In this document: positions 1 through 34,950 of the stretch, piece by piece
How the letters are laid out: every line of letters starts with the position of its first letter
Position numbering within the stretch: the first letter of the stretch is position 1
Assembly (NCBI GenBank): GCA_021372575.1
Contig: JAJFUE010000067.1
Span: forward strand, 1 to 34,950
Length of the DNA: 34,950 nucleotides
Source of the DNA: a bacterium
Lineage (GTDB): Bacteria; Sumerlaeota; Sumerlaeia; MVZB01
Direction: 5' to 3'
Made by a program: the position numbers and the translations under genes
The notes under the pieces: model-generated
What the model was told of the DNA's origin: nothing
Databases searched by the model: none
The model's input: only the letters and a program-made list of their open reading frames with translations

Positions 1-41
1 GGCCCGATGTTCTAACACTTGCGCCTGAAACATCACGTTCG

Positions 42-71
42 GCCCCGAGGCCTCGGCTTCGGGGCTTTTTT
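42..71 (+). terminator. Rho-independent terminator of an upstream gene
   Basis: A GC-rich hairpin (GCCCCGA paired with TCGGGGC, with further pairing inside) is followed directly by six T residues at 66-71. It probably ends a plus-strand transcript from outside the window. No gene end is visible in the first 41 bases. Confidence 0.75.
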
Positions 72-344
72 CTCGTTTCCCCAGTCCTCCAAGGACGAAA
101 AAAAAGCCCGGAAAGCCGGAATGAATCATATTTAAGAAATATCGATCTTAAAGTCTTATGTATAGATCGAAAACATTATCGCATGATCATCTATAGCTCA
201 TTGATAAGACAAGGTTTGTCCGTTCCTGAAAATAATCATACATGGGGCTCATATTTATCTTGCGTTCTGCCGCCCAGAACATAAAATAGGCCGAACCCCG
301 ATGAATCATCGGGAAAAGTCCTACGGATCGGCAGGACCCGGGAA
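72..344. other. AT-rich intergenic leader without a gene
   Basis: This stretch is clearly richer in A and T than the surrounding genes, and I see no convincing reading frame in it. It holds a plausible promoter (260-287) and a short perfect palindrome, CCCGATGA/TCATCGGG, at 297-313. The palindrome lies about 30 bases before the GTG start of the next gene and could be an operator or a 5'-leader hairpin. Confidence 0.5.
260..287 (+). promoter_or_regulatory. Candidate sigma-70 promoter for the DUF1570 gene
   Basis: TTGCGT at 260-265 and TAAAAT at 282-287 are separated by 16 bases and lie about 57 bases before the start codon. The match is moderate and based on the Escherichia coli consensus only. 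Confidence 0.35.
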
Positions 345-1418
345 GTGAAGACGCCAGACAATCCTTTCCACCGCAGCCTTTGGCGCCGCGCCGCGTGGAT
401 GGTCCTGCCCGCGATCCTGTGGATGGCGTTTGCCGCCGGCGGAGCCGAGAGATCGGCCGCCGCGCCGGCAGTCCTGGCGGCCCCGACGGCGGTCGTGGCC
501 GACGTGTTGCGGCCGAAAGTTTATTTCGATTCCGCCCCGCAAATTCACCTGACCCGCCATTTTGAACTCGTCAACGGCCGCGGCAACGCGTGGACCGACC
601 GCATGGGCGACACGCTCGAAGATCTATACGGCGCGTTCCGCCGCGACATGGCCGAACTGGGATTCGCGCTCAGCGACCCGGCCGAGCCGTTGATCTGGCT
701 GTGCTTCGACAACGAAAAAGCGTTCAGTGAATACGCCCGCGTGGCCGATTCCTTCAACCCGGACTGGCTGCGCGAATATTACTCGCCGCGGACCAACCGC
801 GTCGCGATGCTGGGGGCGGGGGCGATGGCCCGCACGGTCGCCGACACGGATGGCGAACCGATCGATATCCTCCCGATATCGCACGAGTCCGCGCACCAGT
901 TCTCGTACAGCACCGGTCTGTTCAAGCGCGGCGTGATGTATCCGGTGTGGCTGACCGAGGGGATCGCCATGAGCTTCGAGACCGACAGCGCAGCCAGCAT
1001 GGGTCTCAACAAGTTCAACCTGCCGCGCATGAGGCAGCTCCTCAAGGCGCGGCGCGAAGGCCGCATGCTGCCGCTCGCGCAGCTGATCACGATGACCCGG
1101 TTTCGTCCGGACGAAGGCCATGACATCGGGGATCTGTATGCGCAGGCCGACGGTTTCTTCGCCTACATGCTGCTGAGCCGGACGCAGGCCATGCGAGGCT
1201 ACATCGCGCGGCTTGGGTCGATGCCGCCGGGCCGCCGGTCCGCGTCGCAGTTGGCCGGCGAATTCACGGCGGCGTTCGGGCCTCTCGGCAAGCTCGAGGC
1301 GGCGTGGAACGCGCATCTGGAGAGCGTCGAGCAGACCTTGGAGCTTCGGGAAAAAATGAGCCCCGCGAATCCGTTGCCGGGACTCGCGGGGCTGGTTACG
1401 CCTGTCGTGAATCACTAA
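345..1418 (+). CDS. DUF1570-type secreted metallopeptidase-like protein
   Basis: A 357-residue protein starting with GTG. Residues 14-40 form a hydrophobic, positively preceded segment that could be a signal peptide or membrane anchor. The key motif is HESAH at 180-184 (an HExxH zinc-binding site), followed by VWLTEG with a glutamate at 205. This spacing fits a gluzincin-type metallopeptidase and matches the DUF1570 family, in which HExxH is followed by a WL-x-EG motif. The zinc ligands and catalytic glutamate are all present, so the enzyme may be active. Its substrate is unknown, and exported peptide or protein hydrolysis is inference. The gene stands alone and converges on the PRC-barrel gene. 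The GTG start has no strong ribosome-binding site; I kept it because the predicted export signal begins right after it. Confidence 0.75.
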   Translation: MKTPDNPFHRSLWRRAAWMVLPAILWMAFAAGGAERSAAAPAVLAAPTAVVADVLRPKVYFDSAPQIHLTRHFELVNGRGNAWTDRMGDTLEDLYGAFRRDMAELGFALSDPAEPLIWLCFDNEKAFSEYARVADSFNPDWLREYYSPRTNRVAMLGAGAMARTVADTDGEPIDILPISHESAHQFSYSTGLFKRGVMYPVWLTEGIAMSFETDSAASMGLNKFNLPRMRQLLKARREGRMLPLAQLITMTRFRPDEGHDIGDLYAQADGFFAYMLLSRTQAMRGYIARLGSMPPGRRSASQLAGEFTAAFGPLGKLEAAWNAHLESVEQTLELREKMSPANPLPGLAGLVTPVVNH

Positions 1419-1527
1419 GGCCGCCCGCTTCACGCCAGGTCCTCGGTGCGTGGCTTTGCCTTGTTTGTTTCCCCCTGCGCCGTGGCGTTCCGCCACATGA
1501 GGATCGCCGTTCTCATCAAGGAATCCC

Positions 1528-2715
1528 TCAATAGCGACCCGGCTGCTGTTGTTGCTGCTGTTGCTGCTGTTGCTGCTGGCGCTGCATCTGGCGCTCCTGC
1601 CGCATCTGGTCGCGGGTTGTTCCGCTCGGGGGGACGAATCCGAGCGCTTCCCATTGCGGCTCAACTTTGTAAGCCGTGTACACGCGTTCAAGGTAGTTGC
1701 GGTCGGCCAGGTCAGGCTGCTGGTTGCTGCGGAACGTGAAGGCCAGCAGGCTTTCGCCGCTCGTCACCTGAAGCTGGGCGATCTGCCTGTTTTCCTGCGT
1801 GGTCACCCGGATGGACTCCCATGGCACGACGCTCATTTCGCGGGTGTGGTTGGGGACTTCATCGAGGGAGACGACGCAATAGATCAGCCGGCCGTTGTCG
1901 CAGTTCAGCACGCAATCCTTGATCCTGCCGATGTTGGTGCGGCCGGTCGTGCCGCGGGACTGTTCCTCCATGGAGGCCGCGGCCTCGCGGAACGTGATCG
2001 GGGTGGCGCTTTCAACGCGGGTTCCAATGATCCGGCTCAGCCTGCGGGTGTCGAACTGGGCTTTCTGGGCCGAGCTCATTTCCGGCCCTCGTTGCAGGGT
2101 GGTCTGCTGCTGCCAGGTGGCGCTGGCCTGCTCCGGCCATGACTCCCTGCTGAAGCCGGCGACCCTGCCGAGTTGATCCGTCGAGCAGCTCAACGTGAGT
2201 TGGACGTGTTCTTCCTTGTTCCAGGCGATCCGTTGCGACTGCATTTGCCGCTGTGACGCGCTCATCGGCTGAGTCGAGATCAGGCCCTGGATTTCGGATT
2301 CTTCCACGCTCGTCGTGTGGGTGGTGTGTTTCTTTCCCTTCAATGGCTGCATGCGTTCATGCGCCGTGCTCTGAACTTTGAATTCGGACCACGGGATGGC
2401 GACGAGTTTCTCGCCGATGCCGGCAACGCCGCCATGGGTCAGGACCGCATAACTGACCTGATCGCGCTGCGAGTTGAGAACCACGTCGTGAATCGTGCCG
2501 AGGTCCTCGCCCTGCGGGTTGGAGACCTTGGCACCGATGATCGATGAGCCGCGCGACAGGGCGACTTGCAAACCGCTCACGGCCTGCTGGCCCTGCATGC
2601 TGCCGGAGCTCGGGCTCATGCTGCTGCTTTGGCCGACATCACTGGAGCTGGCATAGACTACGGCGGCCATCGATAACAGGCATAACACTCCCAACAGTGT
2701 CCATTTTGTCTGCAT
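1528..2715 (-). CDS. Secreted protein with two PRC-barrel domains and a poly-Gln tail
   Basis: A 395-residue protein. The start at 2715 is chosen because an AAAGGA ribosome-binding site precedes it and because it opens a clean signal peptide (residues 1-22, basic N-terminus, hydrophobic core, cleavage after VYA). Two PRC-barrel domains are visible. The first is at about 55-115 (IIGAKVSNPQGEDLGTIHDV and a closing IPWSEF). The second is at about 225-305 (IIGTRV, NIGRIKDCVL and a closing VPWESI). PRC barrels are small beta-barrels that mediate protein or RNA contacts, as in RimM or photosynthetic reaction centres; exported versions occur in stress-related envelope proteins. The C-terminus has 12 consecutive glutamines (380-391) encoded by CAG/CAA codons, followed by PGRY. 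The long Ser/Gln/Met-rich linkers look disordered. The exact function is unknown. Confidence 0.75.
   Translation of the reverse strand: MQTKWTLLGVLCLLSMAAVVYASSSDVGQSSSMSPSSGSMQGQQAVSGLQVALSRGSSIIGAKVSNPQGEDLGTIHDVVLNSQRDQVSYAVLTHGGVAGIGEKLVAIPWSEFKVQSTAHERMQPLKGKKHTTHTTSVEESEIQGLISTQPMSASQRQMQSQRIAWNKEEHVQLTLSCSTDQLGRVAGFSRESWPEQASATWQQQTTLQRGPEMSSAQKAQFDTRRLSRIIGTRVESATPITFREAAASMEEQSRGTTGRTNIGRIKDCVLNCDNGRLIYCVVSLDEVPNHTREMSVVPWESIRVTTQENRQIAQLQVTSGESLLAFTFRSNQQPDLADRNYLERVYTAYKVEPQWEALGFVPPSGTTRDQMRQERQMQRQQQQQQQQQQQQPGRY
1543..1578 (-). repeat. CAG/CAA trinucleotide repeat encoding poly-Gln
   Basis: Twelve consecutive glutamine codons, mixed CAG and CAA, lie at the 3' end of the PRC-barrel gene. 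The mixture of codons suggests some age or selection for the amino acid. Such a tract can still change length by slippage. Confidence 0.8.
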
Positions 2716-2979
2716 AATGTATCCTTTCCCTTTCGATTCAAGGTTGGTGAAACGCTCGAACAAGCCACGCCGCATGTAAACGAACAGAATAGTGTGGCGC
2801 CATGCTTTGGAGAATCGGGGAAATGCCGAAATGGTTGTGGGGCGTTTCTGCAAAATCGAACGGGAACAATCAGGCGTTTTGTAAAGTTAACAAAATGAAT
2901 TGCGCGTCATTAAGGGAAAGCGATAAACAGTTGCCATTGATTCGAGTGCATGCGGCAAAATCATCGAGGGAAAATCGCC

Positions 2980-4029
2980 ATGCAGATGCGCAATATGTTG
3001 CTTATTGCAGTCACGATTGTTTCGGTCTGTGCCCCATACCGCGTTGGGGCGCAAAATTATTTGCAATTGACGCAGCCGATTTCCGGCAGGGCGATGCGCG
3101 CCTCGAGCGCCGATCCGGACTGGGATCATGGCAGCGCGGATTACCGCTCGATCGCGCCCGGCGAAAGCCTGCTTGTCGCCGATCTGGCGGGCCCCGGCGT
3201 GATCACGCATTTATGGATGACGTTCGCGAATCAGGCGGGGGAACTCCATCCCGGCAATCCCCGCGACCTTTGGTTAAAATGTTATTGGGACGACGAAACG
3301 ACGGCGAGCGTCGAGGCGCCGGTCGGCGACTTCTTCGCGGCCGGCAACGGCCAACTGGTGGCGGTCGATTCGGCGATGGTTCAGATCGGCGGCAAGGGAA
3401 CACCGCGCGCATACAATTGTTATTGGCCGATGCCGTTCGCGGGCCGCGCGCGCATCGTCCTTGAGAATCACAGCACCACCGAAACGATGACGAAGGTCTA
3501 TTATCATGCGGACTGGATCAAATACGCAGTGATGCCGGCGAACACGTGCTACTTTCACGCGCGTTTCCGCATGGCGCGGCCGCTGCCCGCGGGAACCGAT
3601 TTCACGATCGCCGACATCAACGGCAAGGGCCATTATGTCGGGACGGTCTTTTCATATTTCGACACGCCCGGCGCCGACTGGGGCGAAGGCGACGACCGCT
3701 TTTTTATCGACGGTGAATTGAATCCGTCGGTCGCCGGAACCGGAATGGAAGATTACTTCGGCGAGTCGTGGGGCTTTCACGCGCACAACAGCCTTTATCA
3801 TGGCTACGCGAAATTCACGGACGGGGCGAGCATGTATCGCTGGCATGTCCTCGACCCGATTCCGTTCGAGCATTCGCTTCGGCTGACGTTCGAGAACTGG
3901 GGCGGAACGAACGGCGGGTATCCCTTTGAAGAAAAAACATGGACCGAGTGGTCGGCCGTCGGGTTCTGGTATGAGCAGCCGGTGGCGTTCAATGTGGTCG
4001 GCCGGGACGCCTGGCCGGATTTGAAATAA
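2980..4029 (+). CDS. Secreted DUF2961 / GH172-like glycoside hydrolase
   Basis: A 349-residue protein. The start at 2980 is preferred because GAGGG lies 8-12 bases before it and it opens a signal peptide (residues 1-24, ending VGAQ). The body is a DUF2961 domain: GPGVITHLWMTF at about 71-82, YWDDETTASVEAPVGDFF at 102-119, GHYVGTVFSY at 217-226, a GEGDDRFFIDGE block at 235-246 and GTGMEDYFGESWGF at 253-266. The family includes difructose-anhydride-forming enzymes and alpha-fructofuranosidases or arabinofuranosidases of GH172, which form jelly-roll oligomers. The acidic residues in the last two blocks are the likely catalytic pair, by inference. The protein probably acts in the periplasm or outside on furanose-containing glycans. 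The true substrate cannot be read from sequence. Confidence 0.85.
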   Translation: MQMRNMLLIAVTIVSVCAPYRVGAQNYLQLTQPISGRAMRASSADPDWDHGSADYRSIAPGESLLVADLAGPGVITHLWMTFANQAGELHPGNPRDLWLKCYWDDETTASVEAPVGDFFAAGNGQLVAVDSAMVQIGGKGTPRAYNCYWPMPFAGRARIVLENHSTTETMTKVYYHADWIKYAVMPANTCYFHARFRMARPLPAGTDFTIADINGKGHYVGTVFSYFDTPGADWGEGDDRFFIDGELNPSVAGTGMEDYFGESWGFHAHNSLYHGYAKFTDGASMYRWHVLDPIPFEHSLRLTFENWGGTNGGYPFEEKTWTEWSAVGFWYEQPVAFNVVGRDAWPDLK

Positions 4030-4031
4030 AA

Positions 4032-4070
4032 AAACACGCGTTGGGCATGAAGCTCAACGCGTGTTTGTTT
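4032..4070. terminator. Bidirectional terminator between the DUF2961 gene and hom
   Basis: A near-perfect 12-bp stem (AAACACGCGTTG paired with CAACGCGTGTTT, extended inward by G-T, G-C and C-G) has an ATGAA loop. It has A residues on its left and T residues on its right, as expected for a terminator working in both directions between convergent genes. Confidence 0.85.
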
Positions 4071-4082
4071 CGTGGTTCTGTT

Positions 4083-5390
4083 TTATTCCTCGACACGCAG
4101 GACGAATGCGCGGCCGGAGCTGATCGGGTCGGCTTCGACGCGCGCAATCGCGCTCTGCACGGCGGCTTCGCAGGCGTCGTGCGTGACGATCGAGACGGTG
4201 GCCGGCTGATCGGCGCCGGCCGTGATGCGGTGCTGGATCATCGACTCGATCGAGACCTGCACGTCGGCGAGCGCGCGGCCGATCGTCGCCATCGCGCCGG
4301 GGCGGTCGGCGACCGAGAAGCGGATGTAATAATGCGTGCGCAGTTCGGTCATCGGCTTGATCGTGCGCTGGCCGACGGGGACCTGCAGGCGCGAATCGCG
4401 CCACGGGTTGAAACCGTTCTCGTCGGCGGCCAGCGCCATGAGGTCGCTGATGACGGCCGAGCTGGTGGCGTCGGCGCCGGCGCCGCGGCCGTAATAGAAC
4501 GTGCGGCCGATGGGCCAGCCATCGACGCGCACGCCGTTGAAGACGCCGTTGACCTGGCCGAGCGGCGAGTCCATCGGGACGAGCGTCGGATGGACGCGCA
4601 CCTCGACGCCGCCGTTGTTTTCGGGGCGCTTGGCGATGCCGAGCAGCTTGATCGCGTAGCCGAGTTCGCGCGCATACTGGATGTCAATTGATTCAATACG
4701 TGTGATTCCCTCGACATACACGTCCTTGAAGCGGATGTCCATGCCGAACGCGAGCGAGGACAGGATCGCCGTCTTGTGCGCGGTGTCGTAGCCCTCGATG
4801 TCGTAGGTCGGGTCGGGCTCGGCGTAGCCGAGCTTCTGCGCCTCGGCCAGCGCCGCGTCGAAGCTCAGGCCGGCCTCGCCCATGCGGGTCAGGATGTAGT
4901 TGCAGGTGCCGTTGAAGATGCCCATGATGCTCGAAAAAACGTTGGCCGGCAGGCCCTGCTCGAGCGTGCGGATGATCGGGATGCCGCCGCCGACGGCCGC
5001 CTCGTACAGCAGGCCGACGTTGTTTTTCTTCGCGAGCGCCATCAGCTCGGGGCCGTGCACGGCGAGGAGGGCCTTGTTCGCGGTGACGACGTGCTTGCCG
5101 GCCTCGAGCGCGCGCGCGACGAACGTGCGCGCCGGTTCCTCGCCGCCAACGAGCTCGATGACGACGTCGATTTCGGGGTCGTTGTAAATGCGGCCGAGGT
5201 CGCTCGTGAGCTGGTCGGGGTTGTAGGGCGCGTCGCGCTTGGTCGTCGTGTCCTTGTCGGCGATCGTCTTGATGACGATCGGCCGCGGCAGGCGCGCGGC
5301 GATGACGGCGCGGTTGGCATCGAGCGAGCGCACAACGCCCGCGCCGATATTGCCGAATCCGATCAGTCCGACGGTAAGCGGTTTAACCAT
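4083..5390 (-). CDS. hom: Homoserine dehydrogenase with C-terminal ACT domain
   Basis: A 435-residue enzyme that reduces aspartate-4-semialdehyde to homoserine in the cytoplasm, the branch point to threonine and methionine. The start at 5390 (MVKPLTVGLIG) is chosen because the Rossmann fold begins immediately and an AAAGGG site lies upstream. The dinucleotide-binding motif GFGNIG is at 11-16. TANKALLA follows the coenzyme domain, and the catalytic/dimer region contains GGGIPIIRTLEQGLPAN and the substrate-binding stretch NGTCNYILTRM. Residues from about 350 form an ACT domain (HYYIRFSVADRPGAMATIG), which usually senses threonine or another amino acid for feedback control. The length matches the monofunctional ACT-bearing type. 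No aspartokinase is fused or adjacent, so the pathway genes are dispersed. Confidence 0.97.
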   Translation of the reverse strand: MVKPLTVGLIGFGNIGAGVVRSLDANRAVIAARLPRPIVIKTIADKDTTTKRDAPYNPDQLTSDLGRIYNDPEIDVVIELVGGEEPARTFVARALEAGKHVVTANKALLAVHGPELMALAKKNNVGLLYEAAVGGGIPIIRTLEQGLPANVFSSIMGIFNGTCNYILTRMGEAGLSFDAALAEAQKLGYAEPDPTYDIEGYDTAHKTAILSSLAFGMDIRFKDVYVEGITRIESIDIQYARELGYAIKLLGIAKRPENNGGVEVRVHPTLVPMDSPLGQVNGVFNGVRVDGWPIGRTFYYGRGAGADATSSAVISDLMALAADENGFNPWRDSRLQVPVGQRTIKPMTELRTHYYIRFSVADRPGAMATIGRALADVQVSIESMIQHRITAGADQPATVSIVTHDACEAAVQSAIARVEADPISSGRAFVLRVEE

Positions 5391-5498
5391 GACAGCAGCC
5401 CTTTCGCCCACAAGATACAAGACGTTCCTTTATGGCGCTGCGGGAAGGGAATGTAAAGAAAATTGACATGCCCCATCAGTGCATGGCATTTTCGGCGA

Positions 5499-6203
5499 AT
5501 GGAAACAAAGCGCACCGAATCGAGTAGAGATACATATGAGTTCCGGGCCGGCATGATAAGCACACCCCCTAATGCGGATAATACGGGGTGGCAGCCGCTG
5601 GACAGCACGGGAGTCGCAATTTTTAGGGAGAACAGATTACGGGCGTTCGCGATTTTCGTTTTGCTGGCGCTCGGTTTAAGCTTCATGCTTTCAATGATGA
5701 GGTTGATTTCCTGGAGCAAGTTCTTGATCGACTTTGCTCTTCTCTTTTGCCTCATGTTCGCAATGTTCGCTTGGATGTGGTGTTTTTGGCGAGTCATGTT
5801 CATTTCTCGGGATTGCATCATTCTGGAGCGGCAGTGGTATCGCGTATTGAGGGGCCTGCTCTCGTTGCTGATCCTGTGCCCATTGTTAATGCTCGCAGTG
5901 ATAATCGACATCGTTCAAAAACATCCATCCCGCGATATGGTCGTTCTGGCCATTTTCTTCGCGGCTGCGGTCGTTATTATGTTCTTGTTGCAGGCGGGAA
6001 TGGCTTATCTGGTTACGTGGACAGGCATTCGGATCCCGTATCATCATGTTCGGTTCTGGCGTGAAAAACCGGATAGGCATAAGAAAACAGACATTTTGTG
6101 CCTCTTCGGTCTGAAGAAATGGGAGTTTGCTTGCGAAAACGGTAAGACCGTGAATAGCGACAGTGGTTTCGCAGTGTTTTTCAAGGATGTAGACCAGAAA
6201 TAG
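5499..6203 (+). CDS. Four-helix membrane protein, paralogue of 9234-9878
   Basis: A protein of about 234 residues with four predicted membrane helices (about 50-70, 76-98, 117-137 and 148-172) and a polar C-terminal tail. I do not recognise the family. It is clearly related to the gene at 9234-9878. Both have a W-Q-x-L-D segment before an IFR-x-NR-x-R motif ahead of helix 1, a FIS/FVS-x-D pattern after helix 2, an IDxxxKxP turn, and a C-terminal PY-x-x-VRFW-x-K block ending in K-x-WEF-x-C. The start is uncertain: no candidate has a good ribosome-binding site. ATG at 5499 is my choice; TTG at 5463 and ATG at 5553 are alternatives. The conserved soluble tail on the membrane suggests a regulatory or binding role, but no function can be assigned. 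Confidence 0.7.
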   Translation: METKRTESSRDTYEFRAGMISTPPNADNTGWQPLDSTGVAIFRENRLRAFAIFVLLALGLSFMLSMMRLISWSKFLIDFALLFCLMFAMFAWMWCFWRVMFISRDCIILERQWYRVLRGLLSLLILCPLLMLAVIIDIVQKHPSRDMVVLAIFFAAAVVIMFLLQAGMAYLVTWTGIRIPYHHVRFWREKPDRHKKTDILCLFGLKKWEFACENGKTVNSDSGFAVFFKDVDQK

Positions 6204-6269
6204 TGCCGCGATTCATCAGTGGATTGACTCGTTTAGTAATCGCGCGATGGAGCCTCGCCGGCGATTCGA

Positions 6270-7685
6270 CTACTTGATGTTTTTCAGCGCCGGGTGATTT
6301 GGCGGCAGGATGAATTGGAAGGACGTGAACATGCTGTATCTTCCCGCGTTCGGGTTTGTTCGATTGCCGAACTGACGAATGTTTTGGCTGGTCAGGATGA
6401 CAACGTACATGCTGTCCTTGCCGGGCATGATGGGCTTCGCATTGATGACGATATTCTTGTTCGAGAAACAATCGTAAAAGAACGAATCGGAAGAGGCTTG
6501 CGCGGGAACGGGTTTGGCTTGCAGCAACTCGACGGCAGCCGCCTCCAGGCGCGAATACTGGATCTGCTCGAGCATGGAAACAACAGAATCCGAGCCATGA
6601 ATATTGTCGGGATCGAACGGTTGCGTGCCGGTGTGGCCCGCCAGATCGCTCCACGAATGGAACGACTCGGCGGCCGCCGACGCTTCGGCCAGCCACGAGG
6701 TTTCGCGCTTCAGTTTTTCATCGCGGTTCCAAAGGAGCGAGATGGTTTTGCAGTAATCTGGCAAATTCATCCCCAGCGGCGGTGTGCGCTGATGCTGTTT
6801 GTAGAGGTCGTAAGCGCCTGTCCACGATGATGAACTCTCGTAATACTGCCGCGACAGCCATGCGGAGGACTCGAAGAGCTCGCCGGCAATCGATGAAATC
6901 TCGGGCGCTTTGCGATGCGCGATGAGTTCGGGATCGATCGCATTGATCAGTGAACCGTAACGCTTGTCGTAGAGTGAATAGAGATGGAGCAGGTTTTCGG
7001 TCGCGCGAGTAACCGGTTGATCGCCGGGATGCGGGTAGTCGTGGAATTCCAATGAAAATGGCGCGGCGGGGTCGAGCACGTAAAACATTTTGGCTGCGTC
7101 CTCGAAATGCCGCTTGAGCAGCTCGGGGGTCTCCGCGTCGAGCATCTGTTTTCGTGCGTCGGGCGAAAGGTTGATAAGTTCGGCATAAGGACGCGTGAGA
7201 AGCGATTTCTTGTCGCCGTCCATCAGCATCCGGCCGATGTCGTAGCAGATTTGCACGTGTTTCGGTTTATGAATGCGTGCGGAGCGCGAGATGGTCATGC
7301 GGTGGTCGTAGTATGTGCCGAGCTCGCGCGCGAGACGAAGGATTTCGGCGCGGGCCTGTGTGTCGGTCGTGAGCTGGGAACGGCTGCCGAGCCGGTCGAT
7401 CGCCGCGATCAGGTCGCGGTAAGTCTGGTCGCAGCGCGCCTGAAGCACGGCGGTCGTGGTGGTGTCGTTCGACGCGCTTTCCTCATGGCCCTTGAGCGCC
7501 TCGCGGCTGTGCTCGACAAATGTCTCGATGCGGGCCTGATCGGCTGAGACAGCCCGGGCGTCTTCTTCGCTGAGCGGCTTGGGATTCAGGCGCAGCACCG
7601 CCATGACCAAAGCGATAAATCCTAAAAACAGCGCGCACAAAACCCACACAAAGAGTCGTTGCCTAAAGGAACGTTTGGAAGACAT
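6270..7685 (-). CDS. Membrane-anchored protein of unknown function
   Basis: A 471-residue protein with one N-terminal membrane helix (about 11-32) after a basic stretch, then a large, mostly helical domain, presumably periplasmic. The start at 7685 is supported by GGAGG 11 bases upstream. I do not recognise the family: there are no clear catalytic motifs, and the body is rich in charged helices with scattered tyrosine and tryptophan. The C-terminal part (VINAKPIMPGKDSMYVVILTSQ) looks like a beta-rich end. It is transcribed divergently from the histidine kinase and converges on the small membrane-protein gene to its left. A role linked to the kinase is possible by position only. Confidence 0.65.
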   Translation of the reverse strand: MSSKRSFRQRLFVWVLCALFLGFIALVMAVLRLNPKPLSEEDARAVSADQARIETFVEHSREALKGHEESASNDTTTTAVLQARCDQTYRDLIAAIDRLGSRSQLTTDTQARAEILRLARELGTYYDHRMTISRSARIHKPKHVQICYDIGRMLMDGDKKSLLTRPYAELINLSPDARKQMLDAETPELLKRHFEDAAKMFYVLDPAAPFSLEFHDYPHPGDQPVTRATENLLHLYSLYDKRYGSLINAIDPELIAHRKAPEISSIAGELFESSAWLSRQYYESSSSWTGAYDLYKQHQRTPPLGMNLPDYCKTISLLWNRDEKLKRETSWLAEASAAAESFHSWSDLAGHTGTQPFDPDNIHGSDSVVSMLEQIQYSRLEAAAVELLQAKPVPAQASSDSFFYDCFSNKNIVINAKPIMPGKDSMYVVILTSQNIRQFGNRTNPNAGRYSMFTSFQFILPPNHPALKNIK

Positions 7686-7850
7686 AAATCCGCCAACCTC
7701 CACAAGTCTAAACAATAGACGCAGCACGATCGAAAAAGTTTTGTGCGAAATCTAAAAATTCAGGACGCGCCAAAACTGTTCGAGGCGTTCCATCTGCTTT
7801 TATCTTGCGGCGCGGCAGCGGGTTCGGAAAAAATACACCTGCAAACAAAC

Positions 7851-8957
7851 ATGGCCGCCAAATTTCAAAATGCCGCGTTTGATTACAGCTTCGCCGTGTT
7901 GGCCGTGGCGATCGCCACTTATTTGCGGTGGTGGCTCGAGCGGTTGTTCGGCCCGATGCCTATCTTTGTGACGCTTTATCCGGCCGTCCTGCTGGTCGCG
8001 GCGATTGCCCGCACCGGGGCCGCCATCCTGTCTATCGCCCTGGCCGCGCTGGCCGCCGATTATTACTTTATCCCGCCGTATGGCTTTGGCATTGAATCGC
8101 CCAACGACATGGCCGCGACCGCGATCTTTACGTTAGCGAACGTGTTTCTCTGTCTGTTGATGATGCGGATGCGCCGCGCGAACTGGGAACGCGCGGTCGC
8201 CACGACCCGCGCCGAGGCGCTGCGCAAGGCAAACGAGGAACTGAACCGGCGCGTCTATGAACGCACGGCGCAGATCCGCGCGCTCGCCCTCGAACTGGGC
8301 CGGGCCGAGCAGCGCGAGCGCAAGCGGCTGGCGCAGGTCCTTCACGATCATCTTCAGCAGTTGCTGGTTGGGGCCAGATGGAACCTGGACGCGGTGCGCG
8401 GCCGCGCCGGCAAGGAGGCCGGCGGGCAGCTCGATGCGGTGGAAAACCTGCTGAACGAGGCGATCGCCGATTCGCGGTCGCTCGCGGTCGAGCTTTCCCC
8501 GCCCGTCCTGCGCGAGTCCGGCCTCGTCGCCGCGATGAACTGGCTCGGCCGCTGGATGGCCGAGAAGCACGGGTTCAACGTCGAGGTCGAGGCCGGCGAC
8601 GAAATCCCGCCGGACACCGAGGGCATCTGCGTCCTGCTGTTTCAATGCGTGCGCGAACTTCTGTTTAATTCCGTGAAGCACTCCGGCGTGAAAACCGCTT
8701 CCGTTCGCATCGTCCGCGCCGGGAACGAGCTCCAAATTACCGTCGCGGACAATGGGGCGGGCTTCGATCCCGCGAGCATGCAGGACGGTTCAGGCAAGCC
8801 GGGCTTTGGGCTTTACAGCATTCGCGAGCGGATGCTTCTCATCAGCGGTCGGATGGAGATCGAGAGCGCCACCGGCCGCGGCGCACGTTTCACGTTGTTT
8901 GCCCCGATGCCGGCGCCGGCCGCGCCGAAGCAGACCAGCGCGGCGGCAAATTCCTAA
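7851..8957 (+). CDS. Orphan sensor histidine kinase, DUF4118 plus HisKA_3
   Basis: A kinase of about 368 residues. Residues 12-105 form the four-helix DUF4118 membrane domain first seen in KdpD. A coiled coil (about 108-150) joins it to a HisKA_3 dimerisation domain of the NarX/DegS type, with H165 in ERKRLAQVLHDHLQQLL. The ATPase domain has the N box (VRELLFNSVKHS, N273), the G1 box (VADNGAGFD, D300) and a G2 box in GFGLYSIRERM. All catalytic residues are present. HisKA_3 kinases normally signal to a NarL/FixJ-type response regulator, but none lies nearby, so it is an orphan here. GTG at 7743 would add 36 residues without homology. ATG at 7851 begins just before the membrane domain; neither has a strong ribosome-binding site. 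Confidence 0.88.
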   Translation: MAAKFQNAAFDYSFAVLAVAIATYLRWWLERLFGPMPIFVTLYPAVLLVAAIARTGAAILSIALAALAADYYFIPPYGFGIESPNDMAATAIFTLANVFLCLLMMRMRRANWERAVATTRAEALRKANEELNRRVYERTAQIRALALELGRAEQRERKRLAQVLHDHLQQLLVGARWNLDAVRGRAGKEAGGQLDAVENLLNEAIADSRSLAVELSPPVLRESGLVAAMNWLGRWMAEKHGFNVEVEAGDEIPPDTEGICVLLFQCVRELLFNSVKHSGVKTASVRIVRAGNELQITVADNGAGFDPASMQDGSGKPGFGLYSIRERMLLISGRMEIESATGRGARFTLFAPMPAPAAPKQTSAAANS

Positions 8958-9052
8958 GCCGCATGAGTTTGTGTCAAATACACTCCAAGCCTCGCCGGAT
9001 CCAAATTGTTATTCAGATGGGGCCGAAAAAGTTTTTGCTTCAGGAAGAAAAA

Positions 9053-9072
9053 TGGCCGGCGAGGGCGCCGGC
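9053..9072. repeat. Strong intergenic hairpin GGCCGGCG/CGCCGGCC
   Basis: A perfect 8-bp GC stem with an AGGG loop lies about 95 bases after the kinase gene. It has no T-run and looks like a dispersed palindromic element more than a terminator. Confidence 0.5.
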
Positions 9073-9121
9073 CCCACATCGGCTTGCAGCTGATGTTCGC
9101 GAACAGCCAAGCGCGATGTGG

Positions 9122-9149
9122 CGCCGAGCGCTTCGCCGGCGATTTTTTA
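9122..9149 (+). terminator. Rho-independent terminator after the kinase gene
   Basis: A stem of CGCCG plus GCG against CGC plus CGGCG (one bulged A, CTT loop) is followed by six T residues at 9143-9148. It would separate the kinase transcript from the membrane-protein gene that starts at 9234. Confidence 0.7.
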
Positions 9150-9233
9150 TTGGTTTTATTGACTGGCGTGTCGCGGATTGAAATAATCCGACCAGACGCG
9201 AGGATTCGTATTGAAGGAAGGGATAACTGCTCT

Positions 9234-9878
9234 ATGGGAAAGTATGAGGGAGAGCCAGAACCTCATTCGACGGAAATTCGCGACTTGGCGCCTTGGCAAA
9301 ATCTGGACTATGAAGCCGTCGAAATATTCAGAAGAAATAGATTTCGCATCCTGGTGATTTTCGGGTCGTTCGCATTCTTTCTAAGCGTTATTTTTTCCAT
9401 TCAATATCCGTCACCATTCCGGGTCTTTTTCGCGCAACTGATTCTCTCGATGTTTTTATGGATCTCGTGCATTGGCGTGCTCTTCAGCATCACGCGATTC
9501 ATATTCGTGTCGCACGATGCAATCGTAAGGGAACCGATTGCATGTTGGATTATCCGACTCGTTCTTTTGGTTCCGATTTTGCCGGCTTTGATGGCATTCG
9601 CGGTAGCAATCGATATGATCCATAAGTATCCATTCCCGACCGGTCTGGTTTCGGTCTGCATGGCAGCGATCGTTCTCGTATACATGATTCAGGCAGGGAT
9701 GCTTTTTCTTGCCTTCCGGATCGGCAGACGCGTTCCGTATTCGCGTGTTCGATTTTGGACCGACAAACGGGACATCGTCTGCATGATTGGAACAAAAAAT
9801 TGGGAATTTGATTGCGTCGATAAAAACCTCGAAGGCTGCGCGATTGCTCCAACCGTTTTCTTTGTGTCCGGCGTGTAG
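9234..9878 (+). CDS. Four-helix membrane protein, paralogue of 5499-6203
   Basis: A 214-residue protein with four predicted membrane helices (about 38-57, 64-88, 105-127 and 138-162). The C-terminal tail contains VPYSRVRFWTDKRD and MIGTKNWEFDC, matching the tail of the protein encoded at 5499-6203 position for position. The N-terminal block WQNLDYEAVEIFRRNRFR also matches. The start at 9234 is supported by AAGGAAGGG, although its spacing of about 11 bases is long. Longer upstream frames would run through the terminator and hairpins at 9053-9149, so I rejected them. The family is unknown to me. The two paralogues have the same strand and are 3 kb apart, with the kinase and the anchored protein between them. 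Confidence 0.75.
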   Translation: MGKYEGEPEPHSTEIRDLAPWQNLDYEAVEIFRRNRFRILVIFGSFAFFLSVIFSIQYPSPFRVFFAQLILSMFLWISCIGVLFSITRFIFVSHDAIVREPIACWIIRLVLLVPILPALMAFAVAIDMIHKYPFPTGLVSVCMAAIVLVYMIQAGMLFLAFRIGRRVPYSRVRFWTDKRDIVCMIGTKNWEFDCVDKNLEGCAIAPTVFFVSGV

Positions 9879-9978
9879 TTATTCTGATTCCTCTTTCATG
9901 CCAAACCTCGTTCTCTTGCTTTGATTCTTATTGGCGGGTTTAGTAAGCTGGCTGGAATCCTTTTGGGAGGATGCCGTG

Positions 9979-10953
9979 ATGAGGTCCAGGCTGTTCGTTC
10001 TGATTGCGCTTGTTGCGACGTTGGCGACGGGGTGCATTTCGCTGTCCCAGCCGTTCGATCGGGGCAAGCTCCACCGCGAGATCGTCAAGCAGGCTGACCA
10101 CTGGTACACGACCGACCAGGTGCTGCTGATTCCGTTGAGCGGGGTGGTCACCGAGGGGAGCATGCGGTCGTATTTGGGCGAGCCGGGGATGCTGATTGCG
10201 CTCAAGGACCGGCTCGATGTCGCGCGCAAGAACAAGCTCATCAAGGCGGTCGTGATCCGCATCGACAGCCCCGGCGGCACGATCACCGCGGCGGATTTGA
10301 TTTACCACGAAATCGTGGAGTTCAAGAAGGAAACCAAGCTGCCGGTGGTCGCGATCCTCGGCGACACCGCGGCCTCGGGCGGGCTTTACGTCGCGATGGC
10401 GGCCGACGAGGTGTATGCGCTGCCGACGACGCTCACGGGGTCGATCGGCGTCATCATCCAGCTGCCGGGGATCAAACGGCTGAGCGACAAGGTCGGCGTC
10501 GAGATGCGCACGATCAAGTCCGGCCCGCACAAGGACCTCGCGTCGATGTGGAACGAAATGTCGCCCGACGAACGCGCCATTTTCCAGAAGATGATCGATC
10601 AATATTACGCGCGGTTCCTGGGAACGATCATCGCGAGCCGCGCCAAACACGGCCTGGAAGAGAGCAAGCTGCGCGCCATCGCCGACGGCCGCGTGTTCAG
10701 CCCGGAAGTCGCGGTGGGCGCGAAGCTGATCGACGGGATCAAGTATCCCGAGGCCGTGTATGATCGCGCCAAGGGGCTCGCGGACATTAAGGACGCGGAA
10801 ATCATCAGCTACGAATATCCGAACAATTATCGCGGGAACATTTACGCCAGGGCGAACGATGCGAAGCCGACGGCGGACGTGAACCTGATCAACATCGACC
10901 TCGGGCTCGGCGATCAAGCCGCCCCGCACTTCCTTTACATGTGGAAACCCTGA
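9979..10953 (+). CDS. sppA: Signal peptide peptidase SppA-type S49 protease, lipoprotein
   Basis: A 324-residue serine protease of family S49, which degrades cleaved signal peptides and membrane-embedded peptide remnants. The start at 9979 is fixed by GGGAGG eight bases upstream. Residues 1-18 are a lipoprotein signal with lipobox ATGC (C19), so the protein is probably lipid-anchored on the periplasmic side. The core has RIDSPGG at 94-100, the nucleophile S133 in GDTAASGGLYVA, GSIGVI at 154-159 and the probable general base K180 in TIKSGPHKD. The Ser-Lys gap of 47 residues fits the short, single-domain SppA. Its TGA stop overlaps the ATG of argJ (TGATG), so the two are probably translationally coupled, although their functions are unrelated. 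Confidence 0.93.
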   Translation: MRSRLFVLIALVATLATGCISLSQPFDRGKLHREIVKQADHWYTTDQVLLIPLSGVVTEGSMRSYLGEPGMLIALKDRLDVARKNKLIKAVVIRIDSPGGTITAADLIYHEIVEFKKETKLPVVAILGDTAASGGLYVAMAADEVYALPTTLTGSIGVIIQLPGIKRLSDKVGVEMRTIKSGPHKDLASMWNEMSPDERAIFQKMIDQYYARFLGTIIASRAKHGLEESKLRAIADGRVFSPEVAVGAKLIDGIKYPEAVYDRAKGLADIKDAEIISYEYPNNYRGNIYARANDAKPTADVNLINIDLGLGDQAAPHFLYMWKP

Positions 10954-12173
10954 TGACGACCAAGCAGCAAACCGTTGATGCAACGATTCAAGGGCCGGCG
11001 GGATTCGTCGCCGGCGGAGTCTGCGCGGGCATCAAGCCCTCGGGCCGGGCCGACCTGGCGGCGATCCTGTGCGAAAGGCCGGCGACCGTCGCCGCGATGA
11101 TGACGCGCAACAGGTTTTGCGGGGCACCGGTGACGGTCAACCGCGAGCGCGTTACGAAGAGCTCCACCGCGCGCGGCGTGATCGTCAATTCGGGCATCTC
11201 GAACGTCTGCACCGGCGCCGAGGGCATCGAGGACGCGCGCAAGATGGCGCGCCTGATCGAGCTCTCGACCGGCTCCGAGGACGAAAGCTTCCTTGTCGCC
11301 TCGACGGGCGTCATCGGCGAGCGGCTCCCGATGGACAAGATTGCCATGGCGACGCCGCAACTGGTGGCTTCGTTGTCGGCGTCGGGCTTCGGCCTGTTCG
11401 CGCGCGCGATCATGACGACCGACACGGTGCCGAAGATTTCGCGGCGCACGGTCGAGGCCGACGACAACGGCCCGGCCGCCGTCGTGCTCGGCATCTGCAA
11501 GGGCTCGGGCATGATCGAGCCGAACATGGCGACGATGCTTGCGTTCATCACGACCGATTACCCGCTGACGCCGGAGCTTGCGAAGGAGTCGCTGGCCGTG
11601 GCGGTCGAGCGCTCGCTCAACCGCGTGACGATCGATGGCGACACCAGCACGAGCGACACGACGATCCTGCTTTCGAGCGGGATGGCGTACGAACGCGAGG
11701 ACGCGTCGGCCGCGAGCGACAAGCGGTTCACGGCCGCGCTGACCGAGGTGTGCATCGATCTGGCGCGGGCGATCGCGCGCGACGGCGAAGGCGCGCGGCA
11801 CCTGATCACGATCGACGTCGTCGGCGCGGAAAACGAGGCCGACGCGCACCGGATCGCCAAGACGGTCGCCAATTCGCCGCTTGTCAAGACCGCGATCTTC
11901 GGGCGCGATCCGAACTGGGGGCGCATCACGGCTGCGGCGGGGCGCTCGGGCGTGGCGTTTGATCCCGACGCGGTCTCGCTCGAGCTGCAGGGCCGGTTGA
12001 TCTTCGAGCGCGGCCGGCCGCGGTCGTTCCCGCGCGCCGAACTCATCGAGGCGCTCGGGCGCGATGAGGTCGATATCCGCCTCACGGTCGGCAGCGGCCC
12101 CGGCGCAAGCCGCGTCTGGACGTGCGACATGACCTACGACTACATCAAGATCAACGCGGAATATACGACGTAG
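10953..12173 (+). CDS. argJ: Bifunctional ornithine acetyltransferase / N-acetylglutamate synthase
   Basis: A 406-residue proenzyme of the cyclic arginine pathway. It moves the acetyl group from N-acetylornithine to glutamate and may also use acetyl-CoA to make N-acetylglutamate. ArgJ cleaves itself between Ala and Thr in a conserved PNMATML motif; here this is A193/T194 in KGSGMIEPNMATMLAF, with T194 as the new N-terminal nucleophile of the beta chain. STGVIGERLPMDKI (118-130) and DGDTSTSDT are further family motifs. The C-terminus, with DMTYDYIKINAEYTT, is typical. Whether it is mono- or bifunctional cannot be told from sequence. The ATG at 10953 overlaps the sppA stop; a GTG at 10941 is also in frame. 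No other arg genes are in the window. Confidence 0.96.
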   Translation: MTTKQQTVDATIQGPAGFVAGGVCAGIKPSGRADLAAILCERPATVAAMMTRNRFCGAPVTVNRERVTKSSTARGVIVNSGISNVCTGAEGIEDARKMARLIELSTGSEDESFLVASTGVIGERLPMDKIAMATPQLVASLSASGFGLFARAIMTTDTVPKISRRTVEADDNGPAAVVLGICKGSGMIEPNMATMLAFITTDYPLTPELAKESLAVAVERSLNRVTIDGDTSTSDTTILLSSGMAYEREDASAASDKRFTAALTEVCIDLARAIARDGEGARHLITIDVVGAENEADAHRIAKTVANSPLVKTAIFGRDPNWGRITAAAGRSGVAFDPDAVSLELQGRLIFERGRPRSFPRAELIEALGRDEVDIRLTVGSGPGASRVWTCDMTYDYIKINAEYTT

Positions 12174-12187
12174 GGTTTTCCATTTTC

Positions 12188-12220
12188 ATGGGACCTATGG
12201 GACTCATGGGACCTATGGGA
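12188..12220. repeat. 9-bp quasi-tandem repeat, ATGGGACCT type
   Basis: About 3.7 copies of a 9-bp unit (ATGGGACCT, ATGGGACTC, ATGGGACCT, then a partial copy) lie right after argJ. Degraded relatives of the same unit occur after lnt (around 14003-14053) and upstream of the sugar kinase gene (33437-33460, other strand). Confidence 0.75.
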
Positions 12221-12240
12221 AAGAGCGGTGTGCCTACCTT

Positions 12241-12331
12241 CAAGCCGGCTTGAAGCCGGCTGAATGAGAAGATAATATCGAGAACACCCCTGCTGAAGCA
12301 GGGTGCAAAGAGGTGTCGGCTGAAGCCGACA
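12241..12331. repeat. Cluster of three TGAA-loop hairpins
   Basis: Three consecutive palindromes lie between argJ and lnt. The first is AGCCGGC/GCCGGCT with a TTGAA loop (12243-12261). The second is a CACCCCTGC/GCAGGGTG stem with one bulge and a TGAA loop (12285-12305). The third is TGTCGGC/GCCGACA with a TGAA loop (12314-12331). They share a core of the form GCTGAAGC. Confidence 0.7.
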
Positions 12332-12337
12332 ATTTTT
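12314..12337 (+). terminator. Terminator-like hairpin just before lnt
   Basis: The third TGAA-loop hairpin (7-bp stem) is followed by ATTTTT, so it could end the sppA-argJ transcript. It lies only eight bases before the ATG of lnt, which leaves little room for an independent lnt promoter and ribosome-binding site. Confidence 0.5.
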
Positions 12338-12338
12338 C

Positions 12339-13991
12339 ATGCCGAGCCACAAGCACAGGACAAAACGCATCGTTTCGCATGAAGCCAAAATCAGCCCCCA
12401 ATCGCCGCGCGCGCCGTTCGACTGGTTCGCGTGGTGCATTGCCGGAGTTGGCGGGCTTGCGGGGGCGCTGGCGTTCGTGCCGGCGGGGTTATGGTGGCTC
12501 GCGCCGATTGCGCCGCTGTTTTTGTTCGAGACGCTGCGGCGCGCGCCGACTCCCGGCGCCGCGTTCCGGCGCGTGCTGTTCGGCGGCTGGGTTCTTTATT
12601 TCGGCGCGATCCAGTGGCTCATGACGATCCGCGAATACGCGCCGGTCCAGATCCTCGCGATCGGCGGGATCGTATTGCTTGCCTTGTATATGTCGCTGTG
12701 GATCGCGCTGCCGCTGTGGGCGGTGCGGCGCTGGATGTGGCCGCAATCGGCCGGCATACAGCTGTGCGTGTACGGATCCGTGTGGATCATTTCGGAGTGG
12801 ATCCGGACGCTCGGCCGGCTCGCGAATCCGCTCGGCCTGATCGGGCACGCGTGGGCCGGGCAGGCGTGGGCGATCCAGATCGCGTCGTGGCTCGGCGAAC
12901 TCGGCGTCAGCCTCGAGATCCTGCTCATTGCGGGCGTGATCGTTTACTGGCTGCACTCGATCCGGCAAAACAGGAAGGGCCCGATCCGGTTCGCGTGCGC
13001 CTGGACGCTGCTGCTGATCGGCATCCTGGCTTCGGGGCACTATCAGGAAACCAGGTGGCGGCGCATTTCCGAGGAGTCTGTCGCGCCGCAAAAACCGCAG
13101 CTTCATGTCGCGATCATTCAGCCGAACATCAACCAGTGGCTGAAGCTCGCGTCGTATTCATATCCCGACGAGAAGGTCCGCGTTGCGTTGTGCAACGACA
13201 TCGCGACAAGCAACACGAAGCTCGTCATGGGCAACCGCGAGCACGAGTGGCAGTTTGTATTGATGCCCGAGACCGCCTACACCGAGCCTGATTTTTACAG
13301 CAATGACGCGGCCAAACGCGTTCCCGAACAGCTCGCGAAGACGGCGCAGGTCGATATCCTGTTCGGCGCGGACCGCAACATGGAGCCGCTCGGCAAAAAG
13401 GGGATTTATAACAGCGCTTACCTGGCACGCATGGACGGCACGCTCGACACGACCATCTACGACAAGATGCGGCTGGTGCCGTTTGGCGAGGCGCTCCCGT
13501 ACTTCGACATGATCCCTGGATTTCAGGACAGCGTCGTGGGGATCGCTTCATTCAATGAAGGAGTCACGCCGGTGCTGTTCGAGACGCACGGCATGAAATT
13601 CGGCGTGCTGATCTGCTTCGAATCGACATTCAGCCAGATGGGGCGCATGTTCGCGCGGCGGGGCGCGGACTTTCTCGCGGTGATCACGAACGACGCGTGG
13701 TACGGCATGAGCGCGGGTCCGCGCGCGCATTTCAACCTGTCGCTCCTGCGCGCGGTCGAAACGCGCCGCTGGATTTTGCGCGCGGCCAACACGGGGATCA
13801 GCGCGGTGATCACGCCGGCCGGGACGATTCAGCAGGAGATCGGGCTCGGCAGGACGGGAGTGATCGGGGCGTCGATTCCGCGGACCGGCAACGATCGCGT
13901 GACGTTCTTCATGCGGTTCGGCAACGCCTGGCTGATCGGCGCGTGCGTTCTGATGCTGGTGATTGCGCTGTGGCGAAGGCGAGGCGCGTAG
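12339..13991 (+). CDS. lnt: Apolipoprotein N-acyltransferase
   Basis: A 550-residue inner-membrane enzyme that adds the third acyl chain to the N-terminal cysteine of lipoproteins, the last step of maturation in diderm bacteria. Several hydrophobic helices fill residues 28-230, followed by a periplasmic nitrilase-like domain (about 255-510) and a final helix (about 525-545). The catalytic triad of the family is visible: E311 in MPETAYTEPDF, K376 in YDKMRLVPFGE and C426 in LICFES. The domain also has GADRN and TNDAWYG-x-SAGPRAHFN. The length is normal. The ATG at 12339 has no clear ribosome-binding site and sits close to a terminator-like hairpin, so a later start is possible. The only Lnt substrate candidate seen in the window is the SppA lipoprotein upstream. 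Confidence 0.93.
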   Translation: MPSHKHRTKRIVSHEAKISPQSPRAPFDWFAWCIAGVGGLAGALAFVPAGLWWLAPIAPLFLFETLRRAPTPGAAFRRVLFGGWVLYFGAIQWLMTIREYAPVQILAIGGIVLLALYMSLWIALPLWAVRRWMWPQSAGIQLCVYGSVWIISEWIRTLGRLANPLGLIGHAWAGQAWAIQIASWLGELGVSLEILLIAGVIVYWLHSIRQNRKGPIRFACAWTLLLIGILASGHYQETRWRRISEESVAPQKPQLHVAIIQPNINQWLKLASYSYPDEKVRVALCNDIATSNTKLVMGNREHEWQFVLMPETAYTEPDFYSNDAAKRVPEQLAKTAQVDILFGADRNMEPLGKKGIYNSAYLARMDGTLDTTIYDKMRLVPFGEALPYFDMIPGFQDSVVGIASFNEGVTPVLFETHGMKFGVLICFESTFSQMGRMFARRGADFLAVITNDAWYGMSAGPRAHFNLSLLRAVETRRWILRAANTGISAVITPAGTIQQEIGLGRTGVIGASIPRTGNDRVTFFMRFGNAWLIGACVLMLVIALWRRRGA

Positions 13992-14324
13992 GGAGTGGGC
14001 CTTATGGGTCTTGTGCGTCATACAAAGATGGGACCCACAGGATCCATGCAACCTCGCGCAAATCGTGTGTGCGCGAAAAGCTTGCGCCGCAATGTCAACC
14101 AATATCGGCGCGCAAAAAATTGATTCCACAAAATGTGTTTTTCAATGTTGACTTGGTTGCGCATGGTGGTGGAAATTAAAACGCATACGGCCTAACGGGA
14201 GGGCTGAGTTTACAAAGATTCTGCTGCGCATGTTGATGAAAACAGCAGGGGTCGTGTTGGTGTCCGTTCGCGCGGTCGGTCCTCCCCAACGATATATCGG
14301 CTTCCGGGCAAGGAGCATTACATC
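13992..14324. other. Intergenic region between lnt and the DUF1015 gene
   Basis: No convincing gene is present. At about 14003-14053 there are degenerate 9-bp units resembling ATGGGACCC, related to the repeat at 12188-12220. A TTGACT at 14148-14153 could be a -35 element, but the matching -10 region is poor. AAGGAG at 14310-14315 serves the following gene. Confidence 0.5.
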
Positions 14325-15671
14325 ATGGTTGACGTACTTCCATTCGTGGGCACGCGTTACGGCGCGCAATTCGATCAAGAGCTGTCGCGCCTCGTCACGC
14401 CGCCCTACGACGTGATCGACAAGAAGCTTCAGCAGGAACTTTACGACCGCCATCCATACAATCTCGTGCGCATCGACTTCGCGAAGCCCGAGGCGGAGAA
14501 CTCCGAGTTCGAGAACCACTACGCCCGCGCCGGCGCGCTGTGGCAGCAGTGGAAGACCGAGGGCATCCTCACCGAGGAGCCGAAGAAATCGTTCTACGTC
14601 TATGAACAGGAATTCGACCTGCCCGACGGCCGGCGCGTCGTGCGGCGCGGATTCTTCGGCGCGGTCAAGCTGCAGGATTTCAGCGAGGGCGGCATCCGCG
14701 CGCACGAGCAGACGTATTCGGGGCCGAAGGCCGACCGCTTCCGCCTGATGCGTGCGACCAACAGCAACATGAGCCCGATCTTCTGCCTCTACGACGATGC
14801 GGCGAAGGTCGTCGATAAGACCCTTGCCGCCGCGATCGAGGGGCAGGCGCCGCTGGCGGCCGAGATGGACGGCATCACGCACCGCATGTGGATCGTCAAC
14901 AAGGCCGCGACCGTGAACACGCTCGTCAAGGCGATGGCCGACCAGACGCTGTTCATCGCCGATGGCCACCACCGTTACGAGACGAGCCTGCTGTATCGCG
15001 ACGAGATGCGCGAGACGTTCGGCCGCCGCAACGGCCGCGCGCCCTACGACTACGCGATGATCTACATGAACAACATCCACGACGAGGGCCTCGTCGTCCT
15101 GCCGACGCACCGCATCCTGAGCACGGAAACGTGCATCGGAGTCGAATGCGCCGACGCGATCGACGACATGAAAGAGTTCTTCGACGTCACGCAACTCGAG
15201 TTCAACGGCGACGACATCGACAACGAGGCGCGCCGCTACACCGAACTCCTCGCCGCCGCCGGCAAAAAGAACCTCTCGTTCATCGTGATGCTGCCGAAGG
15301 GCCGCGCGTGGCTGGCGACGCTCAAGAAGGACGCCAACCTCGACGAGATGATCGACGATGAGAAGGTTCCGCGCGCCGTCAAGGAACTCGACGTCACCGT
15401 CCTGCACCGCTACCTGATCAACCAGGCGACGCTCGGCAACCCTGAGATCGAGCTCGACCACGACGACGTGCATTACGTCAAGGATGCCGCCGAGGTGCTG
15501 CGCTGCATGAAAACCTGCAAGTACGGCATCGCGTTCCTCCTGAACCCGACCAAGGTCGAGCAGGTCTGCGCGATCGCCAGGCAGGGCCTGCGCATGCCGC
15601 AGAAATCGACGTTCTTCTATCCGAAACTCCTCACCGGACTTGTCATGCGCGACTTGAATTCGCCGTGGTGA
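14325..15671 (+). CDS. DUF1015 family protein
   Basis: A 448-residue cytoplasmic protein of the DUF1015 family. The start is fixed by AAGGAG nine bases upstream. Family landmarks are VTPPYDVI at 24-31, HPYNLVRID at 43-51, HEQTYSGPKADR at 127-138 (often HE-x-T-x-x-GPK-x-DR), SPIFCLYDD at 150-158 and DGHHRYETS at 213-221. The conserved histidines and acidic residues suggest an enzyme, and the family is sometimes annotated as a putative phosphatase or linked to serine/phosphoglycerate metabolism. No reaction is firmly established to my knowledge. It is a single-gene unit closed by a strong terminator; neighbours give no pathway clue. Confidence 0.9.
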   Translation: MVDVLPFVGTRYGAQFDQELSRLVTPPYDVIDKKLQQELYDRHPYNLVRIDFAKPEAENSEFENHYARAGALWQQWKTEGILTEEPKKSFYVYEQEFDLPDGRRVVRRGFFGAVKLQDFSEGGIRAHEQTYSGPKADRFRLMRATNSNMSPIFCLYDDAAKVVDKTLAAAIEGQAPLAAEMDGITHRMWIVNKAATVNTLVKAMADQTLFIADGHHRYETSLLYRDEMRETFGRRNGRAPYDYAMIYMNNIHDEGLVVLPTHRILSTETCIGVECADAIDDMKEFFDVTQLEFNGDDIDNEARRYTELLAAAGKKNLSFIVMLPKGRAWLATLKKDANLDEMIDDEKVPRAVKELDVTVLHRYLINQATLGNPEIELDHDDVHYVKDAAEVLRCMKTCKYGIAFLLNPTKVEQVCAIARQGLRMPQKSTFFYPKLLTGLVMRDLNSPW

Positions 15672-15695
15672 TTAACGCCCAACCCGCGGTTCCGG

Positions 15696-15723
15696 AAATG
15701 GCCACCCAATCGGGTGGCCATTT
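15696..15723. terminator. Terminator after the DUF1015 gene
   Basis: A perfect 12-bp stem (AAATGGCCACCC paired with GGGTGGCCATTT) with a 4-base AATC loop lies 25 bases after the stop codon. The A and T residues at its ends allow termination in either direction. Confidence 0.8.
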
Positions 15724-15836
15724 CGATTTGCCTCGAATCAATCACAATGCGTTCAAGCAGGAATTAAACTGGACGGCTTGGCTAAACAGATATATACGTC
15801 TTTTGAAGGGTGGGAAATTCATTTGAGAGTCGGCCG

Positions 15837-17687
15837 ATGAAGCGGTGGCTTTATTCGATTGCAGCCTTAGCTGTCCTGAGTCTGGCGCCGCTTGCGCATG
15901 CCGAGCATCTGTGGACGGAAGTCCCGCAGCAGACCGCGCGCTACGCGCCGTGCGACTTGAAACACCCGAAAGCCGCCTATTTCAAGGGTTATTTCTACGT
16001 GATCGGCACGAAGGCTGCGATCTGGCGCAGCCTCGACGGGCGCACATGGGACCGCATCACCGACAATCCCCCCTTCGGGAAGCGTGACGGCCATTGCCTT
16101 CTCGTTTTCAACAACAAGCTGTGGTTGCTCGGCGGATCCAAGGACGCGTACCTGACGAATTATCAGCCGCAGAATGACGTGTGGTACACCGACGACGGCC
16201 TCAAGTGGACGCGGGCGCTCGAGCATGCGCCGTGGTCGGCGCGTTTCGACCACGCGGCGGTCGTGTTCAACAACAAGATGTGGATCTTTGGCGGATCCAG
16301 GTCCAAGGGAGTGGGCTCGAAACGCCCGGACGGCTCAATGAACGACGTTTGGTATTCGAGCAACGGGCTCACCTGGACCGGCACCCTGTGGGGCGTCGAA
16401 TGGCAGCCGCGGGCGGGGCATGAAGTCATCGTCTATCAGAACATGCTGTGGCTGATCGGCGGCAATCACTTCAACGATGTCTGGGTCTCCACCAACGGCC
16501 TGGAGTGGAACCTGCGCGAGGACAAGTGCCCGTGGGGCGAGCGGCGCGGCCATGCGTTGATGGATATCGGCGGCCGGCTGTGGGTACTGGGTGGCGAGAC
16601 CGAGACGACCGAAATCGGCGGCCTGTTGAGGGATTCCTATTCCACGCTGGATGGCGTCACCTGGCGGTTGGAACACAACGACTACGTTGAACCCTATAAG
16701 TGGCAGGACGGCTCATGGTGCGATCGGACGAACTACGCCTGCTGCAAGGGCGGTGACGGGCGGTGGTATATTTTCCCCTCCTACGCCACCGGCATGTCAA
16801 AGAATGACTCCTGGAAAATGGCATCGACCGGGGCTTTCGGCGGCAAATTGCTTTCGTTGTTCTATGCCCCGCTCGGCACGACGAACATCTGCCCCCTTGT
16901 CTATAACAACAGGATGTATATTTTCACGCCAAGGATTCACTACGATTGGTATCCTCCCACGGCGTGGTATAGCACGGACGGCAGCAACTGGACGGCCATT
17001 TGGGCAGGACCTGTGGAGTTTACGGGCCAGGTATTCTCGTATATGGGATATTTATGGGCTCTCGAAAATCGGTACCTCTCTAAGTCGTTAAATGGCGGCG
17101 GTTGGGCTCCGCTCAGCGATCCGCCAATCCCCATCCCCGCCGGCCTGGGCGCGTATCTGTTTGGTTGGAGCGACAGAATGTGGCTGGTCAATCCGGGGCC
17201 TCCCACTGAAATCTACCAATCGACCAATGGGATTGACTGGACGCTAACGATCTATCCGAGCCAGGGCCTCGATCTGGGGTCCAACATCGTTGTGTTCAAA
17301 ACCTGGCTGTGGTCCTACAACAAGATCGTTCGGTACTCGAGGGATGCCATTCAATGGGTGCCGTCCAAGCCCATTCCCTGGCAGACCGAGAATTACAGGA
17401 TTCTGGTGATGGGCGACCGGGTCTGGGCCGTGACCGACACCGAAGGCATCTGGTCGAGCGAGAATGGGATGGATTGGGCGCGGATGTACGACCCGCCGGA
17501 CATCCCGCCCAATGAAGTCGGCCCTCTGAGAAACACGATCGCTTATCAGGGATATTTCTGGAATTTCACGACGGGCAAGCCGCCCGCCGGAGGCAAATAC
17601 AATCCGGATGATCCGTGGCCCGGCAAGGCGTGGCGGTTGGACACCACTAACGCGGTGAAAAGCGACAACTGGCTTTACTACCGTTGA
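15837..17687 (+). CDS. Secreted ten-repeat propeller protein, copy 1
   Basis: A 616-residue protein with a signal peptide (residues 1-22, cleavage after AHA). The start at 15837 is chosen because the second copy starts at the equivalent place after a similar leader. The body has ten units ending in S-x-(D/N)-G-x-x-W or close variants, for example SLDGRTW, TDDGLKW, SSNGLTW, STNGLEW, SRDAIQW and SENGMDW. Each is preceded by kelch-like strands of the form NNKLWLLGG. This recalls Asp-box and kelch motifs and predicts one or two beta-propellers. I see no catalytic motif, so a binding or structural role outside the cell is likely but unproved. The next gene is a tandem paralogue. Identity is very high over the first 260 residues and lower afterwards. 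Confidence 0.85.
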   Translation: MKRWLYSIAALAVLSLAPLAHAEHLWTEVPQQTARYAPCDLKHPKAAYFKGYFYVIGTKAAIWRSLDGRTWDRITDNPPFGKRDGHCLLVFNNKLWLLGGSKDAYLTNYQPQNDVWYTDDGLKWTRALEHAPWSARFDHAAVVFNNKMWIFGGSRSKGVGSKRPDGSMNDVWYSSNGLTWTGTLWGVEWQPRAGHEVIVYQNMLWLIGGNHFNDVWVSTNGLEWNLREDKCPWGERRGHALMDIGGRLWVLGGETETTEIGGLLRDSYSTLDGVTWRLEHNDYVEPYKWQDGSWCDRTNYACCKGGDGRWYIFPSYATGMSKNDSWKMASTGAFGGKLLSLFYAPLGTTNICPLVYNNRMYIFTPRIHYDWYPPTAWYSTDGSNWTAIWAGPVEFTGQVFSYMGYLWALENRYLSKSLNGGGWAPLSDPPIPIPAGLGAYLFGWSDRMWLVNPGPPTEIYQSTNGIDWTLTIYPSQGLDLGSNIVVFKTWLWSYNKIVRYSRDAIQWVPSKPIPWQTENYRILVMGDRVWAVTDTEGIWSSENGMDWARMYDPPDIPPNEVGPLRNTIAYQGYFWNFTTGKPPAGGKYNPDDPWPGKAWRLDTTNAVKSDNWLYYR

Positions 17688-17771
17688 TCGCGGTGATCTT
17701 TTCAGTGGCGCAACTGGTTCGGTTCATTATGATGCAACATCAGGTGGGGAAACTTTGTTGAGGGTCGGTCG

Positions 17772-19607
17772 ATGAAGCGTTTTCTTTTTTGTGTCGTGGC
17801 ATTAACGGCCCTGAGTCTGGCGCCGCCGGCGCATGCCGAGCATTTGTGGACGGAAGTTCCGCAGCAGACCGCGCGCTACGCGCCGTACGGCCTGAACCGC
17901 GCGAAGGCCGCGTTTTTCAAGGGTTATTTCTACGTAATCGGCACAAAGTCGGCCATCTGGCGCAGCCTTGACGGCCGCGCCTGGGACAGAATATCCGACA
18001 ACCCACCATTCGGAAAGCGTTACGGCCATTGCCTCCTCGTCTTCAACAACAGGCTGTGGCTGCTCGGCGGTTCCAAGGACGTTTATATCTCGGATTACCA
18101 GCCGCAGAACGACGTGTGGTACACCGACGACGGCATCAAGTGGACGCGGGCACTCGAGCATGCCCCGTGGTCGGCGCGTTTCGACCATGCGGCGATCGTG
18201 TTCAACAACAAAATGTGGATCTTTGGCGGTTCCAAGGCCAAGGGTGTGGGCTCGAAGCGCCAGGACAACGTACTCAACGACGTTTGGTATTCGAGCAACG
18301 GGACGAACTGGACCGGCACCCTGTGGGGCGCCGAATGGCAGCCGCGGGCCGGCCATGAAGTCGTGATCTATCAAAATATGCTGTGGCTGATCGGCGGCAA
18401 TCACTTCAACGACGTATGGGTTTCCACCAACGGCTTGGAATGGAACCTGCGCGAGGACAAGTGCCCGTGGGGTGAGCGGCGCGGCCATGGGTTGATGGAC
18501 ATCGGCGGCCGGTTGTTCGTGATCGGCGGAGAGACCGAGACGACCACCATCGGCGGCCTGCTGAACGATGCCTGGTCCACAACGGACGGCCTTTACTGGA
18601 GGTGCGATCACAACGACCTCATGGATGCGGATGGTTCATGGTGCGAGCGCGTGAATCTTCCGTACTGCAAGGGCAGTGACGGGGTGTGGAACATTTTCCC
18701 CTCCCACGGTGCCGGCATCGACAAGAACGACTCATGGAAAATGGGCTCGAGCAGGCTTCTTCCGCAGTTCAATACCCCGCTCGGCACGACGAACATTTCA
18801 CCTCTCGTCCATAACAACAAGCTCTACATTTTCACGCCAAGGATTCAGTGGGAATGGTATCCGCCCACGACGTGGAACAGCACGGACGGCAGGAATTGGA
18901 CGGCCATGCCGGGGGATTTTTATTACCAGAAAGTGTGGTATGTGGGCCAGGTGTTCTCATACCTCGGTTATTTGTGGGCGCTCGAGAATCAAAAGCTCTA
19001 TAAGTCGTCCAACGGCGGCGGCTGGACGAAGGTCGGCCTGGAAAGCGACACCGTGCCCGCCGGCGCGGGCGCTTACATCATGGCGTATGATGGCAGAATG
19101 TGGCTGGTCAATCCCGGTCCGCCCACCGAGATTTTCCAATCGACCGACGGCATCATTTGGATCAAAACGATCTATTCGAATCAGAACCTCGACCTTGGGA
19201 TCAACATCGTCGCGTTCAAGACATACATGTGGTCCATCAACAAACTGATTCGATATTCGCGCGATGGCATCCAATGGGTGCCCACGAAGAACATCCCGTG
19301 GAAAGTCACGACTTACAAGTGCCTGGTGGAGGGCGATCGGATCTGGACGGTCACCGACGGCGAAGGCATCTGGTCCAGCGAGAACGGGATCGATTGGACG
19401 CGGATGTATGACCCGCCGAAAATCCCGCCCGATGAAGTCGGTCCCGTGCGGAACACGATTTTTTACCAGGGCAGATTGTGGAACTTCACCACGGGCAAGC
19501 CCCCCGCCGGAGGTCAGTTCAATCCGGACGATCCATGGCCCGGGCGCGCCTGGAAATTCGACACCACCAACGCGGCCGAAAGAAGCAATTGGCTTTACTA
19601 CCGTTGA
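17772..19607 (+). CDS. Secreted ten-repeat propeller protein, copy 2
   Basis: A 611-residue paralogue of the preceding gene, starting 84 bases after it. It has the same signal peptide layout (cleavage after AHA, mature end EHLWTEVPQQ) and the same ten S-x-x-G-x-x-W units, including SLDGRAW, TDDGIKW, SSNGTNW, STNGLEW, STDGRNW, SSNGGGW, SRDGIQW and SENGIDW. It ends with WLYYR like copy 1. The leader is duplicated too: both genes have GGTGGG followed by TTGAG and GTCGG before the ATG. The middle part (about residues 275-345 and 370-400) differs by small insertions and deletions. The function is unknown, but two retained copies argue for an exported binding protein whose surfaces have diversified. 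Confidence 0.85.
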   Translation: MKRFLFCVVALTALSLAPPAHAEHLWTEVPQQTARYAPYGLNRAKAAFFKGYFYVIGTKSAIWRSLDGRAWDRISDNPPFGKRYGHCLLVFNNRLWLLGGSKDVYISDYQPQNDVWYTDDGIKWTRALEHAPWSARFDHAAIVFNNKMWIFGGSKAKGVGSKRQDNVLNDVWYSSNGTNWTGTLWGAEWQPRAGHEVVIYQNMLWLIGGNHFNDVWVSTNGLEWNLREDKCPWGERRGHGLMDIGGRLFVIGGETETTTIGGLLNDAWSTTDGLYWRCDHNDLMDADGSWCERVNLPYCKGSDGVWNIFPSHGAGIDKNDSWKMGSSRLLPQFNTPLGTTNISPLVHNNKLYIFTPRIQWEWYPPTTWNSTDGRNWTAMPGDFYYQKVWYVGQVFSYLGYLWALENQKLYKSSNGGGWTKVGLESDTVPAGAGAYIMAYDGRMWLVNPGPPTEIFQSTDGIIWIKTIYSNQNLDLGINIVAFKTYMWSINKLIRYSRDGIQWVPTKNIPWKVTTYKCLVEGDRIWTVTDGEGIWSSENGIDWTRMYDPPKIPPDEVGPVRNTIFYQGRLWNFTTGKPPAGGQFNPDDPWPGRAWKFDTTNAAERSNWLYYR

Positions 19608-19628
19608 TTGCCTGAAAGTCTTGAGCCG

Positions 19629-20285
19629 ATGTCGGACAACGAACAATTTGATCGCTGGGTAAAAGGTATTTTCGATCAGCCGATCCACGATTACGCCGGT
19701 GATATTTATGACGATAACGAGCTGATCCGGGACTTGCATGCGAGTGACCTTGTCGTGCTCGACTTCATTGATGATGTCCTGATCCATCCCGAACGTCTTG
19801 CACCCTATTCGTCAGACCAGATAGGGCAAGGTTTTGATTATTTCTTTTGTCCTTCCGTCTCTGACATTCCGCATGCGTATCTCAACAAGGAGATTCCATT
19901 GCTGCGGCGCAAGGCTGCCGTTGAGAATTTGCGTTTTTTGTATTCCAACTATTTTGAACGATTATGCTCCAGTTGGATCATGGAAGTCGGCGGCGGCAAG
20001 GGACAGATCGCTGAGATATGCTATATGCTTTGGGATGTATTCACGGTATGCCCGGATCATTGTGAGGAGGAGATCGTTGAGGCGGGAATCAACGTGATGC
20101 GCGAGGCGCTATACAGCGAAAACCTGAGCTGCGTTGTCAGTGCGCTTCACGGTCTGGGGCATTGGAAAATATTTGGAGCGCGAGGCATCACCAAAATGAT
20201 CTTCGATTGGTTATGCGCCCGGCCGGATCTGCCTGAATTTGTTGTCGATTACGCACAAAACGCCATGCATGGACATGTTCAATAG
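19629..20285 (+). CDS. Soluble protein of unknown function
   Basis: A 218-residue acidic protein without signal peptide or membrane helix. The start at 19629 (MSDNEQFDRW) is preferred over an in-frame TTG 21 bases upstream. The C-terminal half, containing CVVSALHGLGHW and a final VVDYAQNAMHGHVQ, has the feel of helical HEAT-like repeats and resembles the ends of hypothetical proteins I have seen in other bacteria, but I cannot name the family. A 21-base gap separates it from the second propeller gene on the same strand, so it may be co-transcribed. Functional linkage is not shown. Confidence 0.65.
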   Translation: MSDNEQFDRWVKGIFDQPIHDYAGDIYDDNELIRDLHASDLVVLDFIDDVLIHPERLAPYSSDQIGQGFDYFFCPSVSDIPHAYLNKEIPLLRRKAAVENLRFLYSNYFERLCSSWIMEVGGGKGQIAEICYMLWDVFTVCPDHCEEEIVEAGINVMREALYSENLSCVVSALHGLGHWKIFGARGITKMIFDWLCARPDLPEFVVDYAQNAMHGHVQ

Positions 20286-20300
20286 CAATTCTCAACCCAT

Positions 20301-20454
20301 TCAAGGGTTCTTGGCTTCATAAAGGATCTTTCCCTGCTGAACAATTTCCTGAATAAACGGATCGCCTTCGGCCAGCCGCGCATCGACTTCTTCCTTTTTG
20401 CTCGATTTCGGCGAGATTCGCCATGAAGCCGGGTGTGGGATGTTTCGCGCTCAT
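20301..20454 (-). pseudogene. Frameshifted remnant, nucleotidyltransferase-like C-terminus
   Basis: On the minus strand, ATG at 20454 opens a short frame beginning MSAKHPTPGFMANLAEIEQK. It is not continued in a sensible way. One frame over, the DNA encodes a segment containing EEVDARLAEGDPFIQEIV followed by QQGKILYEAKNP and a stop at 20301. The second part resembles the C-terminal end of MNT-type nucleotidyltransferase domains (a DPF-x-x-EI-x-x-x-G-x-x-LYE pattern). An A5 run followed by GGAAGAAG lies where the frames would join. I read it as a decayed or frameshifted small gene; the family resemblance comes from memory. Confidence 0.4.
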
Positions 20455-20484
20455 GCTGGTTTCTATCAACTCTCAGGGCGCTCT

Positions 20485-20512
20485 TTCGTTGCTGTTTTAT
20501 GTATAGTATAAT
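20485..20512 (+). promoter_or_regulatory. Candidate promoter of rarA
   Basis: A perfect TATAAT at 20507-20512 lies 31 bases before the rarA start, with a weak -35 candidate TTCGTT at 20485-20490 (16-base spacing). The -10 element is convincing; the -35 is not. Confidence 0.45.
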
Positions 20513-20542
20513 CATTTTCAGCACGCAAGGACGGCCCTGTTC

Positions 20543-21937
20543 ATGGATTTATTCGACCAATTCGAGGAAGAGCAATCGGCTGTGAAGAAGGCGCCATCGG
20601 CCGCTGCGCCGCTGGCTGAACGCATGCGGCCTCGCACGTTCGACGAGTGGATCGGCCAGGCCGATGTCGCCGGGCCGGAGTCGCCGCTGCGCGTCATGCT
20701 CGCGTATGGCCGGCTCGCGTCGATGATTTTGTGGGGGCCGCCCGGGTGCGGCAAGACGACGCTCGCGCGGCTACTTGCCGATGCCGCCGGCGTGCGCTTC
20801 GAGCAGCTCAGCGCGGTCACGTCAGGCGTCAAGGACGTCAAGGAAGTGATCGAGCGCGCGCGGCTCATGACGAAGGCCGGCAAGGGCCAGACGCTTTTAT
20901 TCATCGATGAAATCCACCGCTTCAACAAGGCACAGCAGGACGCGCTGCTGCCGCATGTCGAAAACGGCACGATCCTGTTTGTCGGCGCGACGACCGAGAA
21001 CCCGTCGTTCTCTGTCATTGCGCCGCTTCTTTCGCGCTGCCGCGTGCTGACGCTCGAGGCGCTCGGCGAAAACGATCTCGTCACGCTGCTCGAGCGCGCG
21101 CTGAACGATGCGGAACGCGGGCTCGGCAAGGACGCATTTGAGATCGAGGACGGCCTGCTCGCAAAGATCGCGCAGGTGAGTGACGGCGACGCGCGGCGCG
21201 CGTACAACCTGCTCGAGCAATCCGCCGAGCTGGCCAAGCGCAGCGCGCAGGCGAGCGACAAAATCATTCGCGACGGCCGCCCGGCATGGCGCCTCACGAG
21301 CGACGGCCTGCGCCGTGTCCTTGAGCGCGATCACATGTTCTACGACAAGGGCGGCGAGGAGCATTTCAACCTCATCAGCGCGTTCCACAAGTCGATGCGC
21401 GCGAGCGACCCCGATGCCGCGCTGTATTGGCTGTTTCGCATGCTCGCGGCCGGCGAGGACCCGCTGTGGATCGCGCGAAGAATTTTGTGCATGGCCAGCG
21501 AGGACATCGGCCTTGCCGACCCGCAGGCGATCCAGGTCGCCGTGGCGGCGTATCAGAGTTTCCAGTCGCTCGGGTTGCCCGAAGGCGAGTTGCCGCTCGC
21601 CGAGGCGACGATTTACATGGCCACCGCGCCCAAGAGCAACGCGGTTGTTGTCTCGAAGGAAGCGGCCAAGGCCGCCGTCAAGGAACACGGTCCGCTTCCC
21701 GTTCCGCTGCATTTGCGCAATGCGCCGACCGGATTGATGAAAGAAATCGGTTACGGCCGCGAATATCAATACGATCACGACGCGCCCGAGCATTTCAGCG
21801 GCCAGCCGTGCCTGCCCGACAAGCTCAACAAGGCACGAATCAAATTCTATGAGCCCGGTGAATTCGGATTCGAGCGCGAGATCACGAAGCGCATCGAGTG
21901 GTGGAACAAAAAACGAGAAGAGAGAAAATGTCAGTAG
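20543..21937 (+). CDS. rarA: Replication-associated recombination protein A (AAA+ ATPase)
   Basis: A 464-residue AAA+ ATPase of the RarA/MgsA/WRNIP1 family, which acts at stalled replication forks and single-strand gaps. Walker A is GPPGCGKTT (65-73) and Walker B is TLLFIDEIHRFN (117-128). Sensor 1 is GATTENPSF (148-156), and the arginine-finger region follows in LLSRCRVLTLEAL. The C-terminal region carries the tetramerisation domain typical of the family, with YDKGGEEHFNLISAFHKSMR and DPDAALYWLFRML. The N-terminal MDLFDQF resembles the short clamp- or SSB-interacting peptides of other RarA proteins, which is an inference. AAGGA upstream supports the start. Its 3' end faces hisS across hairpins. 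Confidence 0.96.
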   Translation: MDLFDQFEEEQSAVKKAPSAAAPLAERMRPRTFDEWIGQADVAGPESPLRVMLAYGRLASMILWGPPGCGKTTLARLLADAAGVRFEQLSAVTSGVKDVKEVIERARLMTKAGKGQTLLFIDEIHRFNKAQQDALLPHVENGTILFVGATTENPSFSVIAPLLSRCRVLTLEALGENDLVTLLERALNDAERGLGKDAFEIEDGLLAKIAQVSDGDARRAYNLLEQSAELAKRSAQASDKIIRDGRPAWRLTSDGLRRVLERDHMFYDKGGEEHFNLISAFHKSMRASDPDAALYWLFRMLAAGEDPLWIARRILCMASEDIGLADPQAIQVAVAAYQSFQSLGLPEGELPLAEATIYMATAPKSNAVVVSKEAAKAAVKEHGPLPVPLHLRNAPTGLMKEIGYGREYQYDHDAPEHFSGQPCLPDKLNKARIKFYEPGEFGFEREITKRIEWWNKKREERKCQ

Positions 21938-21958
21938 GTCGCTTCGGCTCGAAGCGAC
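21938..21958. terminator. Hairpin immediately after rarA
   Basis: GTCGCTTC pairs with GAAGCGAC around a GGCTC loop, starting at the base after the rarA stop codon. There is no real T-run, so it may stabilise the mRNA end or act together with the larger palindrome downstream. Confidence 0.45.
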
Positions 21959-21971
21959 ATGGATTTTGTGA

Positions 21972-22029
21972 ACAGGAGGAAACAGAGAAAACGGAGGATC
22001 AACTCTCTGTTTCCTCCGTTTCCTCCTGT
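21972..22029. repeat. Palindromic GGAGGAAAC-type repeat between rarA and hisS
   Basis: The outer arms ACAGGAGGAAAC and GTTTCCTCCTGT are perfectly complementary. Inside them lie further variants of the same purine-rich 9-10-bp unit on the left and their pyrimidine counterparts on the right, in a different order. The RNA could fold as a long hairpin between two convergent genes. Confidence 0.7.
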
Positions 22030-22034
22030 TTCAA

Positions 22035-23300
22035 TTAAATCAATTGATCAATGGTCTTCTCGGCGGTTTCGCCGCCCGCCATCGTTTTCACGTTGAATTT
22101 CTCCGATTCGGCTTCGCTGGGGCCGATGTAGATTGCTTTTTCGGCTCCAAGCTTGTCGGCGCGGCCGAAGAACTTTTTCGCTTTCTCCGGCGACAGCCCC
22201 AGGTCGCACGAATGACCCTTCGCGCGGATCTTCATCGCCGCCTGCATCGCCAGCGCGCGGCAATCGGCCGTCATGTAACCGATCGCATAATCGATTTTCC
22301 GGTTGCCGCCGGGGACGATCCCCAGGTCAGCGAGCAACTCCTGAACGACGACGTCGCCGAAGCCGAGGCCGACGGACGGCATCCTTTCGCCGCCGAGCAC
22401 CTTGAGCAACGAATCGTAACGGCCGCCACCGAAGATCGCGCGGAACTTGCCGGCCGTGTCGAACGCCTCGAACACGATGCCGGTGTAATAACCGAGCCCG
22501 CGGATGACGCCGAGGTCAAAGGTGAGGTAATCGCCGAAGCCGAGCGTGTCGGCGAGCGCGAACAGTTCGCGCAGTTGCCCGATCGCAGGGCTGTCGTCGC
22601 CGAGGCGCTCGGCGACGTGGTCGATCGAGCGGATGGCCAATAATTCAAAAACGCGCTCGATATCGACGGGCGTGAGCCCCTCGCCGGTGAGGAGCGATGC
22701 GACATCCTCCTCGGTGATCTTGCCGCGCTTGTCGAGCGCGAGGCAGCACGCCATGAAGTGTTCCTTGCCGATGCCGCTTTTTGCGAAGAGCTCGGAGAGG
22801 ACGGCGCGGCTGCCGACGCGCACCTTGAACTGCGTTTCATTGAGGCCCAGCGACCGCAGCGCGCACACCGCCGCGCCGATGACCTCGGCCTCCGCCATGA
22901 TCGATTCCTCGCCGACGATGTCGAGGTTCCACTGGTAATGCTCGCGCTTGCGCCCGCGCGTCATCCGTTCGTAGCGAAAACACTGGCCGATGGCCGACCA
23001 CTTGAGCGGGAACACGAGCGAGCCCTGGCGCGCGATGATCATGCGCGCCAAGGAAGGAGTCAGTTCGGGGCGTAATGCCAGTCGCCGGCCGCTCTTGTCC
23101 TCGAAGCCATAAATTTGTTCGCTGATTTCCTCGCCGGCCTTGCGCTCGAGGAGCTCCATCGTCTCGACCACGGGAGAGTCCCAGCCCTCGAAGCCGTAAC
23201 GCTCGGCGGTCTGGCGCCACGTCGAAAACAACGCCTCGCGCGCCCGCCAGTCTTCCGGATAGAAATCGCGCATTCCGCGCGGTGCAGCAAATTCGGACAT
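22035..23300 (-). CDS. hisS: Histidine--tRNA ligase
   Basis: A 421-residue class II aminoacyl-tRNA synthetase that charges tRNA-His. It has RGMRDFYPED at 8-17, the motif 2 region FRYERMTRGRKREHYQWNLDIVG at 108-130 and the histidine-specific GLGYYTGIVFEAFD near 270. The C-terminal anticodon-binding domain (about 320-415) is present. The catalytic histidine motif argues against the paralogue HisZ, which lacks synthetase activity. REHYQWNLDIVG, not the more common FxQ-x-x-x-E form, places it in a subgroup also seen in eukaryotes and some bacteria, from memory. AGAGG ten bases upstream supports the start. It converges on rarA. Confidence 0.96.
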   Translation of the reverse strand: MSEFAAPRGMRDFYPEDWRAREALFSTWRQTAERYGFEGWDSPVVETMELLERKAGEEISEQIYGFEDKSGRRLALRPELTPSLARMIIARQGSLVFPLKWSAIGQCFRYERMTRGRKREHYQWNLDIVGEESIMAEAEVIGAAVCALRSLGLNETQFKVRVGSRAVLSELFAKSGIGKEHFMACCLALDKRGKITEEDVASLLTGEGLTPVDIERVFELLAIRSIDHVAERLGDDSPAIGQLRELFALADTLGFGDYLTFDLGVIRGLGYYTGIVFEAFDTAGKFRAIFGGGRYDSLLKVLGGERMPSVGLGFGDVVVQELLADLGIVPGGNRKIDYAIGYMTADCRALAMQAAMKIRAKGHSCDLGLSPEKAKKFFGRADKLGAEKAIYIGPSEAESEKFNVKTMAGGETAEKTIDQLI

Positions 23301-23425
23301 GATTGCGTGCCTCTCCAGAAATGCATCAGCCGGCAGCGCCGACCCACCCGGCCCATATTATTGAGAGATGAAAGAAAAAAGACAAACAGAAAGCCCGAAT
23401 GCCGGGATGAATAGGAGTCATGCGG

Positions 23426-23461
23426 AGAATGGGAAGAATGCGAAGAATGGGAACAACGGAA
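23426..23461. repeat. 9-bp quasi-tandem repeat, AGAATGGGA type
   Basis: Four head-to-tail 9-bp units (AGAATGGGA, AGAATGCGA, AGAATGGGA and the variant ACAACGGAA) end two bases before the end of the minus-strand membrane-protein gene at 23464. The bases just before (TCATGCGG) look like a further decayed unit. Confidence 0.7.
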
Positions 23462-23463
23462 GC

Positions 23464-24015
23464 TCACCGATCGGATTTGCGCGCGGAACATCCTCTGACA
23501 ATGCTCCATCCGATTACCATCAATGCTAGAACTCCGAATCCGTATAGAAACGCGGGGTATGTCTCCTGCATCTGGACCGACCAAGCAGCGAAGCCACCAT
23601 TGTTCGACCAGTAAATCGCCTTTGCGATCGCTCCGCCCGCAATTACGATCGCAAGGAAGGAACCGTGGAAGATTAGATTAATGCGCCGGCTAGCGTCGCG
23701 ATTTTTCTGGAAGGCTGCGCAAGTCGTCACCAGCGCCAGATAAATCATCCAGCAGCAGATTGCGATTTCCACGTGGCCGGTAATGATAAAAATCGAAACG
23801 AATACGACCAGCGCCGCTCCGGCACCAATGAATTGCAGTTTGTATCCATTCGCCCTCAACATCAGCCCGATCGCAAACCAGAGCAGAAACGCGGGTCCGA
23901 TTACGGTCACCGCCGCCGCCGAGAACATGAAATCGTTGGCATGCGCCGGTGCCGCGAGGCAGAACAATAGCGCGGGCGAGACAAGCCTGACGGCCTTGGC
24001 CTCATTACGGCTCAT
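23464..24015 (-). CDS. Small multi-helix membrane protein of unknown function
   Basis: A 183-residue protein with about four or five hydrophobic helices: the N-terminal one ends in APAHA and may be a cleaved signal, then about 35-55, 65-85, 85-105, 118-135 and 155-175. The start at 24015 is chosen because GAGG precedes it with good spacing and because it overlaps the stop of the upstream gene by 11 bases, a normal operon arrangement. I recognise no family. It is the last gene of a minus-strand run with the genes at 24005-24598 and 24628-25191, which suggests co-expressed envelope proteins. Confidence 0.65.
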   Translation of the reverse strand: MSRNEAKAVRLVSPALLFCLAAPAHANDFMFSAAAVTVIGPAFLLWFAIGLMLRANGYKLQFIGAGAALVVFVSIFIITGHVEIAICCWMIYLALVTTCAAFQKNRDASRRINLIFHGSFLAIVIAGGAIAKAIYWSNNGGFAAWSVQMQETYPAFLYGFGVLALMVIGWSIVRGCSARKSDR

Positions 24016-24598
24016 TGCTGCTTGCCTCACCCAATGGGATGCTCTCTTGAACCGTTTGGAGCGCCCGGATGCGTATTTTGAAAAAATTGATCAAATAGAC
24101 CGCCAGTCCAACCGCTGCGATAATGCCCGCCTTGGCCGACACGACGAGGATTTGATGCTGCTTCATCATCGCGCGATACTCGTCTGGATGGCCGCCCATA
24201 TATTCATGATCCATGCTGGGTTCGGGCGTGACGTAAAGCACGACCATCAGCGCAAAATATGCGGCGTGGAAGCCGAACTTAAGAATCCAGTCCGAGTCGC
24301 GCACGGCCGGTTTGCGCAGCGCCAGCCAGAGAATTAAGCCGACGAGGCAAATGTGCCAGTAGGTCAGAAGTGGCAGGCACTCGCCGAGCGCCAATGCGCC
24401 CAGTCCAAACGCGAACGGGATAAGCGCCGCGTAAATGCGCTTGAATCCAAACAGGCCCAGGAAGGTCCCCGCCACGCACCATATCACGAACACAGGCACG
24501 TTTTGCCGGGCGTAATACTCCGGCAAAATCATCGGATTGGCATTTGCGGATGATGCTGCGGCGATCGTCAGGGCGGCGAAGAAGACGAATCGTGTCAT
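24005..24598 (-). CDS. Membrane protein with signal peptide, unknown function
   Basis: A 197-residue protein. The start at 24598 (MTRFVFFAALTIAAASSANA) is preferred because GAGGA lies seven bases upstream and it opens a good signal peptide. Four or five hydrophobic segments follow (about 34-55, 60-80, 82-95, 110-125 and 155-175), with a polar histidine/aspartate-rich loop (PEPSMDHEYMGGHPDEY) between the last two. No family is recognised. It overlaps the next gene (24015) and is 29 bases after the gene ending at 24628, so the three are probably one transcript. Confidence 0.65.
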   Translation of the reverse strand: MTRFVFFAALTIAAASSANANPMILPEYYARQNVPVFVIWCVAGTFLGLFGFKRIYAALIPFAFGLGALALGECLPLLTYWHICLVGLILWLALRKPAVRDSDWILKFGFHAAYFALMVVLYVTPEPSMDHEYMGGHPDEYRAMMKQHQILVVSAKAGIIAAVGLAVYLINFFKIRIRALQTVQESIPLGEASSNEP

Positions 24599-24627
24599 GA
24601 TTAGTTCCTCAGTCATCCAGACCGATG

Positions 24628-25191
24628 TTACCACTGAATGTTCCAGTCCTCGCTCGGGCGAAATATCCTGAAGACCGTCTCGGTTGTGTTGGGTTGATGA
24701 TAATTCGATTTGGCGCCCGCGGTAAGCACAAAACGCGCCTCGGTCACCGGCTTGGGCCAGAGGTTGGCGGTGCGGGTGATGTAAGTCGCGCGGTGGTTCG
24801 GCGCATTCATCGTGTATTCGATGTGCAGATGGGTTTCGGCGAGCAGCTTAACCGGCATTTCGAAGACGAGCCCCTGCGACAAGATCTTTACCGGCAAGTC
24901 GAGGCCGTTTACCTTAACGATCACGTCAGCCGGCGGGGGAAGTTTCGAATCGTTCTGCGTGGGATAGCCGATCTCGTACGACGTGCGGCGGGGGTGATGC
25001 GCGATGAAATCGTAATCCCCGACGAAGCGCACACGGGTGCCGTCGGGAATGGCGCGGACAATCTCTGAATGAAACTCGAGCGCCGTCGAAGGCAGGTCGA
25101 AAAAGTAATCGGCGACCCAGTAAATGAGAAGCGCGGCCAAGGCCAGCCCAATCCCAGCGCGCAGGTCGGTGAGAGGTTTTTTCAAAGGCAC
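24628..25191 (-). CDS. Single-anchor envelope protein of unknown function
   Basis: A protein of about 187 residues with one N-terminal membrane helix (about 11-30) and a periplasmic domain predicted to be mostly beta-strand (DGTRVRFVGDYDF, ADVIVKVNGLDLPVKIL, HLHIEYTMN). The start is unusual. GTG at 25191 directly abuts the AGAGGAG sequence, so a TTG two codons later (25185), with four bases of spacing, may be the real initiation codon. No family is recognised. It heads the three-gene minus-strand envelope group that ends at 23464. Confidence 0.65.
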   Translation of the reverse strand: MPLKKPLTDLRAGIGLALAALLIYWVADYFFDLPSTALEFHSEIVRAIPDGTRVRFVGDYDFIAHHPRRTSYEIGYPTQNDSKLPPPADVIVKVNGLDLPVKILSQGLVFEMPVKLLAETHLHIEYTMNAPNHRATYITRTANLWPKPVTEARFVLTAGAKSNYHQPNTTETVFRIFRPSEDWNIQW

Positions 25192-25206
25192 TCCTCTAAG
25201 CGTCGC

Positions 25207-25365
25207 TCAACTTAAATGTAATTTCGTGATATCGCAGAAAAGATCGTTCAAATTGATTTTAAGTTCTTCGAGCGTTTCAGCCTGCGTCCAGTAATCCGGA
25301 TAATCAAGCAAATACCCAAGCCACTTGCCTTCGTCCTGCCAGTAAACGATTTTGACGGGGTGCAT
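25207..25365 (-). CDS. Solitary HicB-like protein
   Basis: A 52-residue protein resembling the N-terminal half of HicB antitoxins and related stand-alone HicB-like proteins: HPVKIVYWQDEGKWLGYLL, a short turn, DYWTQAETLEELKINLNDL. This matches the partly degraded RNase H-like beta-beta-beta-alpha fold. AAAGGAG eight bases before the ATG at 25365 fixes the start. HicB usually pairs with the mRNA-cleaving toxin HicA, but I find no HicA-like gene on either side and no DNA-binding C-terminal domain. It may therefore be a stand-alone regulator or a relic of a toxin-antitoxin pair. Confidence 0.7.
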   Translation of the reverse strand: MHPVKIVYWQDEGKWLGYLLDYPDYWTQAETLEELKINLNDLFCDITKLHLS

Positions 25366-25443
25366 CGTTTCGGCTCCTTTGACTTCGATCAATTTTACGT
25401 TACTGCGGGCGATGACTACAATCTGGGTTTCGAAGCGATGATC

Positions 25444-25550
25444 GAACCGGTGAACCGGTTCCTGTACTTATCGTTCGATCCGGGGGTAGGTTTGGCTCGC
25501 AAGCTCGGCAATCCAACCCCCGGCTTAGGGATCGAACCGCTTCGCGGTTC
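25444..25550. repeat. Three nested or adjacent palindromes in the HicB-thyX gap
   Basis: Three palindromes lie side by side. GAACCGG/CCGGTTC has a TGAA loop (25444-25461). A long hairpin has outer arms GTTCGATC/GATCGAAC (25473-25480 and 25530-25537) and inner arms CCGGGGGT/ACCCCCGG. GAACCGC/GCGGTTC has a TTC loop (25534-25550). The bases 25530-25548 recur exactly, inverted, at 30780-30798. This is a dispersed element, not a gene. Confidence 0.7.
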
Positions 25551-25644
25551 AAAAACAAATAGGACAGTGTGCCAGGTGAGATCGCGCAAAGCGACATGAA
25601 ATCCTTGAATAGACAGCGCCATGCCGCATCGGGCCGAAGGCGGC

Positions 25645-26472
25645 CTATTTTGGGAGTTTCGCTTCGAACTCGGCTTTGCGGCGGTCGTTTTCGAACTGGG
25701 GCTGTTTGCCGGCGATCATTTCTTTCAGCGCGGCCAGTTCGGTGCGCGAGAACGTCGCGCCCTGCAGCACGTGTTCCTCAAAAGCGTCATACGCGGCCGG
25801 CGCGACGGCCTTCGCGCACTTGGCCATCGCCTCGGCATAGACGCGGATTTCGTATTGCGCGTGCTCGTCGAGCCGCAGCTTGATGAAGTGGAACAGGTTG
25901 TGCAGGTCGATCTGCCAATACCACTCGGTGTAAAGCGAAAGGGGCAAATTGATGCGCGCGACTTCGCGGGCGATGCCGGCCGAGATCATCGATTCGTAAT
26001 TGCGATACACCTGCGCCTGATCGCCGACCATCGTCTCTGTGACTTCGCGCGCGAGCTCGGGTGTGACGGACGCTTCGTCGCGTCCCTGGCGGTTGGTCTG
26101 GCTTTGCATGCGCACCTGGTCGGGCTCGGGGACGTAGAACTCGTCCTTCATGACCGAGTAGCGGCCGGAGATTTCGTTCAGCCGCGCCGTGCGGTGGCGC
26201 ACCCACTGGCGCGCAACGAAGATCGGCATCTTCGTGTGGAACGTCAGGATCACCTGCTCGAACGGCGAGGTGTGGCCGTGGCGCATGAGGTAGTTGATCA
26301 GGCCGCTGTCCTCGCGGTGCGTCTTGGTGCCTTCGCCGTAGGAGACGCGCGCCGCCTGCACGATCCTCTGGTCGCCGCCAAGGTAATCGACGAGCCTCAC
26401 GAACCCGTGATCCAGGACCTTGATTTCCTGGTCGAGCAGCGCCTCGGCTTCGGGAACGACTGTATGAGCCAT
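25645..26472 (-). CDS. thyX: Flavin-dependent thymidylate synthase
   Basis: A 275-residue FAD enzyme that methylates dUMP to dTMP with methylenetetrahydrofolate and NADPH, unrelated to ThyA. The signature RHR-x7-S is present as RHRTARLNEIS (R92-S102), preceded by HGHTSPFEQV and MPIFVARQWVRHR. C-terminal YEWYWQIDLHNLFHFIKLR-like residues and the helix-rich end fit the family. The start at 26472 is fixed by GGAGGGG six bases upstream. Frames extending further upstream only translate the 7-bp leader repeat and were rejected. No thyA is in the window. Confidence 0.96.
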   Translation of the reverse strand: MAHTVVPEAEALLDQEIKVLDHGFVRLVDYLGGDQRIVQAARVSYGEGTKTHREDSGLINYLMRHGHTSPFEQVILTFHTKMPIFVARQWVRHRTARLNEISGRYSVMKDEFYVPEPDQVRMQSQTNRQGRDEASVTPELAREVTETMVGDQAQVYRNYESMISAGIAREVARINLPLSLYTEWYWQIDLHNLFHFIKLRLDEHAQYEIRVYAEAMAKCAKAVAPAAYDAFEEHVLQGATFSRTELAALKEMIAGKQPQFENDRRKAEFEAKLPK

Positions 26473-26488
26473 TTGAACCCCTCCGGGG

Positions 26489-26545
26489 GAAATTCGAAAT
26501 CCGAAATTCGAAATCCGAAACAAATTCAAAATTCGAAATCTTAAT
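26489..26545. repeat. 7-bp quasi-tandem repeat in the thyX leader
   Basis: Alternating 7-bp units GAAATTC and GAAATCC, with decayed variants farther out, lie directly upstream of the thyX ribosome-binding site on the minus strand. The array is strongly AT-rich compared with both flanking genes. Confidence 0.75.
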
Positions 26546-26585
26546 CAAATCCAAAAATAAAAAAATCAATCCTACAATCGCTGAC

Positions 26586-26601
26586 TCCGCCTGAAGGCGG
26601 G
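26586..26601. repeat. TGAA-loop hairpin CCGCC/GGCGG
   Basis: A 5-bp GC stem with a TGAA loop lies between thyX and the end of cinA. It is the same loop type as the hairpins at 12241-12331 and 25444-25461. Confidence 0.6.
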
Positions 26602-26642
26602 ACTACGAACCGAAACAAATCATAGAGACTTAAAATAAAATC

Positions 26643-27920
26643 TCAATCAGCAATCGCGAGCAGGCCGCGGCGGAGGAGGTTGAGGGCGGCGATGGTCGCC
26701 TGCGAACGGACCACCGCGCGCGCGCCCAGGAACTGCCGCCGCTCGGTCTTGACGGAGCCGTCGGGGCCGGCGATGCCGAAAAAGACCAGTCCGACGGGCT
26801 TTTCGTCCGAGCCGCCGCCGGGGCCGGCGATGCCGGTGATCGAAACCGCCCAGTCGGCGCCCGAGGCTTTGCGCGCCCCCGCGGCCATCGCCCCGGCGAC
26901 CTCGGCGCTGACCGCGCCGAAGCGGGCGAGAAGCTCCTCGCTCACGCCGAGCCGGGCGTGCTTGGCCTCGTTGGCGTAGGTCACGAACCCCTCGACGAAG
27001 TAGTCGGACGATCCCGCCGACTCGGTGAGTCGCGCGGCGAGCAGGCCGGCCGTGCACGACTCGGCGACGGCGACCGTTTGGCCTTTTTGCCGAAGAAGGG
27101 CCCCGACGGCGTCCTCGAGCGTTGTCGCGTTCTCGCCGAAAACGTGCCGCGCGCCGACGAGTTCGACGATGCGCGCGCGCCATTCGTTCTCCATCGCGAC
27201 CGACTCGGCGTCGTCGCGGCCGAAGAACGTCATGCGGACATCGACCAGGCCCGGCTTGGCCAGCAGGGCGAACGTCATGCGCGGGTCACGCTCGAAGAAA
27301 TCGGCGACGAGGTCGTTGATCGAGGACTCGCCGAGGCCGACGGTGTGCAGCGTGAGCGTGCGCGGGCGGCCGAGCCCATGCGCGAAATCGTCGATGATGA
27401 GCTGCCGCGCCGACTCGAACATCGGCCGCATTTCGTGCGGCGGGCCGGGCAGGGCCAGCACGCCGGCGCGGACGCTACCGCCCGGATGCATGTAGAAACC
27501 GGGCGCCGTGCCGTGATCGTTTTGCAGAATGATGCCGCCCCGGGGAACATAAGCCTGGACGTCGTTGCTCGGCGGCATGGGGCGGCCCCAGGCCTGGAAG
27601 CGCTTCTTCATGCGTTCGAGCGCTTCGTCATTTTTTTCGAGCGGCGCGCCCCACACTTCGGCGATGAGGTTGCGGTTGAGGTCGTCGCCGGTCGGCCCGA
27701 GCCCGCCGGTCGTGATGAGCAGATCGCACTTGGTCGCGGCCTCGATGAGCGCCTCGCGCAGCAGGTCGCCGCGGTCGGGCAGCGCCATGTGGCGCGCCGT
27801 CGCGAGGCCCAGTTCGAGCAGGCTCAGGCTCAGCCACGGCGAATTGCTGTCAATCCCCGCGCCCTGCAGGATCTCCGTCCCGGTCGAAAAAATCCAGATC
27901 GTGGGATTTTCATTTGCCAT
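26643..27920 (-). CDS. cinA: CinA-like nicotinamide-nucleotide amidohydrolase
   Basis: A 425-residue two-domain protein. The N-terminal MoaB/MogA-like domain (about 5-170) has TGTEILQG, LLITTGGLGPTGDDLNR at 67-83 and LALPGPPHEM at 155-164; in CinA it acts as a pyrophosphatase-like domain on ADP-ribose. The C-terminal PncC domain (about 265-420) has AESCTAGLLAARLTE with nucleophile S288, and SITGIAGPGGGSDEKPVG. It deamidates nicotinamide mononucleotide for NAD salvage. Both active sites look intact. The leader carries the 6-bp GATTAC/GAGCAC repeat 18 bases before the ATG, and I see no strong Shine-Dalgarno sequence. Confidence 0.94.
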   Translation of the reverse strand: MANENPTIWIFSTGTEILQGAGIDSNSPWLSLSLLELGLATARHMALPDRGDLLREALIEAATKCDLLITTGGLGPTGDDLNRNLIAEVWGAPLEKNDEALERMKKRFQAWGRPMPPSNDVQAYVPRGGIILQNDHGTAPGFYMHPGGSVRAGVLALPGPPHEMRPMFESARQLIIDDFAHGLGRPRTLTLHTVGLGESSINDLVADFFERDPRMTFALLAKPGLVDVRMTFFGRDDAESVAMENEWRARIVELVGARHVFGENATTLEDAVGALLRQKGQTVAVAESCTAGLLAARLTESAGSSDYFVEGFVTYANEAKHARLGVSEELLARFGAVSAEVAGAMAAGARKASGADWAVSITGIAGPGGGSDEKPVGLVFFGIAGPDGSVKTERRQFLGARAVVRSQATIAALNLLRRGLLAIAD

Positions 27921-27938
27921 GAATATTCAAGCAATCCA

Positions 27939-27972
27939 TCGTGCTCGTGCTCATGCTCGTAATCGTAATCGA
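27939..27972. repeat. 6-bp quasi-tandem repeat in the cinA leader
   Basis: Read on the cinA strand, units of GATTAC are followed by units of GAGCAC (one varied to GAGCAT). The same succession of units, in the same orientation relative to the gene, precedes flgG at 34510-34569. Confidence 0.8.
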
Positions 27973-28000
27973 AAACCGTTCGCGAGCCTGTTCCTTGTGA

Positions 28001-29023
28001 TTACGGATTCGCCTTCTTGGCCGTCTTGCTGTTCTGGGTATTCATCATGCCCTTGAGGTCGCCGATCGGGATCGCCTGCGGTGCCGCGGGCGCCGGTTCG
28101 TTCATGGCGCCGCCGCCGTTCGACATCGCCTCGGGCGGCGCGATCGCGGCCTCTTCGAGCAGCTTGCTGACGGTGACGAATTCATAACCATGGGCGCGGA
28201 TATCGGAAATGATGCGCGGCAGCGCCTCGAGCGTGTGCGCCTTGATCTCGTGCATGAGGATGATCGCGCCCGGGTGAAGCTGTTTCATCACGGCCGCGTG
28301 GACCGACTCGGCGCTGGCCTTGGCCGTCCAGTCGCGCGTATCGATCGACCAGTTGACCAGCACGAACTGGTTTTGCTGTCCGATCTCGCGCTCGGCCCGG
28401 GTGATCGCGCCGTAGGGCGGCCGGTAAAGATGCGGCCGTTGGCCGGTGATCCCCTGGATGAGCTCGCACTCGCCGGTGATTTCCTTCAGCATCTTTTCAG
28501 TCGTCGTGTGGGCGGGATTCGGGTGCGTCATCGAGTGCAGGCCGATTTCACATCCGGCGTCGGCGGTGTTTTTCACCAGCCCCGGATTTTGCATGACGCT
28601 CGTGCCGATCATGAAGAATGTCGCGGTGGCTTTTTCCTTCTGGAGCGTCTCGACAAAGCGCTGGTTGTAGGCGGCGCTGGGGCCGTCGTCGAACGTCAGC
28701 GCGACCAGCTTGGCCGACTTGGGCCCGTTGTTGAAAACGGTCCCGTAATACTTTTCGATTTTGACTTCGCCTGCCGGCGCGGCGGGCGTCGCCGTGGCCG
28801 CGGGCGTCGCCGTTGTGGCCGGCGCGATGATCACGGGCGTTTGCGTCGGCGTCGGCAGGGCGGGGGTGGGTTTATCGATGGATTTCGCCGAGGGCGGCGC
28901 GGCGTCGGCCGTTTGCGCCATGATCGACGCGACGCTCGAGGCCGACCCGACCTTCATCCCCGCAATAAACGCCGCCACGATCAACAACGCGGCCAGCCCA
29001 AGTAACCAACTCCATTTCGACAT
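28001..29023 (-). CDS. Membrane-anchored polysaccharide deacetylase (CE4/NodB)
   Basis: A 340-residue protein with one N-terminal membrane anchor (about 5-22), a Pro/Thr/Ala-rich linker (about 42-85) and a NodB-type deacetylase domain (about 104-300). The five CE4 motifs are visible: TFDDG (110-114), HSMTH (163-167, metal-binding histidines), RPPYG (201-205), DTRDW (228-232) and LMHE (H258). The enzyme should remove N-acetyl groups from a surface or wall polysaccharide in the periplasm, by metal-dependent hydrolysis; the substrate could be peptidoglycan or another GlcNAc-containing polymer. The start at 29023 is supported by AAAGGA upstream and by the clean signal anchor. It ends with a low-complexity tail of about 40 residues containing NGGGAMNEPAPAAPQ. 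It lies 39 bases after prfB on the same strand. Confidence 0.92.
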   Translation of the reverse strand: MSKWSWLLGLAALLIVAAFIAGMKVGSASSVASIMAQTADAAPPSAKSIDKPTPALPTPTQTPVIIAPATTATPAATATPAAPAGEVKIEKYYGTVFNNGPKSAKLVALTFDDGPSAAYNQRFVETLQKEKATATFFMIGTSVMQNPGLVKNTADAGCEIGLHSMTHPNPAHTTTEKMLKEITGECELIQGITGQRPHLYRPPYGAITRAEREIGQQNQFVLVNWSIDTRDWTAKASAESVHAAVMKQLHPGAIILMHEIKAHTLEALPRIISDIRAHGYEFVTVSKLLEEAAIAPPEAMSNGGGAMNEPAPAAPQAIPIGDLKGMMNTQNSKTAKKANP

Positions 29024-29062
29024 CCGGGAACATCCTTTCACGTTCGCAACCGCTTCGAGAGG

Positions 29063-30217
29063 TTAGTCGATGTCGCCCGCCGCCGGGCCGGGCGATTTGG
29101 CGCCGGGGACCGGCATGCCGGCCGTCCAGCGCAGATATGCTTCAATAAATCCGTCCAGGTCCCCGTCCATGACCACCGGGATGTTGCCGGTTTCGTAACC
29201 GGTGCGGTGATCCTTGACCATCTGGTACGGCTGGAACACGTAGGACCGGATCTGGTTGCCCCAGGAGATGTCGCTCTTCTGGCTCTCCTTGACTGCCATC
29301 TCGGCTTTCTTCTGCTCCTCGTGCAGTTGGTAGAGGCGCGACCGCAGCATCTTCATGGCCTGAGCCTTGTTCTGGTGCTGGCTGCGCTCGTTCTGGCACT
29401 GCACGACGAGCTTGGTCGGAAGATGCGTGATGCGGACCGCGGAGCTGGTCTTGTTGACGTGCTGGCCGCCGGCGCCGCTGGAACGATAGACGTCGATCTT
29501 CAAGTCTTCTTCCTTGATCTCGATCTCGACATTGTCATCGACCTGCGGCCAGCAATAGATGGAGCAGAACGACGTGTGGCGGCGCTTGTTGGCGTCGAAC
29601 GGCGAGATGCGCACGAGCCGGTGAATGCCGCTTTCGCTCTTGAGCTGGCCGTAGGCGTATTCGCCCTTGACGAGCAGCGTCGCGCTGCGGATGCCCGCTT
29701 CCTCGCCTTCGGAGAGTTCGATTTCCTCAAACGTCAGGCCCGAGCGCTCCACCCAGCGCGTGTACATGCGCAGCAGCATCTGCGCCCAGTCGCAGCTTTC
29801 GGTGCCGCCCGCGCCGGCGTGGATGTGCAGGTAGCAGTCGCCGGCGTCGGCGGCCTCTTTCATGAGCGCGCGCGTCTCGAGCGACTCGAGCTTGTGCGCG
29901 AGCTCGGCGGCCTGTTCGCACAGCTGGCGCGTCATCTCCTCGTCGTCGTCGGCCATTTCGGCCAGCTCGATGGCGTCGGCGACTTCCTGGCCCAGCGCGT
30001 CCCACGGCCCGACCTGGCCCTTGAGACGGTTGAGCTGGCGCATGTGTTCCTGCGCCTTCGCGGCATCGTCCCAGAATCCCGGCGCGGCGGCGCGCTGCTC
30101 GGCCTCCACGATCTGCCGGCGCAGGTCGTCGAGCTTCAAATACTGTTTGGCTTCATCGACGCGCTCGCGCACGCGATCGAGTTCGGTCGAGAGATCTTCG
30201 GGGAGGATGGCTGACAT
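29063..30217 (-). CDS. prfB: Peptide chain release factor 2, no frameshift
   Basis: A 384-residue release factor that recognises UAA and UGA. The discriminator SPF is at 205-207 (RISPFDANKRRHTSF), and the peptidyl-tRNA hydrolysis motif GGQ at 250-252 lies in RSSGAGGQHVNKTSSAVRITHLPT. The start at 30217 has GGGAG upstream. Many prfB genes need a programmed +1 frameshift at a UGA near codon 26. Here the equivalent stretch reads QYLKLDD in a single open frame with no UGA, so the autoregulatory frameshift is absent. It is followed by the deacetylase gene. Confidence 0.96.
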   Translation of the reverse strand: MSAILPEDLSTELDRVRERVDEAKQYLKLDDLRRQIVEAEQRAAAPGFWDDAAKAQEHMRQLNRLKGQVGPWDALGQEVADAIELAEMADDDEEMTRQLCEQAAELAHKLESLETRALMKEAADAGDCYLHIHAGAGGTESCDWAQMLLRMYTRWVERSGLTFEEIELSEGEEAGIRSATLLVKGEYAYGQLKSESGIHRLVRISPFDANKRRHTSFCSIYCWPQVDDNVEIEIKEEDLKIDVYRSSGAGGQHVNKTSSAVRITHLPTKLVVQCQNERSQHQNKAQAMKMLRSRLYQLHEEQKKAEMAVKESQKSDISWGNQIRSYVFQPYQMVKDHRTGYETGNIPVVMDGDLDGFIEAYLRWTAGMPVPGAKSPGPAAGDID

Positions 30218-30348
30218 AATGCTCCCGCCGCGGCGCGGCCGAGTGGTGGAGATGCAGGGCCGGCGCATCGGCGCACGCCCAATACATGCTACCGGAGCGA
30301 GGCCGCAGTTTCAAGCCCGCCGGCTGCCAAAAAACCTCTCCCCAGTAG

Positions 30349-30369
30349 GCCGCGTTTGCCAAACGCGGC
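30349..30369. repeat. Perfect palindrome GCCGCGTTTG/CAAACGCGGC
   Basis: A 10-bp perfect inverted repeat around a single C, upstream of prfB. The motif GCGTTTGCCA inside it is the same as the core of the adjacent 13-bp units. Confidence 0.7.
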
Positions 30370-30377
30370 ATCACATT

Positions 30378-30442
30378 TCCGTTGCCATAAGCGATTGCCG
30401 CACGCGTTTGCCATATGCGGTTGCAATACGCGGTTGTAACAT
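30378..30442. repeat. Five 13-bp quasi-tandem repeats
   Basis: Head-to-tail units of exactly 13 bases: TCCGTTGCCATAA, GCGATTGCCGCAC, GCGTTTGCCATAT, GCGGTTGCAATAC and GCGGTTGTAACAT. The consensus is about GCG-x-TTGCCATAx. The array passes directly into the 28-bp dispersed repeat. Confidence 0.75.
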
Positions 30443-30468
30443 GCAGTAGCCCGAGCGTGAGCGAGGGA
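30441..30468. repeat. 28-bp dispersed repeat, copy 1
   Basis: Twenty-eight bases starting ATGCAGTAGCCCGAGCG and ending GAGCGAGGGA are identical to 34464-34491. The core CCCGAGCGTGAGCGAGGG resembles a dispersed motif I associate with planctomycete genomes. Confidence 0.85.
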
Positions 30469-30656
30469 TTACCTCCGCCAACACATTCACCTCCTGATCT
30501 GTTGTGCCGTGTGTGTTGTGTCCCAGCAATTTCCTTCGTATTTGAGCCCGCTTCAGCGTGTGCATCGTTAGACCCCGGCTTCGTATGTGTTTAGCGTGCG
30601 CAAGCCGATTCCAATTGAAAGGCGTAAAAATTCCGATTCGCCGTGCAAAACACATA

Positions 30657-30672
30657 CCCGGCTTCAGCCGGG
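30657..30672. repeat. Hairpin CCCGGC/GCCGGG with TTCA loop
   Basis: A 6-bp stem whose TTCA loop is the reverse complement of the TGAA loops at 12241-12331. A decayed neighbour with CCGGCTTC and AACCGGCTTCAG lies around 30701-30726. Confidence 0.6.
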
Positions 30673-30779
30673 GTTGCTCGCGCCCCACTCATTTTTCCAG
30701 CCGGCTTCTCGCCAACCGGCTTCAGCCCTCGCACCCCTTCCGCGTCGCGTCTCAGACTTGGGGTTGATTCTTTTTTTTG

Positions 30780-30798
30780 ACCGCGAAGCGGTTCGATC
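30780..30798. repeat. 19-bp palindromic element shared with 25530-25548
   Basis: ACCGCGAAGCGGTTCGATC here is the exact reverse complement of 25530-25548. Both copies are preceded, in this orientation, by a T-rich run, which suggests that the shared element is longer than the exact match. Confidence 0.7.
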
Positions 30799-30949
30799 AT
30801 CCATCTCGTCCATCGTCATCGTTGATCCGCCCCCCTCATAATTGCAATTCCGGCGATCCTCACTTGCAACCGCCTGAAACCTATGCATCAATTCCCATCA
30901 TGACTCCGATTCCGTTTCTCGAAATATACGCCACGACCGGAGATTCAAA

Positions 30950-31498
30950 ATGCCCGAGCCCCAGACCGTGCCCGAACCGCAGCCGCAACCGCAAGCCCCC
31001 GCATGCCGCTGCCCGTCTTCAAGGCTCGTCCCGGGACTGATTCTCGGCCTGATCATCGGGAACCTTCTCGGCTGCGTGATCGGCGCGCGGTATTTGTATT
31101 GGAATCACAATATTCAAATCCCGCTCTCGTTGCTGCCGCCGCACGTGCGAAACTTTGCGGATATCTATGCGCAATCGCTTCCGATCGGCGCGACGAAGCA
31201 GCAGGTGATCGAGAAGCTCGGCGTGGAGCAGGTGACGGTGCTTTCGGGCGATCTGAACGACGAAGCCTGGCGCTGGGCGGACGGATCGACGACACCCGGC
31301 AAGCGCCCTCCCGCCGGTACTGTCGAAGTCTGGCTGATCCCGCAGATGAACGCCGGCCTCAGCGAGTTCATGAGTCTCTGTTTTGATGCCAATCAAAAGC
31401 TGATTTATAAGAGCAGCGGCGATTGGATGCTGGGTTATCCGAAGAATCCCTACAATTATTCGGAAATCGACAAGACCAGGCGCCATGGACAGGAATAG
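30950..31498 (+). CDS. Single-helix membrane protein, SmpA/OmlA-like motif
   Basis: A 182-residue protein with a Pro/Gln-rich N-terminus, one membrane helix (about 25-47, with LGLIIGNLLGCVIG) and an outward domain. CGGAG eight bases before the ATG fixes the start. The segment LPIGATKQQVIEKLGVEQV is like the opening of SmpA/OmlA (BamE-type) domains, which start with G-M-T-K-x-x-V-x-x-x-LG. The rest (TVEVWLIPQ, SLCFDANQKLIYK) would supply the paired strands of that fold. This is a resemblance only; it lacks the lipobox of BamE. The next gene starts two bases after its stop, so the two form an operon. Confidence 0.65.
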   Translation: MPEPQTVPEPQPQPQAPACRCPSSRLVPGLILGLIIGNLLGCVIGARYLYWNHNIQIPLSLLPPHVRNFADIYAQSLPIGATKQQVIEKLGVEQVTVLSGDLNDEAWRWADGSTTPGKRPPAGTVEVWLIPQMNAGLSEFMSLCFDANQKLIYKSSGDWMLGYPKNPYNYSEIDKTRRHGQE

Positions 31499-31500
31499 GG

Positions 31501-32190
31501 ATGCGATCGAATCGATTGACCAGAATTATCGTATTCCTCGCCGGCCTCGCGATCCTGATCGGATCCAACATTTGCATTTGGAGAATGGGATATAAAGCAG
31601 GGTTGAAGTATACGATCGACGTTGGCAGCCTGTTTTCGCTGCTGGAGCTGGTTTTGCTGCCTTGTTTGGTTTTTATGCTGGTGCGAATCGCACGGGACTG
31701 GGGGCGCAAGCCGGTCGGCGGCATGATTTTGCTATTCTTCGTTTTCCTGCTCCCGCAGTTGTTTTTCGATTACGAACAGGCATACGTATTCGGTTCGGCC
31801 AGAGTACGCGCATTTTATTCATCGGATCTGTCGAGGCTTCGCGACACTGAATTGGCGGTCGAACAATATCGCGATCTTCATTCTGTTTACCCGGCTTCGC
31901 TCGAGCAGCTTGTCCCCGCGTTGATGCCGGCCGTTCCGGTTTCGCGCTATGGAAAGAACATGCAGCTCCATTGCGCGCTTGCGAAGGATGCCAATTCCAC
32001 ACGCACGAAATACCTCGTCTGGTCGCCGGGGCCGAACGAAAGGTACGAGATCGAAGCTTGTCCGCAACTGACGGATGCCATCTCAAAATTGGCCGAGGGG
32101 GACATCCCGGAATGGCTCTGCGCACGCGTCTACGACCCGACCAACGGCACACACTCCATAGGCGACGTGATACGGTTCAAACGATGGTGA
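31501..32190 (+). CDS. Three-helix membrane protein with pseudopilin-like tail
   Basis: A 229-residue protein. The start at 31501 has AGGA six bases upstream and lies two bases after the previous stop. Three hydrophobic helices (about 8-27, 38-60 and 70-90) precede a domain with LRDTELAVEQYRDLHSVYP and SLEQLVPALMPAVPVSRYGK, then YLVWSPGPNERYEIEA. This order (a helix giving way to Y-x-x-x-x-x-x-YP-x-x-L, then a P-x-x-x-YG turn and a W/S-x-GP motif) recalls the soluble core of type II secretion pseudopilins such as GspG, but placed behind three helices with no prepilin cleavage site. The function is unknown; the pseudopilin likeness is inference. Confidence 0.65.
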   Translation: MRSNRLTRIIVFLAGLAILIGSNICIWRMGYKAGLKYTIDVGSLFSLLELVLLPCLVFMLVRIARDWGRKPVGGMILLFFVFLLPQLFFDYEQAYVFGSARVRAFYSSDLSRLRDTELAVEQYRDLHSVYPASLEQLVPALMPAVPVSRYGKNMQLHCALAKDANSTRTKYLVWSPGPNERYEIEACPQLTDAISKLAEGDIPEWLCARVYDPTNGTHSIGDVIRFKRW

Positions 32191-32261
32191 ATAAAACAGA
32201 CGCAGGCGCCAACGGATCCGATTGATCCGCGCCTTCAGCGCTCCATGTTTTTTGGTAAATC

Positions 32262-32402
32262 AGTGTCCTGGGGCTGCGCTTCGCTGCGCCCCAGGCTGGG
32301 ATGAATCGCGCCGTTGGCGCGTTGGTTGAGAGCAAATTCGATTTCAAACCGGGTCTCTGACCCGACCGGAACGAGTGATTCCAGAGTCGGGTTAAAGACC
32401 CG
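32262..32402. repeat. Cluster of dispersed palindromes at the sugar kinase 3' end
   Basis: A GGGGC/GCCCC-based hairpin with internal GCGCTTCGC (about 32262-32284), a short GGGTC/GACCC stem (about 32351-32363), and GTCGGGT/ACCCGAC with a TAAAG loop (about 32385-32403) follow each other. The last overlaps the final codons and stop of the minus-strand sugar kinase gene, so the element has probably supplied that gene's present 3' end. Confidence 0.6.
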
Positions 32403-33336
32403 ACCTACCACTTTCTTCGCCTAGCGCGAGGGCGCCGAGTGATGGCGGGTCGGTGAGGCGGATCACTTCGAAGAGGCGGCGCTCGGCATTGAGCACGCTT
32501 CTGAATCGCGCGAAGAATGAATCCATCCCGGTGAACAGGCCGCCGGCGCAGACCAGCTTGTGCAGGCCGGGGGTGCGGTCCATCTGATCGAGCCGTTTCG
32601 CAACCGCGAGCACGTGCTCGATGAGCGACTGAATTGCCTGGTCGATGATCCGCCCCGCGGCGCGGTCGCCGTTGTCACACAGCGTCATCACGGTCGGCGC
32701 CAGCGCGGCGGTTTCGCGCGTGAACGCGGCGCGATCCAAACCGTTTGCCCACGCGATCAATTGTTCAGCCTGTTCCAGCCCCAGCCGCGCAAGGATTTCG
32801 TTCAATAACGCGGTCTGCTCGATTCGGCCGTCGGCCATGCCGGTGACGATGCGGAGCGCCTGGTGGCCGATCCAAAACCCGCTGCCCTCGTCGCCGAGCT
32901 CGCGGCCCCAGCCGCCGGCGCGCACCGACTGCCCGCCGGCCACGACGCCGTAACAGAACGATCCGCTTCCGGCGATGAGCACGATGCCCTTGAGCGCTCC
33001 GGCGCCCTGCCGCAGCGCCGCCGCGGCGTCATGGCCGACCCACGACGATTTCAGCGCCGGGAAGAACTCCGGCAGCCATCCACGCACGCGCTGCATTTCC
33101 GGTTCGCGCCCGACGCCGGCGAGCCCCAGGCCCGCGCTGTCGATTTCTTCCGGCGCAACGCCCGCCTCGGAAAGCGCCTCCGCGATTGTCTCGCGCAGCC
33201 GGTCCTGGAAACCGGTCCAGCCAAGGAGTTGCGGGTTGCCGCCCGGCCCCTCGCCGAAATGCATCGTGCCGTGCGTGTCGCGCACGACCCACTTCAGCCG
33301 ACTCGCCCCGCCATCCAATCCAAACGCCGCGCCCAT
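32392..33336 (-). CDS. BadF/BadG-type kinase, probable N-acetylglucosamine kinase
   Basis: A 314-residue ATPase of the ASKHA superfamily, BadF/BadG/BcrA/BcrD group, most like N-acetylglucosamine kinases. The start at 33336 (MGAAFGLDGGASRLKWVV) has GGGAGG seven bases upstream. The phosphate-1 loop is FGLDGGAS (5-12). LGLAGVGRE, VGHDAAAALRQG, the phosphate-2 loop LIAGSGSFCYG and AGGWGRELGDEGSGFWIG follow, and the adenosine motif is VCAGGLFTG. The reaction would be phosphorylation of an amino sugar for recycling or catabolism. Sugar specificity is inferred. The last residues (about GRSGL) are encoded by a dispersed palindrome. Confidence 0.88.
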   Translation of the reverse strand: MGAAFGLDGGASRLKWVVRDTHGTMHFGEGPGGNPQLLGWTGFQDRLRETIAEALSEAGVAPEEIDSAGLGLAGVGREPEMQRVRGWLPEFFPALKSSWVGHDAAAALRQGAGALKGIVLIAGSGSFCYGVVAGGQSVRAGGWGRELGDEGSGFWIGHQALRIVTGMADGRIEQTALLNEILARLGLEQAEQLIAWANGLDRAAFTRETAALAPTVMTLCDNGDRAAGRIIDQAIQSLIEHVLAVAKRLDQMDRTPGLHKLVCAGGLFTGMDSFFARFRSVLNAERRLFEVIRLTDPPSLGALALGEESGRSGL

Positions 33337-33436
33337 AAGCTGCCTCCCGAGGTACTGCATTCAACCCCAAATCGCGCATCTCAAGCAATGGTTTCCCTCC
33401 GCATCGCCCGTGTCTGGGACTTTCCCCAATAGTTCA

Positions 33437-33460
33437 CCTATCAGTCCTATAAGCCCTATG
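33437..33460 (-). repeat. Decayed 9-bp repeat related to 12188-12220
   Basis: On the minus strand the units read ATAGGGCTT, ATAGGACTG and ATAGG. They resemble the ATGGGACCT units after argJ in length and composition. Confidence 0.5.
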
Positions 33461-33592
33461 TAATTCAGTCGAAAAGGAGCAGTTTGGGGCGCCAAAATAA
33501 TGGCGATATGCGGGGCTGCGTCAATGAATTGATGACCGGCGGAAAAAATTTCCCAGCCGAAGATGTTGCGCGAAAGGGTCTTGTTTCTCTTA

Positions 33593-33620
33593 TAAATCAT
33601 ATGATTACAGTGTTCGATAA
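33593..33620 (+). promoter_or_regulatory. Weak sigma-28-like promoter candidate
   Basis: TAAA at 33593-33596 and TTCGATAA at 33613-33620 are separated by 16 bases. The flagellar sigma-28 consensus is TAAA-N15-GCCGATAA, so six of eight -10 bases match and the spacing is one base long. Confidence 0.3.
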
Positions 33621-33656
33621 AGTTGACCGGGACATCTTGACCCGTTCACCCCCGTC

Positions 33657-33672
33657 TGGAACGGCTCTTGCG
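33657..33672 (+). promoter_or_regulatory. Sigma-54 (-24/-12) promoter of the flagellar rod genes
   Basis: TGGAACG-N4-TTGCG matches the sigma-54 consensus TGGCACG-N4-TTGCW with one mismatch in each half. The invariant GG (33658-33659) and GC (33670-33671) are exactly ten bases apart. Transcription would begin near 33683, about 34 bases before flgF, which fits sigma-54 control of rod and hook genes in many flagellates. Confidence 0.65.
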
Positions 33673-33716
33673 CAACGGGTGGCGGGCTGATCCATTCGGC
33701 CGCTGGAGGTTTGTGG

Positions 33717-34472
33717 ATGAAAGAAATTTATCAGGTCATGAGCGCCGCCGTCGGCCAGGAAATGCGTATCGACCAGATTGCGAATAACCTGGCCAACGTC
33801 AACACTCCGGGCTTCAAGAAGGACGGCTCGGTGTTCCTTGACGAGCTTCAGGCGCGTCTGGCTCAGGGCGCGACGGGCGATCCGGCCCAGTCGGCAAATC
33901 CTGCCGCCACGGTCTGGCCCTCGCTGCCGCGCACTTATACGGATTTAGCGAACGGCCCGATGCAGCAGACCGGCCGCAACCTTGATATCGCCATCGAAAG
34001 CGACGGTTTTTTGAAGGTCCAGGGGCGCGACGGCCAGACCTGTTACACCCGCGCCGGAAATCTGGCGCTGGCCGCCGACGGCAAGCTGGTCACCGCGAGC
34101 GGCCAGCCGGTGCTCAACGACCAGAATCGCCCGATCACGATCGACCAGGCGGCCGGCGGCGAGATCTCGATCAATCCCGACGGCCGGATCCTTGCAAACA
34201 AAACTGAAGTCGGCCGGCTCGGCGTTGCGCGCTTCAGCGACGCCACCAAACTCGTCAAGCGCGGCGAAGGGCTACTCGTAGCTCCCGCGGGCGTTGCCGC
34301 GCAGGCTGTCGAGAACCCGCAGGTCCGCCAGGGGATGCTCGAGGGCTCCAACGTCAACCCGATCGACGAGATGGTCCGCATGATCCAGACGCAGCGCATG
34401 TATGAAGCCCAGCAGAAGATCGTGCAGACCTACGACGACTTGGCCGGGAAGCGAATCGACGCGATGCAGTAG
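33717..34472 (+). CDS. flgF: Flagellar basal-body rod protein FlgF
   Basis: A 251-residue component of the proximal rod, exported by the flagellar type III apparatus. The start at 33717 is fixed by GGAGG seven bases upstream. The N-terminal rod helix has GQEMRIDQIANNLANVNTPGFKKD (about 13-36). The middle hook-basal-body domain has GPMQQTGRNLDIAIESDGFLKVQ, and the C-terminal helix has LEGSNVNPIDEMVRMIQTQRMYEAQQKI, all typical of FlgE/F/G proteins. Length and position directly before flgG favour FlgF. The 28-bp dispersed repeat begins inside its last codons, so the stop codon lies in the repeat. Confidence 0.9.
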   Translation: MKEIYQVMSAAVGQEMRIDQIANNLANVNTPGFKKDGSVFLDELQARLAQGATGDPAQSANPAATVWPSLPRTYTDLANGPMQQTGRNLDIAIESDGFLKVQGRDGQTCYTRAGNLALAADGKLVTASGQPVLNDQNRPITIDQAAGGEISINPDGRILANKTEVGRLGVARFSDATKLVKRGEGLLVAPAGVAAQAVENPQVRQGMLEGSNVNPIDEMVRMIQTQRMYEAQQKIVQTYDDLAGKRIDAMQ

Positions 34473-34491
34473 CCCGAGCGTGAGCGAGGGA
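34464..34491. repeat. 28-bp dispersed repeat, copy 2
   Basis: Identical over 28 bases to 30441-30468. It covers the last two sense codons and the stop of flgF and the first 19 bases of the flgF-flgG gap. Confidence 0.85.
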
Positions 34492-34509
34492 CAATCAGGA
34501 CGAAGATTC

Positions 34510-34569
34510 GATTTCGATTACGATTACGAGCACGAGCACGAGCACGAACAAGATAACGAAGACGAGGAG
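34510..34569. repeat. 6-bp quasi-tandem repeat running into the flgG RBS
   Basis: Ten consecutive hexamers fill the gap: GATTTC, GATTAC twice, GAGCAC three times, then GAACAA, GATAAC, GAAGAC and GAGGAG. The last hexamer is at the correct distance to be the Shine-Dalgarno sequence of flgG. The same unit order precedes cinA at 27939-27972. Confidence 0.85.
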
Positions 34570-34578
34570 ATCATAACC

Positions 34579-34950
34579 ATGCGCGCATTATCCGTCGCCG
34601 CCACCGGGATGCAGTCCCAGCAGATGAACATCGACAACATCTCGAACAACCTGGCCAACGTCAACACGACCGGGTTCAAGCGCGGGCGTGTCGATTTCCA
34701 GGACCTGCTCTACCAGACTGTTCAGCCGGCCGGCACGAGCGCCAGCGTCAGCAGCGAGGTGCCGACCGGCATCTACCTCGGCCTCGGCTCGCGTCCCGCC
34801 GCGATTCAAAAGCTTTTCACGCAAGGTTCATACACGCAGACCGACCAGAAGCTCGACATGTCGATCGAGGGCGACGGCTTCTTCCAGATCACGCGCGCCG
34901 ACGGCACCTACGCCTACACGCGTGACGGCTCGTTCAAGCTCGACAGCCAG
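34579..34950 (+). CDS. flgG: Flagellar distal rod protein FlgG, N-terminal part
   Basis: The first 124 codons of the distal rod protein, cut by the end of the window. It starts MRALSVAATGMQSQQMNIDN, followed by ISNNLANVNTTGFKRGRVDFQDLLYQ, the classical FlgG N-terminus. Then come GLGSRPAAIQKLFTQGSYTQTDQKLDMSIEGDGFFQI, matching the FlgG-specific V-G-x-G-V/x-x-x-x-x-x-x-x-F-x-Q-G region. GAGGAG lies nine bases before the ATG and is part of a hexamer repeat. It follows flgF by 106 bases and is probably in the same sigma-54-driven operon. Confidence 0.95.
   Translation, partial: MRALSVAATGMQSQQMNIDNISNNLANVNTTGFKRGRVDFQDLLYQTVQPAGTSASVSSEVPTGIYLGLGSRPAAIQKLFTQGSYTQTDQKLDMSIEGDGFFQITRADGTYAYTRDGSFKLDSQ

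Follow-up and report, generated by a model that had tools for sequence, protein, structure and literature searches.

Short repeats of several kinds resemble the hexamer arrays described here. PATEs are non-autonomous elements derived from IS200/IS605, and the heptamer STRRs of cyanobacteria are short intergenic direct repeats. GTAG-type REPs, BIMEs and REPINs are found with RAYT Y1 transposases (PMC3733652), and BrickBuilt of Porphyromonas gingivalis is reported as a MITE enclosing tandem repeats with 23-nt units (PMC4596501). For the TAACTGA direct repeats of Beggiatoaceae, a role as translation leaders has been proposed (PMC4679880). In titles and abstract openings, a scope that mostly excluded subscription papers, we found no description of the present hexamers or of the outward rule reported below.

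The hexamer arrays share some features with each of these systems. Like GTAG REPs, BIMEs and REPINs, they are dispersed and intergenic and form opposite-orientation pairs; 15 of them, the flgG copy included, are preceded at near-fixed spacing by a hairpin made of a GTAG tag and a palindrome, and the genome has 13 Y1_Tnp matches. Unlike those systems, the hexamer array is a direct repeat that itself lacks a GTAG tag and does not flank the Y1 loci examined. BrickBuilt is similarly intergenic, with inverted-repeat ends and a tandem array as its interior, whereas the arrays here have 6-nt rather than 23-nt units, consist of two words in fixed order, and occur across phyla and in unrelated backbones. 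The likeness to IS200/IS605-derived elements such as PATEs lies in an element of one Desulfobulbaceae MAG (G064), whose ends match those of an autonomous element encoding a 143-aa Y1 TnpA; its interior, however, is an outward-facing pair of hexamer arrays, and the match is known from this MAG only. Finally, both our arrays and the TAACTGA repeats and STRRs are short, tandem, intergenic and dispersed, with many sets that are patchy across distant phyla and often lie before starts, but the unit here is 6 rather than 7 nt and comes as two words in strict polarity; most stop-side copies of our arrays are reversed, and paired arrays form palindromes. Taken with the evidence below, the arrays in the window are probably copies of a dispersed, non-autonomous intergenic repeat that serves as the arms of small palindromic mobile-type elements, and not translation leaders.

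The two arrays and their family in the genome

The window (the whole 34,950-nt stretch analyzed) carries one array upstream of cinA and another upstream of flgG (Table 1). A first-pass annotation held that these genes, on opposite strands, share a hexamer leader in the same orientation, and the underlying observation was confirmed: at 27970-27941 (minus) and 34516-34545 (plus), the units run from GATTAC to GAGCAC toward the start codon. The arrays end 20 bp before the cinA ATG (27920) and 33 bp before the flgG ATG (34579), the latter with a degenerate unit, GATTTC, directly on its 5' side (34510-34515). Pfam identifies the downstream gene of array 1 as CinA and the pair around array 2 as flagellar rod-type proteins; the distinction between flgF and flgG is our own assignment, the Pfam matches being common to the FlgE/F/G group. 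With up to two mismatches, GATTACGATTAC matched the window 10 times against 1.56 expected, a count reached by 0/100 shuffles.

Table 1. Coordinates of the two hexamer arrays and adjacent features in the window.
Feature	Position	Strand	Remarks
Polar hexamer array 1	27941..27970	-	GATTAC x2, GAGCAT, GAGCAC x2, toward cinA
5' spacer of array 1, GGCTCGCGAACGGTTTTC	27971..27988	-	Resembles REP-to-array spacer of other copies
cinA, downstream of array 1	26643..27920	-	PF02464 (1.6e-56), PF00994, PF18146
Polysaccharide deacetylase gene, upstream of array 1, on the cinA strand	28001..29023	-	PF01522
flgF-like gene, ends in REP	33717..34472	+	PF06429, PF22692, PF00460
GTAG-type REP hairpin GTAG-CCCGAGC-GTGA-GCGAGGG	34469..34490	+	Sequence; fold
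Polar hexamer array 2	34516..34545	+	GATTAC x2, GAGCAC x3, toward flgG
GAGGAG, putatively Shine-Dalgarno-like, outside array	34564..34569	+	9 nt before flgG ATG
flgG, cut by contig end, continues in contig C30 (L037)	34579..34950	+	PF22692, PF00460

The 20-mer GATTACGAGCACGAGCACGA occurs in 264 exact copies (137 on the plus strand, 127 on the minus) in the 4.63-Mb genome of the window, referred to here as G000. Among 61 genomes including this one, five carry the 20-mer; the four others have 12, 5, 2 and 1 copies, and it was absent from the remaining 56 of the 60 other genomes searched. Arrays were characterized in a sample of 121 stretches covering 1.746 Mb of 4.627 Mb, in which a 7-kb overlap between two stretches was trimmed; 101 stretches were the window or were picked by contig number, and 20 were picked partly for listed arrays. 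Arrays with two or more exact units numbered 160 in this sample. The orientation counts rest on the 147 that were intergenic and flanked by called genes at either end (nine at stretch ends and four intragenic arrays were left out). Among the 94 first-sample arrays with both units, 89 had GATTAC followed by GAGCAC, none had the reverse order, and five were mixed; unit numbers vary from one to five for GATTAC and from one to six for GAGCAC. One array (L085, 6832-6873) lies in frame within a long membrane-protein-like ORF, where it reads FDYDYDYEHEHEHEHEK. Genes were called with our own codon-usage script, which makes start positions approximate, and seven starts were reset where the caller had extended a gene across a sense array.

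Polarity at gene edges

Array orientation is strongly nonrandom, and the rule is that the GAGCAC end lies toward the nearer gene edge, whether that edge is a start or a stop. This end was the nearer one in 113 of the 147 intergenic arrays (p=4e-11), including 24/27 in convergent and 15/21 in divergent gaps, and in 32/44 arrays within 60 stretches added later. Relative to genes, the GAGCAC end faced a start in 84/147 arrays and a stop in 63/147. Of the stop-facing arrays, 27 lay in convergent gaps, and the other 36 were antisense copies in co-directional gaps. Co-directional gaps showed an excess of sense arrays (63/99, p=0.009), also in the 1.373 Mb picked regardless of arrays (45/71, p=0.03). 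The division between the two ends of such gaps was sharper: start-proximal arrays were sense in 42 cases and antisense in four, while stop-proximal arrays were sense in 21 and antisense in 32 (Fisher 6e-8). By random draw, both arrays in the window would face a start about one time in three (84/147 squared).

The first-pass annotation had proposed a count of orientation relative to the nearest start, naming equal orientations or a majority of copies far from starts as evidence against its reading; the outcome falls halfway, with a clear sense bias close to starts and a modest one in co-directional gaps overall, but with 63/147 arrays facing stops. Its suggestion of a directional insertion process is compatible with the nonrandom orientation and is the one we favor, although polarity tracks the nearer gene edge and not starts as such.

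The intergenic DNA of this genome is rich in other arrays with 6- to 9-nt units, including several families of 7-9 nt recovered by a tandem-repeat scan. Five heptamer families, with the orienting word of each fixed from the first sample, kept the outward strand in 50/56 arrays when retested in 60 new stretches (p=1e-9), while the 9-nt GGACC family departed from the outward rule (25/46). The AAATTCG/AAATCCG family was outward-polar in 19/21 sampled arrays, and a member lies in the window (26489-26556) just before a thyX-like gene (25645-26472, minus). Arrays of the same family that share one gap were outward in 35 cases, inward in five and same-strand in seven, and those of mixed families in 17, one and 10, respectively; for the new stretches only, these counts were six, zero and zero for same-family and four, one and two for mixed-family arrays. 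A word that contains a stop codon on one strand can displace the edge of a gene, so this polarity is possibly inflated in part; in each polar family, few arrays (0-4) had been set aside as intragenic.

Outward polarity at starts and stops alike, its recurrence in five unrelated heptamer families and the scarcity of inward mixed-family pairs could indicate selected DNA-level boundary marks at gene edges, which would bind proteins, insulate, or stop polymerases or motors, however the arrays spread. We consider this candidate function unlikely: the gene-edge shifts noted above may inflate the polarity, and the arrays are missing at orthologous sites and in most relatives (the 20-mer being confined to 5/61 genomes).

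Conservation bears also on the possibility, raised by the first-pass annotation, that the arrays are functional leaders, that is, 5' UTR RNA elements bound by a protein or the ribosome to control translation. The predominance of sense arrays next to starts and the overall sense excess would suit such a role, and the TAACTGA repeats of BOGUAY, which are reported to lie in forward orientation just before starts (PMC4679880), offer an analogy. However, a translation leader is improbable and went unsupported here, because many copies face stops, the next array of the flgG cluster is reversed, and orthologous genes lack arrays. That next array, 3' of the flgG stop on contig C30, points into the stop and is reversed relative both to flgG and to the start of the following gene, and the split in the sample (84 versus 63) is not the single orientation relative to starts that a leader would have. 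An array was present in the 198-280 nt upstream of cinA at 0/29 loci of relatives (30 loci examined, including that of the window) and in 0/7 flgF-flgG gaps; the latter came from nine relatives' flgF-type matches, seven of which had a flgG-like start next and two of which had other genes next. The flgF-flgG gap measures about 56 nt in one relative (G002) and 69 nt in another (G003), versus 106 nt in the window, where the REP and array account for the extra length. The two leaders in the window do not fold clearly better than shuffled sequences (z -1.4 and -1.3), and the GAGGAG that precedes flgG lies beyond the array. No known RNA family matched the window at the gathering threshold. The gap of a further relative (G010) holds copies of a different, 9-nt word; arrays of 9-nt words of the CCTATGGGA type occur in the window (12186-12220) and in sampled stretches, and related words fill the G010 gap.

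Element contexts of the arrays

Fifteen of the 160 arrays are preceded by a GTAG-type REP, and in 12 of these exactly 20 nt separate the REP GGGA from the first unit. The flgG array belongs to this group, with a spacing of 18 nt if the degenerate unit is counted, and its REP (34469-34490) has both the GTAG tag and an adjacent imperfect palindrome; translation of the flgF-like gene ends at the TAG of this REP, and the hairpin folds at -8.7 kcal/mol (34470-34491 folded). The cinA array has no intact REP, and its 18-nt 5' spacer scored highest of the 145 REP-less arrays, and above every control window, against a matrix derived from the spacers of the other 14 arrays that follow a REP. The spacer of the flgG array scores low in the REP-spacer matrix, so the two copies in the window are unlike in this respect. 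The REPs themselves are dispersed and extragenic, with 33 matches in the first 0.97-Mb sample, two of them flagged within called genes. A second GTAG REP lies at 30446-30467 (plus) of the window with no hexamer array.

A second context in G000 is a TIR-type MITE. Its left end matched the sample at 10 places, each followed by an array, degenerate in one case, and the terminal inverted repeats (TTAGAG..TTGACAAAAGTTTTCCGG versus ..GGACAACTTTCGGC..GCTCTA) are imperfect, as judged by eye in about 10 copies, an inspection that did not establish a target-site duplication; TIR ends of this type were not seen at the two arrays in the window. A palindromic module, CCAGCCTTCGCCAAGGCTTCGGCTGGCAAG, occurs inside or directly before some arrays (L040 8041-8073 and 16120-16153, L094 17029, L257 14900), as if the arrays were insertion targets.

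Array pairs no more than 250 bp apart in G000 comprised nine outward, no inward and five same-strand pairs. Folding of four array pairs gave energies between -47 and -69 kcal/mol, with z between -7.7 and -13.9 in 4/4. Most arrays in this genome are single; that these are pairs with a decayed second arm was considered and rejected, with no excess of degenerate partners on the 5' side relative to a reversed control.

An exact 27-mer was found in at least 37 stretches of at least 19 other assemblies, most array-bearing sources being MAGs, for which contamination is possible, and one being a complete chromosome (CP050848, 6 copies). A cultured isolate, Planctomycetales bacterium ZRK34, is among the carriers of arrays. 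Among the matches listed, assembly titles name Riflebacteria, Planctomycetota, Sumerlaeota, Hydrogenedentota, Desulfobacterota, Acidobacteriota, Lentisphaeria, Verrucomicrobia and Bacillota, and 16/16 assemblies recounted carry the 20-mer in 1 to 80 copies. At loci of other genomes together with six loci of relatives, pairs within 250 bp were outward in 13 cases, inward in none and same-strand in six. The outward rule held in 5/5 arrays of a Riflebacteria genome (G061) but in only 10/17 clustered arrays of a Pirellulaceae genome (G062), which counts against a universal rule. At Pirellulaceae M30B19 loci (L116-L147), the arrays cluster in a few regions, where they come after a conserved CTCGCTTCAACCGTGCTGG module and arrays of heptamer-like words (AGAACCA, GCTAATG).

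In the Desulfobulbaceae MAG, 15 pairs are outward and none is inward, and the GAGCAC end is nearer the gene in 28/35 arrays. Of 14 aligned pairs, most share a common core and common outer flanks, and a right-end pattern was found at seven places, with arms, some degenerate, at 6/6 of those taken as loci. The element ends match those of an IS200-like element in the same MAG (L295), exactly over 14-17 nt on the left and at 84-87% over 63 nt on the right, whose 143-aa Y1 TnpA matches PF01797 (5.9e-43). The hexamer palindrome occupies the place of the transposase gene.

In the window genome, no array lay within 1.5 kb of the 12 Y1_Tnp loci examined (of 13 matches), and a Y1 gene flanked by the same REP, as in RAYT systems, was seen at 0/12 loci, with one weak pattern match. 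The Riflebacteria genome has arrays and no Y1_Tnp match. Other candidate drivers were rejected: a reverse transcriptase, there being no RVT_1 match in G000; the 23S rRNA intervening-sequence protein, with nine matches in G000 but present in 37/61 genomes versus arrays in five; and carriage mainly by phages, the 27-mer occurring in one contig of the viral collection and the short-loop pair pattern in none. One phage contig (L214, 2040-2240) has AAATTCC-like, GATGAGT-like and GATTAC-GAGCAC repeats in the gap that separates a lambda-type portal gene from the next.

Ordinary microsatellites, arising by replication slippage at each site without mobility, are a highly improbable explanation: unit numbers do vary, and slippage may set them, but it cannot alone explain why hundreds of sites, and the other assemblies, carry an identical pair of words in one fixed order, or why flanks are conserved in several element families.

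Origin and implications

Under the favored reading of the arrays as parts of mobile-type elements, each array would be an arm of fixed polarity, with GATTAC inside and GAGCAC outside, occurring alone or in outward pairs that form a long palindrome. Its putative carriers are a REP-spacer-array composite and the TIR MITE in G000, and an IS200-derived element in the Desulfobulbaceae MAG. Because of dyad symmetry, the arms would point outward, producing sense "leaders" beside starts and antisense "trailers" beside stops, and the matching arrays at cinA and flgG would then be two start-proximal copies rather than a translation signal. The shared ends in one MAG and the MITE-like ends in G000 suggest that spread occurs by transposition in trans, potentially by Y1/HUH enzymes for IS200-like elements and perhaps the REP type, and by another transposase for the TIR type. 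Several observations count against the arms model, namely that arrays are mostly single with no excess of degenerate partners, that the Y1 loci of G000 lack arrays and the Riflebacteria genome lacks Y1_Tnp, that polarity is weak in the Pirellulaceae genome, and that sense arrays are in excess in co-directional gaps. Since the array sits in unrelated element backbones, it may not be an arm in the strict sense but a module, a landing site or a target.

These results recast a "shared leader" as a testable rule, that short polar repeats face outward whatever the direction of the gene. Annotation may wrongly label such arrays as regulatory leaders or carry genes across them, as our gene caller did at seven starts. 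Polar repeats common to distant phyla are housed in several kinds of small mobile element. It is also conceivable, though we regard it as doubtful, that uncultured bacteria of many phyla share a small vocabulary of polar 6- to 9-nt tandem-repeat words that face outward at gene edges, both starts and stops, and that frequently differ between one edge of a gap and the other. If so, one unrecognized DNA-level process (end-addition, hairpin-primed copying, or a Y1-driven element family) would be decorating intergenic DNA, and REPs, MITEs and IS200 derivatives would be vehicles or targets of that process.
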